A DNA stretch of 64,000 bases from Archaeoglobaceae archaeon (GTDB lineage: Archaea > Halobacteriota > Archaeoglobi > Archaeoglobales > Archaeoglobaceae). The stretch is taken from NCBI GenBank assembly GCA_026988525.1, contig JALSLC010000003.1, positions 1 through 64,000 of the forward strand, in the 5' to 3' direction. Positions within the stretch are counted from its first letter, which is position 1. Every line of letters starts with the position of its first letter. Shown piece after piece: positions 1 to 64,000 of this stretch. The position numbers and the translations under genes were made by a program. The notes beneath the pieces are model-generated. The model saw nothing but the letters and a program-made list of their open reading frames with translations, searched no databases and was not told where the DNA came from.

Positions 1-459
1 AGAGAGTATGCAAGACAGATTGTAAAAAATGCCAAAGCTCTTGCTGAGAGTTTATATGAGCTTGGGTTTAAAGTTGTTGGTGAAAGTAAGGGATTTACTC
101 AATCTCATCAAGTTGCGGTTGATGTATCTAAATTTGGAGGAGGAGATCCTGTTGCAAAGAAACTTGAAAGAGTTAATATAATTTTAAATAAGAACCTTCT
201 TCCGTGGGATGATTTAAGTAAAACTGAAAATCCATCAGGAATAAGAATTGGAGTTCAAGAAGTTACAAGGTTGGGAATGAAGGAAGGGGAGATGAAGGAA
301 ATAGCAAGATTTATTTATGACGCTGTGAATAATAAAAAAGATGAAAATTCATTAAGAAATGAAGTATCTGAATTTAAAAAAGAATTTACTACTGTAAAAT
401 ATACTTTTAAAGAATGTGAAATATATCGAATATTGGAAAACTTTTTAAACGATATTTAG
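1..459 (+). CDS. glyA: Serine hydroxymethyltransferase, C-terminal part
   Basis: This is the last 152 codons of a PLP enzyme that interconverts serine and glycine and passes the one-carbon unit to the pterin carrier (tetrahydromethanopterin-type in archaea). The frame is open from base 1 and closes with TAG at 457-459. The visible part holds the family's C-terminal small domain, with SGIRIGVQEVTRLGM matching the conserved G(I)R(I/L)G..E.TR(L/R)GM stretch of SHMT. The N-terminal two thirds, including the PLP lysine, lie outside the window. The internal ATG at 271 is in the same frame and is not a separate gene. Confidence in the family is high. Confidence 0.93.
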   Translation, partial: REYARQIVKNAKALAESLYELGFKVVGESKGFTQSHQVAVDVSKFGGGDPVAKKLERVNIILNKNLLPWDDLSKTENPSGIRIGVQEVTRLGMKEGEMKEIARFIYDAVNNKKDENSLRNEVSEFKKEFTTVKYTFKECEIYRILENFLNDI

Positions 460-504
460 AGAAAAATTTAAATTCCATATCTTGTAGGCTGGCAAAGTAA
501 CTTC

Positions 505-522
505 GGGTGCTTTTTGGCACCC
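505..522 (+). other. Perfect 6-bp hairpin in the leader of the coiled-coil gene
   Basis: GGGTGC (505-510) and GCACCC (517-522) form a perfect stem around a 6-nt T-rich loop. An AT-rich TATA-like stretch (aatttaaattcc, about 466-477) lies at the right distance for a transcript that begins just before the hairpin. It may be a leader element, or a terminator-like structure after glyA. The 3' side is not followed by a T-run, so a leader role fits better. Function is inferred only. Confidence 0.4.
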
Positions 523-566
523 ATTAAATACCATTGTCTCCGAAACAACGGGACTGTTGTGAGAAC

Positions 567-1427
567 ATGATGCTGGAAAAATTGGTTGAAAGGAAAGAGC
601 AACTTGAAAATGACCTTCAGGAGCTTATAAAAAAGAGAGATGAACTAAATAAACTTGCAAAGGAATATGCAGATAAGAGAGATCAATTAAACAAGGAAGT
701 TAGAGAGTTGTTAGCCAAGGCAAAGGAGTGTAAAATAAAAAGAGACGAGTTTAACGAAAAGGCGAGAGAAATTAAAGCCAAGAGAAACAAAATTCACAAT
801 GAAATAGATATGCTTTACAAAGAGTTAGATAAACTGAGGAAGAGCATCGATAAAGGTGGAAGGCCCTTAGGTGAAATTGAAAAAGAAATTAGAAGGCTTG
901 AATTCAAACAACAAACGAGCGTTTTAACGATTGAGAAGGAGAGAGTGCTAATAGAAAGAATAGCTAAGCTAAAAAGAGAGTTGGAAAAGAGAAAAGAACA
1001 GCTTGAAAAACATGAAGAGTTTAAAAAGCTAATAGCTAAGATAAGAGAACTTAAAGCAGAGGCAAAAGAATTACACCAACAAATGCTGGAATTTGTTGGT
1101 AAAGCGGACGTATATCATGAAGAAATGCTTTCCATTTTCAAGCAGGTTGATGAGAAAAGAAAATTGGCTGACGAAATGCACGAGAACTTTCTAAAAAGCA
1201 AGAAAGAGGCTGACCAGTGTCACGCAAAGATAGGTAAGATTAGAAAAGATATAAAGGATCTTGATAAAGTGATAAAAGCTTTGAAGGCGAAGCAAGTAAA
1301 AAGCAAAGAAGAGCAGGAAAGAGAGGAACTCATAAGGAAGGCAAAAGAGATTTACGAGATGTTCAAGAAAGGCAAGAAATTGGAAACTGAAGACATAATG
1401 TTGCTACAAAGAGCAGGATTAATATAA
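567..1427 (+). CDS. Archaeal coiled-coil protein, function unknown
   Basis: A 286-residue protein made almost entirely of charged heptad-like helices rich in K, E, R and L, with no signal peptide or membrane segment. It resembles the uncharacterised archaeal coiled-coil family often annotated as COG1340; that name is from memory. Two in-frame starts are possible, TTG at 534 and ATG at 567. I prefer the ATG because homologues of this type begin with an M-x-LEK-like helix and no ribosome-binding site precedes the TTG. A 6-bp hairpin sits about 45 bases upstream. It is isolated from its neighbours, and a structural or scaffolding role is only a guess. Confidence 0.75.
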   Translation: MMLEKLVERKEQLENDLQELIKKRDELNKLAKEYADKRDQLNKEVRELLAKAKECKIKRDEFNEKAREIKAKRNKIHNEIDMLYKELDKLRKSIDKGGRPLGEIEKEIRRLEFKQQTSVLTIEKERVLIERIAKLKRELEKRKEQLEKHEEFKKLIAKIRELKAEAKELHQQMLEFVGKADVYHEEMLSIFKQVDEKRKLADEMHENFLKSKKEADQCHAKIGKIRKDIKDLDKVIKALKAKQVKSKEEQEREELIRKAKEIYEMFKKGKKLETEDIMLLQRAGLI

Positions 1428-1438
1428 ATTTTTTTATT

Positions 1439-2518
1439 TTAGATTTTTAGAAAAACTATTGATGAAGCAATTGACATCGTTGCAGCGAGCATTAAAGTGT
1501 ATATCTTACTAAACCCCCAAAGCCATCCATAAATTGTGTTGGCTAATAGGACAGACAGACCAAACACGAGTTGATACGCTCCAAGGCTAAAACCATAGCT
1601 TTCAGATATCTCAGCAACAAAGCTTCTTTGAGTTGCATCAGTTAATGCCATAAAAATGCCAAGTGTAATTAGAGATACTTCCGGTATAAATATGGCGGTT
1701 ATGCAGGTTATAAACATAAATATGTATCCAATTGAAGCAACTACTTTTTTCTTAATTTTATCTGATATTATTCCGATTGGATAAGATAGGGAAGCATAAA
1801 CAAGATTGAACAAAGCATACATAATTAGGGCATTTACAATATCAAACCTAAGTAGAAAAAACATGTAACTAATGTTTGCTGAGCCAAATATTATTGAACA
1901 TGCGATGTACTTTTTCACTCTCAAGTTTAGTTTAGGTTTTGTTGTTGATGCTTTATCTTTTAAAGCTATTAGGGGGAAAATAGATAGAATACCAATTATT
2001 GTAGCAATTAAAATTATCATTCTTTCATTTATCCAAACAAAAAGAATTGCAGCAAATATTGCTCCTAATACTGCTCCAAAACTATCCATTGCACGATGAA
2101 ATCCAAAAGCTCGGCCTTTTTCTTTAGAACTTTCTGCAATTAAAGCATCTCTTGGGGCTGTTCTTAAACCTTTACCACTTCTCTCTAAAAATAAAAACAA
2201 AATTGAGGTGTATGCTGTTTTTGATAAAGCAATTCCAAGCTTAGATAGCTGAGATAGACTATATCCCATTATAACTATGGGTTTTCTTTTACCAATTAAA
2301 TCAGAAATGTATCCAGATACTACTTTCATAATTCCTGAAATACCTTCCAGTAAACCTCCTGAAAAACCAATTAGTACTGAATTGGCTCCGAGAGTAGCTA
2401 AGAAAAAAGGTAGTATTGGAAATATCATTTCACTACTCATATCGTTTAGAAAACTTACAATTCCAAGGAGTTTTATGTTTTTATCCATGTCAGTAATTTT
2501 GCTGACCGCAAACTTCAT
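1439..2518 (-). CDS. MFS transporter
   Basis: A 359-residue integral membrane protein of the major facilitator superfamily. About eleven to twelve hydrophobic segments are visible, and the loop after segment 2 carries the MFS-type DLIGKRKP motif (residues about 70-77). The segment ERSGKGLRTAPRDALIAE (about 112-129) is typical of an archaeal and bacterial subgroup of putative drug/solute exporters. The substrate cannot be told. It is transcribed away from tRNA-Ala, with the start only 29 bp from the tRNA 5' end, so the two promoters must overlap or share space. M11 (2488) is an alternative start. Confidence 0.85.
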   Translation of the reverse strand: MKFAVSKITDMDKNIKLLGIVSFLNDMSSEMIFPILPFFLATLGANSVLIGFSGGLLEGISGIMKVVSGYISDLIGKRKPIVIMGYSLSQLSKLGIALSKTAYTSILFLFLERSGKGLRTAPRDALIAESSKEKGRAFGFHRAMDSFGAVLGAIFAAILFVWINERMIILIATIIGILSIFPLIALKDKASTTKPKLNLRVKKYIACSIIFGSANISYMFFLLRFDIVNALIMYALFNLVYASLSYPIGIISDKIKKKVVASIGYIFMFITCITAIFIPEVSLITLGIFMALTDATQRSFVAEISESYGFSLGAYQLVFGLSVLLANTIYGWLWGFSKIYTLMLAATMSIASSIVFLKI

Positions 2519-2546
2519 AAATCTTATGTAAGTTTAAATTTAAGAA

Positions 2547-2618
2547 GGGCCGGTAGCTCAGCGGTAGAGCGCCGCCTTGGCATGGCGGAGGCCTGGGGTT
2601 CAAATCCCCACCGGTCCA
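2547..2618 (+). tRNA. tRNA-Ala (GGC)
   Basis: A full cloverleaf is visible. Acceptor GGGCCGG pairs with CCGGTCC (one G-U), the anticodon stem CCGCC/GGCGG encloses loop TTGGCAT with anticodon GGC, and the T arm is GGGGTTCAAATCCCC. The discriminator is A and CCA is not encoded. There is no intron. Confidence 0.97.
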
Positions 2619-2654
2619 TTTAGTTTTCCAAAAATAGTTTTAAAAAAGATAAAT

Positions 2655-2921
2655 TTAAAGTAATTCTACTGATTCAACTTCTGCACTTTCAACTCCTTCT
2701 ATTTCTCTTATTTTTTCTGCAAACTTTTCACCAATGTTTCCTTCATCTGGAGCTACAGCTGCTACGACTATTGCTTTAAGTCCAAATGCAATTGGCTGTA
2801 CACCCATATCTCTAATTTCTACATTTTCAGGAACAACTTCTTTTATACGCTCCTTAATTTTATCTAAATCTACATCTACGCCGGTTGGCATCACTCTTAT
2901 CTTCATAATTACGTTTGCCAA
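2655..2921 (-). CDS. ef1b: Translation elongation factor aEF-1beta
   Basis: Guanine nucleotide exchange factor for aEF-1A, an 88-residue cytosolic ferredoxin-like fold. The product carries the family signatures RVMPTGVDVDLDKIKE near the N-terminus and PIAFGLKAIVV in the middle, and ends in VESAEVESVELL. The open frame runs upstream to 3041, but that part overlaps the Zn-ribbon gene in another frame and is not coding here. The real start is a TTG at 2919-2921, six bases after a strong GGAGGTG site. This gives 88 residues, the normal archaeal size. It is the last gene of the leftward operon that starts with the AAA ATPase. Confidence 0.94.
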   Translation of the reverse strand: MANVIMKIRVMPTGVDVDLDKIKERIKEVVPENVEIRDMGVQPIAFGLKAIVVAAVAPDEGNIGEKFAEKIREIEGVESAEVESVELL

Positions 2922-2934
2922 TATGGACACCTCC

Positions 2935-3096
2935 TTAAGGCCCTGTAAATCCACAATTTTCGCATGTATATGGGTTTGCCAATTTTCTACATCTTTTACA
3001 TCTGTATATCGTTTCTCCACAAGATGGGCATGGAAAAGCAACGTAATTTGTTCCTACTAAGTTAGAACCACACGTTACACACCTTTTAACTTCCAT
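2935..3096 (-). CDS. Small Zn-ribbon protein (HVO_2753-like)
   Basis: A 53-residue protein made of four CxxC/CxxxC knuckles (CVTCG, CPSCG, CKRCR, CENCG) and little else. This matches the short archaeal Zn-ribbon family, annotated as RNA-binding in some databases, whose genes usually sit directly before aEF-1beta, as here. The ATG is at 3096 and the TAA at 2935-2937, 13 bases before the aEF-1beta start. The gene overlaps the spurious 5' extension of the aEF-1beta frame and is easily missed by automatic calling. A link to translation is inferred from the family and the neighbour. Confidence 0.9.
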   Translation of the reverse strand: MEVKRCVTCGSNLVGTNYVAFPCPSCGETIYRCKRCRKLANPYTCENCGFTGP

Positions 3097-3112
3097 TCTT
3101 TGAACACCCCCA

Positions 3113-3748
3113 TTATATAACTAACGTGCCCAGCGTTTGGCCTTCCAATATATAACTTTTTACTCTGTTTTTAATAATTCCATTGCAAACAAATACGGGT
3201 ATTTCGAATTCTCTTATAAACTTGAGAGAGTATGGATCAAGGCATCCTTTCACTTCTTCAGCCCTAATTTTCTTTACTAATTTACCATTAACAAAAATTC
3301 CATCAACATCTGTTATTTTAATAACTTTAACATTGTACTCTTTTTTTAGCATTTTAGCAGTCCACAAAGCTAAGCTATCTGATGTAACCTCCCAGCTCTT
3401 AGGTAAATCTAATTTATGCATATTTGATGAATAGGGTAGTAAGATGAATCTGTTTTCTCTTTCTCTATTAAATACCAGCTCATTTAGTAATGCAGGCTTA
3501 AATTTTTCTTTTCCTACGTCGAGTAAAACTTTCGCGAACATTTCCATACTCATAATACCAAGTGTATGGGATGTTTCATCCTCCAATCCAATCTTTAAAT
3601 CTATTAGTCTTGATATATCGGCAAAAATCCAACCACCAGGCACAATTACTATTTTCTTTGCGTAGCTTAGCTCTTCTAAAATACCTTTTAGCCTATCAAA
3701 TCTTCTTCTAGCAATACTTCCTCCCAGCTTAGCCACGATTACCTCCAT
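3113..3748 (-). CDS. mfnE: Amino-acid-kinase family, MfnE-like kinase
   Basis: A 211-residue member of the amino acid kinase superfamily, most likely [5-(aminomethyl)furan-3-yl]methyl phosphate kinase of methanofuran biosynthesis. Visible features are the N-terminal KLGGS phosphate-binding loop (residues 7-11), VPGGW at about 36-40, a conserved TSDSLALW segment, and KITDVDG near 144-150 that fits the ATP/substrate region. It overlaps mfnF by 10 bases in the same operon, which supports the pathway call. The specific assignment rests on family resemblance and the pairing, not on a search. Confidence 0.82.
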   Translation of the reverse strand: MEVIVAKLGGSIARRRFDRLKGILEELSYAKKIVIVPGGWIFADISRLIDLKIGLEDETSHTLGIMSMEMFAKVLLDVGKEKFKPALLNELVFNRERENRFILLPYSSNMHKLDLPKSWEVTSDSLALWTAKMLKKEYNVKVIKITDVDGIFVNGKLVKKIRAEEVKGCLDPYSLKFIREFEIPVFVCNGIIKNRVKSYILEGQTLGTLVI

Positions 3749-4707
3749 TTTTTGTACCTCATTTTAGCCAACATTGCACATGCGTATGATGGAAAAACAT
3801 ATGAAAACTCACCAATCTCATCTCTTAACATTTTACACTTAATTCCTAAATCTTTTGTAATCTCTTTTAATACGAAATCCCCCAATCCACAAACGATTAC
3901 TTTGTCTAAATTCCACTTTTTAATTTGCCATTCTACTGCATTTTTAATCAACTTTAAAAATTCTTCTTTGACTTCAAAAGCTATTTCCTCACAGTTTATC
4001 TCATTTTTATCACAGCAGAATTGTCTTGCAATTCTTTGGCAGCATTCATCGTAAGTTTTTCCCCTTCCATCTGGTGTTTCACAGCTATACTTTTCTTTAT
4101 CAATATCTCCTGTAATTATGAAAACATCTCCTACCGTAGAGTAAAACTCTGGAACTGTAGGGGCATGAACTTTTTTTGAATATCTAAGTACGTAAAAAAT
4201 TGGAGTTCTAAGAACTCCTAAATAGAGTAGCTCCCCTCTCCTCAATCTTTCAAAATCTGATTTTCCTGAAAGAATTTTATCTTTAACTGGTATTATATCA
4301 GTAGTTGTTGATCCAATATCTACAAATAAAAAATCTCTTTCACCTTTTTCCATTAAGTATTTGATTGAAGCTACCCAATTGGATGCAGCGAATTCCTGAG
4401 GAGGATTCATAGCTTCTTTTATTTCACCATTACAATTTAAAAATAGATGTACTGCTTTTGGAAATGCTTTTTTTACAGCATTTTCAACGAATTTAATTCC
4501 CTCTTCTTTTGTTTTAAATGTATCACATATTTCTGCAGTAGTAACTGTGCAAACAGATTTAAATTCTCCAAAGCTTTTGAGCAGCTCAACGAATTTTTTG
4601 CAATTATCTTTCTTCCAAAGAGGATAGTAAACAAGCTTAAAGTCAGTTTTCTCATCTAATATAACACACTTTGTATTAGCTCCACCAATATCTAATCCAG
4701 CGATCAT
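3739..4707 (-). CDS. mfnF: MfnF-like methanofuran condensing enzyme (hydantoinase/oxoprolinase-like)
   Basis: A 322-residue ASKHA-fold protein. GLDIGGANTKCVILD at the N-terminus and FVDIGSTTTDIIP at about 128-140 are the two phosphate motifs of the hydantoinase/oxoprolinase-like family. In H4MPT organisms this family includes MfnF, which joins the aminomethylfuran phosphate to the tyramine-glutamate part of methanofuran. The neighbouring mfnE makes the activated furan, so both late steps are encoded together. The start overlaps the stop of the upstream MBL gene. The specific function is inferred. Confidence 0.82.
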   Translation of the reverse strand: MIAGLDIGGANTKCVILDEKTDFKLVYYPLWKKDNCKKFVELLKSFGEFKSVCTVTTAEICDTFKTKEEGIKFVENAVKKAFPKAVHLFLNCNGEIKEAMNPPQEFAASNWVASIKYLMEKGERDFLFVDIGSTTTDIIPVKDKILSGKSDFERLRRGELLYLGVLRTPIFYVLRYSKKVHAPTVPEFYSTVGDVFIITGDIDKEKYSCETPDGRGKTYDECCQRIARQFCCDKNEINCEEIAFEVKEEFLKLIKNAVEWQIKKWNLDKVIVCGLGDFVLKEITKDLGIKCKMLRDEIGEFSYVFPSYACAMLAKMRYKKWR

Positions 4708-5480
4708 TAAATAAATGAACTCAAATCTTGTTTTTCTTTTTTACCATTAAACTCAAATGTTTGGAAGTCATAGCCAGCGGGATACTTCTTTATAACTACG
4801 TTGTGCGGTGGGAAAAAGTGACTCATGTGTGTTAAAACAACTTTTTTTGCTTTTAGCTTTTTTGATAAGAGCATAGCTTCTTCAGCATTCATGTGTTTTC
4901 TAAAGTGAAATTTTGGAGCTAAGGCTTCAACTATGAACAGGTCTGGATTTTTCATTTCTTCTATACTTTTGTTTGGTATATCTATGTTTGTATCTCCACT
5001 TATGCTTATTTTGTATCCATCTTTTTCTATAACTACACCATGAGCCCTTCGTAGAGGAGGGTGATTTACATCTACGATTGTAACTTTTAATCCTATAACT
5101 TTAAAAGGTTCGTAGCTCTCTACTTCAATTGGTTTATACTTCATAAAGTCCATGTACTTTCCAATATCCTCATGTACTTCAGGTGAGGTATATACAACAA
5201 CATCATCTTGAACTCTGTAGAAATCTCCGAATCCAGCAAAATGATCGTAGTGACAGTGAGTCCATATAACTGCATCAACTCTTTCTACATTCATTTTGAG
5301 TAGTTGATATCTCATATCGGGGGAAGTGTCAATTATCATCGTTTTTTCTTCATTTTTAATAAGGATGGAGAACCTTCTCCTCTCCCACCCATACTTTCTT
5401 GCATTCTCGCAAGTTCTGCAGTGACAGCCTATAACAGGTGTACCCGGAGAATCACCAGTTCCAAGTAGTACTACTTTCAT
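4707..5480 (-). CDS. MBL-fold metallohydrolase (PhnP-like)
   Basis: A 257-residue metallo-beta-lactamase fold hydrolase. The HxHxDH metal motif is present as THCHYDH (about residues 75-81), with further metal ligands in SGDTN, KHMNAEEA and a C-terminal THMSH. The N-terminal LGTGDSPGTPVIGCHCRTC is characteristic of PhnP-like phosphodiesterases, where the cysteines bind an extra zinc. The substrate is unknown; cyclic phosphates or nucleotides are possible. It is coupled to mfnF and starts four bases after the ATPase gene stops, so it lies inside the same operon. Confidence 0.87.
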   Translation of the reverse strand: MKVVLLGTGDSPGTPVIGCHCRTCENARKYGWERRRFSILIKNEEKTMIIDTSPDMRYQLLKMNVERVDAVIWTHCHYDHFAGFGDFYRVQDDVVVYTSPEVHEDIGKYMDFMKYKPIEVESYEPFKVIGLKVTIVDVNHPPLRRAHGVVIEKDGYKISISGDTNIDIPNKSIEEMKNPDLFIVEALAPKFHFRKHMNAEEAMLLSKKLKAKKVVLTHMSHFFPPHNVVIKKYPAGYDFQTFEFNGKKEKQDLSSFI

Positions 5481-5484
5481 AGCC

Positions 5485-6723
5485 TTAGTAGGATGTTTTT
5501 AGACACAACCTATTTCTAACATCTTCCACAGCTTGAAGTAGGTCGTCCATAGTTATTTTTTTCTCTCCTCTTAAGAGTGCTTTTAACACAGCCTCTCTGA
5601 CTACAAGCTTTAAATCTGATCCTGTAAATCCTTCTGTTAGTTTTACTATTTCGTCTATATTATAGTCTCCATCAACTTTTTTTAAGGCTAACTCAAGAAT
5701 TCTTTTTCTTATTTTTTCTTGTGGTTCTGGAAATTCGACTATCTTATCGAATCTTCTCCACACTGCAGGATCTAATAAACTTGGATGATTTGTTGCTGCA
5801 ATGAGTATTACACCATCTTCTACAAGATTTATTTCGTCAATAGATTTCAGTAGTGTGTTAACAGCTCTTTTAACAGCTGCATGTTCATCGCTTGTTCTTG
5901 TTTTTGCCACATAATCAAACTCGTCTATGAAGAGAATGCATGGATTTAGCCTTTTTGCTATTTCAAATACTTTCTCTATGTTTTTCGATGTTTCACCCAA
6001 GTACTGAGATGTGATCATAGATAGCTTTACTTCTACGAGGGGTATTTTCAATTTCTTGCTTAAAGCTCTTGCAGTAGTGGTTTTACCTGTACCGGGGGGA
6101 CCTATGAACAAAAGCTTACCTATTTCAATAACTCCAATTTTTTTCAGATACTCTCTTTCTTCCATTGCAACCTCTATCTTCCTTATTTCTTCTAATTGTT
6201 CTTCATCAAGAGCAACATCTTTAAAGTTAACTTTTATATCCTCTGGAGAGTATATTCTTACTAATCCTAACATTTCCGCTGTTTCCTTGTTCTTCTCTAA
6301 TTCAGCAATAACTGTTTTGAGCCATTCTTTATCACTATGTTTTGGTAAATTCCTTTTTTTTGCTTCTTCATAAGATACATCAAAACCATCGTTCTGGTAG
6401 TAGTATGCAAGAACAGGATTGTTTTTAATCCTCTCTAACCCTTTTGAAGCAAACCATTTTGCTGCAGCTGGTAAAGAAGTTAGTAATACTTGTTTTGTTA
6501 GGTTGTTTAAATCTACAAAAGGCAACTTCAAAGTTTCTTCAACGTGCTTTGCACTACCTATGCTTTTTAGCATATCCAACTTTACTACAAGAGGTCTGCT
6601 AATTCCGTTTTTACTGTAAAACATTTTTCTTATTTCTTTTGGAATATCGTCTTCTGTGAGTTCTTCAAACCTATTGTACACTTCTGCAGTAAGAATGACT
6701 TCTACAAGCTTCACCGTACTCAT
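5485..6723 (-). CDS. AAA+ ATPase, single domain
   Basis: A protein of about 412 residues with one AAA module: Walker A GPPGTGKTT (about residue 210), Walker B ILFIDEFD, sensor-1 LIAATNHP, arginine-finger region DPAVWRRFDK, and a C-terminal helical lid. The first 190 residues form a family-specific N-domain without membrane segments or PAN-type coiled coil. The open frame starts at a GTG (6732); the ATG at 6723 is preferred because AGGTG lies seven bases before it. It heads the operon that ends in aEF-1beta. A Cdc48/proteasome-type unfoldase role is possible, but the client is unknown. Confidence 0.88.
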   Translation of the reverse strand: MSTVKLVEVILTAEVYNRFEELTEDDIPKEIRKMFYSKNGISRPLVVKLDMLKSIGSAKHVEETLKLPFVDLNNLTKQVLLTSLPAAAKWFASKGLERIKNNPVLAYYYQNDGFDVSYEEAKKRNLPKHSDKEWLKTVIAELEKNKETAEMLGLVRIYSPEDIKVNFKDVALDEEQLEEIRKIEVAMEEREYLKKIGVIEIGKLLFIGPPGTGKTTTARALSKKLKIPLVEVKLSMITSQYLGETSKNIEKVFEIAKRLNPCILFIDEFDYVAKTRTSDEHAAVKRAVNTLLKSIDEINLVEDGVILIAATNHPSLLDPAVWRRFDKIVEFPEPQEKIRKRILELALKKVDGDYNIDEIVKLTEGFTGSDLKLVVREAVLKALLRGEKKITMDDLLQAVEDVRNRLCLKTSY

Positions 6724-6895
6724 GGCATACACCTGATTTTTTGACCCAAGACAATCAGACTAGCACTTTTTAAATTTTTTGAATTAGCTCAAATGGTTAG
6801 CATATACTTTGTTAGTATAAATTTTCAAATTTGTTATATTTAAAAGCGGATTAAACTGGCAGTTGAATAAAATTTATTAAAAATAAAGATTAGAT

Positions 6896-7042
6896 TTAAC
6901 TCGAAACTTCTTCTTTTGTTCTGAATGCCTTAAAGAAGCACAAAGCAGACCCTATTCCAAGAACAACAGCCCCTACGAGGTAACTTATTATAGGTGCCAT
7001 AGTTGATGCCGCTTTAACTGTAACATATACGGGAGTGCACAT
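6896..7042 (-). CDS. MCxP mini-membrane protein A
   Basis: A 48-residue protein read right to left from ATG 7042 to TAA 6896, with a strong GGAGGTGAT site six bases upstream. It starts MCTP, has one hydrophobic helix (about residues 14-36) ending in SALCFFK, and closes with a charged tail (RTKEE). Its divergent neighbour at 7162-7329 has the same plan: MCAP at the N-terminus and LLCFK at the end of the helix. I do not recognise the family. The shared N-terminal Met-Cys-x-Pro and the Cys at the membrane boundary look selected. Methionine removal would leave a free N-terminal Cys. The reality of the gene rests on the ribosome site and the paralogue. Confidence 0.72.
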   Translation of the reverse strand: MCTPVYVTVKAASTMAPIISYLVGAVVLGIGSALCFFKAFRTKEEVSS

Positions 7043-7087
7043 ATTTTTATCACCTCCATATACTTTTTTGGGGAATATTTAATAAAG

Positions 7088-7107
7088 TTTACGCACAATA
7101 GTGTAAA
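7088..7107. promoter_or_regulatory. Imperfect inverted repeat between the divergent MCxP genes
   Basis: TTTACGCAC and GTGTAAA face each other around a short AT spacer, midway between the two divergent mini-protein genes. The forward TATA box (7118-7126) and a leftward TATA-like tattaaata (about 7073-7085) flank it. It could be an operator shared by both genes. The repeat is imperfect, so this is tentative. Confidence 0.35.
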
Positions 7108-7117
7108 TTAGGCAAAA

Positions 7118-7126
7118 TTATAAATA
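7118..7126 (+). promoter_or_regulatory. TATA box for MCxP mini-protein B
   Basis: TTATAAATA lies 36 bases before the ATG at 7162 and about 24-32 before the GGAGGGA ribosome site at 7150-7156, so the transcript would carry a short leader. The sequence is a good match to the archaeal TATA consensus. Confidence 0.6.
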
Positions 7127-7161
7127 CTCTTCCAAATCAAATTATACTTGGAGGGATTGGA

Positions 7162-7329
7162 ATGTGTGCACCAGCATCTGTAACGGCATTACATAGTGTA
7201 GTGTCTATTAGTGCCTATCAAGCATACATGCTTAGCCACGTAATGGGTGTATTTGGGTTAGTTGGAGCAAGTTTACTCTGCTTTAAGTCAAGTATAGTTG
7301 GTAGGTTATCTAGGATATTTGGTAAATGA
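7162..7329 (+). CDS. MCxP mini-membrane protein B
   Basis: A 55-residue protein with GGAGGGA five bases before the ATG and a TATA box upstream. It begins MCAP, has a first amphipathic stretch, a hydrophobic helix (about residues 27-43) ending LLCFK, and a basic C-terminus (GRLSRIFGK). It mirrors the divergent 48-residue protein at 6896-7042 in its N-terminal MCxP and its helix-end Cys-Phe. The radical SAM gene follows after 38 bases. I do not recognise the family. It could be a small membrane subunit, or a substrate for the neighbouring enzyme. Confidence 0.74.
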   Translation: MCAPASVTALHSVVSISAYQAYMLSHVMGVFGLVGASLLCFKSSIVGRLSRIFGK

Positions 7330-7367
7330 TATTTTTTATATATTATTTTGTTTTTGAGGGATAGCTG

Positions 7368-8192
7368 TTGCTATCAAGAATAATTAGACCTGAAATACTG
7401 CAGGTGGAGTCCACTAACGACTGTTTTATGAACTGTAAACCTTGCATGAGAAAGTATTTGGAAAGGCCAGTAGGATACATAGATTTTGAAGACTTCAAAA
7501 AGTTGCCCCTCAGCAGTTTTAAAGAAGTGTGTCTTCATGGATGGGGTGAACCACTCCTCCACCCCAAGATTTTCGATCTTGTGAGGTATGTTAAATCCCT
7601 TGGAATCAAAGCAAGTATGGGGACGAACGGATTTCTCGTGGACAAGTATATAGATGAGATATTCAACAGCGGTTTGGACGAGATTTCTTTCGGAATATAC
7701 ACTTTTAACGGAAGAGAAAAAGCGATTGACAATTTAGAACTACTGATTAAAGAAAAGAGGGAAAGAAATAGCAAAATAACGATTTTCGTTGATATAACTA
7801 TCTTCAAAGACAATTTGGAGGAGATTCCGAAGCTCGTTAAGAGTTTCGTTGATATGGGTGTAGATGGAATAGTTTTACATAGGCTCTTCAATGTTTACAA
7901 GGTCGATCCGAGTGTGGAGTATATATCAAATAAAGAGGAAAAAAACTTATTTAAAGAAGTAAAAAAAATAGGTGGGAAGAAAGTTTACCTTCCAACCAAG
8001 CATATAAAGCCTTGCAGAATAGCGTTTTATACCATGTTTGTTACTTGGGAATGTATGCAATGCTCATGCGTTTATTTAAGTGAAGAGTACCTTGGTGATG
8101 CGAGAACAGACTATGAAACTATGTTAAAAAGACATTTAAAGTTTGTTACGGGGATGAAAAAACATGAAGTATGTAGAAGATGTTTCTGGTAG
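7368..8192 (+). CDS. Radical SAM protein with SPASM-like C-terminal cysteines
   Basis: A 274-residue enzyme. The radical SAM motif CFMNCKPC (C-x3-C-x2-C, about residues 18-25) is followed by GWGEPLLHP, the SAM-binding GGE-like segment, and by TNGF. The C-terminal 70 residues add six cysteines (KPC, WECMQCSC, VCRRC), a pattern like SPASM/twitch domains that bind auxiliary Fe-S clusters, common in peptide-modifying enzymes. The start is a TTG at 7368 after GAGGG at seven bases; no ATG is better placed. The stop overlaps the next gene by 29 bases. Context suggests it acts on something made by this island, possibly the MCxP proteins. The substrate is unproven. Confidence 0.86.
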   Translation: MLSRIIRPEILQVESTNDCFMNCKPCMRKYLERPVGYIDFEDFKKLPLSSFKEVCLHGWGEPLLHPKIFDLVRYVKSLGIKASMGTNGFLVDKYIDEIFNSGLDEISFGIYTFNGREKAIDNLELLIKEKRERNSKITIFVDITIFKDNLEEIPKLVKSFVDMGVDGIVLHRLFNVYKVDPSVEYISNKEEKNLFKEVKKIGGKKVYLPTKHIKPCRIAFYTMFVTWECMQCSCVYLSEEYLGDARTDYETMLKRHLKFVTGMKKHEVCRRCFW

Positions 8193-8712
8193 TTTTGTTG
8201 ATGGCACAATTGAAAAATTATTGATTACTGTTATTTCAGCATATATAATATTCACTCTAATGAGTTATCTGAACTTAAAACCAATTCTTGAAGCAATAAT
8301 CCCTCTTAAAGCCCCGTTTAAAAACATCTCAGTTTTAGGTGGATTTTTAATAGTTTTCTGGGTATCCTTAGCATACAGATCTTGTGGAAGGGGTTATGGT
8401 ATAGCAACTGCCTTGCTTGCAATATCTTTCTGTTTGTTTGTTAGCCCATGGTACGATGTTATAAAGCCCTACTGGTTTAGCTTAGTTGGATTCATATCTT
8501 TCTTGGCTCTTGGAATTTTAACAGAATACGTGAATGGAGGAGTTGCAAACTTAGTTTGCATATTGATAAACTGGTTTTTTGCAGTTTTTGCCGGTATAGT
8601 TGAGTTTCATCCAATAGCGTTTGCTATACTTGGAGTAGTCGCATTTATTTCAGGTTATGTTGGTGATTATGTGGCTGGAAAAGCAATCAATTTAATTAAA
8701 AATGTTTTATAG
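8164..8712 (+). CDS. Polytopic membrane protein, unknown
   Basis: A 182-residue protein with about six hydrophobic segments spread over its whole length and no recognised motif. The ATG at 8164 lies inside the end of the radical SAM gene, a 29-base overlap that implies co-translation. Charged loops are short, so it looks like a channel, anchor or export component rather than an enzyme. I do not recognise the family. Confidence 0.7.
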   Translation: MKYVEDVSGSFVDGTIEKLLITVISAYIIFTLMSYLNLKPILEAIIPLKAPFKNISVLGGFLIVFWVSLAYRSCGRGYGIATALLAISFCLFVSPWYDVIKPYWFSLVGFISFLALGILTEYVNGGVANLVCILINWFFAVFAGIVEFHPIAFAILGVVAFISGYVGDYVAGKAINLIKNVL

Positions 8713-8720
8713 GATATAAT

Positions 8721-9311
8721 ATGAGAGACAAACTAAAAAAGTATCTTGAAAATAAGGAGTATTGGAAAATAAGAAAGCCTTCACTTGCGATGCTATTTCT
8801 CTACGATTCAGATGAATTTTATAGATTTAGGGGTGCTGAGGCCTTAGGTTACCTTTGTAAAGGTAAGACTGCAAGAAACTTTATTTTAAGGCTTTTCTGG
8901 CATTTAAGTGATGAGAGTGGTGCGTATTGTATTGGAGCTCCTCTTGGAATAGCTGAAATTGGAAGGACAAATCCAGATGTTTTTGAAGGATTTAAAAACA
9001 AATTTGTATCTTTAATTGATGATTGGGAAGTTGAAAGAAAGTATGTAGTTTATGGCATGGGTAGAGTTTCACACTTAATAGGAGATACCTATCCAGATTC
9101 AAGAAAAAAGATTGAAGAAGTTTTACTAAACGAATCTGATTGTGAGGTTATTGCCTATTCGATTTTAACAGCTAAGAAACTCAACTGTTGTGTAAATTCA
9201 TGTATTGAAGCAGCTAAAAAGTTAGAGGGTGTAAAAGTTAAGATATACAATGGAGAAAAGTTTATAGAAGTAATATTTCCCGAAATTTTAAACATTAGCT
9301 ATGTTTTTTAA
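8721..9311 (+). CDS. HEAT-repeat-like protein (DVU0298-like)
   Basis: A 196-residue soluble helical-repeat protein. The segment with LSDESGAYCIGAPLGIAEIG followed by VVYGMGRVSHL resembles a family I remember as DVU0298-like, found in sulfate-reducing bacteria and Archaeoglobi, with degenerate HEAT repeats. It starts nine bases after the membrane protein and ends the rightward island operon. Such repeats usually bind other proteins, so an accessory or assembly role is likely but unproven. The family name is from memory. Confidence 0.65.
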   Translation: MRDKLKKYLENKEYWKIRKPSLAMLFLYDSDEFYRFRGAEALGYLCKGKTARNFILRLFWHLSDESGAYCIGAPLGIAEIGRTNPDVFEGFKNKFVSLIDDWEVERKYVVYGMGRVSHLIGDTYPDSRKKIEEVLLNESDCEVIAYSILTAKKLNCCVNSCIEAAKKLEGVKVKIYNGEKFIEVIFPEILNISYVF

Positions 9312-9341
9312 TTTTTTAGTTAAATCTTGTTAAATCCTGAT

Positions 9342-9737
9342 TTAATCCCAATGCCTTCCTCTCCTCCTCCTTCTACCACGAAATTCAAAGTTTAAAATTT
9401 TTCCACATTTTGGGCAAGAAACTGCACCCAACTCTGCTGAAAACGGTATTTTCCAAGAGTAACCACACTCTCTACAAACTACAACTCTCGATATATCACC
9501 AAATACATTTATACTGGCTCCTCCTACTACTGCAATACTTGCTTTTCTTCTTGCCTCTTTTAAGATTCTATGGAATGTGGGCTGAGATACTCCCATTCTC
9601 TCAGCAGCTTCTATCTGGGTTAGTCCTTCTATATCCGATAACCTGAGTGCTTCAAGCTCTTCTGGAGTAAACTCCACAATTCCAGGATAAGCGGGAAATT
9701 CTGAGAAAAATCTTCTGCATCTTCTTCTTGGCATCAC
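9342..9737 (-). CDS. DUF134 family DNA-binding protein
   Basis: A 131-residue regulator. It has a helix-turn-helix of the sigma-70 region 4 type (ALRLSDIEGLTQIEAAERMG, then VSQPTFHRILKEARRK, residues about 30-68), followed by a Zn-ribbon (CRECGYSW ... CPKCGK, about 93-115), and basic arginine-rich ends (MPRRRCRRF and RGRRRRRGRHW). This is the DUF134 architecture. The target is unknown. The start overlaps the stop of the 95-residue gene by four bases. M2 is an equally good start. Confidence 0.9.
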   Translation of the reverse strand: MMPRRRCRRFFSEFPAYPGIVEFTPEELEALRLSDIEGLTQIEAAERMGVSQPTFHRILKEARRKASIAVVGGASINVFGDISRVVVCRECGYSWKIPFSAELGAVSCPKCGKILNFEFRGRRRRRGRHWD

Positions 9738-10021
9738 ACCTCACCATAAGGTTTTATCTCCAATTCTACATAATCACCAACTTTTAATTCAAGTTCACTG
9801 TATTGAGCGTAGTCGAGAGTTATGTATGCATCATCCACAATAGAATTAACACATGCATTACCGATTTGTTTACTAAACTCCACTAATCTAAATGGATCGC
9901 TGAAAACTTCTTCTACTTTTGGTGCAGCAAATCCCCTTTTTTCAGAAAGTTTCATATATACAATTACGTGATTGTCATCTCTCATTTCTATTTTTGTTAT
10001 TCTGTACTTCATATCTACCAC
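9734..10021 (-). CDS. Small conserved protein, possibly arcadin-1-like
   Basis: A 95-residue, probably beta-rich cytosolic protein beginning MVDMKYRITKIEMRDD and ending VGDYVELEIKPYGEV. There are no catalytic motifs, cysteine clusters or membrane segments. I tentatively connect it with short arcadin-1-like proteins of Euryarchaeota, but only weakly and from memory. It lies between, and almost touches, the HD-domain gene and the DUF134 gene, so all three form one leftward transcript. Confidence 0.6.
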   Translation of the reverse strand: MVDMKYRITKIEMRDDNHVIVYMKLSEKRGFAAPKVEEVFSDPFRLVEFSKQIGNACVNSIVDDAYITLDYAQYSELELKVGDYVELEIKPYGEV

Positions 10022-10022
10022 C

Positions 10023-10565
10023 TTAGAACTTCATTCCACTAACTTTTTCTATTTCTTCTTTAAGTTTTAAGGCTCTTTCCAAACTTCTATCCACTATCCA
10101 CTTTTCCTTAACACGATTTTTTAATTCTTTTAATTTTTCGTAAAATTCTTTAAAACTTGCTCTTTTCCTATCGAATATTAGGTTATCTGCAAATGTTACT
10201 ATTTTCTCTTCTAATGTTTCAGGCATAAAATCTTTTTCAGGTAAACCTAATGCTTTAGCTTCTTCAGCTTTAATTCCGCAGGAGAAATGTCTTTCAGCAA
10301 TTTTAACTATTTTTTCATCTAAACCTTCTTTCCTTAGTATTTCTCCAGAAACAACGAAATGCTCAATTCCATGTGTTTTTGCTCTACCAATATCGTGCAG
10401 TAGAGCACCTAATCTCACAGCATCTATATCTACATTGTATCCTCTTTTTTTTGCATTTTCAGCTATTTCCAATGCAAGTTTTGCAACTTCAATACAGTGC
10501 TCTCTTACATTTTCTGGTAGGTTGTACTTATCCCATATTTTTTCTACTATCTCAGGAATTTTCAT
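10023..10565 (-). CDS. HD-domain hydrolase (TIGR00295-like)
   Basis: A 180-residue HD-superfamily phosphohydrolase. The metal ligands are visible as EHCIEVAKLA (first His), LLHDIGRAKTHGIEH (HD pair plus extra His) and a later KIVTFADNLIF Asp. Length and motif spacing fit the archaeal TIGR00295 family, whose substrates are probably nucleotides or phosphates. It is first in a three-gene leftward group with the 95-residue protein and DUF134. Confidence 0.86.
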   Translation of the reverse strand: MKIPEIVEKIWDKYNLPENVREHCIEVAKLALEIAENAKKRGYNVDIDAVRLGALLHDIGRAKTHGIEHFVVSGEILRKEGLDEKIVKIAERHFSCGIKAEEAKALGLPEKDFMPETLEEKIVTFADNLIFDRKRASFKEFYEKLKELKNRVKEKWIVDRSLERALKLKEEIEKVSGMKF

Positions 10566-10581
10566 AGTTTGGTCACCTAAT

Positions 10582-11661
10582 TTAAAAGAAACAGCTCCAG
10601 TATAATGAATGTATCTTTTTAACTCTTTCTACAGTACTTCTAACTTTTACTATTGCGTTTGGATCCTTTACTTTTTTTAGAATTTTTAAGTATGATTCTG
10701 GCTCCCTAATATTTGAAGTATCTAATCCAGCCATAGCTGCAATTATTGCTAAATTTGTGTAAGGTAGAGCCATCTCTATACTATATCCGCCCTCTAATAC
10801 AGCAAACATCCTTCCTTCACACAACTCTTTTGCAAGGTTTTTTGCTTTACTCATCAATCTTGCATAACCATTTGCTGTAAGAGCTAAAGATGTGAGTGGA
10901 TCTGTAAAATGATTGTCCTGACCAGCTGAGATTGCTATAAACTCTGGTCTAAAACTATGTGCAATTGGCTCAATTATTTCATCAAAAACAAGCATGTAAC
11001 ATTCATCTCCCGCTCCTGGAGGTAGTGGTACATTAACAGTATATCCTTCACCTTCTCCAGCACCTACTTCATCGGGATATCCTGTTCCAGGATACAATGG
11101 CATTTGATGAAGGGATATGAATAATACTGTGGGATCTTTGTAAAATATTTCTTGTGTTCCGTCTCCGTGGTGGGCATCCCAATCTAAAATTAATATTCTG
11201 CTAAAGCCTCTTTTTCTTTGTAACCATCTAACAGCTATAGCTATGTTGTTTAAATAGCAAAATCCTGCACCTATATTTGGTTTTGCGTGATGCCCAGGGG
11301 GTCTTACCATAGCAAAAGCATTTTCGGCAATACCATCTGCTACTAACTTAGCGGCAGTAATCGCTCCACCAGCAGCTAATAAAGCACCTTCATACAATCC
11401 AACAGGTATTACAGTATCCCAGTCTATAATTCCACCAGTTTTACTCTCTCTTTTTAGAAACTCGAGATAATCCTTAGTATGTACTGCAAGTATATCTTCC
11501 TCTTCAGCTTTTTCGGGAGGAACAATTTTTACATTAAATTCGAATATTCCTTCTTCATTTAACTGATCTAAGGTATAAGCAAGCCTTTCTTTTCTTTCTG
11601 GATGAGTAGAAGTTTGCTCATGTTCTAAGTATGATTTATGAAATACTAATGCTGTCTTCAT
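10582..11661 (-). CDS. Histone deacetylase / acetoin-utilisation family deacetylase
   Basis: A 359-residue Zn-dependent deacylase. Motifs visible are RPPGHHA (about residue 119), DWDAHHGDGTQ with the Asp/His metal ligands, SLHQMPLYPGTG, and ISAGQDNHFTDPL. The frame extends 18 codons further upstream, but that lies in the exported PLD gene. MKTALVFHKSYLEH is the normal family start, five bases after the upstream stop. Substrates could be acetylated proteins such as Alba or small acetylated amines; the sequence does not say which. Confidence 0.9.
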   Translation of the reverse strand: MKTALVFHKSYLEHEQTSTHPERKERLAYTLDQLNEEGIFEFNVKIVPPEKAEEEDILAVHTKDYLEFLKRESKTGGIIDWDTVIPVGLYEGALLAAGGAITAAKLVADGIAENAFAMVRPPGHHAKPNIGAGFCYLNNIAIAVRWLQRKRGFSRILILDWDAHHGDGTQEIFYKDPTVLFISLHQMPLYPGTGYPDEVGAGEGEGYTVNVPLPPGAGDECYMLVFDEIIEPIAHSFRPEFIAISAGQDNHFTDPLTSLALTANGYARLMSKAKNLAKELCEGRMFAVLEGGYSIEMALPYTNLAIIAAMAGLDTSNIREPESYLKILKKVKDPNAIVKVRSTVERVKKIHSLYWSCFF

Positions 11662-11665
11662 ATTT

Positions 11666-13057
11666 TTACATCTTCTTTCTTGGTAATAAAATTTTGTAGT
11701 ATGAGAGTGTTGCAAACAACAATGTTGCTATGATTGCGAAAAATACAATAAAAAGCAAAAATTTGCTTTTATTGATCTTAAAACTTTTAATTCCGAAATT
11801 ATAATCGTCCATAAATTTTTTAGCTAACCAGTCACTAACTTTACCATACACAATAACACCCATCTCCCTATTCATTTCAAGACCACATTTATCTAAGTTT
11901 GCACTTGTAATTATTGCTTTTTCATCTGAAATTATCAATTTACCGTGGATATGTGGATAAAATTTTACAGAAACGTTTGGAATACTTTCCAAGTATTTAC
12001 AGTTGTCTATTTTACTTAGCAAAATTAGTATTTTAACTCTCTTTGAAGCATTTTTTATTGCATTTATGAGTTCGGGATAATATAACAAGTAAGGTGCCTC
12101 TATGTATAGTCTATTTTTTGCAGAATTTATCGTTTCAATAATTGGATTATGAACGCTGCAGTCGGGTAGAATAAATATAGTGATTTTACCTTTAAACTCT
12201 TTTTTATTAATTTTAGAAAATTTGTTGTTGTTAATTAAATAGTAACGACGAGTTTTCTTTGGAAATCCATCTACATACATTTTATCGTGTTGTATAACTT
12301 TGAACAGAAAATTGGATACGTTTTTATCTTTAAAAACTACGTAGTAACCTCTATTACACCATTTCCAATTTTCAGTAGTTATAATGCTCTCTGTTACATT
12401 ATTTCTCCATAAAATTGCAAATTTGTAGTGAAAAAATCTGTAGCTGCCTGCTAAAAAATGAACATTTTTTAAATTTAGTTCTTGTGATGGTGTCCCTCCA
12501 ACCGTATTTTTTTCTAAGTAGTATGTTACATTTTCTGAATTTATGGCAGGATATGTATAGGTGTATGAAAACACAATAGCTTTTTCACATTCGAATTTAT
12601 AATTTGATGGAGATTGAATTATTGTGTATGTTGTGTTCAAAGTTATTGGTTTAAAGTTTGACCAATCCTCATAACATATATGCCAATAATTAGTTTTATA
12701 AAAAATTTCACCTTTTTTAGCGTTTTTATACGTAAAATTTGAGATATTGTTACCATCTTTAAGTACAATTTTTGCACCTCTATTTGGCAGTACTATTCCA
12801 TCTTCTATGTAAGGTTTTAAATTTTTAAATTCTGGAAACTCTTTAAGAAAGGCAGTTTTATTGTTGGTAATAATCGTAAGACTAAAGACATCTTTTTTCC
12901 AAATTTTTTTGCCTATTACTTTCAAACTACAGTTTGAGCAATTCGCGACAATCCATTCAGCTTTGTAATTTTTTTCAGGGTTTGGACATACAGCAATTAG
13001 TCCGTGCCCTGTTAATGGAGGTAAAATAAGTAGAAGTAGAAATAACTCCTTTTTCAT
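11666..13057 (-). CDS. Exported, membrane-anchored PLD-like protein
   Basis: A 463-residue protein with an N-terminal signal peptide (MKKELFLLLLILPPLTGHG), an extracytoplasmic region with several N-x-S/T sites, and a C-terminal membrane helix (FLLFIVFFAIIATLLFATL) followed by basic residues. The second half has a perfect PLD motif, HGKLIISD, then TSANLD. The first half has a degenerate copy: HYK, then TTENW, then NRGYYVVF, with the motif Asp replaced. The early region DGIVLPNRGAKIVLKDG looks like a lamin-tail-type beta domain. Family members act on phosphodiesters outside the cell. Whether a site with one canonical and one degenerate HKD half is active is unclear. Confidence 0.82.
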   Translation of the reverse strand: MKKELFLLLLILPPLTGHGLIAVCPNPEKNYKAEWIVANCSNCSLKVIGKKIWKKDVFSLTIITNNKTAFLKEFPEFKNLKPYIEDGIVLPNRGAKIVLKDGNNISNFTYKNAKKGEIFYKTNYWHICYEDWSNFKPITLNTTYTIIQSPSNYKFECEKAIVFSYTYTYPAINSENVTYYLEKNTVGGTPSQELNLKNVHFLAGSYRFFHYKFAILWRNNVTESIITTENWKWCNRGYYVVFKDKNVSNFLFKVIQHDKMYVDGFPKKTRRYYLINNNKFSKINKKEFKGKITIFILPDCSVHNPIIETINSAKNRLYIEAPYLLYYPELINAIKNASKRVKILILLSKIDNCKYLESIPNVSVKFYPHIHGKLIISDEKAIITSANLDKCGLEMNREMGVIVYGKVSDWLAKKFMDDYNFGIKSFKINKSKFLLFIVFFAIIATLLFATLSYYKILLPRKKM

Positions 13058-13058
13058 T

Positions 13059-13550
13059 TTAATCTTTTAATGGTAAGTACATTTCATAGTCATAGCATGA
13101 ATCCATAACTTTAAATCCCATTTTCTTAAAAACGTGAATTGCTCTAACGTTGCACCTCGATGTAGTTAAAAATATTCCTCTTAGTCCTTTTTCCTTAGCC
13201 ATCTCAATTATTTCTTTCATCATTTTTTGACCAAGGCCAAGATTTTGGTAACCTCTTAATATAAATATGCATAACTCTCCAGTGTTATTTCCAGCGGGAA
13301 TTATTGCAACATGGCCAACTATCTTGTTATCACATTCAGCAACAAGTGAAAAGCCACTATCAAGTATGTATTCTACCCAAGCTTCTATTGCTGGCTTAGA
13401 TACAGGAGGTAATCCTAAGCATCTATCTTCAGGATGAAAGTTGAGATACATCTCTACAAGCTTGTCTTTATCTCTTATTGTAGCAGGACGTATCGTTATC
13501 TTTTTTCCATTTTTTGTAATAAAATTTAAATAATGATTAAGCTTCATCAT
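13059..13550 (-). CDS. GNAT N-acetyltransferase
   Basis: A 163-residue GCN5-related acetyltransferase. The acetyl-CoA loop is visible as LRGYQNLGLGQKMMKEI (about residues 97-113), with the preceding beta-4 strand GELCIFI and the C-terminal FKKMGFKVMDSCYDYEMYL typical of the fold. The substrate is unknown. The gene is one base from the PLD-like gene and probably starts the transcript that runs on through the deacetylase. That places an acetyltransferase and a deacetylase in one operon, an association worth noting. Confidence 0.87.
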   Translation of the reverse strand: MMKLNHYLNFITKNGKKITIRPATIRDKDKLVEMYLNFHPEDRCLGLPPVSKPAIEAWVEYILDSGFSLVAECDNKIVGHVAIIPAGNNTGELCIFILRGYQNLGLGQKMMKEIIEMAKEKGLRGIFLTTSRCNVRAIHVFKKMGFKVMDSCYDYEMYLPLKD

Positions 13551-13707
13551 ATCTTAATGTTATAACTTCTCATATATAATTTCTTTTATGGATGATTAAT
13601 AATTATATCTATTAATCAATACTGTTGAATTGAAAGAGTTTTAGTTCAACTTTTTAGATGTAAGACTAAAATAAAATATACAAAACAGATAAAAATAAAT
13701 TAAAAAA

Positions 13708-14823
13708 TTATATTTTTTCAAACCTGTCTTCAAGTTTTTCGAGAACTTTTGGCAACGTAGTGTACTCCATATCTTCATGTGGCAATCTGTGTGGCTCAAA
13801 TGGACCGTGTCTTCTCATGTATTCAGCTATTTCTTGTGCTTTCTGCCTTGTATAATCAAAAGCAGGATCATCAAACATATCTACAGGTCCTACTAACCAG
13901 CTCTCTCCAACTTGGAATCCTGCACCAATCACTCTTGGAGGGCCATCAAATCTTGTACACTTTGCGTACTTGAATGGGACTGGCATTAATGGTCCGTTAT
14001 GACTGCCTCTCATCCATCCACTAACAAGGTGCGGAAATGCAAAAGCCTCAAGAACTTCTCCCACTGCCGGTAGACCACTCTGAGCTCTTACAAGAGCAAC
14101 AGGATCATCTTTTCCAACGTACTCTCCAGCAATTTGATATAGCTTCTCAGTACTTACAACAGCAACTGGCTCGTCAGCAGGGAGTTTTCCACCTTCTTTG
14201 GGGTAAACTCTTTTTATTACAAATCTTGATTTTCCTCCTATCAATGCTAATATATCGTACATTTCTTCAGGTGTTTTCATGAAAACTCTTTTGTGTTCCA
14301 TTATGTCCCAGATTTCAAAAACAAATCCGTTGTGAAGTGATGGATCTATAACCAATCCTGCTGTATTAAATGGATCTGCAAACATTCTGAATATAGGTAG
14401 GTTGAATGCTCCCGGCTCGGTTTTATCCATCATAAATGCTATTAGCGGTTCTGATTTTCTTGGAGTAAATTCCATTTCAGCCACTCCGGGACCCATTCCC
14501 CTCACATTTCCAGAAAAAGCATCTTTTAACAAATCCTGTCCAGCACCATATAACTTTAGTTCTTTGGCTTTAGCTGTACATTTTTCAAACACTTCCCATG
14601 CTATTCCGTGGATTTTTTCACTATCAACACCTTCTTTGTGAAGCATAATTAGTTCGGTATCATCACCGCAATTTAGAACTCTATAATCTAATATATCTCC
14701 ACTCTGTTTTTTATCTTCAAGAATAGACTTTGCAACTTCAATTGTTTCATCCCATACAACAGCATGTCCTGGGCAACTGCCTATATCAGCCTTTATTAGG
14801 CTTACGGTAATTTTTTCAGCCAT
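13708..14823 (-). CDS. fbp: Fructose-1,6-bisphosphate aldolase/phosphatase
   Basis: A 371-residue bifunctional gluconeogenic enzyme (class V FBPase) that condenses triose phosphates and dephosphorylates the product to fructose 6-phosphate. Diagnostic segments are VSLIKADIGSCPGH at the N-terminus, GPGVAEMEFTPRKSEP, MFADPFNTAGLVIDP, and DMFDDPAFDYTRQKAQEIA containing the tyrosine region of the aldolase state. Length is normal. It stands alone, divergent from the KaiC-like gene. This enzyme is typical of archaea and deep-branching thermophiles. Confidence 0.96.
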   Translation of the reverse strand: MAEKITVSLIKADIGSCPGHAVVWDETIEVAKSILEDKKQSGDILDYRVLNCGDDTELIMLHKEGVDSEKIHGIAWEVFEKCTAKAKELKLYGAGQDLLKDAFSGNVRGMGPGVAEMEFTPRKSEPLIAFMMDKTEPGAFNLPIFRMFADPFNTAGLVIDPSLHNGFVFEIWDIMEHKRVFMKTPEEMYDILALIGGKSRFVIKRVYPKEGGKLPADEPVAVVSTEKLYQIAGEYVGKDDPVALVRAQSGLPAVGEVLEAFAFPHLVSGWMRGSHNGPLMPVPFKYAKCTRFDGPPRVIGAGFQVGESWLVGPVDMFDDPAFDYTRQKAQEIAEYMRRHGPFEPHRLPHEDMEYTTLPKVLEKLEDRFEKI

Positions 14824-14940
14824 ATTATTATAACTACCACAAACAATTTAAACTTTTGGTATGTAGTAAAAAATAAAAATATTCGATGATGATGTCATAA
14901 TTGTGAGAACATTAATAACATTAATAAGTTTCTCGAAATA

Positions 14941-14969
14941 TATTTAAACTTAATAGAAACTTAGGAGGT
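14941..14969 (+). promoter_or_regulatory. TATA box and ribosome site of the KaiC-like gene
   Basis: TATTTAAAC (14941-14949) is a good archaeal TATA box, and GGAGGT (14964-14969) lies seven bases before the ATG at 14977. The distance from TATA to ATG implies a very short leader that still contains the ribosome site. Confidence 0.65.
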
Positions 14970-14976
14970 TAATAAT

Positions 14977-15723
14977 ATGAGTGAAGGAAGTAAATTGGAA
15001 AGAGTACCAACTGGAATTCCGGGATTTGATGAATTGTGTGATGGCGGATTAATAAGGGATAGGTCATACCTTGTAACAGGTACATCTGGTTCTGGAAAAA
15101 CAATATTTGCTATGCAATTCTTACTTAATGGAATTAGGCAGTACAATGAACCGGGTATATTTGTTGCTACTGAAGAAAGACCTCAGCACATAAGAGAGCA
15201 TTTCTCTACTTTTGGATGGGATATTGAGAAATATGAAGATGAAAATATGCTTGCTATAGTAGATGCTACATCAACCAAAATTGGTCTGCCAACTGATGAA
15301 AAGTATGTAGATATAAGACCGTTTGATACGAGATCTTTGATAGACAATGTTATTACAATACAAGACGAAATTGGAGCTCTCAGATGTGCTTTAGATTCTA
15401 CGACATCCATAGGATTTGCTATACAAGATCCGGCTAAGTTTAGAGTAGAATTACTCAGAATATCTACAACTTTTGAAGTTCTGGGTTTAACGTCAATTTT
15501 AACTTGCGAAGTTATTGAAAATGGTGCCATAAGTAGATTCGGTGTGGAGAACTTTGTTACAGAGGGTACCATAGTATTATACTACCAAAAGTATGAAAAC
15601 ACCAGAACGAGAAGCTTGGAGATATTCAAGATGAGAGGTAGCAACCATAGTAAAAAGACACATCACTTTGTTATAGATAGCAATGGAATTACTGTTCACC
15701 CAGGAGAGGAGGTTTACAGCTGA
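14977..15723 (+). CDS. Single-domain KaiC-like RecA-fold ATPase
   Basis: A 248-residue KaiC/RadA-type ATPase. PTGIPGFDELCDGGL at the N-terminus is the KaiC entry motif, GTSGSGKT (about 37-44) is Walker A, TEERPQ carries the catalytic glutamates, and CALDSTTS is the Walker B end. Archaea have many such single-domain paralogues in signalling and archaellum regulation (FlaH is one). It is translationally linked to the membrane protein at 15725, whose ATG follows the TGA by one base, so the pair probably forms a sensor-ATPase unit. Confidence 0.9.
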   Translation: MSEGSKLERVPTGIPGFDELCDGGLIRDRSYLVTGTSGSGKTIFAMQFLLNGIRQYNEPGIFVATEERPQHIREHFSTFGWDIEKYEDENMLAIVDATSTKIGLPTDEKYVDIRPFDTRSLIDNVITIQDEIGALRCALDSTTSIGFAIQDPAKFRVELLRISTTFEVLGLTSILTCEVIENGAISRFGVENFVTEGTIVLYYQKYENTRTRSLEIFKMRGSNHSKKTHHFVIDSNGITVHPGEEVYS

Positions 15724-15724
15724 G

Positions 15725-16366
15725 ATGATTAATTATGAATTTATAGTCCTCTATTGGTTTAGTTTTGTAACGACCATTTCTGGTTTACTTGGTTTTTCTT
15801 TCAGCCCTAAGTACGAAATGGAAAAACATGAAGATTACTTGAAATCTATAGTTACTTTTTATTTATTGGCTGATTTTGGATTGTTTATACATGGTATTGC
15901 GCATTATTTTTGGGGTTTAGTAGTTTGGGTTGAACTCTTTTTAGTTATACTTCTCCTAATTTCTTCACTCTACTTAGCAAATGCAATTGGCTTGGAAAAA
16001 TTTGAACCCAGCAAATTTAAAGATGCACTTGTATATGGTAGCGTTTTAGTTTTAATTGGAAAGAACTGCCCTTATGATATTTTCTCAAACATAATTTCTC
16101 TTTTGATGGCTTTAATTGCAATAGCTGTTTTCTGGTTGGCTATTTATTTATACTTCATAGTTAAAGATAAACTTGTGTATTTCGATTTTACGGATCACAA
16201 AACAATCTTATCCAGTACGTTCTTTGTGGTTTATATGACTGGTCTTTCTTGCCTATTTGTTAAAAACGAAAAAATACACTTTATGTTAGATACTGTATCC
16301 TCAGTAATATTGCTTTATGTTCTTTACAAGCTATACGAGGTAGCAAAACCATTTATTCAATATTAA
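15725..16366 (+). CDS. Seven-helix-like membrane protein paired with KaiC-like ATPase
   Basis: A 213-residue protein with about six to seven hydrophobic helices and short charged loops (SPKYEMEKHEDY, EPSKFKDA, DFTDHK). The frame is open from 15683, but the ATG at 15725 follows the ATPase stop and a GGAGAGGAGGT-type ribosome site, so it is the start. No motif identifies a transported substrate. The layout recalls small archaeal receptor-like proteins paired with KaiC ATPases. A similar-size helix bundle occurs at 46396-47079. Confidence 0.72.
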   Translation: MINYEFIVLYWFSFVTTISGLLGFSFSPKYEMEKHEDYLKSIVTFYLLADFGLFIHGIAHYFWGLVVWVELFLVILLLISSLYLANAIGLEKFEPSKFKDALVYGSVLVLIGKNCPYDIFSNIISLLMALIAIAVFWLAIYLYFIVKDKLVYFDFTDHKTILSSTFFVVYMTGLSCLFVKNEKIHFMLDTVSSVILLYVLYKLYEVAKPFIQY

Positions 16367-16406
16367 TCCGACAACTCAATATATGTGATATGCAATTCTC
16401 TAATCT

Positions 16407-19400
16407 ATGTTTGCAGTTTACAGAAAACTATGCCCGCAGTGTGGTGGAGATTTAAGTATTGACGAAATAGAAAAAGGAATTTGTTATAAAAAAAGAATAT
16501 CTCTTTGTAAATTTAAGATAGATTTTCGTGTTGATGAATTTGTAAGGTTTTTTGAGAAGCATATAGGATATCCTACATCATTACAAAAAATGTGGGCAAA
16601 AAGAGTTTTTAGTGGAGAAAGTTTTGCTGCTGTTGCACCTACTGGAGTTGGAAAAACTACATTTGGTATAGCTATGTCTCTATTCTTAGCAAAACAAAAG
16701 AGGAGATGTTATTTGTTGTTTCCAACATCTTTACTCTCTGATCAAAGTTGTAAAAGATTAATTAATTTATGTGAAAAAGCGGGGATAGATTATGGTTTAA
16801 ATGAGGAAGGGGAAATAACAATACTGCACTATAACAGTAAAATGAAAAAAGCGGAAAAAGAGAAATTTTTTGAATTGCTCAGTAGTAGAAAAGACTCAAT
16901 TTTAATAACAACATCGCAATTTTTAGCTAAGAACTTTTTCAAGATGAGGTGTTGTTACAACTTCATATTTGTAGATGATGTTGATTCAATATTAAAGGCT
17001 TCAAAAAACGTGGATAAAATATTGCAGCTATTAGGTTTTAGATATGATGGAGAATGGAAAGGAGAAGCTAAAGGGGTTTTAATGGTTTCAACAGCCACAG
17101 CTAAAAAAGGAGAGAAAGTTAAATTGTTTAGAGAACTGTTAAACTTTGATGTGGGATATTCTCACCACACTATAAGAAATGTGGAGGATATTGTTGTTGA
17201 AAATTCAAATATTGAAACTATATCTTTTATAATGGAAAAAATGGGTTCTGGTGGAATAATATATGCGAGAAACACTGAAGAAGCGGAAAAAATATTTGAA
17301 AAATTGAAAGACAAGTTTAATGTAGGTTTGATAGCTGGAAGTGGAAAAGATGAAGTTTATGGGAAATTTGAAAGGGGAGAATTGGACTACTTAGTTGGCA
17401 CTTCTTACTACTATGGCACTCTTGTTAGGGGCTTAGATTTACCCGAAAGAATCAGGTTTTCAATATTTGTCAAAGCACCTATTTTTACTGTTAAAGTTGA
17501 AGATATTGATACTATTTCCCCAAAAATGCTTAAGATTTTGAGAATGATATTTGGAATAGAGGATAAACTTGGCGATGAAGAAGCAAAAGAAATGTTAAAA
17601 AGATTTATAGAAAAAGGAGAAGCTAAGGCAAAAGATGTTTGTTTCAGAAAAGGAGAAGTAATCTTTCCGGATTTAAGAACATATATTCAAGGATCTGGCA
17701 GAACTTCAAGACTTTTTGCTGGAGGTATAACTAAGGGAGCTTCATTTCTACTTGAAGATGATGAATGTATTAGATCTGCCTTTTTAGAAAGGGCAAAACA
17801 TTTTGATTTGGAATTTAAGAGAATTGAGGAGGTAAATTTCGATGATTTGAAAAAGGAAATAGACGAAAGCAGGAAAAAATTGAGAAAGAAGGCTGTAAGT
17901 GATATAATTAAACCAGCTTTATTTGTTGTTGAAAGCCCCACTAAAGCTAAACAAATTTCACGTTTTTTTGGAAAACCAAGTATTAAAGTTATGGAAGGTG
18001 TAGTTTCCTATGAAGTTCCTGCAGCCCCATTTATTCTGTTAGTTTCTGCGAGCTTGGGCCATATTACAGATCTAACGACTGAAGAAGGTTATCACGGAGT
18101 TATAGTAAAGAAAGACGTTTTTGTGCCGGTGTACTCTCCAATAAAGAGGTGTAGAGATTGTGGGTATCAATTTACGAGTGATTCTGAAAAATGTCCTAAG
18201 TGTAATAGTGAAAACATAGATAGCTCATCTGTTAGAGTAGAATCTTTGAGAAAATTGGCACATGATACTGGTGAAATAATTATTGGTACAGATCCTGATA
18301 GCGAAGGAGAAAAAATAGCGTGGGATATTGCTAACTTACTTTCCGGTTGTGGTAGAATAAGGAGAGCTGAATTTCATGAAGTCACTCTTAAAGCTGTTTT
18401 AAATGCAATAAACAATTTAAGAGATATTAACTATAACCTCGTAAAAGCTCAAATAGTTAGGAGAGTTGAAGATAGATGGATAGGTTTCGAGTTAAGCCAA
18501 AAGCTTTGGGATGTTTTTAACTCTAAAAATTTATCTGCGGGAAGAGCTCAAACTCCAGTTCTAGGATGGATAATTGAAAGATTTAATGAACACAAGAAGA
18601 AGAAGTACGTTTTGTTTATAAAACAATTTGGTATATCTATTGAACTCAGTGAGAGAAAGAAGGGAGAATTCGATGTAATTGTTAAAGTTAAAGAAATCGA
18701 AAGAAGAAAAGAAGAAAAAACACCATTACCTCCATATACAACCGATACTTTACTGAGAGATGCAAATGCAATTTTAAAAATGAGTACTGCAGAAGCGATG
18801 CGTATAGCTCAGGATTTATTTGAAAGTGGTTTAATTACATATCACAGGACAGATTCCACGAGAGTTAGTGAAGTTGGTATGAGAATTGCCAAAGAGTGGC
18901 TTGGTGATGATTTTCATCCAAGAGATTGGTATTCAGAGGGGGCTCATGAGTGTATTAGACCTACAAGACCCATTGATAGAGATACTTTGAGAAGGTTAAT
19001 TCAGGAAGGAGTAATATCTGTGGATAACATAACTTGGAAACATTACTCTCTCTACGATTTAGTATTTAGAAGGTTCATGGCAAGTCAGTGTAAGAACTAC
19101 GTTGTAGAAATATCGAATTACAAAATAGAGGTAAAACTAAACTCAGAAAAGTATGAATTGGATGAGGAAAGAATTGTTAAAGCTGAAGGTAGAGCTTATG
19201 AGCTTTACAAAGCTGTAAAAGTTAGAGAACCACTACCAGAGGGAGAATTTAAAGAAAAAGCAGTTATAAAACTTTTACCAGCTAAACCACTTTTAACTCA
19301 ATCAGAAGTTATTCAGATGATGAAAGAGAGAAGAATAGGTAGGCCTTCAACTTATGCAACAATATTAGAAAAACTCTTTCAGAGAAACTATATCAGGGAG

Positions 19401-19616
19401 GTCAAAGGTAAGCTTGTACCAACGAGAATGGGAATAAAAGTTTACAATTACCTATACAAAAATTATAGAGAATTCGTAAGCGAAGAAAGAACAAGGAAAT
19501 TGGAAGAAAAAATGGACGCTGTGGAGAAAGGTGAAGTGGACTACATGGAAGTTCTAAAGGAGCTTTACAACGAAATAAAAAACGTGGGGAAAAAAGGATA
19601 TAGTTGGAAAACATAA
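16407..19616 (+). CDS. rgy: Reverse gyrase
   Basis: A 1069-residue fusion of a helicase-like SF2 module and a type IA topoisomerase that introduces positive supercoils, a marker of hyperthermophiles. In order: an N-terminal Zn finger (CPQCGG at residues 9-14, with C-x6-C partners), Walker A APTGVGKTT (about 78-86), VDDVDS as the DEAD-like box, a topoisomerase Toprim starting FVVESPTKAKQI, an inserted Zn finger CRDCGY/CPKCNSE (about 580-600), Toprim GTDPDSEGEKIAWD, and catalytic Tyr in GLITYHRTDST (about 810). Length and order are complete. The ATG follows the previous stop by about 40 bases. Confidence 0.98.
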   Translation: MFAVYRKLCPQCGGDLSIDEIEKGICYKKRISLCKFKIDFRVDEFVRFFEKHIGYPTSLQKMWAKRVFSGESFAAVAPTGVGKTTFGIAMSLFLAKQKRRCYLLFPTSLLSDQSCKRLINLCEKAGIDYGLNEEGEITILHYNSKMKKAEKEKFFELLSSRKDSILITTSQFLAKNFFKMRCCYNFIFVDDVDSILKASKNVDKILQLLGFRYDGEWKGEAKGVLMVSTATAKKGEKVKLFRELLNFDVGYSHHTIRNVEDIVVENSNIETISFIMEKMGSGGIIYARNTEEAEKIFEKLKDKFNVGLIAGSGKDEVYGKFERGELDYLVGTSYYYGTLVRGLDLPERIRFSIFVKAPIFTVKVEDIDTISPKMLKILRMIFGIEDKLGDEEAKEMLKRFIEKGEAKAKDVCFRKGEVIFPDLRTYIQGSGRTSRLFAGGITKGASFLLEDDECIRSAFLERAKHFDLEFKRIEEVNFDDLKKEIDESRKKLRKKAVSDIIKPALFVVESPTKAKQISRFFGKPSIKVMEGVVSYEVPAAPFILLVSASLGHITDLTTEEGYHGVIVKKDVFVPVYSPIKRCRDCGYQFTSDSEKCPKCNSENIDSSSVRVESLRKLAHDTGEIIIGTDPDSEGEKIAWDIANLLSGCGRIRRAEFHEVTLKAVLNAINNLRDINYNLVKAQIVRRVEDRWIGFELSQKLWDVFNSKNLSAGRAQTPVLGWIIERFNEHKKKKYVLFIKQFGISIELSERKKGEFDVIVKVKEIERRKEEKTPLPPYTTDTLLRDANAILKMSTAEAMRIAQDLFESGLITYHRTDSTRVSEVGMRIAKEWLGDDFHPRDWYSEGAHECIRPTRPIDRDTLRRLIQEGVISVDNITWKHYSLYDLVFRRFMASQCKNYVVEISNYKIEVKLNSEKYELDEERIVKAEGRAYELYKAVKVREPLPEGEFKEKAVIKLLPAKPLLTQSEVIQMMKERRIGRPSTYATILEKLFQRNYIREVKGKLVPTRMGIKVYNYLYKNYREFVSEERTRKLEEKMDAVEKGEVDYMEVLKELYNEIKNVGKKGYSWKT

Positions 19617-19625
19617 TTTTTACTT

Positions 19626-20981
19626 ATGAGGATTGGTGGAGCTGGAAAACTCTTTGGTACAGATGGTGTGAGAGGAATTGCCAATGATGAGATAACTGTA
19701 GAAATGGCTACAAATCTTGGAAGAGTAATAGCCACTCTTAGAGATGGTACTCTTGCAGTTGGTATGGATGCTAGGCTTTCAAGTCCTATGTTAAAGAGTG
19801 CTGTAATTGCAGGTATAACTTCTGCTGGGTGTGATGTAGTAGATCTCGGATTATTGCCCACTCCAGCTTTACAATACTATGTAAAATGCAATAAAGATAT
19901 AGCAGGAGGGGTAGTTGTAACTGCCAGTCACAACCCAAGAGAGTACAATGGAATTAAGTTCATACAGAGTGATGGAAGAGAGTTTACTAGGTCTATGGAT
20001 GAAGAAAGTGAGAGAATGTACATGAGCAAATCATATAGAATTGTTTCTTGGGACAAGGTGGGTAAAGTTTACAGGGAAGACTGTAGGAGAATGTATATAC
20101 AGGGTATATTGGATAAAGTAAACTTGGATTTAATATCTGAAAAAAAGTTTAAAGTTGTGCTTGACTGTGGAAATGGGGCTGGATGTGTTACGAGTCCAGA
20201 ACTTTTAAGAAAACTTGGATGTAGGTGTGTGAGCATTAATGCTCATCCTGATGGTACTTTTCCTTGTAGAAATCCAGAGCCAGTAAAAGAGAATGTAGAA
20301 TTTTTAATGAAGTGTGTTAAAAATGTTGGAGCAGATTTAGGAGTTGCTCACGATGGTGATGCAGACAGAGCAACATTTGTGGATGAGAGAGGAGAATTTG
20401 TTGGAGAAGATGTAATGTTGGCTTTAATGGCTAAGTACTACGTTGAAAAAAATGGTGGGGGGATTGTTGTAACACCCGTTTCCTCCTCTAAGTGTGTGGA
20501 AGATGTAGTTAGAGAGGCTGGAGGAGAAGTAGTTTACACTGCAGTTGGATCTCCAGTAGTTGCTGAGACTATGTTAAAGTTAAAAGCTGTTTTTGGTGGA
20601 GAGGGTAACGGGGGTTTAGTTTTTCCTGAACACCTCTTAGCGAGAGATGGAGCTATGAGTATAGCAAAGGTTTTGGAATTGTTGGCTGAAGAAGGAAAGA
20701 AACTGTCTGAATTAGTTGCAGATATACCAAAGTACGTTACTTTAAAAGCAAAAGTACTGTGTAGAGATAAAATAAAGTTGCTTGAAGGTTTAAAGCAAAC
20801 TTTTCCGGACGCAGACTTTACAGATGGAGCTAAAGTTGAGTATGAGGATGGGTGGATTCTTATAAGACCTTCGGGGACAGAACCCATAGCGAGAATAATG
20901 GCTGAATCAAAATCTGAAAAGAGAGCAAAGGAATTGCTCGAAATGGGTATGGAAGTTGTTAAAAAAATTTTAAGTGAATAA
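19626..20981 (+). CDS. glmM: Phosphoglucosamine/phosphomannomutase family
   Basis: A 451-residue alpha-D-phosphohexomutase. The catalytic serine loop TASHNPREYNGIKF (about 98-111), the metal loop HDGDADRATF (about 240-249), the sugar-specificity loop GGEGNGGLVFPEH, and the phosphate loop RPSGTEPIARIM are all present. The N-terminus KLFGTDGVRGIAN is typical of archaeal GlmM/ManB-like enzymes. Whether glucosamine, glucose or mannose phosphate is preferred cannot be read. The start is nine bases after reverse gyrase stops. Confidence 0.92.
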   Translation: MRIGGAGKLFGTDGVRGIANDEITVEMATNLGRVIATLRDGTLAVGMDARLSSPMLKSAVIAGITSAGCDVVDLGLLPTPALQYYVKCNKDIAGGVVVTASHNPREYNGIKFIQSDGREFTRSMDEESERMYMSKSYRIVSWDKVGKVYREDCRRMYIQGILDKVNLDLISEKKFKVVLDCGNGAGCVTSPELLRKLGCRCVSINAHPDGTFPCRNPEPVKENVEFLMKCVKNVGADLGVAHDGDADRATFVDERGEFVGEDVMLALMAKYYVEKNGGGIVVTPVSSSKCVEDVVREAGGEVVYTAVGSPVVAETMLKLKAVFGGEGNGGLVFPEHLLARDGAMSIAKVLELLAEEGKKLSELVADIPKYVTLKAKVLCRDKIKLLEGLKQTFPDADFTDGAKVEYEDGWILIRPSGTEPIARIMAESKSEKRAKELLEMGMEVVKKILSE

Positions 20982-21092
20982 TTTTATTTAGATTTTATTT
21001 TTATATAAATTATTTATTTTTGAAAATTTATTAAAAATCGTACATCAGAAATCGCAAAAAGTATTTAAATAACTATAATTACATAAAACACT

Positions 21093-21350
21093 ATGGATAT
21101 CGAGGAGTTAATTTCAGAACTAATTGAAGAGGAAGAAGAACTTGGAGAAGAAGAAGCTTTGGCGGAAGTATTTAAGTTGGCTAATAAGTTAATTAAACTT
21201 CTAAACGAAATAAAGAGTTATGAAATTAAAGAAGCAGCTTCTTTAACAATTATAAAAGAATTGGTTGAAGACGATGAAATCTTGAAGGGATTAGCCACAA
21301 AAATGCTTCAGGATATGAGTTACGGAATGGAAGATAATTACATGTCTTAA
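21093..21350 (+). CDS. Small acidic helical protein, unknown
   Basis: An 85-residue, strongly acidic protein (first 25 residues contain more than ten E/D) predicted to be all helical, with no cysteines or membrane segment. A TATA box (gtatttaaata, about 21060-21070) lies at the distance expected for a leaderless transcript beginning at the ATG, which supports a real gene. I do not recognise the family. It is convergent with the amidohydrolase and ends three bases before it. Confidence 0.6.
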   Translation: MDIEELISELIEEEEELGEEEALAEVFKLANKLIKLLNEIKSYEIKEAASLTIIKELVEDDEILKGLATKMLQDMSYGMEDNYMS

Positions 21351-21353
21351 TTT

Positions 21354-22343
21354 TTATTTAAAAACAACTTTTCCGGGAATAACGCATTCTACATCTTCTA
21401 TTCCCGCTCTTCTCACTATTGCAGCCAAAGTATTTTTACATCTAATTAAGTTTAATCTCCTATGCAATAAAATAACTCCAAAGTTTAGACCTTCGCAAGT
21501 AGCGGCTCTAAAAACGTTTTCGTCATCTCTTATTAGATAAGATGCGAAATGCATCTCCTCAAACATAGATGGTGTTGTTAACATTACATTGTCAGTACCT
21601 ATACGCCATTTTTGGTAATTTTTTAGTAATCTATAGTTTTTTAAATTTAACAAGTCAAAAAATGCATTAGACCTGATGCAACTAACTATGGTTATCTCCT
21701 CATCCATAGCTCTTTTTATTTGGCAATCCTTAGCCATATTCATGTGTACTATTGCATCAGGCTTCAAATCTATTGCTTCATCAACATCTTTCGAATCAAC
21801 TTCTCCTGCATGAACAAAAAACAATTTTTCCCTTTTTTTTGCAATATCTCTTAACCTGCTAGCAACATCAAAACCAACATCTCTTACACTACTAATACCA
21901 AAACCATCAGAAATTGACAAAATCTCTTCTGGACTATCTTTTTCATTTGTTCTTCCAAGAATTACACAAATATTAAACTTATCTGCTTTTTTTAAAGCTT
22001 TTACACCTTCTGTACCACCCTCTCTGAAATCGAAAGCTCTTAATGTACCTGATAGAATCATATATCTTATACATTCTTCCATTGCTATTGTAATATCTTT
22101 TTCATGTTTTTTTATCATTTTAAATTTATATCCTCCCGGCATAACTAATTCAATCCCTGAAAAGGGAGGATCTTTTGCAACACTATCCCCGAGGTGTGTA
22201 TGATAGTTAACAAACGCTGGAATTGCTATGTATGAAGGCTTTACTTTTCTTTCTTCAAAAATTACGCGATCTCCAGAGTATATTGTTCCCGTTCTGGATT
22301 CAATTCTATTATCTAACCAAAAAAGAAAATTACAATTGTACAT
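21354..22343 (-). CDS. Amidohydrolase-superfamily deaminase/hydrolase
   Basis: A 329-residue TIM-barrel metal hydrolase. Metal ligands are visible as NYHTHLGD (about residues 46-53), FVHAGE (about 176), IVHMNMA (about 199) and RIGTDNVM (about 248), the order found in cytosine deaminase/chlorohydrolase-type enzymes. The substrate is not readable. The start overlaps the stop of the isochorismatase-like gene by 14 bases, so the two hydrolases are co-translated and may act on the same nitrogen compound. Confidence 0.85.
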   Translation of the reverse strand: MYNCNFLFWLDNRIESRTGTIYSGDRVIFEERKVKPSYIAIPAFVNYHTHLGDSVAKDPPFSGIELVMPGGYKFKMIKKHEKDITIAMEECIRYMILSGTLRAFDFREGGTEGVKALKKADKFNICVILGRTNEKDSPEEILSISDGFGISSVRDVGFDVASRLRDIAKKREKLFFVHAGEVDSKDVDEAIDLKPDAIVHMNMAKDCQIKRAMDEEITIVSCIRSNAFFDLLNLKNYRLLKNYQKWRIGTDNVMLTTPSMFEEMHFASYLIRDDENVFRAATCEGLNFGVILLHRRLNLIRCKNTLAAIVRRAGIEDVECVIPGKVVFK

Positions 22344-22851
22344 CTTTCATTTTTACAATATTTAATATTTCCTTAAACTTTTCGTGCTTAGCATCCCTCA
22401 GTATTTCGTATATTATGGATTCTGATGTTGATATTTTAATCCCCTCTTGAATCATTCTCTTGATAGCTATATTTTTATCGTACTCTTTTCTTGAGGATGT
22501 ACAATCAGCTGATACAAAAACTTTGAAACCATATTTTAGCATGTCGATAGCCGTTTGTAGCACGCATATATGGGTTTCTATTCCTGTGAGAACGAACACC
22601 CTATCTCCCATTATCCTCTTTAAAAATTCATCTTCACCCATGCAACTGAAACTCGTCTTTTTTACTACATCCTTTGCAAGATTGGATAGAGGTTTTATGG
22701 TTTCACCAAGTTTTATCTGTTCTGTAAAAGTTATGGGCAACCCAAGTACTTCAAAAGCTTTGACTAACTTGTACGTATTTAAAAGGACTTCATCTTTTTC
22801 ATGTATATGTGGAAATAACTTTTCCTGCATATCTATTACTACGAGATGCAT
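22330..22851 (-). CDS. Isochorismatase-family cysteine hydrolase
   Basis: A 173-residue hydrolase of the nicotinamidase/isochorismatase fold. Asp in VVIDMQEKLFP (residues 4-14), the Lys of VKKTSFSC, and the catalytic Cys in VLTGIETHICVLQTAIDML (about 97-115) give the D-K-C triad; the cis-peptide GIE is present. The open frame begins five codons earlier, but MHLVVIDMQ is the normal start. It may be a nicotinamidase or a related amidase. It sits in one operon with the amidohydrolase. Confidence 0.86.
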   Translation of the reverse strand: MHLVVIDMQEKLFPHIHEKDEVLLNTYKLVKAFEVLGLPITFTEQIKLGETIKPLSNLAKDVVKKTSFSCMGEDEFLKRIMGDRVFVLTGIETHICVLQTAIDMLKYGFKVFVSADCTSSRKEYDKNIAIKRMIQEGIKISTSESIIYEILRDAKHEKFKEILNIVKMKDVQL

Positions 22852-22931
22852 GACTATTGTTATCAAACACTCTATAAATTTTTATTGGGAGTTCTGAGAA
22901 ATCTTAAATACTTTTCAAAATATCTTTCTCT

Positions 22932-23747
22932 ATGGACTGTTATGGTGTAATAGGTTATCCAATAAAACATTCAGTCTCACCCGCTATGCACAATGCTGCC
23001 TTTAAAGAGCTTGGAATAGATGCAATTTATACAACTTTTGAAGTTAAACCTGAAAATCTTGAAACAGCTATAAAAGGAGCTAAAGCCTTAGGTATAAAAG
23101 GACTTAACGTTACAATACCACACAAAGAGAATGTTATTAGATTCTCGAAACCAGATGAGATAACTTCTAAGATAGGGGCGGCGAATACGTTGAAATTTGG
23201 TGAAGAGATTTTAGCTTACAATACAGATGTTTACGGTGCTATAAAAGCTTTAGAAGATGCAGGAGTTAGTGTATCTGGTAAAATTGTTTTAATAGTTGGT
23301 GCGGGTGGTGCTGCAAGAGCAATAGCTTTCGCACTTACTGAGAAAAAAGCTACAGTTATAATAACTAATAGAACTGAACAGAGAGGATTGAAATTAGCTC
23401 AAGATGTTAGAAAATATGGGGAATGCATGTTTGTGCCAATGAAAGATTTAGAAAAGTTAGATTTTGATATATTAATAAATGCAACACCAGTAGGTATGAA
23501 TAACTACATGCCCGGGAAATTACCTGTGGATGAAAAAATTATTAGAGGAGACTTAATAGTTTTTGATACGGTTTACAACCCAATGGAAACACCACTAATA
23601 AAACTTGCAAAAATGAGGGGATGTAAAATTGTATATGGGATAGATATGCTTGTATATCAGGGTGCAAAATCTTTTGAAATCTGGACAGGATTAACACCAC
23701 CAGTAAATGTTATGAAGAGAGCAGCTCTTGAAGCTTTAAAAAGGTGA
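22932..23747 (+). CDS. aroE: Shikimate dehydrogenase
   Basis: A 271-residue NADP-dependent enzyme of the shikimate pathway. The substrate motif PIKHSVSPAMHNAAF at the N-terminus, GLNVTIPHK (catalytic Lys, about 57-65), the nucleotide loop VGAGGAARA (about 122-130), the NRT segment (TNRTEQR) that reads the NADP phosphate, and NATPVGM are all present. Length is normal. It is four bases before the IMPase gene and first in a three-gene rightward operon. Confidence 0.96.
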   Translation: MDCYGVIGYPIKHSVSPAMHNAAFKELGIDAIYTTFEVKPENLETAIKGAKALGIKGLNVTIPHKENVIRFSKPDEITSKIGAANTLKFGEEILAYNTDVYGAIKALEDAGVSVSGKIVLIVGAGGAARAIAFALTEKKATVIITNRTEQRGLKLAQDVRKYGECMFVPMKDLEKLDFDILINATPVGMNNYMPGKLPVDEKIIRGDLIVFDTVYNPMETPLIKLAKMRGCKIVYGIDMLVYQGAKSFEIWTGLTPPVNVMKRAALEALKR

Positions 23748-23751
23748 AAGT

Positions 23752-24519
23752 ATGGAGAATGTTTTAAAAATATCGAGAGAAGTTGCTAAAGCTGTTAAAG
23801 ATGCTGTATCTCCAATTGTTGGGAAAGATGAGGCAAACATAGTGGTCGGTATGGGTAAAGATGGTACACCAACAAAAAAAGTAGATAAAGTTGCAGAGGA
23901 TGTAGCTTTAGACGTTTTAAAAAATTATGATGTCAAAGTAGTTACAGAGGAGTCGGGTGTAGTAGGCGATGGAAATACAATAGTTGCTCTTGATCCAATA
24001 GATGGTACTTTTAATGCTGTTAGAGGAATACCTTTTTATGCTGTTTCACTCTGCTTTGCGAAATCGATAACTTACGACAGTACTTTTTTTGGATACGTTT
24101 ACAACTTGGCTACAGAGGATGAATATTATGCTTACGATAGTGCTTTTAAGAATGGTAAGATTATAAAATGCTCGAAAACTGAGAACTTGGAGGATACAAA
24201 TGCAATATTTTATTACCCATATAAAAAATTTAATTTCAAAAGAATAAGGATACTCGGTGCAGCTTCTCTTGAAATCTGTCTTGTGGCGGATGGTAGTGTA
24301 GATTGTTTTATTGATATTAGAAAAAAGGGGAATAATGGACTTCTTAGAGTTTATGATGTTTCAGCTGGAATGTATATAGCAGAAAAAGCTGGAGCGGTTG
24401 TAACATCACCAGATGGAGGAAGTATTTACAATAAAAAATTTACTATGGAAGAAAGATTTAATTTAGTTATAGCAAATAATATTTTACATGAAAAATTAAT
24501 TAAAGTATTGCAGTGGTAG
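23752..24519 (+). CDS. Inositol monophosphatase / FBPase (SuhB family)
   Basis: A 255-residue Mg-dependent phosphatase. Metal sites are TEESGV (about 66-71) and LDPIDGTFNAVRGIPFYAVSL (in two parts: DPIDGT, then the GIPFYAVS loop), plus the C-terminal DVSAGMYIAEKAGA. Archaeal members act on both inositol 1-phosphate and fructose 1,6-bisphosphate and serve di-myo-inositol phosphate osmolyte synthesis. It lies between aroE and NAD kinase, the latter an adjacency I remember from A. fulgidus. Confidence 0.93.
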   Translation: MENVLKISREVAKAVKDAVSPIVGKDEANIVVGMGKDGTPTKKVDKVAEDVALDVLKNYDVKVVTEESGVVGDGNTIVALDPIDGTFNAVRGIPFYAVSLCFAKSITYDSTFFGYVYNLATEDEYYAYDSAFKNGKIIKCSKTENLEDTNAIFYYPYKKFNFKRIRILGAASLEICLVADGSVDCFIDIRKKGNNGLLRVYDVSAGMYIAEKAGAVVTSPDGGSIYNKKFTMEERFNLVIANNILHEKLIKVLQW

Positions 24520-24520
24520 T

Positions 24521-25273
24521 ATGAAGTGTGCTGTAGTTTGCAAACCCGGATCAGAGAAAATTGGAAGGGAAGTTGTTTGTTTTCTTGAAGAAATTGGTAT
24601 AAAAGCAGATATAGGGGATTATTGCACTAACTGTGATTTTATTGTAACAGTTGGAGGAGATGGAACTATACTGAGAACACTCCAAAATTTAAAAGATTGT
24701 CCTCCTATATTTGGTATAAATACGGGTAAAGTTGGGCTGCTTACTCACGCAACACCTGAGAATTTTAGAGACAAACTAAAAATTGCTTTAAGTAAAATGG
24801 AAATAGAAGAATTAATGAGAGTCGAAAGCAACATAGACGAAATTATAGCTTTAAACGAAATTGCACTTTTAACGTCTATGCCTGCGAGATTAGTAGAATT
24901 TTCAATTTTTGTTAATGATGTTGAAATAGAAGATTTGAGAAGTGACGGTCTATTAATTTCAACTCCAATTGGCTCAACAGCTTACGCTTTATCTACCGGT
25001 GGGCCTGTAATAGATCCGAATATGGAATGCTTACTCATAGTTCCGGTAGCTCCATTTAAACTCGGTTGGAAGCCATGGGTAATTAGTGATATTAGAAAAA
25101 TTGAAGTAGAAGTTAAGAGTAGAGACTGCTTGGCAATAGCAGATGGACACAAAACTGTTAATGTGAGAGCTGGAGAAGTTCTGACTTTTAAAAAATCAAA
25201 GTATCCTGCTAAGTTTTTTAAAATAGAAAATAGGATTTCAAAAATTATCGAAATGCTTAGGAGTATAAAGTGA
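24521..25273 (+). CDS. nadK: NAD kinase
   Basis: A 250-residue ATP- or polyphosphate-dependent NAD kinase. TVGGDGTILRTL (about 43-54) is the GGDG motif with the catalytic Asp, followed by GINTGKVGLLT, a conserved NE/D region (ALNEIALLT) and STPIGSTAYALSTGGPV (about 147-163). It starts one base after the IMPase stop. Length fits archaeal NadK. Confidence 0.95.
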   Translation: MKCAVVCKPGSEKIGREVVCFLEEIGIKADIGDYCTNCDFIVTVGGDGTILRTLQNLKDCPPIFGINTGKVGLLTHATPENFRDKLKIALSKMEIEELMRVESNIDEIIALNEIALLTSMPARLVEFSIFVNDVEIEDLRSDGLLISTPIGSTAYALSTGGPVIDPNMECLLIVPVAPFKLGWKPWVISDIRKIEVEVKSRDCLAIADGHKTVNVRAGEVLTFKKSKYPAKFFKIENRISKIIEMLRSIK

Positions 25274-26443
25274 TTATTTTGAACAAATTCCTCTAAGTAT
25301 CTTTTCTCCTTCTCTTGTTCCCTTTACAATGAGTATATCTTTCGCAAAAATCTTTGTAGATGCAGAAGGGTTAGTTATCCATTTGCTACCTCTTTTTATT
25401 GCTATTACGTGCATTCCTGTATTGGTTTCAAGTTTAGCATCACCTAAGGTCTTACCAACTAAGCTGGATTTCTCCGTGACTTCTATCATTGTTATAACTT
25501 CGTCAGCCTCTTTCATTGCTTGAAGAAATATTGGATGAATTTCTAATCCTTCTACAATTATTTGTGCTATCTCTTTGGCTGAGTCAGCTATGTACTCACT
25601 TGCATGAGCAAGCTCTAAAATAGCTATTAGTATTTTCAATTCTTCGTCGGGCTTATCTTTTAAACTCTTTAAAACAAGCATTTGCACTTCATACTTCATG
25701 TTATCTACTTTTTCTTCAATGTAGCTAACTTCTTGAGCTATCTCTTCATTTCTATATAGTAGGGAGAGATAACTCAAATCTACTGCCAGTTCTGATAGAT
25801 TTTTCATCTCAATTAATAACTCTACAGCTTTTTCCAAGTTTTCTTCTAACTCTATTTTTAAATCTTCTATCTTTTTCTCTTTTCCTGTAACAAGCTTAAA
25901 AAATTTTGGAACTCCGGCTATATCTCCCTTAGCAAAAAGTACATCTCCTTTTAGGATCTTTGTATCTTTTTCAGGATCAAATATCCATTCATAGCCCCTC
26001 TTTATTGCTATAACTTTCATTCCGGTAACAGTATGTAATCTAACATCCTCAAGAGTCTTTCCAGCTATTTCCGATTCTTCGCTAACCCTTGCTTTTACTA
26101 TTGTTTCCTCGCTTTTAATAAATGCGATTCTTACCATTTCTGGTGAAAGTTTTATTCCTCTCATTACAAGTTCAGCTATATCTCCAGCAGCTTGACACAT
26201 CTTTTGACTTGCATCTGCTACTTGCAAAATAGTTGAAACAGACTCAGCCTCATCAACACTTCTTGCTGCAAGTATTGAAACTATCCTTATCTGTTTTAAC
26301 AAATCATTAATTTTATTTTCGAGATCAAGAACCTCCTCAGCTATATCTTCACTATCATACAAAATTGCAGAATAAGCAAGGTCAACTATAACTTCTGAAG
26401 TATCCTTTATTTCCACTAATAAATCTTTTACAGTACGCCGCAT
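25274..26443 (-). CDS. Duplicated PhoU-like / TrkA-C (RCK-C) protein
   Basis: A 389-residue cytosolic protein built from two homologous halves. Each half has a PhoU-like helical region with acidic heptads, followed by an RCK-C/TrkA-C domain. The repeated signature is GKTLEDVRLHTVTGMKVIAIKRG in half one (split here as GKTLEDVRL and TGMKVIAIKRG) and GKTLGDAKL with TGMHVIAIKRG in half two. TrkA-C domains bind nucleotides or ions and gate potassium transport. No transporter is adjacent, so it probably acts in trans on a K+ or cation system. Confidence 0.88.
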   Translation of the reverse strand: MRRTVKDLLVEIKDTSEVIVDLAYSAILYDSEDIAEEVLDLENKINDLLKQIRIVSILAARSVDEAESVSTILQVADASQKMCQAAGDIAELVMRGIKLSPEMVRIAFIKSEETIVKARVSEESEIAGKTLEDVRLHTVTGMKVIAIKRGYEWIFDPEKDTKILKGDVLFAKGDIAGVPKFFKLVTGKEKKIEDLKIELEENLEKAVELLIEMKNLSELAVDLSYLSLLYRNEEIAQEVSYIEEKVDNMKYEVQMLVLKSLKDKPDEELKILIAILELAHASEYIADSAKEIAQIIVEGLEIHPIFLQAMKEADEVITMIEVTEKSSLVGKTLGDAKLETNTGMHVIAIKRGSKWITNPSASTKIFAKDILIVKGTREGEKILRGICSK

Positions 26444-26539
26444 TTTTTGAAAATTTGATGAAAATTTATTTAAGGATTTCGTAATGTTTCGTTTTTAATG
26501 GTCTCTTGTTTTTTAAATAGACCCCTATAAAAGTAAAAA

Positions 26540-26611
26540 CGCCCCGGCCGGGAATTGAACCCGGGTCGAGGGTTCCGGAGACCCTCAGGATTTCCACTAC
26601 CCCACCGGGGC
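26540..26611 (-). tRNA. tRNA-Arg (CCG)
   Basis: Read on the minus strand the acceptor GCCCCGG pairs with CCGGGGC, the anticodon stem encloses loop CTCCGGA with anticodon CCG, and the T arm is CCGGGTTCAATTCCCGG. The discriminator is G and CCA is not encoded. The first 15 bases of the tRNA also code for the last residues and TAG stop of dtdA on the same strand. Confidence 0.95.
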
Positions 26612-27457
26612 AAAATCCTTTTTTGCTTGTTTTGTTTTGTACATTTTTATATTGAGATCATCACAAACTTCTAAAACCATGTTTTTAATTTTTGAAATCG
26701 TAGATTTCTCGTCAATAACTACGACCTCTGCCTCACTTATTTCTATAGCTTTTTTTAGAAATTCTTTGTTTAGTCCTTCAAATGTGTACTTTGCAAAGTT
26801 ATGAGCAAAAGCAAGATTTGTATTTAATTCCAGCTCCGTTTGGCGTGGGGCATAGTGAGTCCCTCCAACCCCAACTGCGACAATCCAATCTTTCTTTTCA
26901 CTCTTTAAAGCTTCGATTATTGATTCTGCAACAAGCTTAGCAGCTAATTCATCTCTCCACTCTTTTTCAGTTGAACCTATTTCGTAAAAGGCAGAAGGTA
27001 CTTTAATCTCGGAGGGTCCGTGATGTGTAACTTCGAGGCTGAACATGTAATCCAATTTATATTCTTTCATTTTTTTGACTAAGCTTAGTGAGTAGTTTTT
27101 CATTGTTATGGGGGATGGTTTTGCTAAGGAATAAGGTTTTCCACCGTAATCCGCAGTTGAAACATTTCCAGAAACGTGACAAGATAGCAGTTTTCTACCA
27201 TCTTTACTTGTATGACGGGAGGCAAAAACTATCTCTTTTAATTTAATATCAAATGCTTTCGAAATCCTCTCATCGATGTTATCTGCGTATATTAGTCTAT
27301 TTTCAATTTCCACAATACATACATCCTCATTTAGGTATGTTAGTTTCATGTTATTTTTTTCTTTTGATTCATTTTCTCCAAGCATTTCAATAATTTTTTC
27401 TTTTATATTCATTGAGGCTGGGTCCACTTTGCTACACACTATTGCTGTGAACTGCAT
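26597..27457 (-). CDS. dtdA: D-aminoacyl-tRNA deacylase (archaeal DtdA/GEK1 type)
   Basis: A protein of about 286 residues that hydrolyses D-aminoacyl-tRNA. Family segments are AIVCSKVDPASMNI at the N-terminus, SRHTSKDGRKLLSCHVSGN, EVTHHGPSEI with paired His, EIGSTEKEW, and VGVGGTHYAPRQT. The frame opens at 27511, but the family normally begins just before the AIVCSKVDPAS motif, so M at 27457 is preferred; no clear ribosome site decides it. The last residues (APVG) and TAG lie in the 5' end of tRNA-Arg(CCG), a 15-base overlap. Length without the extension is close to the family norm. Confidence 0.92.
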   Translation of the reverse strand: MQFTAIVCSKVDPASMNIKEKIIEMLGENESKEKNNMKLTYLNEDVCIVEIENRLIYADNIDERISKAFDIKLKEIVFASRHTSKDGRKLLSCHVSGNVSTADYGGKPYSLAKPSPITMKNYSLSLVKKMKEYKLDYMFSLEVTHHGPSEIKVPSAFYEIGSTEKEWRDELAAKLVAESIIEALKSEKKDWIVAVGVGGTHYAPRQTELELNTNLAFAHNFAKYTFEGLNKEFLKKAIEISEAEVVVIDEKSTISKIKNMVLEVCDDLNIKMYKTKQAKKDFAPVG

Positions 27458-27671
27458 ATATTCATGAAAGTAGAAACGTATATCATACTTTCGAGCCTTT
27501 GGTATATCCAAATTTTTAAATCCTTTCGAATTTTTAATTTTTAAATTGTTTGCTAATTGCGAGATATTGAAAAATTAGAAATAAACTGCATTTCAATAGG
27601 CTTTGCAATTATTATTTTTTTGAAATATAATTTGATAAAATTTAAATAGGCTAAATAATTCTAACACAAAC

Positions 27672-28485
27672 ATGATTTCGAGAAGAGGTTTTCTCGGCTT
27701 AATGGGTGCAATGGCTACTGCAGCACTCTTGGGATGTGAAAGCAAAACTGAAAAGAGTGTTGAAACTAATGTAAGGACTGCAAGTGTAAAATTTCAAAAT
27801 GTACCTTGGCCTTATGAAAAGTTAGATCCAAATAAAGTTGCTGATTTAGCTTACGAAAGTTACATGCACCACTGTATGTATGGTGTTGTAAACGCAGTTG
27901 TAGGGAGCTCTTGCAGATAAAATTGGAGAGCCTTACACTTACTTTCCAACTAAAATAGCCGTTTATGGAAAAGCTGGAGTTTCTGGCTGGGCAACTCTTT
28001 GTGGAGCTCTTAACGGTGCTGCAATGGTTTGCTATATGGTTTTACCTGAGAAAATTGCTGACAGCGTTATAAACGATTTGTACTCGTGGTATGAATACAC
28101 ATCTCTGCCAAATTACACTCCAAAAAAGCCTGTAAAAGCAGATTTAAATCCTTTTCCAAAATCTAAAGCTAACTCTCCGCTCTGCCATGTATCTGTTAGT
28201 AACTGGTGCAAGAGCTCTGGATACAAGGCATTTTCAAAAGAAAGAACTGAAAGATGCGGTAGGTTGACTGCAGATGTGGCAAAAAAGTTAGTTGAAATGC
28301 TGAACGAAGTTAAAGCTGGAACTTTTGTTCCGAAGTATCCACTCGATAACGTTACGATGAAGTGTAGAACCTGTCACTGTAAAGGTAGCTCTCTTGAAGA
28401 TACAAGAGGTAAAATGGCTTGTTGGGAATGCCATACAAAGAACATAACTCTCGTTGACGAAATGGAAAATCATCCAAAAATTTAA
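27672..28485 (+). pseudogene. Split-Soret-type (C_GCAxxG_C_C) cytochrome c, frameshifted
   Basis: A Tat-exported protein in two frames. The first frame (27672-27920) has the twin-arginine signal RRGFLGLMG and a lipobox-like LLGCE, then HHCMYGVVNAVVG. The second frame continues ALADKIGEP without a gap, then GVSGWATLCGALNGAAMVCYM, the C-GCAxxG-C-C core, and two c-type heme sites, CRTCH and CWECH, near the C-terminus. This is the layout of split-Soret cytochromes from sulfate reducers. Removing one G from GGG at 27903-27905 restores 270 codons. Everything after the shift is well preserved, so the lesion is recent, an assembly error, or recoded. Confidence 0.83.
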
Positions 28486-29215
28486 TATAAATTAATATAA
28501 TAATTTTTTATTTCAAGTGTTAAGTTCACGTTGTTTAAGTTAGCAGTGTTTCCAGTTACTATAAATCCCGCCTTCTTCAAGCTATCAATCCAATAACTTT
28601 CAAATATTGAATCGTTTACGTTTATTGTAATACTAACATTTTTAAAATTGTATATTCTATTTAAAACTGCAATATTTATAAAAGCTAAACCATTACCAGA
28701 AATTTCCTGTTGTTGTGTAGTTAGATTATCTATTGAAATGTATATATTTTTGTTGCTTCTATAGACTCTTATACTGGGTGGATTTAAAGTTGTGTTTTCT
28801 CCACCTTGATATACTTTAACGCCCCCCTCTGAGAACAATACGCTTTCATCCGGTATTCGGGTATTGAAAACGTATAACTTTATCGCGAACAGCTTTCCGT
28901 CAAACTCCCTGCCCGCAACGTTGATTGTTACATCACCGCTTTTCCAGAGCTTAACTGTAGCTGAAGTCTGAACGGGATTGAACACGTTACTAATTCCGAG
29001 ATTTAGCGTAATAGTGCCATTTTTGGTGTATATCTCTTCAAGTCTAAGAAAAGAGTAAATTAAATTTTTTCGTGTTTAAATTCTAACCTCTCTTCCAACA
29101 CTGGCAAGTAGTGTGTAGTTATGGCTACTAATGCTGTGGAAATAACTGCCAGTATTAGTATCATTCCAACGATAGTAGATACACCTTTTCTTTTCATCTG
29201 AAAAATAGCTTGCAT
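28482..29215 (-). pseudogene. Type IV pilin C, frameshifted
   Basis: The N-terminal frame from ATG 29215 reads MQAIFQMKRKGVSTIVGMIL and a hydrophobic helix, an archaeal class III prepilin start (KRKG, cut before VS). It then meets a stop after EFKHEKI. In the next frame the protein continues LIYSFLRLEEIYTKNGTITL and runs to TAA at 28482 with an Asn-rich beta domain. Adding one A to the A6 run (T6 at 29065-29070 on the plus strand) joins both into 244 codons. The start overlaps the end of pilin B by 22 bases, as in an intact operon. Confidence 0.75.
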
Positions 29216-29593
29216 ATTACAACACCTTTTGCTACTATCGTTATAGTTACATTATTTCCATAACTTCTACTAATGTTTAAACTCTCTTCCAAAATTCCAG
29301 TAACCGTTTTTGTTCACATCGTTGAGTAATTTATATATTTGAGTTGAATTGAGGACTGTTATCGTTCCATTGTTAATTACTATTTTCATATCTGAGATAC
29401 ATATAGGATACCCACCCTCTTGAATTATTGTGTAGTTGTTTCCGTCGATTTTTCCAGTAAAAATAGCGTAGGGAACGCTTTTCATTGAGGGTATATAATT
29501 GCTTATATTTGCAGACAGAAATGCCGCTAAAATTACAACTATTACGAGCAATAGCATTTCTCCAAGAATTTCAGAAACTCCTTTTTCGTTCAT
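29194..29593 (-). pseudogene. Type IV pilin B, frameshifted
   Basis: The frame from 29593 starts MNEKGVSEILGEMLLLVIVV, a class III signal peptide with the EKG-VSE cleavage site and hydrophobic helix, and ends early after NFGREFKH at 29270. In the adjacent frame the natural continuation reads TVTGILEESLNISRSYG and then NNVTITIVAKGVVICKLFFR to TGA at 29194. Removing one A from the A5 run (T5 at 29307-29311 on the plus strand) gives 132 codons. The restored end overlaps pilin C, which supports the repair. Confidence 0.75.
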
Positions 29594-29602
29594 GACATCA
29601 CC

Positions 29603-31306
29603 TCAAATAAGGAATTCAAATAGTATTAGCGAAGCTAAAAAGAATACCAATACGTGTTTTAGTCCGTGAAGTACATGCCCTTTTTCCATCTGTCCTGCAA
29701 TTATTCCTGAGAAAAAGGCAGTTATAAGAGTAGTTCTATACATTAGCCCTTCCACTATTGCACTGTTTGAAGAGGACAGATTTGGTAGAAAAGAGTGTTC
29801 TATCGTGTAAATTGTGTACATCAAAACAAAGAAAGAAACGTATATTATTACTAAATACGCAAAACCAGCTGTAAATCTTAAATTCTTCATTTTCAATCCG
29901 TATTCGAGGTCGTCTATCGTAGTGAGTACGACATCTCTTATGTTCTCGGTAAACTCACTTACCTTAACAAGAGTGGATATGGTCCTTCTCAGCTCTGCAA
30001 CGCCAACTCTGTTCACAAATTCTACGAAAGCTTCATTGACGGTTGAACCCCATTCTATATCTCCAGCAACGAACTTTATTTCTCTAGAAAGAACTCCAAG
30101 CTTAGACTCTTTTAAAATCCTTATAACGTCTTGTAGTGTCAATCCAACATCTTTCAGGTTTACTATTTTTCTTAGTAAATCTGGTATTTCTTTTTCAACT
30201 TTTCTAACAAATCCTGCTCTATATTCAAACGCCAGCATTAGAGGAAAGAAAGCTGAAATTGTAAGTAAAGCTATGTAACTTTCTTCAAACCTTAGGTTAA
30301 ATCTTTTTAAAATTAACAAAGTGATTAGAACTGTAGCTGGGGTGAAAATTAACGATAAATAATGATTTTCTTTTAAACTAAATTTTTTAAATCTTTTTAC
30401 TGTTTTTGTTTTAGTATTATCTAAAACTTTTACTCCTTTTGCTAAAAGATCTGGAGTGAAATGACCTCTTCTTTCAATTCTTGTAACGCTCAGGTCTTCT
30501 TTAATATTTAGCAAATCTATTAAATATACTAAGAAAATACCTCCTACTGGGAGGAAAAAGTAAGTGTAGATGTAGAATTCCTTTCCAAATCCTCCCCCTA
30601 AAAACTGTGAGGTTGAAAGCATAACTAAAAGAAAAACTGGAAGAGAAACAAAGAAAACGACGAAAACTTCGGCAAGAATTTCAAGTGTTTTCATATGTAT
30701 TTCCAACTGTTTTCTCGCCATTTCTCTTATGTTTTCGACTTTTGAGCCCATATAGTCTTTCATGTTTCCTCCACTCTCGAAAACTATTGTTAATCCTTCC
30801 AAAAATTCTTTTAAAGCTTCTGACGGTGTTGTTTCCATAAGGTTTTGCATTGCTTTTAAAACACTTTCACCAAATAGTTCTACATCTCTAACTATAAATC
30901 CAAATTCTTCAGAAACTTCCCCATATAGTGATTTTTCCTTAAATATGTGTTTAAAAATTTCATATAGTGGCATAATGTCGCAGAGTGACCTCATATAGGT
31001 TATTGCGTGAGGTAACTTCAACTCTATGTTCGTTTTTCTACTCCTTGCAATTGCATAGGTGTATGTGAGAGGTAAGAAGTAAAACGCGAGGGCAAAGAAA
31101 GGAGGAAGAATGTATGAAATTCCCGATTTTAATAGCTGTCTCAATGCGTAACCTACAGCGTATCCAGTAACTCCAAGGAATATTGAAATTAGTGATAAAA
31201 ATTCTGGGGTAACATTTAACATGGACGCTCTTATAATTTTTTGCAAATCTTCTCTTCTAACAGGTAGAAAGTAAAAAGAAACGTTAATTGACTTATAAAT
31301 TCTCAT
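29603..31306 (-). CDS. TadC/PilC-like pilus assembly membrane protein
   Basis: A 567-residue platform protein of the archaeal type IV pilus (type II secretion F family). It contains two F domains, each with a cytosolic helical part and membrane helices; four-residue G-x-x-xDY/EFxG-type spots such as SGGNMKDYM are visible in the first copy. The open frame starts at 31372, but MRIYKSINVSFYFLPV at 31306 is preferred because it overlaps the ATPase stop by only 14 bases. It is the only gene of the pilus operon without a visible lesion. Confidence 0.87.
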   Translation of the reverse strand: MRIYKSINVSFYFLPVRREDLQKIIRASMLNVTPEFLSLISIFLGVTGYAVGYALRQLLKSGISYILPPFFALAFYFLPLTYTYAIARSRKTNIELKLPHAITYMRSLCDIMPLYEIFKHIFKEKSLYGEVSEEFGFIVRDVELFGESVLKAMQNLMETTPSEALKEFLEGLTIVFESGGNMKDYMGSKVENIREMARKQLEIHMKTLEILAEVFVVFFVSLPVFLLVMLSTSQFLGGGFGKEFYIYTYFFLPVGGIFLVYLIDLLNIKEDLSVTRIERRGHFTPDLLAKGVKVLDNTKTKTVKRFKKFSLKENHYLSLIFTPATVLITLLILKRFNLRFEESYIALLTISAFFPLMLAFEYRAGFVRKVEKEIPDLLRKIVNLKDVGLTLQDVIRILKESKLGVLSREIKFVAGDIEWGSTVNEAFVEFVNRVGVAELRRTISTLVKVSEFTENIRDVVLTTIDDLEYGLKMKNLRFTAGFAYLVIIYVSFFVLMYTIYTIEHSFLPNLSSSNSAIVEGLMYRTTLITAFFSGIIAGQMEKGHVLHGLKHVLVFFLASLILFEFLI

Positions 31307-32812
31307 AAAACTCCACCCTGTAATCGTTAACTTTTTTGACAAACTCTTCAGCGTTACATCTTTCGATTTCACTCAAAAATTTTGCTCTATTCTTAAGTTC
31401 ATTCCTAACATCTTTATGCGTCATCTCAAACTGTTTGGCAAACTCTTCCATTAGCTGGGAGCTATACCACTCGTAACCAAACTTCTTTTTTTCCCTGAGA
31501 AAAACGGGATTGTAAACTATTTTATTACTTTCGTCTAAGTATATGTCGTATATCGCTTGTAGCTTCCTCACAGCTTTTCCTTCAGAATAATCTATGCTCA
31601 GCAATACTATTATGTCCAAAGAATCAAATATAGAAACTGGAACATTTATTGGTTCGTGAATCAATCTATTAATAGCTGAACTTACATCCCCTGCGTGTAG
31701 TGTAGAATACGTTGTATGCCCTGTATTCATAGCTTGGAATAGAGTTATAGCTTCTTTTCCCCTTATCTCTCCAACGAGTATGTATTCTGGCCTTTGTCTT
31801 AGAGTTGCTTTGAGCATTTCAAACATACTTTCGGTATCTGTTATTAGTGGAAGCTAGTTTTCATGTGGTAGTTTTATCTCTCTCGTATCTTCTATTGAAA
31901 CTATCTTAGTTGCGGGAGGTATGAAGAGAGCAATAGCATTAATCATGGTAGTTTTACCACTGGCGGTAGCTCCTACTATAATACAGTTTTTTCTACACTC
32001 AACACACAGCCAGAGAAAAGCCATAACTTCTGGACTTACACTTTTCCATGCTATTAAATCAACTGGAGTTATAACGAACTCTCCAAATCTCCTTATAGAG
32101 AATGAGGGACCTTTGGCGCTTATAACGTTCCTGTACGTTAATTGGATTCTCTCACCAGTTGGAAGCGTGCTATCTGCAAGAGGTTTTTCTATTGATATCT
32201 GAACATTTGCTTTTTGAGACAACTTCAAAACGAAATTGTCCATTTCGCTTTCAGAAAAAGTTACGTTAGTGGGCATACTCCCATAGACTTTGTGGTACAC
32301 GTAAACTGGAGTGTTATATCCGCTACAAGATATATCCTCCAGATACCTATCTCTAAGCAATGCATCTATTTTTCCATAACCGATAAAGTCCCTACTTAAG
32401 TAATACCAGATTTTTCCAATTGATTTATAATTAAAGTTTATTTTTAATTTTTTTAAGGCATTTATAAATTCTGAAAAAAGATGTTTTCTCTTTATTTCGA
32501 GTTCTCTAACATCTTTTAATATAATTTTATCTCTTAAAATTCTATAAACACTCTCTAATGCCTGAAACTCTTCAAATGTAAGTTTTGGTTCAAGTAATTC
32601 ATATTTTGGTGTTTTTTTACAGTAAATTACGGCTTTTGCAAATGGTTTGTTTAGCCAATATTCTTCTATAGTCTCTCCATCCATTCTTTCAAAAAAGTCC
32701 TCATAACTTTCGGAAAGTATTTTATTTTGAATACTCTCTTCTTTTTCTTTATTTTTTCTTAACTTTGATAATATTTTTTTGAGAAAATGTCCAATGAAAC
32801 TGACATCATCAT
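31293..32812 (-). pseudogene. Pilus/type II secretion ATPase, interrupted by an amber codon
   Basis: A GspE/VirB11-type ATPase for pilus assembly. The upstream part ends with Walker A IVGATASGKTT and then SIEDTREIKLPHEN followed by TAG at 31854-31856. The same frame continues LPLITDTESMFEMLKATLRQ, GEIRGKE and the HTTYSTLHAG His box. Homologues read LPHENW here, so TGG has become TAG. A second lesion is likely at the start: the frame from ATG 32684 lacks about 40 N-terminal residues, and the ATG run at 32812 comes into frame if one A is added to A7 (T7 at 32774-32780). Without that repair the gene is 31293-32684. Confidence 0.82.
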
Positions 32813-32870
32813 CAGAAAATTTGAATAAAATAAATAGGTTTTGGTCTTAAAAGTTGTTAAAGAAAAGTTG

Positions 32871-33342
32871 TTAAGGATTCATTACAAGCGTAGCCGACAA
32901 TATTGTATTTCCCGTATCCTTGTCAATTATTGTCACCTTAAAAGTATCTCCTACTGCTACACTTAGGTGAATGTCTTTACCTGTAAATTCTACACCCCAC
33001 GGTCCTTTTGTGAAGTATATGTACATAGTTCCACCGGGGGAAATGTAATCGCTGTGAGGAGCAAAGGTTACGTTACTCATGATTAACGTATCCTGAAGTG
33101 AGGGGATGTGATGTTTCAATTCTGATCTTTATATTTGACTTATATATAGCATCACCGCTTAACATGTCCAATTTTATGTATTCCTTGCTATAAGAAGCTT
33201 CAGCGTCAAACTGAGCTGAAGGTGTTTTCTGCTTCATCTGAACGCTGCCAGTATATGCACTTACTGCCGCTGCCAAGAGTACTGTAACTACTAACATCAG
33301 CATTACTCCAATTACTGGGCTTACAGCTTTTTCATTTCTCAT
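32871..33342 (-). pseudogene. Type IV pilin A, frameshifted
   Basis: The frame from ATG 33342, after GGAGGT, reads MRNEKAVSPVIGVMLMLVV, the classic archaeal pilin start (AVSPVIG), and stops at 33073. The C-terminal half continues in the next frame: SLQDTLIMSNVTFAPHSDY, then SPGGTMYIYFTKGPWGVEF, to TAA at 32871. Removing one C from the C4 run (G4 at 33102-33105 on the plus strand) joins them as IRIETSHPSLQDTLIMSNV and gives 156 residues, normal for this family. It is first in the leftward pilus operon. Confidence 0.82.
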
Positions 33343-33364
33343 GGATATACCTCCAGATAATTTG

Positions 33365-33378
33365 ATCTGATATCAGAT
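33365..33378. promoter_or_regulatory. 14-bp perfect palindrome upstream of pilin A
   Basis: ATCTGATATCAGAT is a perfect palindrome 23 bases before the pilin A start codon, between the likely promoter and the GGAGGT site. Its position fits an operator for a dimeric repressor of the pilus operon. No regulator gene is adjacent. Confidence 0.45.
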
Positions 33379-33480
33379 TAATTTGAGTACTTAATTTTTT
33401 CGATTCAACGATTGCTGTTTTTCCATAATTAGTTTTCACAGCAATTTTCGCGACAAGTTTGATGCGAGAATTTTTGAAAA

Positions 33481-33490
33481 GTTGCGCAAC
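33481..33490. repeat. Palindrome and long inverted repeat in the pilin/C-D intergenic region
   Basis: GTTGCGCAAC is a perfect 10-bp palindrome. It is directly followed by TCGGCGATTG (33491-33500), which returns as its exact complement CAATCGCCGA at 33551-33560, 50 bases further on, flanking the TATA box of the C/D sRNA. Both could be operators, or the long repeat may reflect a duplicated control site. Confidence 0.4.
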
Positions 33491-33525
33491 TCGGCGATTG
33501 CAAAAATTTAAAAAATGTAAAAACT

Positions 33526-33534
33526 TTTATAAAA
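33526..33534 (+). promoter_or_regulatory. TATA box of the C/D sRNA / small membrane protein
   Basis: TTTATAAAA is a strong archaeal TATA box. A start about 25 bases downstream falls at 33552-33557, just where the terminal stem of the C/D RNA begins and only about 12 bases before the ATG at 33567. Confidence 0.6.
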
Positions 33535-33554
33535 CCATTCATCTCAGCAACAAT

Positions 33555-33611
33555 CGCCGATGATGAATGATGGGCGAACTGATAGATGATGAAAAGGGAG
33601 AGGCTGAGGCT
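33555..33611 (+). ncRNA. C/D box sRNA
   Basis: All four boxes are exact and correctly spaced. C box ATGATGA is at 33560-33566, then a 12-nt guide (atgatgggcgaa), D' box CTGA at 33579-33582, a 3-nt spacer, C' box ATGATGA at 33586-33592, an 11-nt guide (aaagggagagg), and D box CTGA at 33604-33607. GCC before C and GGC after D close the terminal stem. The D' guide is complementary to TTCGCCCAT, which from memory matches archaeal 23S rRNA just 3' of the A-loop. It would direct 2'-O-methylation there. The RNA lies fully inside the start of the ORF at 33567. Confidence 0.8.
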
Positions 33612-33779
33612 AAAAGGACATCACTTTTTTCCTGTTTAAGAAATCTTTCTATAGTTACCTCTGCTATTAGTATAGCTTTCATAGGTTTTTTAGCCCTATG
33701 GTATTCGGGTTATGGTTACTACTCTTTTGCCTCGATTTTCTTAGCTATAATTTACTTGATTTACAGAGCAGTGAGGTGA
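33567..33779 (+). CDS. Small two-helix membrane protein overlapping the C/D sRNA
   Basis: A 70-residue ORF with an acidic N-terminus (MMGELIDDEKGEAEAKRTS) and two hydrophobic helices (about 30-45 and 53-67). The first 15 codons are the same DNA as the C/D box sRNA, so those residues may be a by-product of the RNA boxes: GELIDDEKGE encodes the D' and C' boxes. No in-frame ATG, GTG or TTG follows before the first helix, so if the protein is real the overlap is real. The next gene begins five bases later after GAGGTGAT. I do not recognise the family. Confidence 0.5.
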   Translation: MMGELIDDEKGEAEAKRTSLFSCLRNLSIVTSAISIAFIGFLALWYSGYGYYSFASIFLAIIYLIYRAVR

Positions 33780-33783
33780 TACT

Positions 33784-34173
33784 TTGTTAGGGTCTGTATT
33801 ATTTTTAATATTCCTTACAATTGGCTTGTTACTTGCAATAGTAATTTCTGGAATTTTTCTTTGGATGGCTCTTATAATTCTGGGTGATAAAAGAGGAATT
33901 TTGGCTTGTGGAATTGCAAATATAGTTTCATCTATAATAGCTGGAATATTGATTGCTTTACTTTCTTTAATACCTCTTCTCGCACTTTTATCTCCAATAA
34001 TTGCTTTTCTGGTTTACTCATATATTTTATCTAAAATGCTGGATATAAGTTATGGAAAAGCTATAGCGGCAGCAGTGTTGTCGTTTGTGGTTTTAGCTTT
34101 TGTAAGTTACGTAGTCTTTTTATTTACTGTGCCCGTATATATACCACACACTCATTACTGGTTGATACGTTGA
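33784..34173 (+). CDS. Polytopic membrane protein, unknown
   Basis: A 129-residue protein with four hydrophobic helices covering nearly the whole length. The start is a TTG at 33784 preceded by GAGGTGAT at five bases, a better initiation site than that of the gene before it. No recognised motif. It probably forms a unit with the small two-helix protein at 33567. The stop lies 41 bases before the lipoprotein start. Confidence 0.65.
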   Translation: MLGSVLFLIFLTIGLLLAIVISGIFLWMALIILGDKRGILACGIANIVSSIIAGILIALLSLIPLLALLSPIIAFLVYSYILSKMLDISYGKAIAAAVLSFVVLAFVSYVVFLFTVPVYIPHTHYWLIR

Positions 34174-34214
34174 ATACGTTAAAGTTAAATTTTAATTTCT
34201 TACAATTAAACGCA

Positions 34215-35093
34215 ATGAAAAAGTTACTTCTGCTAACGATATTGATAGCTTGCTCTCTTGCTGGATGTTCTAAGCCACAAGTTAAATCCGTTAGCATGCA
34301 TTGGGGGAATGTTAATAGCTCGATAACACAAATAGTTTCTGAAGTAACATTATCTGATCCACTTCCATTCTCAATACCACTTAGTGGTATTAACGTGAAA
34401 ATATACATGAATGGAATAGAAATGGGTACTGGACACTCTATTGGAAAAGCTGAGATTACTCCACCTCAAAGTAAAATTAAATTAATTGTTAATTTAGTTA
34501 ACAGTAGATTGCCAGAGTGGTGGATAACACACATAGAAAATGGAGAGAAAACAAAAGTTGAAATTGTATCAAACTTAGAATTTTCAATTTTTGGTTTTAA
34601 ATTTGGAGTACCCATTACAAGAGTTAGCGAATTTGAAACGAACTTTTTGAGTGGAGTAAAAATAAAAAATGAATACATCAACTACAATGGATTTAAATTA
34701 GGCGAAGTAAAAGATATAAACCTCAAGTGGGGTAAAGTGAACAACGAGACAACTCAAATAATTGTTGATGCAAAAGTTGTGAATGAGTATAACATTCCAA
34801 TAGAAGTTAGATATCTAAGGTACGAAATATACTTAAACAGCGTTGAAATGGGTAAGGGTAAAATAGAAAAATCCGAAGTTATATATCCCAAGTCGAGCAA
34901 GAATATTGAGTTTGCTATGTACATACAAAACTTAAAAATACCAGAATGGTGGATAACACACATAAAGAATGGGGAGAAAACGAAAGTTAAGGTATATATG
35001 GGTTTGGGGTTAAAGAGTACGAGGGAAATATTTTTGCCCCTCAACTATACATACTACGTTGAGACGAATATACTCGAAAGTCCCGTGGGGTAG
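34215..35093 (+). CDS. LEA14-like lipoprotein with duplicated domain
   Basis: A 292-residue exported lipoprotein. The signal peptide ends in a lipobox, ACSLAGC, so the mature protein begins at Cys. Two LEA14/water-stress-type beta domains follow, each with VKIYMNGIEMGTG- or YEIYLNSVEMGKG-type strands, and each ending in an almost identical PEWWITHI-E/K-NGEKTKV segment (about 107-121 and 248-262). The frame opens at 34170, but M at 34215 begins the signal peptide. The last codons (SPVG) and TAG lie within tRNA-Gln. LEA14 domains in archaea are linked to stress protection of surface structures. Role inferred. Confidence 0.8.
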   Translation: MKKLLLLTILIACSLAGCSKPQVKSVSMHWGNVNSSITQIVSEVTLSDPLPFSIPLSGINVKIYMNGIEMGTGHSIGKAEITPPQSKIKLIVNLVNSRLPEWWITHIENGEKTKVEIVSNLEFSIFGFKFGVPITRVSEFETNFLSGVKIKNEYINYNGFKLGEVKDINLKWGKVNNETTQIIVDAKVVNEYNIPIEVRYLRYEIYLNSVEMGKGKIEKSEVIYPKSSKNIEFAMYIQNLKIPEWWITHIKNGEKTKVKVYMGLGLKSTREIFLPLNYTYYVETNILESPVG

Positions 35094-35151
35094 CGGTCAA
35101 TCCTGCCGGCCTTTGGAGCCGGCGACGGGGGTTCGAATCCCCCCGGGACTA
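35079..35151 (+). tRNA. tRNA-Gln (TTG)
   Basis: Acceptor AGTCCCG pairs with CGGGACT, and the anticodon stem CCGGC/GCCGG encloses loop CTTTGGA with anticodon TTG. The T arm is GGGGGTTCGAATCCCCC, discriminator A, no CCA. Its first 15 bases are also the end of the upstream lipoprotein gene, the same overlap length as at dtdA/tRNA-Arg. Confidence 0.97.
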
Positions 35152-35155
35152 TTTT

Positions 35156-36046
35156 TTAAGTCACTACAATTGCTGAATCTTTTTCAACTATCAAAGTGTG
35201 TTCAGCTTGAGAAACTATACCTCCGCTAACTTCTACTAAAACCGGATAAGATCTCAGAAATCCATCTCTAACGAGTTTATTAACAATAATATCAGGAGCT
35301 TTACTAAGCCATCTCTTTGCAAAAGGCAAAGTTTTATAGTTTATAGCTTCTTTTAAAATTTCTCTTGCCTGTCTCATTCTAACAAGTTTTATATTTTTGT
35401 CATTCTGTACAATTTTTGGATTTAAAGAGAAAATTTCAACTTCTGTACCATCTGCAACTTTTCCTATGCCAGTTGTAACGAATGGTTCTATTGCTATAAT
35501 CATACCTTCTTCTAATTTTACACCTTTACCTGCTTCGTAGTTGTATATTGTTGGTTTGCTATGAGCTATCCATCTATCCAGACCATGGCCCGTCAAGTTG
35601 TAAACTGGTCTAAATCCAAAAGACTTAATTGTCTCCTCTATTACCTTACCAATCTTCGATACATCTACTCCAGCTTTTACTTGGGATATTGCATTTTCTA
35701 AGGCAGTTTCAGCAGCCTCTACGAGTTTTTGATTCTCGTGAGTTAGATCAAAGGTTAAAGCTGTATCCGCAACGTATCCATCTAAATGAGCTCCTATATC
35801 TATTTTTACAACACTCTCTTCTAATATTCTTTCATCTCCTCTCTTAGGTGTAAAATGTGCAGCATTGCTATTTATTGAGATGTTGCATGGAAAAGCAGGT
35901 TTAGCACCCATTTCTATAATTCTGTTTTCGACGTATTCAGCTATTTCTATTAATTTTTTTCCTGGCTTAACAATAGAATTTAGTTCTTTCTTTATAGTTT
36001 TTAAAATTTTTCCAGCTTTAATCGTTTTCTCTTCTCTCTCATTCAA
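35156..36046 (-). CDS. map: Methionine aminopeptidase, type II
   Basis: A 296-residue cytosolic metallopeptidase that removes initiator Met. The fold's metal ligands are visible: KIDIGAHLDGYVADTALTF (two Asp), NLTGHGLDRW (His), AIEPFVTTG (Glu) and the C-terminal AEHTLIVE (Glu). FPCNISINSNAAHFTP near residue 55 is the usual substrate-side segment with His. The long insert before the last Glu marks type II archaeal MetAP. It is downstream of, and touches, the M24 peptidase gene. Confidence 0.96.
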   Translation of the reverse strand: MNEREEKTIKAGKILKTIKKELNSIVKPGKKLIEIAEYVENRIIEMGAKPAFPCNISINSNAAHFTPKRGDERILEESVVKIDIGAHLDGYVADTALTFDLTHENQKLVEAAETALENAISQVKAGVDVSKIGKVIEETIKSFGFRPVYNLTGHGLDRWIAHSKPTIYNYEAGKGVKLEEGMIIAIEPFVTTGIGKVADGTEVEIFSLNPKIVQNDKNIKLVRMRQAREILKEAINYKTLPFAKRWLSKAPDIIVNKLVRDGFLRSYPVLVEVSGGIVSQAEHTLIVEKDSAIVVT

Positions 36047-37117
36047 TTATATCCCCTCCAATTTTGGAAAGTCTTCACAGGGTGTTAGGATTTCTACATT
36101 GTTTTTTCTAAGAACGACTGTATCCTCCACTCTAACTCCCCCTACCTTCTTTAAGTATATCCCCGGCTCTATCGTGAATACCATGCCCTCTTTTAGAATA
36201 TCCTCGTTGTTAAAAATTCTTGGTTCCTCATGAACTTCTAATCCAACTCCATGTCCTGTGGAGTGTATAAATCCTTCAGAACACTTTTTTCTTAAAGTAC
36301 TATATCCGTAACTTTCTATAATATCGCATACGGCATCATGTATTTCTTTTGCCATAATTCCCGGTTTTGCAATTTTTTCCGCATAATTTTTTGCTTCAAC
36401 GCAAACTCTAAGCATATCCTTTAACTCATCCTTGGCATCAGAAAATATTATTGTTCTGGTAAAATCACCAAAGTATCCATGTCTTCTACTTTTTGGGAAA
36501 ATATCTACAACGAGGTGCTCTTCTATTTCACCATATCCTATCCAATGAGGCTCGTAACTTCTTACACCACTTGCTATTATTGTATTTTCAGCTAAGTATC
36601 CCCAGCTGAACAATTTTAACTCTACTAACTCTCTTAACTCTTCGCAACGTCTCTTCCTTCTCAATAGTTTTGTTAAAAATTTGAAGGCTTTAACACAGGC
36701 TAAGCAAGACTCTCTAATCATTTCTACTTCCCATTTACTTTTAATCATTCTTAGTTTTGAAATTGGGCTTTTGACAACACTAACATCAATATTTGATTTA
36801 AAGAAAATTGCAAGCTTTGCTGGAAAATCTTCTGGAATTAGTACCTTCTTTGCCCCTTTGTTTAATGTGTAATTCAAAAGACACTCCTCAAATGATTTAC
36901 CACTTTCATACCCTATTTCTGAATAAGTAACAACATTTCTAACTTTTGATTCTTTTTTAGCTCTTTCTCCCTCCATATCTGGTACTATAAGTACGTTTAA
37001 TTTATTTCCTATCTCTTCTTCATTTTTTAGTGAAAATATGTGATAAGCTCCCTCAAAATCTACGCCAACACTATACAAAAAATTTGCATTTCCAGAATGC
37101 TGTATGAATACGAGCAT
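36047..37117 (-). CDS. M24 family Xaa-Pro-type peptidase
   Basis: A 356-residue pita-bread metallopeptidase. The N-terminal creatinase-like domain ends near residue 125. The catalytic domain has VVDIFPKSRRHGYFGDFTRTI (Asp ligands at DIF and GDFT), HSTGHGVGLEVHEEPR (His), FTIEPGIY (Glu) and GGVRVEDTVVL (Glu). This pattern fits Xaa-Pro dipeptidase/aminopeptidase P. The open frame starts at a TTG two codons earlier; the ATG at 37117 is preferred. It and methionine aminopeptidase form an operon of two related folds. Confidence 0.9.
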   Translation of the reverse strand: MLVFIQHSGNANFLYSVGVDFEGAYHIFSLKNEEEIGNKLNVLIVPDMEGERAKKESKVRNVVTYSEIGYESGKSFEECLLNYTLNKGAKKVLIPEDFPAKLAIFFKSNIDVSVVKSPISKLRMIKSKWEVEMIRESCLACVKAFKFLTKLLRRKRRCEELRELVELKLFSWGYLAENTIIASGVRSYEPHWIGYGEIEEHLVVDIFPKSRRHGYFGDFTRTIIFSDAKDELKDMLRVCVEAKNYAEKIAKPGIMAKEIHDAVCDIIESYGYSTLRKKCSEGFIHSTGHGVGLEVHEEPRIFNNEDILKEGMVFTIEPGIYLKKVGGVRVEDTVVLRKNNVEILTPCEDFPKLEGI

Positions 37118-37149
37118 AGTCAATTTTTAGATTTAAAGGTGTTTTAATA

Positions 37150-37845
37150 TTAACTGATGGCTTTGATTTGTTTTACTTTCCCAAGATAAAAGATTCCATC
37201 GCAAATTGCATAAACTTCCGACTCTTCAGGGTCTATTTTTTTCAGCATAGGGGAAAGAAATGCATTAAGTGTTAGAATATCGCTACCAGACATCAACGGA
37301 GAGAATGCTGGTAAAACAAGGAAATTTTTTACTCTAAGAAAGCATGGGTAGTTGTATATACTCCCTCTAATTCTAAGCTTTATACTTGGATGTTCGTGAC
37401 CTAATATAGCCGATTCAACTTTTTTATCTAAGTGACCGTGAATAACCTCTATTTCTCCTAAGCTAAAACTTTCAAGCAAATCTATTCCGTAGTTTTTTAA
37501 TATAGATTTTAGATAGTTATCATGATTTCCTCTAAGTACGATTAGCTCTACTTTTGGAGTTACAAACTCTACAAATTCTTCTACATCTTTCCACTCTTGA
37601 TGCAAGTTGTACCCAAATTCATGCTTCAAATCTCCGGCTACTATAAGTCTTTTAATTTTCCTATTGAATAATTTTTTCAAATTTAATTTTATCTCATTAA
37701 TTTGAAATCTTGGAAAATAAATTCCATTTTTTCTCATCGCTTCTTCGTATCCAAGGTGTAAATCAGAAATTACAGCTGTATTACCTATTAATACTGCTTT
37801 TTCTGGAGTAAGTTTAACATTAACTCCTTTTAAATTGACTTCCAC
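37150..37845 (-). CDS. Metallophosphoesterase (archaeal SbcD-related/ICC-like)
   Basis: A 231-residue calcineurin-fold phosphoesterase. ISDLHLGYEEAM near the N-terminus, AGDLKHEFG, LRGNHDNYL and VIHGHLD, then ILGHEHPS are the five metal motifs. The SDLHLGYE start and length fit the archaeal TIGR00024-type family, which is often near repair genes. The frame opens at 37893, but the GTG at 37845 is better placed and keeps the overlap with the upstream gene to 16 bases. It is transcribed with the endonuclease-IV-like gene, so a role in DNA metabolism is plausible. Confidence 0.85.
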   Translation of the reverse strand: MEVNLKGVNVKLTPEKAVLIGNTAVISDLHLGYEEAMRKNGIYFPRFQINEIKLNLKKLFNRKIKRLIVAGDLKHEFGYNLHQEWKDVEEFVEFVTPKVELIVLRGNHDNYLKSILKNYGIDLLESFSLGEIEVIHGHLDKKVESAILGHEHPSIKLRIRGSIYNYPCFLRVKNFLVLPAFSPLMSGSDILTLNAFLSPMLKKIDPEESEVYAICDGIFYLGKVKQIKAIS

Positions 37846-38651
37846 GCATTCTTTATCATTATTGCATCTTCCTCTAAGTTTGGACTCTCGCATATTACTA
37901 TACCATCTGCACCTTTATCTTTTAAAGCTTTAAGCAAATCCATCCATTTCATATCCGATTCGTTTAAGTTTAGATGTTCTCTTTCACCCCTCATTCCATA
38001 GTCGATACCGCTAATATGTATGTGCATATCTTTAATTCCAACTTTCTCTTCTACCATACTTATAATTTCACAGAATTCTTCGTAGCTATTGTACCTTCTG
38101 TACCTTGCATGTATGTGTGCAAAATCCACACAAGGCTTTACATAGTATCCAACGTTTAGAAATTCAACAGATAGTCTAAGCAATTCGTCTAATTCTCCAA
38201 ATTGCGTTTGTTTTCCCGTAGTTTCCGGTCTTAATTTGGCAGAAATTTTTTCCTCATCCAACTTTTTTAAAACTTCCTCTATACCAAGTTTAACTCTTTC
38301 GTATGCTTTTTGTTTGGATGATTTTAAGTAGTATCCAGGATGAAAAACTATCCCTTCTGCATTGAAAAAACTACCAATTTTTGCAGATAAATACAATCTT
38401 TCTATGCTGGCATTAAACTTTTCTTTTTCATTTGAGTTTAAATTTATATAGTAGGGTGCATGAACAGTCAATACAACATTCAGTTTCTCTGCAACTTTAC
38501 CAACTTCCTTAGCTTTTTTTTCACCCATTTTCACTCCTCTTACAAATTGAACTTCCATAGCGTCAAGTTTTAACTTTTTTATTGTTTTAATTCCGTCAAT
38601 AGTGCTTCTACCCTTAGACGAATGCGGAACTCCTGCAACCCCGAATAGCAT
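37830..38651 (-). CDS. Endonuclease IV-like TIM-barrel protein
   Basis: A 273-residue AP-endonuclease-2/xylose-isomerase-type TIM barrel. LTVHAPYYINLNS (His), IVFHPGYYLK (His), LRPETTGKQTQFG (Glu), PCVDFAHIHAR (Asp and His), DMHIHISGIDYG (His pair) and ICESPNLEEDA (Glu) match the three-zinc ligand order of endonuclease IV. This supports a role at abasic sites in DNA. A sugar isomerase is the alternative, but the PETTGK and DFAHIHAR motifs favour the nuclease family. Divergent from aIF-5A. Confidence 0.87.
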   Translation of the reverse strand: MLFGVAGVPHSSKGRSTIDGIKTIKKLKLDAMEVQFVRGVKMGEKKAKEVGKVAEKLNVVLTVHAPYYINLNSNEKEKFNASIERLYLSAKIGSFFNAEGIVFHPGYYLKSSKQKAYERVKLGIEEVLKKLDEEKISAKLRPETTGKQTQFGELDELLRLSVEFLNVGYYVKPCVDFAHIHARYRRYNSYEEFCEIISMVEEKVGIKDMHIHISGIDYGMRGEREHLNLNESDMKWMDLLKALKDKGADGIVICESPNLEEDAIMIKNAWKSI

Positions 38652-38713
38652 GGTATCTCATAAACGTCAAAATATTTAAATTAGCTTACGAAATGGCATA
38701 AACGGGTGATAGA

Positions 38714-39097
38714 ATGAAACAGCAGGCAGAAGTAAGACAGCTTAAAGAAGGCGGTTATGTTGTTATAGATGATGAACCATGTGAAATAGTTAGTATTTCT
38801 GTAAGTAAACCGGGAAAACATGGGGCTGCAAAAGCGAGAATAGATGCTATAGGAATATTTGATGGACAAAAAAGAAGTATAGTTCAACCTGTTACAGCTA
38901 AAATATACGTACCTATCGTAGAAAGAAAGAGGGCCCAGGTTATAGCAGTAGTTGGTAACGTAGCACAACTTATGGATTTAACTACATACGAAACTTTTGA
39001 GCTAACAATTCCGGAAGGGATTGAACTTGAAGCTGGAAAAGAAGTGTTTTACATAGAATCAATGGGTAAAAGGAAAATAGAAAAGGTGACAGGTTAA
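38714..39097 (+). CDS. eif5a: Translation factor aIF-5A
   Basis: A 127-residue archaeal IF-5A that helps ribosomes pass difficult peptide bonds. The hypusine loop is PGKHGAAKARID (about 34-45), with the Lys modified by deoxyhypusine synthase in GKHG. The SH3 and OB halves are complete (ends ESMGKRKIEKVTG). The TAA overlaps the agmatinase ATG by one base (TAATG). Since agmatinase works on the agmatine used for polyamine or hypusine supply, the coupling makes metabolic sense. Confidence 0.97.
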   Translation: MKQQAEVRQLKEGGYVVIDDEPCEIVSISVSKPGKHGAAKARIDAIGIFDGQKRSIVQPVTAKIYVPIVERKRAQVIAVVGNVAQLMDLTTYETFELTIPEGIELEAGKEVFYIESMGKRKIEKVTG

Positions 39098-39912
39098 TGC
39101 ACATAGATTCATTTTTTGCTTGTTCAAATTCTTCTTTTGATGATGCTGAACTTATTATATTTGGAATTCCCTACGATCAAACCCAATCGTTTAAACCCGG
39201 ATCAAGGTTTGCACCATCCGCAATAAGAGAAGCGAGCTGGAACTTCGAAGATTTTTCTTTGTTTTTTGGTAAAGATGTAGATAGAAAGGTTTTTGATGCG
39301 GGTAATGTTTGCGTAGATGGGTCTTTTGAGGATATAATTCTTGAAACCAAAAACATGTTAAAAAAAATTGGAGATAGATCAATAGTAGTGCTTGGCGGAG
39401 AGCACACGATTACTTATTCTGTGGCTAAAAACATTGACAAAACTACTTTTGTCGTGTTTGATGCACATTTTGATATGAGAGATGAATTTGATGGAAGTAA
39501 ATACAATCATGCTTGCACTGTTAGAAGAATTATGGAAAAACATGACGTCGTTTTGATTGGTGTAAGAAGCTGTACAAAAGAAGAGCTTGAGTTTGCTGAC
39601 AGCGAAGGTGTAAACTATTTCACATCTTTTGAATGCATAGAAAACTGGAATCGTGTTTTAAAAGAGCTTGATAAAATATTACCTGATAAAATTTACCTCT
39701 CCTTAGATATGGATGTTTTTGATCCTTCATACGCTCCGGGAGTTTCAACTCCAGAGCCTTTTGGTTTAGCACCTCTAAATTTTCTTCAATTTTTGAGTAA
39801 GTTTAAGGAAAAAATAGTTGGTATGGATGTAGTTGAAGTAATTCCTGATTCTGAAAGAGTAACACCCTCTCTTGCAGCTAAATTGATTATAGAATATTTG
39901 TGCGCTCCATAA
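39097..39912 (+). CDS. speB: Agmatinase (ureohydrolase)
   Basis: A 271-residue Mn-dependent ureohydrolase that splits agmatine to putrescine and urea. Metal motifs are GGEHTITY (about 104-111), FDAHFDMRDEF (about 124-134) and SLDMDVFDPSYAPGVSTPEP (about 204-223). PGSRFAPSAIREAS near residue 34 is the usual N-terminal signature. Start overlaps the aIF-5A stop by one base. The family also includes guanidinobutyrase, but the neighbour favours the polyamine/hypusine pathway. Confidence 0.92.
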   Translation: MHIDSFFACSNSSFDDAELIIFGIPYDQTQSFKPGSRFAPSAIREASWNFEDFSLFFGKDVDRKVFDAGNVCVDGSFEDIILETKNMLKKIGDRSIVVLGGEHTITYSVAKNIDKTTFVVFDAHFDMRDEFDGSKYNHACTVRRIMEKHDVVLIGVRSCTKEELEFADSEGVNYFTSFECIENWNRVLKELDKILPDKIYLSLDMDVFDPSYAPGVSTPEPFGLAPLNFLQFLSKFKEKIVGMDVVEVIPDSERVTPSLAAKLIIEYLCAP

Positions 39913-40018
39913 ATTTACAGACTTTTATTCTTCCCTCTAAACAATCTTTAAAATATTTGCATTCTTCGCAAGTTTCTGGGATCTTTACATATTTTAGGGA
40001 TGTTCTTACAGCGAGCAT
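39887..40018 (-). CDS. Small four-cysteine protein, unknown
   Basis: A 43-residue ORF from ATG 40018 to TAA 39887, with GGGGTG four to five bases upstream. It contains CEECKYFKDC followed by VCKF, a C-x2-C-x5-C-x8-C spacing that could bind zinc or an Fe-S cluster. It is convergent with agmatinase and overlaps its last 26 bases. Too short for firm identification. The ribosome site and ordered cysteines argue for a real gene. Confidence 0.55.
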   Translation of the reverse strand: MLAVRTSLKYVKIPETCEECKYFKDCLEGRIKVCKFMERTNIL

Positions 40019-40153
40019 TTATTCACCCCTATTAGATGTGAGTACAACCATTTAGTTTTTGTTCTAATATAGGCCAACTGGTATTATTTAAATTTTTCTA
40101 AATTTTGTTTTGTATAGTAAATATTATACGATTTATCGAGTTTGAAGTTGACA

Positions 40154-41425
40154 ATGAACGATATGGTAGTAACACCATGGGAAGTTGGAGGTATAATAGA
40201 CTACAACAAACTAATGAAAGAATTTGGAATACAGCCTTTTTCAGATTTATTGAGAAACTGGAATGTTGATATAGAACCAATGCATCTAATGAGGAGGGGA
40301 ATTATTTTTGGGCACAGAGATTATGAAAGAATTCTTGAAGCTATGAGGGGGAAAAACTGGGCAGTTATGTCTGGATTCATGCCTTCTGGCCTCCCTCACT
40401 TAGGACACAAGATGACTATGGATGAAATAATCTGGCATCAAAAAGCTGGAGGTTTTGCTCACATAGCTTTAGCAGACATGGAAGCTCATGTAGTTAGAGG
40501 TTTAAGCTGGGATAAGTTGAGAGATATAGGTGAGCTGTACTTAAAAAGCTTAATCGCTCTTGGTCTTGATGAAAATAGAGCTTTTATGTATTTTCAAAGT
40601 TCAAATTCTCACGTTAAAGACTTGGCATTTGAACTCTCTGCAGAAGTAAATTGGAGCGAATTAAAAGCTATATATGGATTTACTTCTGAAACACCACTTG
40701 CAAAAATGTTTGTAACTTCCGTTCAAGCTGCAGATATACTGCACCCTCAGTTAAAGAATTTTGGTGGACCAAAACCGGTGGTAGTTCCTGTTGGGGCTGA
40801 TCAAGACCCTCATCTAAGACTTACGAGAGATCTTGCAGCAAGAATTAGCATTTTTGCATTTGAGGGAATAGATAGGGGAGTTAGAGTAAGAAGTAGAAAG
40901 GGAAGTAAGTATCTTAGAATGTTAGAAAAAGAGTTGTGTTTTGAGTACAGAAGTTATGCTGAACATATTGATATTTTTGGTGAAAGAAAAGACATTGAAG
41001 AGTTTGTTAGAAATTTTGAAGTAGATATTGGTGGTTTTGCTTTTATTTCACCCTCATCTACTTACCATAAATTCATAACTGGTCTGACTGGAGGAAAGAT
41101 GTCAAGTAGTAAACCTGAAAGTTATATTTCCTTGTTTGAAGATCCAAATATAGCTTCAAAGAAAGTAAAGAAAGCTATAACAGGTGGGAGAGGTAGTGCC
41201 GAAGAACAAAGAAAATTAGGTGGAGAACCAGAAAAATGCTCAGTTTTCGAGCTTTTTTCAATACATTTGATAGAAGATGACAAAGAACTTGAGGAATTGA
41301 GGAAAAAGTGTATTAATGGAGAGCAACTTTGTGGAAATTGCAAAAAATTGGCATGCCAGCTAATAGAAGAATTTTTAAAAGAATTTCAAGAAAAAGTGAA
41401 TTCAATTGAGCTAAGAAAAATCTAA
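40154..41425 (+). CDS. trpS: Tryptophanyl-tRNA synthetase
   Basis: A class I synthetase of about 423 residues. MPSGLPHLGHKMTMDEI (about 79-95) is the HIGH region in its archaeal/eukaryotic form, VGADQDPHLRLTRDLAARI is the Trp/ATP site motif, and GGKMSSSKPESYI (about 315-327) is KMSKS. The C-terminal ends with CGNCKKLACQLIEEFL. The frame opens with a TTG four codons earlier; the ATG at 40154 is preferred. Length fits archaeal TrpRS. Confidence 0.96.
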   Translation: MNDMVVTPWEVGGIIDYNKLMKEFGIQPFSDLLRNWNVDIEPMHLMRRGIIFGHRDYERILEAMRGKNWAVMSGFMPSGLPHLGHKMTMDEIIWHQKAGGFAHIALADMEAHVVRGLSWDKLRDIGELYLKSLIALGLDENRAFMYFQSSNSHVKDLAFELSAEVNWSELKAIYGFTSETPLAKMFVTSVQAADILHPQLKNFGGPKPVVVPVGADQDPHLRLTRDLAARISIFAFEGIDRGVRVRSRKGSKYLRMLEKELCFEYRSYAEHIDIFGERKDIEEFVRNFEVDIGGFAFISPSSTYHKFITGLTGGKMSSSKPESYISLFEDPNIASKKVKKAITGGRGSAEEQRKLGGEPEKCSVFELFSIHLIEDDKELEELRKKCINGEQLCGNCKKLACQLIEEFLKEFQEKVNSIELRKI

Positions 41426-42582
41426 ATAGCTTTTTCAAGAATTTCCCTTGGTTTTCCTTTTTCTTCTATAGTTTTTATAACTATTCCCATGTTTTTGAAA
41501 TGACTTTTGGCACCCTCTCCAATTTTGCTAATAACTATACAATCCACTCCATTATTCCTTAAAAATTCTGCTATAAGGAAACCTTTCCTTCTTTCAGCAT
41601 CTTTATACTTGTTCTCTATTTTTATCTCATCTCCTGTTTTTAAGTCAAATATCTCGAAAAATGGGGCATTTAAATCACCCGTGTAGTTTCCATTTTCATC
41701 AACGGGTATTGCTACTTTCGTAATTTTTTTAATAACTCTAACTACCGGTATCACTTCTTTTATTTCGGGTATTTCTTTTTTTATGTTCTCTATTCTTTTT
41801 GTTATGGCTTCTATCTCTTCAGCACTTGCTCCGGGACTTATTGTAAAGTGAACTTCTACTATCTTATTCCTCCAAGTCCCTCTTACTCCCACAAATTCAA
41901 CTGATTCTACACCTCTTATACCCTCTACATAACTGGTTATTTTAAATGCTAATTCAGGATCAACTCTATCCATAAGCACGTCAACAGCATTTTTTATAAT
42001 TTCTCCACCAATCTCGAAGATCAGTACTGATATTCCCATCGCAACGACTGCATCAGCCCACCAGTAACCGAAATAAACGAGTATGAAGCCTATAACAACA
42101 GCAAAACTTGCAATAACATCGGTTCTTGAATGTTTACCTTCGGCTATTAATGAACTTGATTTTGTCTTCATTCCAATATTTATCTTGTATCTGGCCAATC
42201 CTTCGTTTACTATAGCAGAAAATAAAGCTGCTAAAAGAGCGTAAATTTCAAATTCCGGTGATTTACCTGAAATTAGCTCGTTTACAGCATCATACATTAT
42301 AAACAAAGATGTAACTATGATTGCTAATCCAACTCCTAACTCAGCCAAACTCTCAGCTTTAAAATGGCCGTAAGGGTGTTCTTTATCTGGAGGAATTTCC
42401 GCTATTTTAATTCCAATCCATACAGCTGCTGAACTTGCAATATCAATTAATGAGTGTAGTGCATCTGCTATAAGTGCTGTACTATTTGCAAAAATTCCAG
42501 CAACACCTTTGATAATTGTTAAAATTATGTTTGCAATTACTGAAATTTTCCCGGCTTTTATAGCTTCAGATACATCATCCAT
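41422..42582 (-). CDS. Cation diffusion facilitator fused to a NifX/NafY-type domain
   Basis: A 386-residue protein. Residues 1-205 form a CDF transporter with six membrane helices: ALIADALHSLIDIASSA and HSRTDVIASFAV hold the zinc/iron-type DxxxD sites. Residues 205-285 are the cytosolic CDF dimer domain. Residues about 288-386 are an extra domain of the dinitrogenase-cofactor-binding (NifX/NafY) type, beginning KVAIPVDENG and including CIVISKIGEGAKSHF. The fusion suggests coupling of metal efflux to Fe-S or cofactor sensing. The metal is probably Fe, Zn or Mn. Convergent with trpS, overlapping by four bases. Confidence 0.92.
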   Translation of the reverse strand: MDDVSEAIKAGKISVIANIILTIIKGVAGIFANSTALIADALHSLIDIASSAAVWIGIKIAEIPPDKEHPYGHFKAESLAELGVGLAIIVTSLFIMYDAVNELISGKSPEFEIYALLAALFSAIVNEGLARYKINIGMKTKSSSLIAEGKHSRTDVIASFAVVIGFILVYFGYWWADAVVAMGISVLIFEIGGEIIKNAVDVLMDRVDPELAFKITSYVEGIRGVESVEFVGVRGTWRNKIVEVHFTISPGASAEEIEAITKRIENIKKEIPEIKEVIPVVRVIKKITKVAIPVDENGNYTGDLNAPFFEIFDLKTGDEIKIENKYKDAERRKGFLIAEFLRNNGVDCIVISKIGEGAKSHFKNMGIVIKTIEEKGKPREILEKAI

Positions 42583-42725
42583 ATTCTATTTTTTTTGAAT
42601 TATTATTTATTGTTTGCTGATGTGTTTGAGAGTTTAACCAGCCTATATAAAACAATCTTTTTACATTAGTTAATTTTTGGAAATACCGCAAATTTTATCT
42701 ACTTTAATTTACAGAATTTCTAAAC

Positions 42726-42793
42726 GGGGGTGCCATCGCAATTATTATAGCCTTCCCGCCGTCACCGCCATAGCGTTTTTTATCGGCACCCCC
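42726..42793 (+). ncRNA. GC-rich stem-closed element before the moeB/thiF gene
   Basis: GGGGGTGCC (42726-42734) pairs perfectly with GGCACCCCC (42785-42793) and encloses 50 bases with a further CGC/GCG pair and a C-rich core (ccttcccgccgtcaccgcc). In this AT-rich genome, such a GC island usually marks a structured RNA. It ends ten bases before the ATG of the ThiF-family gene, so opening the stem could control initiation. It fits no riboswitch consensus I can recall (TPP, fluoride, Moco and preQ1 checked by eye). A stand-alone RNA, on either strand, is also possible. Confidence 0.5.
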
Positions 42794-42803
42794 TATTAGT
42801 TTT

Positions 42804-43505
42804 ATGCTTAGATATCTAAGGCAAATTGAAGTAATTGGTGTTGAAAATCAGAAAAAACTTAGTAATTCTTCTGTTTTAGTGATTGGTGCTGGCGGGCTTG
42901 GTAGTGCAGTTATAACTTACTTGGCTTGTGCTGGTGTGGGTAAGATTGGTGTATCTGATGGTGATCTGGTTGAAATTCATAACTTAGATAGACAATTCAT
43001 TCACGCTGGAAAAATAGGAATAAAGAAGTCTAAATCGGCAGAAATGTTTATTAAAACATTGAATCCAGAAGTAGAAATAGAGATTTACGATGATTTTGGA
43101 AAAGATAAATCTCTTAGAATTTCTAAGTACGATTTAGTTGTTTGTTGCGTCGATACAATAGAAGATAGACATAAAATAAATGAAGTGTGTTTTAAAAACA
43201 AAAAACCAATGATACATGCAGCAATTTCTGGATTTGAAGGTGAGTTAGCTGTTTTTGATTTTAGGAATAGTGGCTCACCTTGTTATGAATGTATATATCC
43301 AAGAAACATTCATTCTGAGAAAAACTCGGTAGTTTCTCCAATTGCCGGAATTGTTGGAAGTATGCAGGCATTGGAAGCTATAAAACTTATTTGTAATTTT
43401 GAGACGTTAAATCACTTGTTGAGAATGGATTTTAGGTATATGGAGTTTATAAAAATATCTATTTCTAAGAGGAAAGATTGTCCTGTTTGCTCAAAAAATC
43501 TTTGA
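42804..43505 (+). CDS. moeB: MoeB/ThiF family adenylyltransferase
   Basis: A 233-residue E1-like enzyme that adenylates the C-terminal glycine of small ubiquitin-like sulfur carriers (MoaD, ThiS or SAMP). VIGAGGLGSAVITYLA (about 27-42) is the ATP loop, NLDRQFIH carries the Arg, and CYECIYP plus CPVC form the zinc site. The segment with the second conserved Cys is present as KNSVVSPIAGIVGS, where the usual catalytic Cys is not obvious. It serves molybdopterin, thiamin or tRNA thiolation. Its end overlaps the convergent tmk by 41 bases. Confidence 0.92.
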   Translation: MLRYLRQIEVIGVENQKKLSNSSVLVIGAGGLGSAVITYLACAGVGKIGVSDGDLVEIHNLDRQFIHAGKIGIKKSKSAEMFIKTLNPEVEIEIYDDFGKDKSLRISKYDLVVCCVDTIEDRHKINEVCFKNKKPMIHAAISGFEGELAVFDFRNSGSPCYECIYPRNIHSEKNSVVSPIAGIVGSMQALEAIKLICNFETLNHLLRMDFRYMEFIKISISKRKDCPVCSKNL

Positions 43506-44058
43506 CTATTTTTTTTGCTTCTTTAAAAACTTCGTCTATACTTTTTTCTGCATTCACTATTTTAACTTTCTTATCTTTTTTTGCTATTTCCAAAAATTTA
43601 TCTCTTACTTTTCTCAGATAGTTTACTTCCTCAAACCTACTGGTTTTGCCCCTCTTTTTAACTCTATCAATACATATTTCGGGATCACAGTCAAGAAGAA
43701 TTACTATATCTGGTTTAGGAGCAATAGTTTCATTCATATTTCTTATAACATCAATATCTATTCCTTTAGCCCCCTGATAAGCCATATTTGAGTAGTAGTA
43801 CCTATCCATAATTACAATCTTCCCTTTTTTTAGACTTGGTATAATTTTTTCTTTTACATTTATTTCTCTATCTTTAATAAATAGATAGAGTTCTTCATCG
43901 ACACTTTTCGCCCCTCTTTTTACTTTTTTTCCCCACTCACTCTCTCCCGGTTCTTTGATAATGATAACTTCTTTTCCCAAATTTTCTAACCACTCTTTAA
44001 GCTTTTTTGCCAAAGTTGTTTTCCCAGCACCATCTATACCTTCAATAGCTATAATCAT
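43465..44058 (-). CDS. tmk: Thymidylate kinase
   Basis: A 197-residue dTMP kinase. The P-loop EGIDGAGKTT (about 6-15), the DR(Y/H) motif IVMDRYYYSNMAYQG (about 92-106) and the lid-region RVKKRGKTSRFEE are present. Length fits archaeal Tmk. The final 41 bases overlap the convergent MoeB gene. Confidence 0.93.
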   Translation of the reverse strand: MIIAIEGIDGAGKTTLAKKLKEWLENLGKEVIIIKEPGESEWGKKVKRGAKSVDEELYLFIKDREINVKEKIIPSLKKGKIVIMDRYYYSNMAYQGAKGIDIDVIRNMNETIAPKPDIVILLDCDPEICIDRVKKRGKTSRFEEVNYLRKVRDKFLEIAKKDKKVKIVNAEKSIDEVFKEAKKIVKDFLSKQDNLSS

Positions 44059-44143
44059 TCTTTTCTCTTATTGGCTGTTTGAGTTTAAGTATTTTCTAAA
44101 CTCACCAAAAAGTAATTGTAATAAATGGTAATTAGAATCTCCG

Positions 44144-46147
44144 ATGAATGAATGTGGATGGCTAATAATTACTGAGAAGCACAATACAGCTAAGAGGATA
44201 GCATCTATACTCTTTAAAGATGTAAAGGCAAAAAAGGAACATGGAATTAATTACTACTATTCTCCATCCAATAAAGCGTATGTTTTAGGTTTGAAGGGGC
44301 ATATAGTTGAACTCGATTTTCCCGATGAATTTGGAAATTGGAAAAAAGTTCCATTAAAAGAACTTTTAAGGGCAAATCTTGTGAAGAGAATAAAAGAAAA
44401 AGGAATTGCCAAGCTTTTAAAGGAGCTTGCAAAAAAAGTAGATAAAGTTACTATTGCTACAGACTTTGATAGGGAAGGTGAACTAATTGGTGTTGAAGCT
44501 CTTGAAATGGTAAGAAGTGTAAACCCCAAGGTTAAAGTTGATAGAGTAAGATATAGTGCTATAACTCCTGAAGATATAAGAAGAGCATTCTCAAATCCAG
44601 TAAACGTTGATTTGAGATTGGCGAAGTCTGCTGAAGCAAGGCAAAAGATAGACCTCATTTGGGGTGCTGTACTTACGAGGTTGATATCTTTATCCTCAGG
44701 CAGAATGGGTAGGAATTTTTTAAGTGTTGGTAGAGTTCAATCCCCCACATTAAGGCTAATAGTTGAAAGGGAAAGAGAAATTGAGAACTTTAAACCAGAA
44801 CCTTACTGGGAGATATATGCAACTTTTTGCAATGGTGATTGTTTTTTGGCCAAACATGTTTTAAAATTTAAAGATAAACACAAAGCTGAAGAAGCTTTTA
44901 ATTCAATAGGCAGTTATGCAGTTGTTAAAAAATTCGAAAAAAAGAAAAAAATTGAAAAAAGACCTACACCTTTTAACACTACTGAATTTCTGAAAGAAGC
45001 TTCAAAATTCATGAGTCCAGCAAAAGCTATGAGTATAGCAGAAAATCTATATATGGAGGGATATATTTCTTATCCAAGAACAGATAATACAGTGTATCCT
45101 GATACTTTAAATCTAAAAGAAATTGTTAAAATGTTTTTGAATTCTGAATTTAGAGTGGAAGCTAAACTTGTTCTTTCTGGAGATTTAAAGCCGTCCAAGG
45201 GTAGAAAAAAGAGTGAAGATCACCCTCCAATATATCCTACTGCAGTAGCTGAAAGAAACAAATTAAGCAAAGATGAATGGATTATCTACGAACTTGTTGT
45301 TAGGAGGTTTTTATCAACTTTATCTACGGATGCTATTTGGGATTGGAGAAGAGTAGAATTAGAAAGTAATTCCCAGCTTTTTAGGGCTACTGGGAAAATA
45401 TTGTTGGATGCAGGATGGAGAAATATATACATTTACTCTTCAGCAGAGCAAGTTAAGTTACCAGAACTAAGAGAGGGGCAAACTCTAAAAGTTAAAGAAA
45501 AGAAAATTGAAGAAAAAGAAACTAAACCTCCTTCGAGGTATGGTTCTGGTAATTTGATAAAAATAATGGAAAGACTTGGCCTCGGTACAAAATCGACAAG
45601 ACACGAAATAATAAACAAACTCTACAGTAGAAAGTACGTTTATGGCAATCCAGCAAAACCAACTCAAACTGCTTTTGCAGTAATAGATGCTTTAAAAAAA
45701 TGTGCAGAAACGATAACTCTGCCTGAAATGACAGCCAAACTTGAAGAAGATATGTATGCCATAGCTGAAGGAAAGTTGAGTGAAGAAGAAGTAGTAAAAA
45801 AATCTGTAGATATTCTTGATGGAATACTTAATAAAGTAGATATAAATGAACTTTCAAAGTGTTTAAAAGAAGGCATAAAACTCGATAATGTTGTTGGTAA
45901 ATGTCCTAAGTGTGGAGGAGAGCTTATAATAAAAAGAAGTAAGAATGGTAGATTTATTGGTTGCTCCCATTACCCAAATTGTAAATTTACTTTGCCTCTA
46001 CCAAAGAAAGGAACTATATATGTTACATCAAAAGTCTGTGAAAAACACGGTATTAAAAAAATAAAGATAAGAACAAAAAGAGGTTACTGGGATTTAGGTT
46101 GTCCTTACTGCAATTATATTGAATGGAGGGAAAGAAAAGATACATAA
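44144..46147 (+). CDS. topA: DNA topoisomerase IA (TopA/TopoIII type)
   Basis: A 667-residue type IA topoisomerase. Toprim motifs are LIITEKHNTAKRIA at the start and ATDFDREGELIGVEAL (about 105-120); the catalytic Tyr is in EGYISYPRTDNTVYP (about 303-317). The C-terminus has a Zn finger CPKCGGELIIKRSKNGRFIGC (seen as CPKCGG and GCSHYPNC, about 586-610) and further cysteines (CEKH, CPYC). It relaxes negative supercoils and decatenates, and complements reverse gyrase in the same genome. Confidence 0.96.
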   Translation: MNECGWLIITEKHNTAKRIASILFKDVKAKKEHGINYYYSPSNKAYVLGLKGHIVELDFPDEFGNWKKVPLKELLRANLVKRIKEKGIAKLLKELAKKVDKVTIATDFDREGELIGVEALEMVRSVNPKVKVDRVRYSAITPEDIRRAFSNPVNVDLRLAKSAEARQKIDLIWGAVLTRLISLSSGRMGRNFLSVGRVQSPTLRLIVEREREIENFKPEPYWEIYATFCNGDCFLAKHVLKFKDKHKAEEAFNSIGSYAVVKKFEKKKKIEKRPTPFNTTEFLKEASKFMSPAKAMSIAENLYMEGYISYPRTDNTVYPDTLNLKEIVKMFLNSEFRVEAKLVLSGDLKPSKGRKKSEDHPPIYPTAVAERNKLSKDEWIIYELVVRRFLSTLSTDAIWDWRRVELESNSQLFRATGKILLDAGWRNIYIYSSAEQVKLPELREGQTLKVKEKKIEEKETKPPSRYGSGNLIKIMERLGLGTKSTRHEIINKLYSRKYVYGNPAKPTQTAFAVIDALKKCAETITLPEMTAKLEEDMYAIAEGKLSEEEVVKKSVDILDGILNKVDINELSKCLKEGIKLDNVVGKCPKCGGELIIKRSKNGRFIGCSHYPNCKFTLPLPKKGTIYVTSKVCEKHGIKKIKIRTKRGYWDLGCPYCNYIEWRERKDT

Positions 46148-46395
46148 GGTTCTTCTTGTTTAATTTATTTAATTGGGTTATTCCAAATCTAATTATATTA
46201 ACAAAATCTAAGAATTGCGATAAATGAAACGTAATAAAAAAAGATAATCATATTAGGGGAAATTAACCTAAGCTAATAATTTAAAGGCAACAGCTTTATT
46301 AAACATTTGTAGGCTTTCTTAAATTTTAATTAAAAATCATTTTTCTGGTTTATTTTTTCGAAAAACTTATTAAATCAATAAAAGCCTATGTGGAT
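46148..46395. other. Intergenic region with promoter
   Basis: AT-rich and without any ORF or stem that I can support. A TATA-like cttattaaat at about 46366-46375 lies 20-25 bases before the ATG at 46396, consistent with a leaderless transcript for the next gene. Confidence 0.5.
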
Positions 46396-47079
46396 ATGTT
46401 ACTTTCACTAGTATGTGCAGTAAGTTTCATTCTTACTCTAATTAATTATTCAATACTTTGTAAATCAAAAATAGAAGAATTAAATTGGAAAGTTAAAGAA
46501 ACTTTTTATGCTCTTTTAATTTTAATGGTAATTGTTTTAGCTAGGCTCTTTCTTGATGTTTTATCCAGTAGTATTTGTAGTTACCTTAACTTCTGCCTTG
46601 CTAAACCCATACTGGAGGATGTAAAATGGATATTAAAAGTAGTAGCTATTATATATATACTATCTTTTAATATTGTGCTGTTTAGGAACATCCTTAAATC
46701 AACGATGTCTCGGCCGGATTTATGTAAAGATTGTCTAAATATACCTTTTTACATTGCAGTACTCTGGATGGTTTTTGAAAGATTTGAGTTAAACCCAGAA
46801 ATGGTTGATGTTGTACTGCTATTTACAACTATTGCCATAATTGGTATATTAGTTAAGTTATTCACGTATATCAGACTACTACCTTCAATAATAGAACCAG
46901 CTAATTTACAACCCTCTTTACAAACTTACTTGGTTTTTATGATGTTTTACATATCTTACGTTTTATCGGGAATATTTGAAAAAAGTGTAGCTTTAGAGCT
47001 TTACATAACTTCATTTGTTATTGCAATATTTTCTATGGTTTTAATGTACTTCGAGTTTAGGAAAATACTTAAAGTTTAG
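46396..47079 (+). CDS. Seven-helix membrane protein, unknown
   Basis: A 227-residue protein with about seven hydrophobic helices and short loops, some with cysteines (SSICSYLNFC, DLCKDCLN). The open frame starts with a GTG two codons earlier; the ATG fits a leaderless start after the TATA-like box. It resembles in length and layout the membrane partner of the KaiC-like ATPase at 15725 and may be another receptor-like protein. No motif gives a substrate. tRNA-Pro follows. Confidence 0.65.
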   Translation: MLLSLVCAVSFILTLINYSILCKSKIEELNWKVKETFYALLILMVIVLARLFLDVLSSSICSYLNFCLAKPILEDVKWILKVVAIIYILSFNIVLFRNILKSTMSRPDLCKDCLNIPFYIAVLWMVFERFELNPEMVDVVLLFTTIAIIGILVKLFTYIRLLPSIIEPANLQPSLQTYLVFMMFYISYVLSGIFEKSVALELYITSFVIAIFSMVLMYFEFRKILKV

Positions 47080-47117
47080 CGATAATTTTTTTAACTGAGC
47101 TGAGTTGCAAACATCAA

Positions 47118-47191
47118 GGGGCCGTGGGGTAGCCTGGTGATCCTCCCGGCTTTGGGAGCCGGTGACCCGAGTTCAAATCTCGGCGGCCCCA
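47118..47191 (+). tRNA. tRNA-Pro (TGG)
   Basis: Acceptor GGGGCCG pairs with CGGCCCC, anticodon stem CCGGC/GCCGG encloses TTTGGGA with anticodon TGG, and the T arm is CCGAGTTCAAATCTCGG. Discriminator A, no CCA. Unlike two other tRNAs in the window it is not overlapped by the preceding gene. Confidence 0.96.
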
Positions 47192-47200
47192 CTAAATACT

Positions 47201-47458
47201 ATGAGGTGGATGTTGTCTAAGTTGGAGATTTTAATAGTTTTAAAAATGATTGAAGTTCTGGAGGGAGGATGCTATTATTTTAGATTTGCAAAGTCTGAGG
47301 AATTTGAAAAATATTTAGATGTAGAAGATGTAAAAGAAGAATTTGATGGATTAATTTATAGAAAAACTGTTGAAGGGAAAAGGTCCAATAAACTTGTCCT
47401 TCTTTACACGTGGAGTAGTGGCATCTCTTTATTTAGATATTGGATCGAATGGCTCTAA
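47201..47458 (+). CDS. Small protein, unknown (possible winged-helix-like)
   Basis: An 85-residue ORF starting at ATG 47201, ten bases after the tRNA. The frame also opens at 47162 inside the tRNA, which cannot be right. It mixes a hydrophobic N-terminal helix (MLSKLEILIVLKMIEVLEGG) with a charged middle and an aromatic C-terminus (RYWIEWL). Helix content and size could suit a small winged helix, but no motif decides. The gene may be co-transcribed with tRNA-Pro. Confidence 0.45.
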   Translation: MRWMLSKLEILIVLKMIEVLEGGCYYFRFAKSEEFEKYLDVEDVKEEFDGLIYRKTVEGKRSNKLVLLYTWSSGISLFRYWIEWL

Positions 47459-47530
47459 ATTTGTTAATTGTTAAATATTTTCTACATCTACACCAGAAAA
47501 TTTATTAAACTAAAATTTTTTGAAAAATTC

Positions 47531-48865
47531 ATGAAACAAACAACTTTAGCTTTATTAATTTTAATTGTGATACTCCTCTTATCTCCTGTAAAAGCTCAAT
47601 TAACAGCTACAGTTACATACACTCCTACAACTCCTTTACCGGGGGATTATGTTAGAGGTGTTTTGACTGTTAAAACTACTACTCCTGAGAAAATTACTGG
47701 AATATCTTTTATGACGCAACTTAAAGTTTCTCCAAAGGATGTTTCGGGAATAGGGACTTTACCTGCGGATAGTGAGTACTCACTACCTTTCACATTAAAA
47801 GTGCAATCCCCCGGCATATACACTGTAAAAATTTACATTTTCACAGATAATGGTACGCTCGTTAAAACTCTTAACTTGAACGTTGTTAATAGTATGCCAA
47901 AGATCATTATAACGAGTCCAATAACTTTAAATGAAGTTAATTTTGTACATTTTACCGTTTATAGTATTGTAGATGCAAAGGATATAATTGTAAAGCCACT
48001 TTTTAAAGCATACCCATCTGTTATTGCTGTTGATAATGGTAAGGGTGTTTTTGAATTCTATCCAAAAAAACCGGAAACACTCAAATTTAAAATAGAGTTT
48101 TACAACGGTATTGCTGAAAACTATCACAGTTACATTCAAACAATACATCCAGCTTATAAAAATAGTAAGGGCATCGTTTTGAACATTTCTACACCTCATA
48201 GTTACTATATGCTTTGTGATGTAATTCCTCTGAATTTAGAAGTGTCAAATCTCAGGGATGATACAGTTTACTCTGTAAATATATCTGTTGTAACTGGTAA
48301 TTTTAGTAAAAACGTGAAAATACCCTCTATTAAACCAAATGACTCAAGCAGTATTGTAGTTAATTGCCCTGCCTACAAAAAAGGAAGAGAAGAAATACAT
48401 GTGACCCTACAATACTTGGATTCCTTCGGAAACAAATATGTATTGTACAGAAACTATTCTGTTAACATTTTACCAGAAAAAACTGTAAGGATAAGTGATC
48501 TTTCCATAGAAAGGAATTTGAATGGCATAGAAATAACTGGTGATGTTAGTAACAACGGCTGGAGTAAAGTTTACGGAGTTACTGTTATGGCTGGAAACAA
48601 ATCTTACTTCATAGGGACTATTGATCCTTCAGATTACGACACTTTTGATATTGTTGTAAGTAACCTCTCTAATCTAAAAGTTACTTGGCAAAACAGCTTA
48701 GGTCAAATTTTTACAATAAGTAAAAAAGTTCAATTTAAAGAGAAACCTGTAGTAACTAAAAAAACAGGAAATTCTGCAATTCTCGTAGCGGTTGTTGGAT
48801 CGATATTCATAATCGTTTTAGCATTATTAGGTTTGTGGAGAAGAAATAGAAAAAATGATGAGTAA
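47531..48865 (+). CDS. Exported beta-domain protein anchored by a C-terminal helix (CARDB/COG1361-like)
   Basis: A 444-residue protein with a signal peptide (MKQTTLALLILIVILLLSPVKA), several Ig-like beta domains rich in Val, Thr and N-x-S/T sites, and a C-terminal membrane helix (AILVAVVGSIFIIVLALLGLW) with a basic tail. Such proteins sit outside the membrane beside MacB-like ABC systems. The frame opens at 47468, but the ATG at 47531 begins the signal peptide and follows a TATA-like tttattaaac, so a leaderless start is likely. The ABC genes follow without a gap. Confidence 0.82.
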   Translation: MKQTTLALLILIVILLLSPVKAQLTATVTYTPTTPLPGDYVRGVLTVKTTTPEKITGISFMTQLKVSPKDVSGIGTLPADSEYSLPFTLKVQSPGIYTVKIYIFTDNGTLVKTLNLNVVNSMPKIIITSPITLNEVNFVHFTVYSIVDAKDIIVKPLFKAYPSVIAVDNGKGVFEFYPKKPETLKFKIEFYNGIAENYHSYIQTIHPAYKNSKGIVLNISTPHSYYMLCDVIPLNLEVSNLRDDTVYSVNISVVTGNFSKNVKIPSIKPNDSSSIVVNCPAYKKGREEIHVTLQYLDSFGNKYVLYRNYSVNILPEKTVRISDLSIERNLNGIEITGDVSNNGWSKVYGVTVMAGNKSYFIGTIDPSDYDTFDIVVSNLSNLKVTWQNSLGQIFTISKKVQFKEKPVVTKKTGNSAILVAVVGSIFIIVLALLGLWRRNRKNDE

Positions 48866-48866
48866 T

Positions 48867-49541
48867 ATGTATGCAATAGAAGTTGAGGACGTTAAAAAAG
48901 TTTACAGAGTTGGGGATGAATACGTTTATGCAGTGAATGGTATTAGCTTGAAAGTTAAAAAAGGCGAATTTCTTTGCATAATGGGTGCGAGTGGTAGTGG
49001 AAAAACAACACTTTTAAGCCTCATGGGCTGTCTTGATAAGCCAACATCTGGTAGAGTGTTAATAGAAGGTATAGATGTCAGTAAGCTGGGGGAGAGAGAA
49101 TTAACGGAAATAAGAAGAGATAAACTTGGCTTCATCTTTCAGCAATATTACTTAATTCCAACTTTAACAGCTTTTGAAAATGTAGAATTACCGATGTTGC
49201 TAAAAGGGGTACCGAAGAAAAAGAGAGAAAAGAGAGCAATGGAACTTTTAAGGATAATGGGTATAGAAAAAGCTGCTAATAGGAAACCTTCTGAATTGAG
49301 TGGGGGAATGCAACAGAGAGTTGCTATAGCAAGAGCTTTAGCTAATAACCCTTCAATTTTGCTCTGCGATGAGCCTACTGGAAACTTAGACACCAAGAGT
49401 GGTAAAGTAGTTATGGACTTAATAAAAGAGCAAAATGAGAGGGGTGTTACAGTCGTTCTTGTAACACACGACCCAGATATATCTAACTATGCTGATAGAG
49501 TTGTGAAAATCAGAGATGGGAAGATAGTTGAGGTGTCTTAA
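48867..49541 (+). CDS. MacB/LolD-type ABC transporter ATPase
   Basis: A 224-residue ABC ATPase. Walker A GASGSGKTT (about 36-44), the Q-loop FIFQQYYLIP, signature LSGGMQQRVAIARAL (about 135-149), Walker B LLCDEPTGNLD and the H-loop VTHDPD are complete. LSGGMQQRVAIARAL and the short length mark the LolD/MacB/FtsE group. ATGs at 48855 and 48858 are alternatives. It is between the exported protein and the FtsX-type permease, and forms a three-gene operon with them. Confidence 0.93.
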   Translation: MYAIEVEDVKKVYRVGDEYVYAVNGISLKVKKGEFLCIMGASGSGKTTLLSLMGCLDKPTSGRVLIEGIDVSKLGERELTEIRRDKLGFIFQQYYLIPTLTAFENVELPMLLKGVPKKKREKRAMELLRIMGIEKAANRKPSELSGGMQQRVAIARALANNPSILLCDEPTGNLDTKSGKVVMDLIKEQNERGVTVVLVTHDPDISNYADRVVKIRDGKIVEVS

Positions 49542-50698
49542 TGTACATACAAATGGCATTTAGAAATTTGAAAAGAAACGGAATTAGAACTTCTCTTGCT
49601 ATTGTAGGAATAATTATTGGTGTTATGGCTGTGGCATCTATCGGCATATTTGGGGCTAATTTAAAGGCAACAGTTCTGTCAAATTTTCAGAATATAACTG
49701 ACGAAGTCTTAGTATATCCCGCTTATTCAGCACATGTGAGGCATGGTATAGCAACTACATCTGGAATAACATACATAGATAAAAGAACAGCAGAGAGGAT
49801 TGTTAGATTGCCATACGTTAAAGATTATGCGTTTGTAAAATCTACTTTTACTACAGTCAAATATAAAAATACGGTATTTGGAACGACAGTTTACGGGATG
49901 GATGAAAATTCAGTAAAAAAGATGTTTAATCTTAAAAGTGGGAGTTTTAGGCTTTTGGGTAGCTGTATTGTAGGATACAACCTTGCTGATAGATTAAATC
50001 TTAGAGTGGGCAGTAAGTTAGATATAAATGGCCATGTATTTAGAGTTTCAGGTATTTTAAAGGAGGCGGGAGCAAGATTTGATGTAAACCCAAACAATGC
50101 AATTATTGTATCATTAAGGGATTTTGATAGAATTTTCAATTTGAAAGGTTATAGTTTTATAATTGTGTGGGTTAAAAGCTTGAAAGATGTTCAACTTTTC
50201 AAAGAATCTGTAGATAAAACGATAAATTCGAGGGAGAAAAAAGTAGATGTATTTGAGCTGAAAATTATAATTGATCAGATAAACAAAACATTTAATTTTG
50301 TTTCAAACTTTTTAATGGCTATAGCTGGTGTATCTCTATTAGTTGCTGGTGTAAGTATATTAAACATTATGCTTATGTCAACTATGGAGAGAACGAAAGA
50401 AATAGGAGTTATGATGGCCATAGGTGCTTACAGAACTACAATTCTTAAGCTGTTTTTACTTGAAGCTTTAATTCTTGGATTAATAGGTAGTGTTATCGGG
50501 GCTGTTTTAAGTTTGTTGGGTGGATACGCAGTAGATATGGCAATACTTCACTCAATCAAATATCTTTTTAGCTTGAATACAGTATTTTACATGTTAGAAG
50601 GTATGTTCTTTGGCCTACTCACGACACTCATCAGTGGTTTTTATCCAGCATGGAAAGCGAGCAAACTCGAACCACTTGAGGCTCTTAGGTATGAATAG
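49541..50698 (+). CDS. MacB/FtsX-type ABC permease
   Basis: A 385-residue permease with one N-terminal helix, a large extracytoplasmic MacB-PCD domain, and three C-terminal helices. It has NGIRTSLAIVGIIIGVMAV near the start, EIGVMMAIGAYRTTILKLF, and ends EPLEALRYE, the usual FtsX-family end. The ATG overlaps the ATPase stop by one base. With its ATPase and the beta-domain protein, it probably forms a mechanotransmission or lipoprotein/peptide export system. Confidence 0.92.
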   Translation: MYIQMAFRNLKRNGIRTSLAIVGIIIGVMAVASIGIFGANLKATVLSNFQNITDEVLVYPAYSAHVRHGIATTSGITYIDKRTAERIVRLPYVKDYAFVKSTFTTVKYKNTVFGTTVYGMDENSVKKMFNLKSGSFRLLGSCIVGYNLADRLNLRVGSKLDINGHVFRVSGILKEAGARFDVNPNNAIIVSLRDFDRIFNLKGYSFIIVWVKSLKDVQLFKESVDKTINSREKKVDVFELKIIIDQINKTFNFVSNFLMAIAGVSLLVAGVSILNIMLMSTMERTKEIGVMMAIGAYRTTILKLFLLEALILGLIGSVIGAVLSLLGGYAVDMAILHSIKYLFSLNTVFYMLEGMFFGLLTTLISGFYPAWKASKLEPLEALRYE

Positions 50699-50745
50699 GT
50701 TTGTAAGGAATAAACGTTATAAAACTTGCATTCTAAGTTCTGTTT

Positions 50746-52926
50746 GTGAAAATAGGCGTATTTGTTTGCAAATGCGGTGTTAACATTGCTGGAGTTGTCG
50801 ATGTTGAAAAGATAGCTGAAGTTGCAAGAAATGAAGGTTGTTTCTCTGAAGTATTAGATTACGCCTGTTCTAAAGCTGGACAGGACGAAATAGCTAAAAA
50901 AATTAAAGAAGAAAAACTCGATGCAATTGTAATTGCAGCTTGCACACCAAAACTCCACGAAAGTACTTTTAGAAAGTTAGCAGAAAAATCAGGATTAAAT
51001 CCATATAGAGTTGTTATGGCTAATATAAGAGAGCAATGTACGTGGGTTCACGATAAAAACAAAGAAACTCAGGAAAAAGCTGAAGAACTCACATTAATGG
51101 CTATCAACAGAGTTAGAAAGTCAAAGAATTTGAAAAAAAGTAAACTCAGAGTTAAGAGAAAAGTGTTGGTAATTGGAGGAGGTGTTGCTGGAATAGAAAC
51201 TTCGCTCTTACTTGCTAATTCTGGGATAGACGTTGTTTTAGTTGAAAAACAACCAAGCATAGGGGGACATATGGCTCTACTAAATGAGATATTCCCGAAC
51301 AACGATTGTTCTATTTGTGTTCTTTCCCCAAAAATGAGTGAAGTTTGGGAAAACGAGAAAATAAGTGTTTATACTAATTCGGAAGTTACATCTATAAGCG
51401 GATATGCTGGAAATTTTAAAGTTAAAATAAAGGTGAATCCGAGGTATGTAAATGAAGAATGTAAGGGTTGTATAGAAGATTGCTCTTCTATTTGCCCGAT
51501 AACAGTTTACGATGAATTTCTTGGAACATTTAGAAAAGCAATATATTTGCCATTCCCTCAATCAACACCTCTTTACGCTAAGATAGATAGTGAGAGTTGC
51601 ATCAGATGTGACATGTGTATTAAAGCCTGTGAACCCAAAGCTATAGATTTTTCACAAAAACCAGAATTTTTTGAATTGGACGTTGGAGCTATAGTTATTG
51701 CTACAGGTTACAGTCTTTTTAATCCCAAGTTAAAACCTGAATTTAGATTTGGTGAGAAAGGTGTAATTACTTTACTCGAGTTGGAGAGGTTACTTTCACC
51801 ATCCTCAAAAATTAAATTTGAAGATTTATTCAAAAACAGTCCAAAAGTTGCTTTTATTCAGTGTGTGGGTAGTAGAGACCTTTCAACAAACAAACATTGC
51901 TCTGTAGTTTGTTGTATGGCGAGTATAAAAAATGCTGTAATTCTTAAAAGGAGGTACAATGCTAATGTAACCATCTTTTACACTGACATAAGAGCTTGTG
52001 GTTATGAAGAATACTATAGAAAAGCAATGGAAATTGGTGTAAAATTTATCAGAGCTAAACCTGTTGTTGAAGAAGTAAAAGATAGAGTTGTTTTGAAGTA
52101 TGAAGATACTTTGTTGGGAAGGGTTTTAAAAGAAGAGTTTGACTTAGTAGTTCTTGCGGTTGGAATGATGGGTGTTGATGGTGAGTTTGTTGAAGTTGTA
52201 CATCCAAAGCTTAAGCCAGTTGAAAGCTTAAGTCCCGGTATATTTGTGGCTGGATGTGCATCAGGTCCAAAGGATATAAGAGACAGTATAAATTCTGCAG
52301 GCTTAGCAGCAGCAAAAGTTTTTGAGTTTATGGAATGTGCAGAGTTAGAACCCTACAATGCTTTTGTATTACCTGAATTGTGTGTTGGCTGTAAAGTTTG
52401 TGAGAGAGCTTGTCCCTCTAATGCTATAAAAGTGTCTGATAAAGCTGAAATTGTGAAAGAAGCGTGCAGAATGTGTGGTTTATGTGTATCCTTATGCCCA
52501 AATAATGCAATAGATCAGGGCTTCTATTCTAATGAGGAGTTGTTTGCTGAAATATCTGCGGTATCTCCCGGAAAAGTAATTGTGTTTGCTTGTAATTACT
52601 GTGCCTATTCAGCTCTCGATTTAGCTGGAGCTCTTAGGCTTAAGTATAATGAGTGTGTTAGAGTTATAAGGATTCCATGCTCTGTTAGAGTTTCTTCAAA
52701 AATGATTGTTGAGGCTATGAAAAAGTCCAAGGGCGTTGTATTAGCTGGATGTAGAATTGGGGAATGTCATTTTGGTGTAAATGAATATGCTAAGGAAAGA
52801 CTGGAAAAGCTTAGAAGTAACTTGGGTAAAGAAGGGTTCAGGCTTAAAGGTATATGGTGTTCTGCAAATGAAGCGGAAAAGATAGTTAAAGAGATTGAAG
52901 AGTTTGTGAAAATAGTTAATAGCTAA
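50746..52926 (+). CDS. hdrA: HdrA-like heterodisulfide-reductase subunit fused to an MvhD domain
   Basis: A 726-residue flavin and Fe-S protein. In order: an N-terminal Cys region (FVCKCGVNIAGVVDVEKIA), the FAD loop VIGGGVAGIETSLLLANSG (about 138-156), GGHMALLNE, an insert with the cluster ligands, NDCSICVLSPKM, then the ferredoxin repeats CIRCDMCIKACEP, CVGCKVCERACPS and CRMCGLCVSLCPN. The C-terminus from about residue 605 is an MvhD-type domain with FACNYCAYSALD, RIPCSVRV and AGCRIGECHF. HdrA bifurcates electrons. This fusion would accept them directly, and the polyferredoxin next door fits the relay. The start is GTG. Confidence 0.93.
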   Translation: MKIGVFVCKCGVNIAGVVDVEKIAEVARNEGCFSEVLDYACSKAGQDEIAKKIKEEKLDAIVIAACTPKLHESTFRKLAEKSGLNPYRVVMANIREQCTWVHDKNKETQEKAEELTLMAINRVRKSKNLKKSKLRVKRKVLVIGGGVAGIETSLLLANSGIDVVLVEKQPSIGGHMALLNEIFPNNDCSICVLSPKMSEVWENEKISVYTNSEVTSISGYAGNFKVKIKVNPRYVNEECKGCIEDCSSICPITVYDEFLGTFRKAIYLPFPQSTPLYAKIDSESCIRCDMCIKACEPKAIDFSQKPEFFELDVGAIVIATGYSLFNPKLKPEFRFGEKGVITLLELERLLSPSSKIKFEDLFKNSPKVAFIQCVGSRDLSTNKHCSVVCCMASIKNAVILKRRYNANVTIFYTDIRACGYEEYYRKAMEIGVKFIRAKPVVEEVKDRVVLKYEDTLLGRVLKEEFDLVVLAVGMMGVDGEFVEVVHPKLKPVESLSPGIFVAGCASGPKDIRDSINSAGLAAAKVFEFMECAELEPYNAFVLPELCVGCKVCERACPSNAIKVSDKAEIVKEACRMCGLCVSLCPNNAIDQGFYSNEELFAEISAVSPGKVIVFACNYCAYSALDLAGALRLKYNECVRVIRIPCSVRVSSKMIVEAMKKSKGVVLAGCRIGECHFGVNEYAKERLEKLRSNLGKEGFRLKGIWCSANEAEKIVKEIEEFVKIVNS

Positions 52927-52941
52927 ATTAGAGTGATATAA

Positions 52942-53997
52942 ATGATAGAGGAAATAGAAAAAATAGCAGATGTTTCGGATTCCAATTTTATTTTCAAACA
53001 GAATATTTTTTGGTCATTGGAGGGTGAAAGAAAAAAAGAGTCGAGAGAAATAGTTTATTATTCAAATAAATGTAGTGGTTGTAGATTTTGTGTTTATGCT
53101 TGTCCAGTAAACGCAATATCAAGTTACAGTGAACAGCCTTTTATATTGATAGATCATACAATCTGCTGTTTTTGTGGAATATGTAGTAGTTTATGCCCTG
53201 ATAGGGCAATAGAGTTTAGGATAGATGGGGTAAAAAAAGAACCATTTGTTGTATATAAGGGAGCTGAAAAGTTAGAAAGTTGTGCTGGTTGTGCTGTTTG
53301 TTATACAATTTGTCCAGCAAACGCAGTGAAAATAAAGCCCATACTTAAAATAGACGACATCCATGAAAGAGAATTTGGAAAAAATGGCACTCTAAGAATA
53401 GATTTAGAGAAGTGTAAGAAATGTGGTAGATGCACACTTTTTTGTGATGCTCTTGTAGCAGTTGTAGATGAAGGAATAGTGAACATTCTTTTTAATGAAG
53501 ATAGATGCGATTATTGTGGTTTATGTGAGGAAGTTTGCCCTAACAAGGCTATAGAAGTTGTAAGCGAGTATAAGGTTGAAAAAGTAGGTATTAAAAAAGT
53601 TGTAGATATAGAGATAGAAAATTGTATAGAATGTGGATTATGTGAAATTTCATGCCCTTACGATGGTGTAAAAGTGCATAAAAGTATTGAAGGAGAAATA
53701 AAAGTTAATTGGAGAAGATTGGAAAAATACTGTGATTGGGAAAGTTGTAGAATGTGTATAAATATATGTAAAAGTAAAGCATGGTATGTAGAGGAGGGAA
53801 AGTTAAAACTAAAAACAGAGTTATGTCGCTTTTGTAGAGCTTGCATGTATGTTTGCCCAGAAAAATTAATAGAAGTTAAAGTTAAGTCAATAAATTGCAC
53901 TCCTGAATGGAGTAGTTATAAATTAGCAATTAATAGGGTTTTGAACGAAAAAACTGCTGAGTTAAGTAGAAGTTGGTTGTTGGAGGGTGATGAATGA
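52942..53997 (+). CDS. Polyferredoxin with eight cluster motifs (FwdF/MvhB-like)
   Basis: A 351-residue electron-relay protein. Eight four-Cys motifs are visible in order, for example CSGCRFCVYACP, CCFCGICSSLCP, CAGCAVCYTICP, CKKCGRCTLFCD, CDYCGLCEEVCP, CIECGLCEISCP, CESCRMC-type with DWES insert, and CRFCRACMYVCP. One of the eight (CDWESCRMC) has a longer spacing and may not be a classical site. Eight motifs and about 350 residues match FwdF of formylmethanofuran dehydrogenase better than MvhB with twelve. It is coupled to the HdrA-MvhD gene, 15 bases apart. Confidence 0.87.
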   Translation: MIEEIEKIADVSDSNFIFKQNIFWSLEGERKKESREIVYYSNKCSGCRFCVYACPVNAISSYSEQPFILIDHTICCFCGICSSLCPDRAIEFRIDGVKKEPFVVYKGAEKLESCAGCAVCYTICPANAVKIKPILKIDDIHEREFGKNGTLRIDLEKCKKCGRCTLFCDALVAVVDEGIVNILFNEDRCDYCGLCEEVCPNKAIEVVSEYKVEKVGIKKVVDIEIENCIECGLCEISCPYDGVKVHKSIEGEIKVNWRRLEKYCDWESCRMCINICKSKAWYVEEGKLKLKTELCRFCRACMYVCPEKLIEVKVKSINCTPEWSSYKLAINRVLNEKTAELSRSWLLEGDE

Positions 53998-55127
53998 AGG
54001 CAGTTTTGTGCATCACAGGAAGTCTTGCAGCGGTAGAATGTGTAAAACTTATAAGAGAGTTGAAAAGAAGAGGTTTTGAAGTGAAAACAGTTGTAAGTGA
54101 AAAAGCAACCGAAATAATTGGTATAAAAGCTCTTGAATTTATATCAGATTTATGCAACAATCACGTTGAAATTGCGGGAATTAATGGCTGGTGTGATTTA
54201 GTTATAATCGCTCCTGCAACTGCTAATACGATTTCTAAAATTGCTAACGGTATAGCAGACACCCCAGTTACTTTAACTGTTTTAACTGCAATTGGGTCTG
54301 GAAAAAAAGTAATATTGGCTCCAGCAATGCACCTTGGAATGTACAAAAACGAATTTGTTCAGAGAAACATTAGAAAACTTAAAGAAATTGGAATTTGCAT
54401 CGTTTATCCTAAGATTGAAGAAAATAAAGCAAAATTGGCAAGTATAGATGAAATATGTTTGTACGCTGAAAGAGCAGTATCTTCTAATGAATTCAATGGA
54501 AAAAAAGTAGTAGTAACAGCAGGACCAACTTATGAGTATATAGATCCAATAAGGTTTATCAGTAACAGAAGTTCTGGGAGAATGGGACTAATGTTAGCTT
54601 TGGAGTTTTGGAGAAGGAAAGCAGAAGTTGTTTTAATAACTTCTAAACCTTCAGGATATAGGCTCGAAGGCTTTAGAGAAATAGAAGTTGTTAGTGTTAT
54701 GGATATGCTTGAACACTGCCTTAGGGAAGTGAAGGACTGTGATTTATTTGTTTCAGCTGCAGCCCCTTCAGATTTTATAGTTGAAAAATTTGATAAAAAA
54801 ATAAAAACATGTAATGAAATATGTTTAAAACTGAAATCAGCACCAAAGATAATACACGAAGTAAGAAAGGTGTACTCTGGGCATATTATTGGTTTTAAAG
54901 CTGAAACTGGGATAAAAGATGAAGATTTAGAAAAGATAGCTCTGGATAAAGCAATATCTGATAAACTTGAGATGGTGGTAGCAAACGATGTTGAGTTGAG
55001 AGGAATGGGAACTGAGGATACTAGGGTGGTAATAGTTACTGAGGGCTATAAAAAATGGATTGAAGGAAGGAAAGAGGATGTTGCAAAGGAAATAGTTAAT
55101 TTTTATGTTGAAAAGTTTTTGAGGTAG
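53994..55127 (+). CDS. coaBC: CoaBC, phosphopantothenoylcysteine synthetase/decarboxylase
   Basis: A 377-residue bifunctional enzyme of CoA synthesis. The CoaC half has ITGSLAAVECVKLIREL at the start, APATANTISKIANGIAD and APAMHLGMY; the CoaB half starts near residue 165 with VVVTAGPTYEYIDPIRFISN and includes SSGRMGLMLA. ATG overlaps the polyferredoxin stop by four bases (ATGA). Length is typical. Confidence 0.95.
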   Translation: MKAVLCITGSLAAVECVKLIRELKRRGFEVKTVVSEKATEIIGIKALEFISDLCNNHVEIAGINGWCDLVIIAPATANTISKIANGIADTPVTLTVLTAIGSGKKVILAPAMHLGMYKNEFVQRNIRKLKEIGICIVYPKIEENKAKLASIDEICLYAERAVSSNEFNGKKVVVTAGPTYEYIDPIRFISNRSSGRMGLMLALEFWRRKAEVVLITSKPSGYRLEGFREIEVVSVMDMLEHCLREVKDCDLFVSAAAPSDFIVEKFDKKIKTCNEICLKLKSAPKIIHEVRKVYSGHIIGFKAETGIKDEDLEKIALDKAISDKLEMVVANDVELRGMGTEDTRVVIVTEGYKKWIEGRKEDVAKEIVNFYVEKFLR

Positions 55128-55128
55128 T

Positions 55129-55545
55129 GTTTTTGTATCGTTTTTTATATATTTGATATTTAGTTAGGTAAGGTTTTTTATTTTATCGGAGTAATCATAA
55201 CTTTCGGAAATCTCCTTAACGATCCTTAGGGTTGATTTTAGTTCTTTTAACTGCCTTTTATGTTCTCGGAAATCAAATCAAGAGGATATTTTCTGAAAAT
55301 CATACCAAATAAGGGGTTACCAATATCTATTTCTTCAAAATGCCCTCCTACATTATTTCCAATAATAATAAAGTGTTTCCCATTCTTTTTCTCCATCTGC
55401 CCGGCGAGAAGCTTTCATCGTAGGACTTTTTTGAAACTTTTATTTTCTTAGGATATTGAGCAACGGGATAAATGTTAATATATAAAATTCCAGAACTTCT
55501 TCTTTCTAAGCTCTCTATATCTATAAAGTTATTTAACTCTTCCAT
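55129..55545 (-). pseudogene. Decayed gene fragment of the hsd locus
   Basis: The minus strand starts with an ATG right at the end of the hsdS remnant and reads MEELNNFIDIESLERRSSG, then VAQYPKKIKVSKKS. After that the sense breaks: the continuation appears in another frame as KKNGKHFIIIGNNVGGHFEE and IFRKYPLDLISENI, and in a third as KELKSTLRIVKEISESYDY. Each stretch is protein-like but none is intact, so at least two frameshifts are present. It would be the gene after hsdS in a type I restriction locus. The exact function is not recognised. Confidence 0.5.
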
Positions 55546-55804
55546 GATTAAACACCTCGTCCAAAATACTTTCCTTCATCTCCTCAAGCTGAGTTATTTG
55601 ATTCTGAATTTTTTCTTTTAGTGCTTTGATTTTCTCATAAACGCTGTCAAGGTAGTTTGCTATTTCTTTTTGTTTTTCAAGGTCTGGCTTGCCGTTGCGG
55701 AAGGGGATAGGGATTTTTGAATTAATCAGGAATTCCTTTGGAACTCTTTTATGTCCAACAGTCCCAGTAAAATGGAGTTTTGCTAAATTTCTAAATCTTT
55801 TGAA
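55529..55804 (-). pseudogene. hsdS: Type I restriction specificity subunit remnant (hsdS C-terminus)
   Basis: An open frame of 91 codons with no start, preceded by a TAG (55805-55807), ending at TAA 55529. It reads LHFTGTVGHKRVPKEFL, then IPIPFRNGKPDLEKQKEIAN and ITQLEEMKESILDEVF, which is the C-terminal target-domain edge and conserved dimer coiled coil of HsdS. The first about 300 residues are gone. No hsdM or hsdR is nearby. The region 55128-55911 is otherwise free of intact genes and looks like a decaying island between coaBC and the prepilin peptidase. Confidence 0.8.
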
Positions 55805-55911
55805 CTAAATTTTTAGATATATACTCAATTTAGTGAATAATAACATTAATCCTGAAAATATAATATTTAACAATCAAGATTCATTTTACTCGCGAACTCA
55901 TCAAAAATAAA

Positions 55912-56613
55912 TTAAAATAAACTTATAAAATAGTACATAATGTCTCCTACAAACACTGCTACAATAAATCCTGCAGTTATAAAACATATAAAAGGCAAAG
56001 CTGGAGTAACCCAAACTTTTTTTACACCTTTTTTCTTTAATTTTTCTATTTCTTCTTCTTCAGCTTCTATACCTCTTAACCCTCTGACTATTTTCCCATT
56101 TTCAACTCTCTCAAGTAGGTTGTGAAATTTGATTTCATCTATGTCTTTTTTATATCCTATTAGACAGTATGGAAATTCTAAATCTCTATTCAAAACGTTC
56201 TTAATCAAAATTATTAGCACTAAGGCTGGTGCAACTATTACAGAATTTGCGAGTGTTGAAAAAGCAAAAATTCCTAAACCAGTACTTAAAATGGGAAACA
56301 TGTAGAACTTTGGGTAAGTTGGAAAAGCAAAAGCCAAACTCATCAAAGCCTTTGCATCTGCACCCCCATATAGGCCAAGCCAGTAAACAGCATAGCTAAA
56401 TATAGAAACGAACAGAAATTGAGCTATAGCAAATATTAAGTTGAATGGTTTTATTACATATTCAATTATATTTAGAGGAATAAAAATAGCGACCATATAC
56501 ACCCATAGCTTGTTGGATATTAGCCTCTCTTTTAAATCTCTTCTACTCGCCTCAATTAGAAAAAGTAGGGCAATAATGATTTTTAAGATGTGTATCTCTT
56601 CTATTATAATCAT
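55912..56613 (-). CDS. Archaeal prepilin peptidase (A24 family)
   Basis: A 233-residue membrane aspartyl protease that cleaves class III signal peptides of pilins. The two catalytic Asp motifs are EASRRDLKERLISN (about 22-35) and GLYGGADAKALMSLAF (about 87-102, GxGD-like as GGAD). There are about six helices, and a cytosolic charged insert (about 155-200) before the last helix, as in EppA/FlaK/PibD-type enzymes. It is intact, although the pilin operon at 28.5-33.3 kb is broken, so it must have other substrates or the break is recent. It overlaps homoserine dehydrogenase by four bases. Confidence 0.88.
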   Translation of the reverse strand: MIIIEEIHILKIIIALLFLIEASRRDLKERLISNKLWVYMVAIFIPLNIIEYVIKPFNLIFAIAQFLFVSIFSYAVYWLGLYGGADAKALMSLAFAFPTYPKFYMFPILSTGLGIFAFSTLANSVIVAPALVLIILIKNVLNRDLEFPYCLIGYKKDIDEIKFHNLLERVENGKIVRGLRGIEAEEEEIEKLKKKGVKKVWVTPALPFICFITAGFIVAVFVGDIMYYFISLF

Positions 56614-57608
56614 TTATTCACCTCGCAAGAGTATATCTCTGCTAAATCAGAAATAACAGCACTTGCAGTCTCAATACTTCCAGCACCTCTCCCAATCACG
56701 AAAACTTCCTTAGCCAAATCAGTTTTTATTAGGACTGCATTTAGAGTTCCATGGATGCATAGAGGATTATTCAGAGAAACAAGCCTTGGGCCAACTTTTA
56801 AAGTTTGCTCATTGACTTCAGCTATTAGTCTAATGGTATATCCTTTCTCCATTGCTATTTCAAAAGCTTCAGGTGTTATTTTAGTTATACCAACGATTTC
56901 AACATCATCAAATTTGACGTCCATATTCATTAAAGCGTTTGCAAGAATAACCAGCTTGGCTGCTGAGTCAATACCCTCAACATCGTAACTCTCATTTGCT
57001 TCTGCAATTCCCAATTCTTTCGCCTCTGAGAGGACTACATCGTAGGGCAGTTTCTCTTTCTCCATTTTTGATAGTATGTAATTACATGTTCCATTTAAAA
57101 TGCCTTTTATTGAAATTATGTTGTTTCCAGCAAGATCTCTTTTTATTAGTTTTATAACAGGCATAGCCCCTCCAACAGTCGCCTCAAACATTAGCTTAAC
57201 GTTGTTTTTTTCAGCCAATTTCATCAATTCTTTGTAAGCAACAACTAAGGGGCCTTTGTTGGAAGTGACTACGTGGCATCCTTTTTTCAAACACTTTTTT
57301 ATGTGTGTTAAACCCGGTTCTCCCGTTTTTATGTTAGTGGGTGTCAATTCTAAGGCTACATCAAAATCAACACTATCTATTATTTCATCTACAGTTAGCC
57401 TTTCTGGTAGTGAACCCTCTTTATTTTTTATTTCTAAAGCCTTTTTAAGGTCAATTGAATCTGAAATTATTGCTCCTTTTGAATCTGCAATAGCAACGAC
57501 TGTGTACTCCCCAATCAATCTTCTTATTCTTTCTTTATCAATGAGTATCTTTGCAACGCCTCTTCCAACAGCTCCAAATCCGAATATTGCTAACTTTATC
57601 ATATACAT
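56610..57608 (-). CDS. hom: Homoserine dehydrogenase
   Basis: A 332-residue NAD(P)-dependent enzyme of threonine and methionine synthesis. KLAIFGFGAVGRGVAKIL at the start is the nucleotide loop, GCHVVTSNKGPLVV (about 110-123), MFEATVGGAMPVI (about 140-152), KGILNGTCNYIL and EANESYDVEGIDSAAKL are the family signatures. There is no fused ACT or kinase domain; a separate ACT protein is encoded directly upstream, with its stop overlapping this ATG (TGATG). That neighbour is probably the allosteric partner. Confidence 0.95.
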   Translation of the reverse strand: MYMIKLAIFGFGAVGRGVAKILIDKERIRRLIGEYTVVAIADSKGAIISDSIDLKKALEIKNKEGSLPERLTVDEIIDSVDFDVALELTPTNIKTGEPGLTHIKKCLKKGCHVVTSNKGPLVVAYKELMKLAEKNNVKLMFEATVGGAMPVIKLIKRDLAGNNIISIKGILNGTCNYILSKMEKEKLPYDVVLSEAKELGIAEANESYDVEGIDSAAKLVILANALMNMDVKFDDVEIVGITKITPEAFEIAMEKGYTIRLIAEVNEQTLKVGPRLVSLNNPLCIHGTLNAVLIKTDLAKEVFVIGRGAGSIETASAVISDLAEIYSCEVNK

Positions 57609-58108
57609 CACTCAGGTTCGAGTGGTTCTATCATTATTATCCCTTTTTTCTTGCAAACAGCTTTCAGATTTTCCATGGCTTTTTTTAATTCTTCATCTCC
57701 AATAGCCGAAATTGTGACCATCGCTGTAGATGGTTTATTTAAGCATGGCATAGATATATGCATTTCTACAACTTCTGCAAAACCTGTTTTATCTACAGCA
57801 TCTATCGTACTTGATAAATCTGTGTGGATAATATGTCCAATTAAAACAACAGATGTTGTGGATGTAAGTCTTGACTCATTGAACCTTTTTATTGTAATTC
57901 CCTTGGATTTTATGTTTTCTAAGAGTTTTTTCACATTTTTTTCGTCTATCTCTATTGATATTTCTACAGGTACTTTTCCTTCAGAAATTTCTTCTCTTCT
58001 GTGAACTATGCTTATTATATTTCCTTTGTACTTAGATACAGGCTCTATTACTTTTGCAAGTTGACCCGGCTTATCTTTTAGTTCCACCACCAAGGAAACT
58101 ATTGCCAT
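57608..58108 (-). CDS. ACT-domain regulatory protein
   Basis: A 166-residue protein with two ACT-like regions. The first (VVELKDKPGQLAKVIEPV) is clear; the second begins near residue 85 with a beta-rich TTSVVLIGHIIHT stretch. There is no catalytic domain. ACT domains bind amino acids, and the coupling to hom suggests threonine or methionine feedback control in trans. First gene of a three-gene leftward operon with hom and the prepilin peptidase. Confidence 0.87.
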   Translation of the reverse strand: MAIVSLVVELKDKPGQLAKVIEPVSKYKGNIISIVHRREEISEGKVPVEISIEIDEKNVKKLLENIKSKGITIKRFNESRLTSTTSVVLIGHIIHTDLSSTIDAVDKTGFAEVVEMHISMPCLNKPSTAMVTISAIGDEELKKAMENLKAVCKKKGIIMIEPLEPE

Positions 58109-58182
58109 GGTTTAAAACGCACAAAATCATTTAATGAAAGTTACCTTTCAATTTTTTATTTGATTTTATAAAATTCAAAAAG

Positions 58183-58257
58183 CGGACCCGGCGGGATTTG
58201 AACCCGCGATCCCCGGCTTAGAAGGCCGGTGCTTTATCCATGCTAAGCCACGGGCCC
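58183..58257 (-). tRNA. tRNA-Arg (TCT)
   Basis: On the minus strand acceptor GGGCCCG pairs with CGGGTCC (one G-U), anticodon stem CCGGC/GCCGG encloses CTTCTAA with anticodon TCT, T arm GCGGGTTCAAATCCCGC. Discriminator G, no CCA. It is the tRNA for AGA, the common Arg codon in this AT-rich genome. Confidence 0.96.
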
Positions 58258-58341
58258 TTGTGGAATTATTTTAGTTCGTTGCATTTAAACCTTGCCCTAC
58301 GATAAAAAACATTTTAATCCTATATATGATTACGAGCTTTC

Positions 58342-60972
58342 ATGGTGGGTAAAGATAACTCTCTCAAAAAAGAATACGTTGCCAGGGAAGTAGAAGAAAA
58401 ATGGGTAAAAGAGTGGAATGAAGAAATGTACTATTTTGATTGGAATTCAAAAAAACCTCACTTTATAATAGATACTCCACCACCTTACCCTACTGGTTCT
58501 TTTCATATTGGAAATACATTAAATTGGTGTTATATTGATTTTATTGCAAGATATAAGAGAATGAAAGGATACGAAGTTATGTTTCCTCAAGGTTGGGACT
58601 GTCATGGTTTACCTACTGAAGTAAAAGTGGAGGAGATACATGGAATAAAAAAGAACGATGTAGATAGGGAAGAATTTAGAAAACTATGCGTTAAATTTAC
58701 TGAGGAGAACATAGAAAAAATGAGAAACACTATGAAAAGATTGGCGTTTTCTATAGATTGGAGCAAAGAATATATAACAATGTATCCCGAATACTACAAA
58801 AAAACCCAAATTTCTTTTGTAAGAATGTACAATAAGGGGTTGATATATAGAGGATATCATCCTGTAATAGTATGTCCGAGATGTGAAACAACTATAGCTC
58901 TTGCAGAGATTGAGTATAGAAAGGGTGTTACTAAGCTTAACTACGTTAGGTTTGGTGATGGAGATAATACAATAGTTATAGCGACAACAAGGCCTGAACT
59001 CATACCTGCTTGTGTAGCAATAGCAGTAAATCCAAAAGATAGCAGATTTAAAGACAAAGTTGGTATGAAAGTTAAAGTGCCTCTAACTGATTATGAAGTT
59101 GAAGTAATAGAAGATGAGGACGTTGATCCAAACTACGGTACTGGAGCTGTTATGATATGTACTTTTGGTGATAGGCAGGATGTAAAGTGGTGGAAGAAGC
59201 ATAAACTTGAATTAAGAATTATCTTAGATAGAAATGGAAGATTAAATGAAAAAGCTGGTAAATATGCTGGAATGAGTGTTAGGGAAGCAAGAGAAGCTAT
59301 AATTAGAGATCTTGCCGAGGAAGGTAGATTAATTAAGCAGGAAACTGTGGAACAAAATGTTGGTGTTTGCTGGAGATGTAAAACACCTGTTGAAATTGTT
59401 GCTGAAGAGCAGTGGTTCGTTAAAATAAATAAAGAAAAAGCACTAAAAGCTGCAAAAGAAATAAAGTGGGTACCAGAGCACATGTTATCGAGACTTGAAA
59501 GTTGGGTAGAAGGTATGGAGTGGGATTGGGTTATAAGCAGACAGAGAATCTTTGCAACTCCAATACCCGTTTGGTATTGTAGTAATTGTGGAAGTGTATT
59601 GGTTGCTGAGGAAGATTGGTTACCTGTAGATCCAACAAAAGATAAACCAAAGAAGCCCTGTCCAAAATGTGGCTCTACTGAATTTTACGGTGAAAAAGAT
59701 GTTTTAGATACGTGGATGGACTCCTCGATAACGCCATTAGCCATAACAGGTTGGCCTTACGAGTGGAAAGAATTTGACTATCCAGTTAGCTTGAGACCGC
59801 AGGGGCATGATATAATAAGGACTTGGGCTTTTTACACAATAGTTAGATCTACCGCTCTCGTAGATAGAATTCCTTGGAAGGAGATAGTAATAAACGGAAT
59901 GGTGCTTGGAGAAGATGGAAGAAAAATGAGTAAGAGTCTGGGTAATATAATACAACCGGACGAAGTTATTGAGAAATACGGTGCTGATGCTCTAAGACAG
60001 TGGGCTGCAACAGGAGTTATAGGTAGTGACGTTATATTTACTTGGAAAGAGATAATAGCAGCATCCCGTTTTCAACAAAAATTCTGGAGTATTATTAGAT
60101 TTACTTATTCTCACATAAAGGATGAAAAACCAGAAGAATTAAATTTAAGGCTTGCAGATAAGTGGATTTTATCAAAATTGGCTAAGCTTGTAGAATTCGT
60201 AAACAAAGCTATGGATAGCTATAGATTTGATGAAGCTTTAAAGTCAATTAGAAAATTTGCTTGGTATGAGTATGCTGATAACTACCTTGAAATCGTCAAG
60301 AATAGACTCTACTCTGGAAATAAAGAAGAAAAAGAGGCTGCAAAATTCGTTCTGTATAAAGTTGCGAACACATTGATAAGACTGTTAGCCCCAATAACGC
60401 CGTTTTTAGCTGAGGAATGCTGGAGTGTATTGTTCTCAAATGGAAGTGTACACCTTTCAAACTATCCAGAACCAGAAGATTACGCAAAATATGTTGATAG
60501 GGAAGCTGAAGAAAATGGAGAATTAATGAAAGAGATAATTGCAGGAGTTAGAAGATTGAAGCATGAAAAAGGTCTCGCCTTAAACGCACCTTTAAAACTT
60601 GTGAAAATATATTCTACATCTGAGTTAGATACAAGGGATATTGAAGGATCTTTGAATACTAAGGTTGAAATTTTGGACGAAATGCCAGAAATAGAAGAAA
60701 GGATAAAAGAAATTAAACCTGATTTCAGCATTCTTGGACCTATGTTTAGAGATAAAGTTAAAAAAATTGTAAAGATTATTAATGAGATGAGTGAAGATGA
60801 AAAGAGAAAACTACTAAGGGTTGGCACTGTTATAGATGTCGATGGTGTAAAAATCGAGCTTAAGCCTGAGTGGTTTAAAGCAGTTACAGAAAAACTCGTT
60901 AGTGGGAAGATAGTAAATGTGTTGGAGATAGAAACTAATACTAAAAAAGCAGTGGTTTTCGTTGAATTTTAA
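58342..60972 (+). CDS. valS: Valyl-tRNA synthetase
   Basis: An 876-residue class I synthetase. PTGSFHIGNTLNWCYID (about 50-66) is the HIGH region, GWDCHGLPTEVKVE follows, the editing domain has ATTRPELIPACVAIAVNP and DPNYGTGAVMICTFGD, and the zinc fingers are CPRCE with CWRC and CSNCGS with CPKCGS. EDGRKMSKSLGN (about 524-535) is KMSKS. The GTGAVM editing and THR-type pattern with PTGSFHIGN marks ValRS over IleRS. Length fits the archaeal type. Confidence 0.96.
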   Translation: MVGKDNSLKKEYVAREVEEKWVKEWNEEMYYFDWNSKKPHFIIDTPPPYPTGSFHIGNTLNWCYIDFIARYKRMKGYEVMFPQGWDCHGLPTEVKVEEIHGIKKNDVDREEFRKLCVKFTEENIEKMRNTMKRLAFSIDWSKEYITMYPEYYKKTQISFVRMYNKGLIYRGYHPVIVCPRCETTIALAEIEYRKGVTKLNYVRFGDGDNTIVIATTRPELIPACVAIAVNPKDSRFKDKVGMKVKVPLTDYEVEVIEDEDVDPNYGTGAVMICTFGDRQDVKWWKKHKLELRIILDRNGRLNEKAGKYAGMSVREAREAIIRDLAEEGRLIKQETVEQNVGVCWRCKTPVEIVAEEQWFVKINKEKALKAAKEIKWVPEHMLSRLESWVEGMEWDWVISRQRIFATPIPVWYCSNCGSVLVAEEDWLPVDPTKDKPKKPCPKCGSTEFYGEKDVLDTWMDSSITPLAITGWPYEWKEFDYPVSLRPQGHDIIRTWAFYTIVRSTALVDRIPWKEIVINGMVLGEDGRKMSKSLGNIIQPDEVIEKYGADALRQWAATGVIGSDVIFTWKEIIAASRFQQKFWSIIRFTYSHIKDEKPEELNLRLADKWILSKLAKLVEFVNKAMDSYRFDEALKSIRKFAWYEYADNYLEIVKNRLYSGNKEEKEAAKFVLYKVANTLIRLLAPITPFLAEECWSVLFSNGSVHLSNYPEPEDYAKYVDREAEENGELMKEIIAGVRRLKHEKGLALNAPLKLVKIYSTSELDTRDIEGSLNTKVEILDEMPEIEERIKEIKPDFSILGPMFRDKVKKIVKIINEMSEDEKRKLLRVGTVIDVDGVKIELKPEWFKAVTEKLVSGKIVNVLEIETNTKKAVVFVEF

Positions 60973-60978
60973 TTTTTT

Positions 60979-61911
60979 TTAAAGTTTTAACTTAGTTACT
61001 CCAGCATAAAGTAAAGCTACGGAGAGCTCTCTTGTTTTGCATGGATAATCACCATATCTAACTTCAATTTCTGAGGATAAACTTTCTAATATCGAAATGC
61101 ATGCAAAAACACCATCCATTGTGATCTCTTCTGGATCTCCAGAAAACACGAAAAGGGCACTTTTAGCCGATTTTTCATCAATTCCAATACTCAAGTTTTT
61201 GTGAGCTTTTTTAAGCAAATCAACCATTCTTTGAGCTCTTACACCCTTTATTTGATAGTCTTTTTTCATAAATAACCTTCTAATAAGTGGATGCGGTAGC
61301 TTAATACTAGCACAGCCTATTGCAGCTACACCCGGTTTCATCATAGCGTTGAAAACATCTGAAGTATCTACAACAACTTCCCCTGTTTTTCCTTTTTTTA
61401 GATCTATCTCTCCCACTAAGGATATTAAATTCATTGACCTTACTATTTTTTCTTCAACCCCGCTCATCTCTTGAAACAAGATTAAAATATCCACTTTCTT
61501 TCTAAATTCTTTGATTCTTCTTCTAAGTTCTGCGATTTCACCACCTATTGTTAGAGTAGTTAAACCAATTATTGGGTCTTCCATTGATTCTCTTACTTTT
61601 TCTGCTATTTCCATTCCAAGAAAATAGCTAAAATCTTCATCCAAGGAACTTACGATTAAACAGCCTTCAAATATTTCTGGTCTTTCCATAATTGAGTTGA
61701 TGACCCCTCCTACATCTGCTTTGGATTGTGGAACTGCTAAATGAAATCTATCTTGCTCTGGGATACCTCTTAGAGACTTTAAAGTCTCTAAATCTCTTGC
61801 CACTGCGTAACATTTAAAGAGCTTTATTTTGTTTACTTTAACACTGTTTTTTGCGATGTAATCTGCTATTTGACTCCCCCTAATTCCTGAACCTATAGTT
61901 AGTAATCTCAC
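60979..61911 (-). CDS. Divergent FtsZ/tubulin-superfamily protein
   Basis: A 310-residue cytosolic protein starting RLLTIGSGIRGSQIADYI at the GTG of 61911; the frame opens 13 codons earlier, but that extension is hydrophobic and not family-like. The order of elements follows FtsZ: an N-terminal nucleotide loop, then IGLTTLTIGGEIAELRR, ILILFQEMS where FtsZ has the ND pair, then KTGEVVVDTSDVFNAMMKPG and VAAIGCAS, close to FtsZ's VDFADVR..M...G.A.IG. The glycine-rich GGGTGTG loop is missing: the matching place reads SSLDEDFSYFLG. Likely a non-canonical FtsZ-like paralogue with altered or no GTPase. Confidence 0.62.
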   Translation of the reverse strand: MRLLTIGSGIRGSQIADYIAKNSVKVNKIKLFKCYAVARDLETLKSLRGIPEQDRFHLAVPQSKADVGGVINSIMERPEIFEGCLIVSSLDEDFSYFLGMEIAEKVRESMEDPIIGLTTLTIGGEIAELRRRIKEFRKKVDILILFQEMSGVEEKIVRSMNLISLVGEIDLKKGKTGEVVVDTSDVFNAMMKPGVAAIGCASIKLPHPLIRRLFMKKDYQIKGVRAQRMVDLLKKAHKNLSIGIDEKSAKSALFVFSGDPEEITMDGVFACISILESLSSEIEVRYGDYPCKTRELSVALLYAGVTKLKL

Positions 61912-61995
61912 AAAAATTGAATAGTATAGCTGAATTATAAATGTTGTCAAACAAAACCGGCAAAGTTAAAATTTCTTAAATTTGTGTATTTAAAC

Positions 61996-63009
61996 ATGAC
62001 TGCTACAATAGTTGTTGGTGGATTTTGGGGTGATGAAGGTAAAGGAAAAATAATTGCACATATAGCGTACTCTGATAAGCCAGTAATAATAACAAGGGGT
62101 GGTGTAGGTCCAAATGCAGGACATACCGTGGAAGTAGAAGGAAAAAAGTTTGGTGTAAGAATGATACCCTCCGGCTTTGTTTATCCAGAAGCAAAGTTGC
62201 TTATTGGGGCAGGTGTCTTAGTAAATCCGGAAGTATTTTTAAAAGAAGTAGAACTGTTAAATGTTAGAGACAGAGCTAAAGTTGATTATAGATGTGCAAT
62301 AATAGAACCAAAACACATAGAAGAAGATAAATCTAGTGAACATTTAAAAGGAAAAATTGGATCTACTGGTACTGGTTGTGGTCCTGCTAATAGAGATAGA
62401 GTAATGAGAGTCGCAAAACAAGCAAAAGATATTGAAGAATTAGCAGAATTTCTTACAGATGTACCTCTTGAAATAAATGATGCTGTGGATAGGGGAGAAT
62501 TCGTTCTTGTTGAAGGTAGTCAGGGATTTGCTCTAAGCTTGTATTATGGTACTTATCCTTACGTAACTTCTAAGGACACAACAGCGTCTGCCATAGCTTC
62601 GGATGTTGGTATAGGCCCAACTAAGGTAGATGATGTGATTGTTGTATTCAAAACTTTCCCTACGAGAGTTGGTGCTGGCCCATTTCCCACTGAAATGCCT
62701 CAGGAAGAAGCTGAAAAACTTGGAATAATTGAGTATGGTACAGTTACTGGTAGAAGGAGGAGAATTGGATATTGGGATAGTGAATTGGCAAGATACTCTG
62801 CTATGGTTAATGGAGCAACCCAAGTAGCCTTAACTGGAATAGATAAGCTTGATAAAGAGTGTTACGGTGTTACAGAATGGGAAAAACTTACACCAAAAGC
62901 AAAAGAGTTCATTGAGAAGGTGGAAGAAGATGTAAGAGTTCCAGTAACGTTAATATCCACTGGGCCTGAGTTAAATCAGATAATTGATTTAAGAAATGAA
63001 AAACTTTGA
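61996..63009 (+). CDS. purA: Adenylosuccinate synthetase, short archaeal form
   Basis: A 337-residue GTP-dependent enzyme joining IMP and aspartate on the way to [16 protein letters not shown] (about 8-20) is the P-loop with the catalytic Asp, [14 protein letters not shown] holds the catalytic His, [15 protein letters not shown] the IMP site, [11 protein letters not shown], and [13 protein letters not shown] the GTP/IMP arginines. The usual bacterial enzyme is about 430 residues; this shorter form is normal for thermophilic archaea. The open frame starts four codons earlier at GTG; the ATG is preferred. elp3 begins five bases after the stop. Confidence 0.95.
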
Positions 63010-63013
63010 TGTT

Positions 63014-64000
63014 ATGTCTGCCGAACTCGAAGCAGCTATAAGAATTTTAAGCTTCAATAGGAAATTAAGTAAAGAAGAAGTTGCAAAAATAAAAAAAGAA
63101 GTTAGTAAAAAGTATAGGCTAAGTAAGATTCCCGGAGACGCTGAGCTTTTGAAAGCTTATGAAAGAGAATTTGGCAGAGATGAAAAGTACGAATTTTTAA
63201 GAGAGATATTAAGGTTAAAGCCTGTAAGAACGATTTCAGGAGTTTCAGTTGTAAGTGTAATGACATCTCCCGCAAGGTGTCCTCATGGTAAATGTCTAAT
63301 GTGTCCAGGTGGTGTTGAATTTAATACTCCTCAATCTTACGTAGGTTTAGAACCAGCAGCACAGAGGGGAAAGCAACATAACTTTAATCCATATAGGCAA
63401 GTAATCCATAGATTAAAGGAATTAGAAGAAATTGGGCATACAATCGATAAAGTTGAAATCATAGTTATGGGAGGTACTTTCCCTGCAAGAGATAAAGCTT
63501 ACAAAGATTACTTTATAACCAATATTTTTAAAGCTATGAATGATTTTCCAGAAATTAAAAGTGAAATAAAAAACCCTACAAAGGATGACCTTGAGAGAGA
63601 AAAAATAAAAAATGAAAGTGCAAAAGCGAGGTGTATTGGATTAACAATAGAGACAAGACCGGATTATTCAATGGAAGAGCATATATTAGAGATGCTTGGT
63701 TACGGTGCCACTAAGGTTGAACTTGGTGTGCAAAGCGTTTTTGATGATGTACTTGATACTATTGAGAGAGGGCATAGTGTAAAAGAAATAGTAAAAGCTA
63801 CAGAATTATTAAAGGATTCTGGATTTAAAGTAGGTTACCATATTATGCCTGGGTTACCTGATAAGACCTTAAAGAAAAATCCTGAAAGAGATTTGAAAAC
63901 TTTTAAATTAATCTTTGAAGACGATAGGTTTAAACCGGATTACTTAAAAATATATCCTGTTTTAGTTGTTAAAGGCACGAAACTATACGAGTTGTATGAA
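63014..64000 (+). CDS. elp3: Elp3-type tRNA uridine modification enzyme, 5' part
   Basis: The first 329 codons of a radical SAM/GNAT enzyme that starts cm5U formation at wobble U34. The radical SAM motif is CPHGKCLMCPGG (C-x4-C-x2-C, about residues 88-99), with PQSYVGLEPAAQRGKQHNFNP split by PY after it, MGGTFPARD, GLTIETRPDYS and YHIMPGLP. This matches archaeal Elp3 closely. The C-terminal acetyltransferase domain lies outside the window. ATG is at 63014; the ATG at 63009 is out of frame. Confidence 0.96.
   Translation, partial: MSAELEAAIRILSFNRKLSKEEVAKIKKEVSKKYRLSKIPGDAELLKAYEREFGRDEKYEFLREILRLKPVRTISGVSVVSVMTSPARCPHGKCLMCPGGVEFNTPQSYVGLEPAAQRGKQHNFNPYRQVIHRLKELEEIGHTIDKVEIIVMGGTFPARDKAYKDYFITNIFKAMNDFPEIKSEIKNPTKDDLEREKIKNESAKARCIGLTIETRPDYSMEEHILEMLGYGATKVELGVQSVFDDVLDTIERGHSVKEIVKATELLKDSGFKVGYHIMPGLPDKTLKKNPERDLKTFKLIFEDDRFKPDYLKIYPVLVVKGTKLYELYE

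Follow-up and report, generated by a model that had tools for sequence, protein, structure and literature searches.

Membrane micropeptides linked to a radical SAM enzyme across archaea and bacteria, with a possible role in metal or metal-cofactor capture

A radical SAM gene with two very short, divergently oriented genes at its side, found in an Archaeoglobaceae genome, raises the question of whether the small proteins are substrates of the enzyme or subunits of a membrane complex, and of what such an arrangement might do for the cell. The window, i.e., the whole 64,000-nucleotide stretch of DNA that was analysed, belongs to contig 3 of a genome of 1.43 Mb in 39 contigs. A preliminary description of the locus had named substrate and membrane subunit as the two possibilities, which remain the right pair, and the conservation of an N-terminal motif, together with its fusion to a TPR protein, favors the former. 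The reading preferred here, with a probability of roughly 0.5, is that enzyme-modified micropeptides take part in the capture of a metal or metal cofactor together with exported partner proteins; the chemistry and the cargo are both inferred. The features concerned are as follows.

6896..7042, minus strand: micropeptide A, 48 aa, MCTPVYVT..., one helix (open reading frame, ribosome site, profile match, purifying selection)
7043..7161, no strand: divergent promoter region between micropeptides A and B (intergenic alignment with relatives)
7162..7329, plus strand: micropeptide B, 55 aa, MCAPASVT..., one helix (open reading frame, ribosome site, profile match, purifying selection)
7368..8192, plus strand: radical SAM enzyme, 274 aa, TTG start (PF04055, family alignment, structure model)
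8164..8712, plus strand: polytopic membrane protein, 182 aa, likely ECF S-component-like fold (conserved in most loci; model)

That the two short divergent frames are genuine genes with strong ribosome sites (GGAGGTGATAAAAATATG for micropeptide A and GGAGGGATTGGAATG for micropeptide B) was confirmed from the sequence; their translations are MCTPVYVTVKAASTMAPIISYLVGAVVLGIGSALCFFKAFRTKEEVSS and MCAPASVTALHSVVSISAYQAYMLSHVMGVFGLVGASLLCFKSSIVGRLSRIFGK, respectively. The 119-bp gap between them is kept in close relatives, and alignment of the intergenic region revealed conserved blocks around TTTAATAAA-x-TTTACGCA and GGCAAAATTATAAATAC. With a profile of these small proteins (hereafter minis), micropeptide A was matched at 3.6e-17 in a search of its own genome and micropeptide B at 4.6e-22. 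Homologues of micropeptide A adjoin the enzyme gene in relatives, and the motif of micropeptide B is kept across phyla. Among near relatives, where synonymous sites are unsaturated, dN/dS is about 0.04-0.18 (pairs involving mini A of locus L025 were left out), and at this range the minis are under strong purifying selection.

A collection assembled from all loci, with Cys2 and a loose residue class at position 4 as search criteria, comprised 101 distinct minis, every one of them with a single helix after the N-terminal motif. The MCxP start and lone hydrophobic helix first seen in the two window proteins are kept in the wider family, the start as part of a conserved M-C-x-P-[VI]-[STA]-V motif in which Pro4 is found in 99 of the 101 and Val7 in 87. 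The conserved motif occupies residues 2-8 with no leader before it, and it is this short stretch, not the helix, that is most conserved. A Cys-Phe-(x)-Lys at the helix end, initially put forward as a shared feature, is confined to close Archaeoglobaceae relatives and was rejected for the minis at large; the constant elements are instead the N-terminal motif and a basic C-terminus. Net charge on the C-terminal side of the helix is positive in 101/101 minis, with the N-terminal flank near neutral, from which the positive-inside rule predicts that the cysteine-bearing N-terminus should face outward and the basic tail inward. Bacterial minis carry extra cysteines and have an added GC-x-G-x-C motif behind the N-terminal segment. 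The minis belong to no Pfam or NCBIfam family; NCBIfam matches of two of them (mraY, CidB/LrgB) were taken as chance hydrophobic matches.

The preliminary description had proposed a search for MCxP frames beside homologues of the radical SAM gene, and these were found across archaea and bacteria. The two minis, the enzyme gene and the membrane protein gene constitute a conserved module. Close enzyme homologues occur in Archaeoglobaceae and, within the same phylum, ANME-1/Methanophagales; hosts of the module further include Thermoproteota, Altiarchaeota, Hecatellales/Bathyarchaeota, Hadesarchaea, Methanoculleus and others, and among bacteria Dehalococcoidia, Deltaproteobacteria/Desulfobacterota (Desulfobacteraceae), Clostridia and Latescibacterota. 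Archaeoglobaceae loci usually have two minis, and many loci encode two different peptides. Of 394 genomes of the phylum, 34 gave convincing matches to the mini profile and 32 gave strong matches to the enzyme profile, all 32 of the latter also with a mini (weak mini matches in four genomes, with E > 0.001 and either partial inside longer frames or with stops, were discarded as chance). In the two mini-bearing genomes without the enzyme, one mini lies at a contig end and the other (G162) shares a contig of 4 kb with the membrane protein. Fisher's test for co-occurrence gave p = 5e-45, a value overstated since the genomes are related.

An independent scan that used only the enzyme, across 84,980 genomes, returned 70 loci and again showed the linkage. 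At 61 of the 69 enzyme loci tested, the 700 bp upstream contain a same-strand MCxP frame of 38-80 codons, against 0.018 expected per locus, and the motif is present somewhere in the locus at 67 of 69. The six additional cases are distant (L117 and L126, with minis farther off), variant (L159 and L161, where the minis start MCTAI and MCTTI) or fusions with a TPR protein (L144 and L165); L119 is a 6-kb contig without a mini. Locus L168 proved not to be a member of the enzyme family, and the distant radical SAM homologues at L171, L173 and L174, with no nearby mini, were treated as outside it; two other distant homologues (L172 and L175) have diverged MCxP minis. Mini and enzyme form the most constant pair in these arrangements, while FmdE proteins, TPR proteins and the membrane protein are each present at some loci and absent from others.

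The enzyme belongs to the radical SAM superfamily by both its cluster motif and its fold: it matches Pfam PF04055 at 4.4e-13, has a CxxxCxxC motif whose cysteines (C19, C23, C26) are invariant in the family alignment, and was modeled by AlphaFold2 with a pLDDT of 94.7, the nearest PDB folds being those of BlsE and of SkfB, CteB, PqqE and SuiB, which modify peptides (TM up to 0.76). Six extra C-terminal cysteines had been pointed out, and all are present in the window enzyme (216, 229, 232, 234, 269 and 272), but only C216, C234, C269 and C272 are invariant across the family. Four fall short of the seven conserved C-terminal cysteines, for two auxiliary clusters, that define a SPASM domain, and the SPASM family PF13186 matches a relative (L027, 7.7e-10) and not the window enzyme; the four invariant residues suggest a single auxiliary cluster, as in twitch enzymes. 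In the alignment and the model the protein begins directly with the radical SAM core, with no N-terminal RRE domain, and none was found among the neighbour genes examined. The best curated family for all 55 enzymes is TIGR04317, the tungsten cofactor oxidoreductase radical SAM maturases, against which (W_rSAM_matur) the window enzyme scores 101.7 bits, below the cut-off of 380; all 55 also match NirJ2, AhbD or metalloenzyme-maturase models weakly. Identification as a tungsten maturase, NirJ, AhbD or viperin was rejected on these scores. Several phyla are interleaved in the enzyme tree, which is compatible with transfer but is no proof of it. A plasmid origin was dismissed, with only distant radical SAM matches found on plasmids, as was a viral one, with one weak match (34% over 122 residues).

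The membrane protein gene overlaps the enzyme gene by 29 bases, as originally reported. Its product falls in no Pfam or NCBIfam family, and a sequence search of the PDB was empty. The predicted structure (pLDDT 89.4) best matches YkoE (5EDL; TM 0.56/0.52, probability 0.97, with a weak E of 0.39), the S component of an ECF transporter (PMC5037267), with RibU and PanT lower among the fold matches; on the strength of the model, an S-component-like protein is likely but not proven. Genes for CbiQ and an ATPase adjoin the module at L030, L034 and L099 only, and the membrane protein is absent from several bacterial loci. The HEAT-like gene that had also been placed in the unit is a real reading frame (8721-9311; a DVU0298 match of 57.5 bits, under the cut-off of 75), but it was rejected as a module member, not being conserved beside it: apart from the window, only one of the neighbourhoods compared, that of a same-genus relative, has it.

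When gene order was compared at 77 loci, a set in which some records overlap on one region, the ECF-S-like membrane protein and exported FmdE and TPR proteins emerged as recurrent partners, in orders such as FmdE-mini-radicalSAM-membrane and TPR-mini-radicalSAM. In ANME-1, repeats of mini and TPR genes stand ahead of a single enzyme gene (L076, L077), and similar repeats are found at a contig end (L071). The FmdE partners (PF02663) are exported, the archaeal ones often with a C-terminal membrane anchor, and the H-x-H-x-C-P-G...C metal site is intact in 30 of 30, that of the window genome included; in solved FmdE proteins the HxHxC...C residues are Zn/Ni ligands, and FmdE genes were noted in 2010 mostly to adjoin metal transporters (PMC2954224). 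The TPR partners mostly have an N-terminal membrane anchor. At a Clostridial locus (L165) the TPR protein itself begins MCVPISVTTQ, with the motif but without the helix of a mini, which points to the N-terminal motif as the functional unit; this fusion has no export signal, and its motif may act inside the cell. The window genome encodes both partners on contigs other than that of the module: an exported FmdE protein at about G000:C31:12036-13235, and a TPR homologue at G000:C33:52513-54072 that is 95% identical to the module-adjacent TPR protein of a relative (G012).

By our own count, for which there is no background rate, a metal-related gene lies near about 24 of the 77 loci. CbiM and CbiQ adjoin L030 and L034, with members of the cluster also in L099; ZnuA and ABC-3 are found at L165 (the cluster also in L144) and FecCD at L079 (also in L089). 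Other metal-linked neighbours are TonB receptors, Fur, SBP_bac_5, DUF4198, HypA and Metal_resist, and a neighbour of the Methanoculleus locus is a DUF364 'heavy-metal chelation' protein. Metal importers and Fur regulators recur in unrelated hosts, and since the neighbours differ from locus to locus yet repeatedly concern metals, capture of a metal or metal cofactor was chosen as the function. Some neighbours have to do with tetrapyrroles or electron transfer instead.

From these observations a sequence of events can be proposed. Each micropeptide would be made without a leader and inserted in the membrane, with its Cys-x-Pro-[VI]-S-V-T segment predicted outside and its basic tail inside. The radical SAM enzyme is inferred to modify the N-terminal segment before or during insertion, with Cys2 or its surroundings as the likeliest site; a role of the peptide as substrate is probable, although no modification has been observed. 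The exposed, modified end would then serve as an outward-facing ligand or docking element, working with the exported FmdE-domain and TPR proteins and the ECF-S-like membrane protein. The cargo so captured and handed over could be a metal, with nickel and cobalt as possibilities, either as the ion or within a cofactor, and ordinary importers might then take it up; that it is a metal or metal cofactor at all is an even call, and the docking step itself is doubtful. A complete machine for nutrient-metal capture, common to archaea and bacteria, in which Cys-x-Pro is converted to a metal or cofactor ligand that acts with FmdE or TPR proteins and docks in an ECF-S-like carrier without a ligand of its own, can be offered only tentatively and is itself rather unlikely.

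The substrate is favored over a membrane subunit because the conserved part of the mini is the N-terminal motif, which also occurs as part of a TPR protein encoded next to the enzyme. It nonetheless remains possible, if unlikely, that the minis stay unmodified and serve as small subunits in a membrane complex, and that the enzyme acts on something else, for example on the exported FmdE, on the exported TPR protein, or on a tetrapyrrole or metal cofactor that the module handles. One-helix small subunits are common in membrane complexes, siroheme decarboxylase-like and CysG-like genes adjoin some loci (L031), the weak matches of all 55 enzymes to NirJ2, AhbD or metalloenzyme-maturase models would fit such a target, and at four loci (L073, L074, L092, L093) minis lie beside the membrane protein with no enzyme nearby. 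A subunit of this kind does not account well for a family in which the motif and not the helix is most conserved, in which the mini-enzyme pair outlasts the other partners, and in which a TPR protein can carry the motif but no mini helix.

An origin as precursors of a ribosomal natural product (for example a two-peptide bacteriocin or sactipeptide), released against competitors or as a signal or metallophore, would suit the linkage to a radical SAM enzyme, the two different peptides at many loci, the patchy distribution of the module within the family and the extra cysteines of bacterial minis. It appears improbable given that there is no leader/core split and no RRE on the enzyme, that no protease or dedicated peptide exporter was found among the neighbours examined, that the basic C-terminal anchor is kept in every mini, and that the N-terminal motif hardly varies between archaea and bacteria, whereas product peptides diversify. 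Comparably remote is a role in extracellular electron transfer or respiratory-chain assembly, with the modified cysteine as a redox or haem ligand. In its favor, many of the hosts are sulfate reducers or archaea that oxidise methane; in the window genome the FmdE gene lies behind two cytochrome-bd-like genes, and a gene whose product has several CxxCH motifs lies two genes away from the TPR gene; and desulfobacterial loci are accompanied by a 4Fe-4S membrane protein. Such neighbours are seen at few loci, however, whereas it is metal importers and Fur that recur in unrelated hosts.

Among known systems, the SPASM-twitch maturases SkfB, CteB, SuiB and PqqE share with the module the enzyme fold, the auxiliary-cluster cysteines and an adjoining short peptide gene, but the module has neither RRE nor leader/core split, and its peptide is a one-helix membrane protein with an extreme N-terminus conserved across archaea and bacteria. 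The module satisfies one RiPP criterion, the genetic linkage of a short peptide to a modifying enzyme; a leader and core with cleavage in the minis, and an RRE on the maturase or among the neighbours examined, are lacking, and for failing these two features the module was not filed as a RiPP. Although TIGR04317 is the best curated match of the enzyme, it is the micropeptides that define the module. ECF S components (YkoE, RibU, PanT) resemble the membrane protein in predicted fold, whereas the latter matches no sequence family and most loci have no EcfT/EcfA beside it. The CbiMNQO/NikMNQO transporters likewise pair a small membrane partner with an S-like component, and CbiM/NikM bind metal with the extreme N-terminus; their genes CbiM/CbiQ adjoin three loci, but the minis are not CbiN, having no family match, and the module is centred on a radical SAM enzyme.

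Solved FmdE proteins have been described without micropeptide or radical SAM partners, while those of the module retain the family's metal site and are exported and often membrane-anchored. No description of FmdE with radical SAM enzymes, or of archaeal radical SAM micropeptides, was found in the literature (open-access papers only). As a radical SAM enzyme paired with a linked peptide, the module works like systems of a known kind; there remains a real chance that it is of a new kind. The module is kept from Archaeoglobi and ANME-1 to Dehalococcoidia and Desulfobacteraceae despite the absence of families for its micropeptides and membrane protein and enzyme scores far below cut-off. If the enzyme does modify a membrane-anchored N-terminus, this would be radical SAM peptide chemistry outside the RiPPs, yielding a permanent part of the cell surface and not a secreted product, and the FmdE proteins (PMC2954224) would gain a testable link to a defined machine. 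Methanoculleus, in which two weakly similar membrane proteins in tandem adjoin the enzyme gene, has a diverged copy of the module and may offer a cultured host.

A third class of the short one-helix membrane proteins that start MCxP (minis) was found in ANME-1 relatives, at loci L071 (1476-1646), L077 (8961-9131), L097 (4952-5122) and L091/L115. These proteins begin MCAPISVAVGG, have about 52-56 amino acids with a helix start rich in acidic residues, and are encoded adjacent to exported FmdE and beta-propeller genes. In Methanomicrobial loci (L167 and L172, both Methanoculleus, and L175), diverged minis (MCIPVILPEAAIGL..., MCVPIILSDAAMGL...) lie immediately upstream of the radical SAM enzyme; in Methanoculleus, the neighbourhood also includes genes for FmdE, DUF364 and a methyltransferase function. 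Between the two divergent minis of the window (7043-7161), the blocks TTTAATAAA-x-TTTACGCA and GGCAAAATTATAAATAC are retained in relatives, and could possibly represent an operator flanked by two TATA boxes.

Two records are labelled Micrarchaeota (L108) and Baldrarchaeota (L109) and carry an identical mini and a closely similar gene order, which suggests that these contigs are mis-binned. At L144, the gene for the TPR partner fused to the MCxP motif (3777-4961) is interrupted by an in-frame stop and resumes beyond it, so that either gene breakage or a sequencing error is possible.

Two further genes of the window were considered:

5485-6732, minus strand: AAA+ ATPase with a PADLOC match (1.7e-67) to IetA, an anti-phage ATPase
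4707-5480, minus strand: metallo-hydrolase-like gene next to the ATPase (judged by eye)

Against NCBIfam the ATPase scored 198.7 bits, below the cut-off of 510. A subtilisin-like partner would be expected beside an IetA-like ATPase, but 4707-5480 by eye resembles a metallo-hydrolase instead.

Elsewhere in the same genome, contig 31 (L180, 4284-8236) has two cytochrome bd subunit I-like genes followed by an exported FmdE gene, with siroheme decarboxylase-like and CysG-like genes a few kb downstream. On contig 33 (L179, 6511-11032), the gene two away from that of the TPR partner encodes a small exported protein in which the CxxCH haem motif occurs several times.
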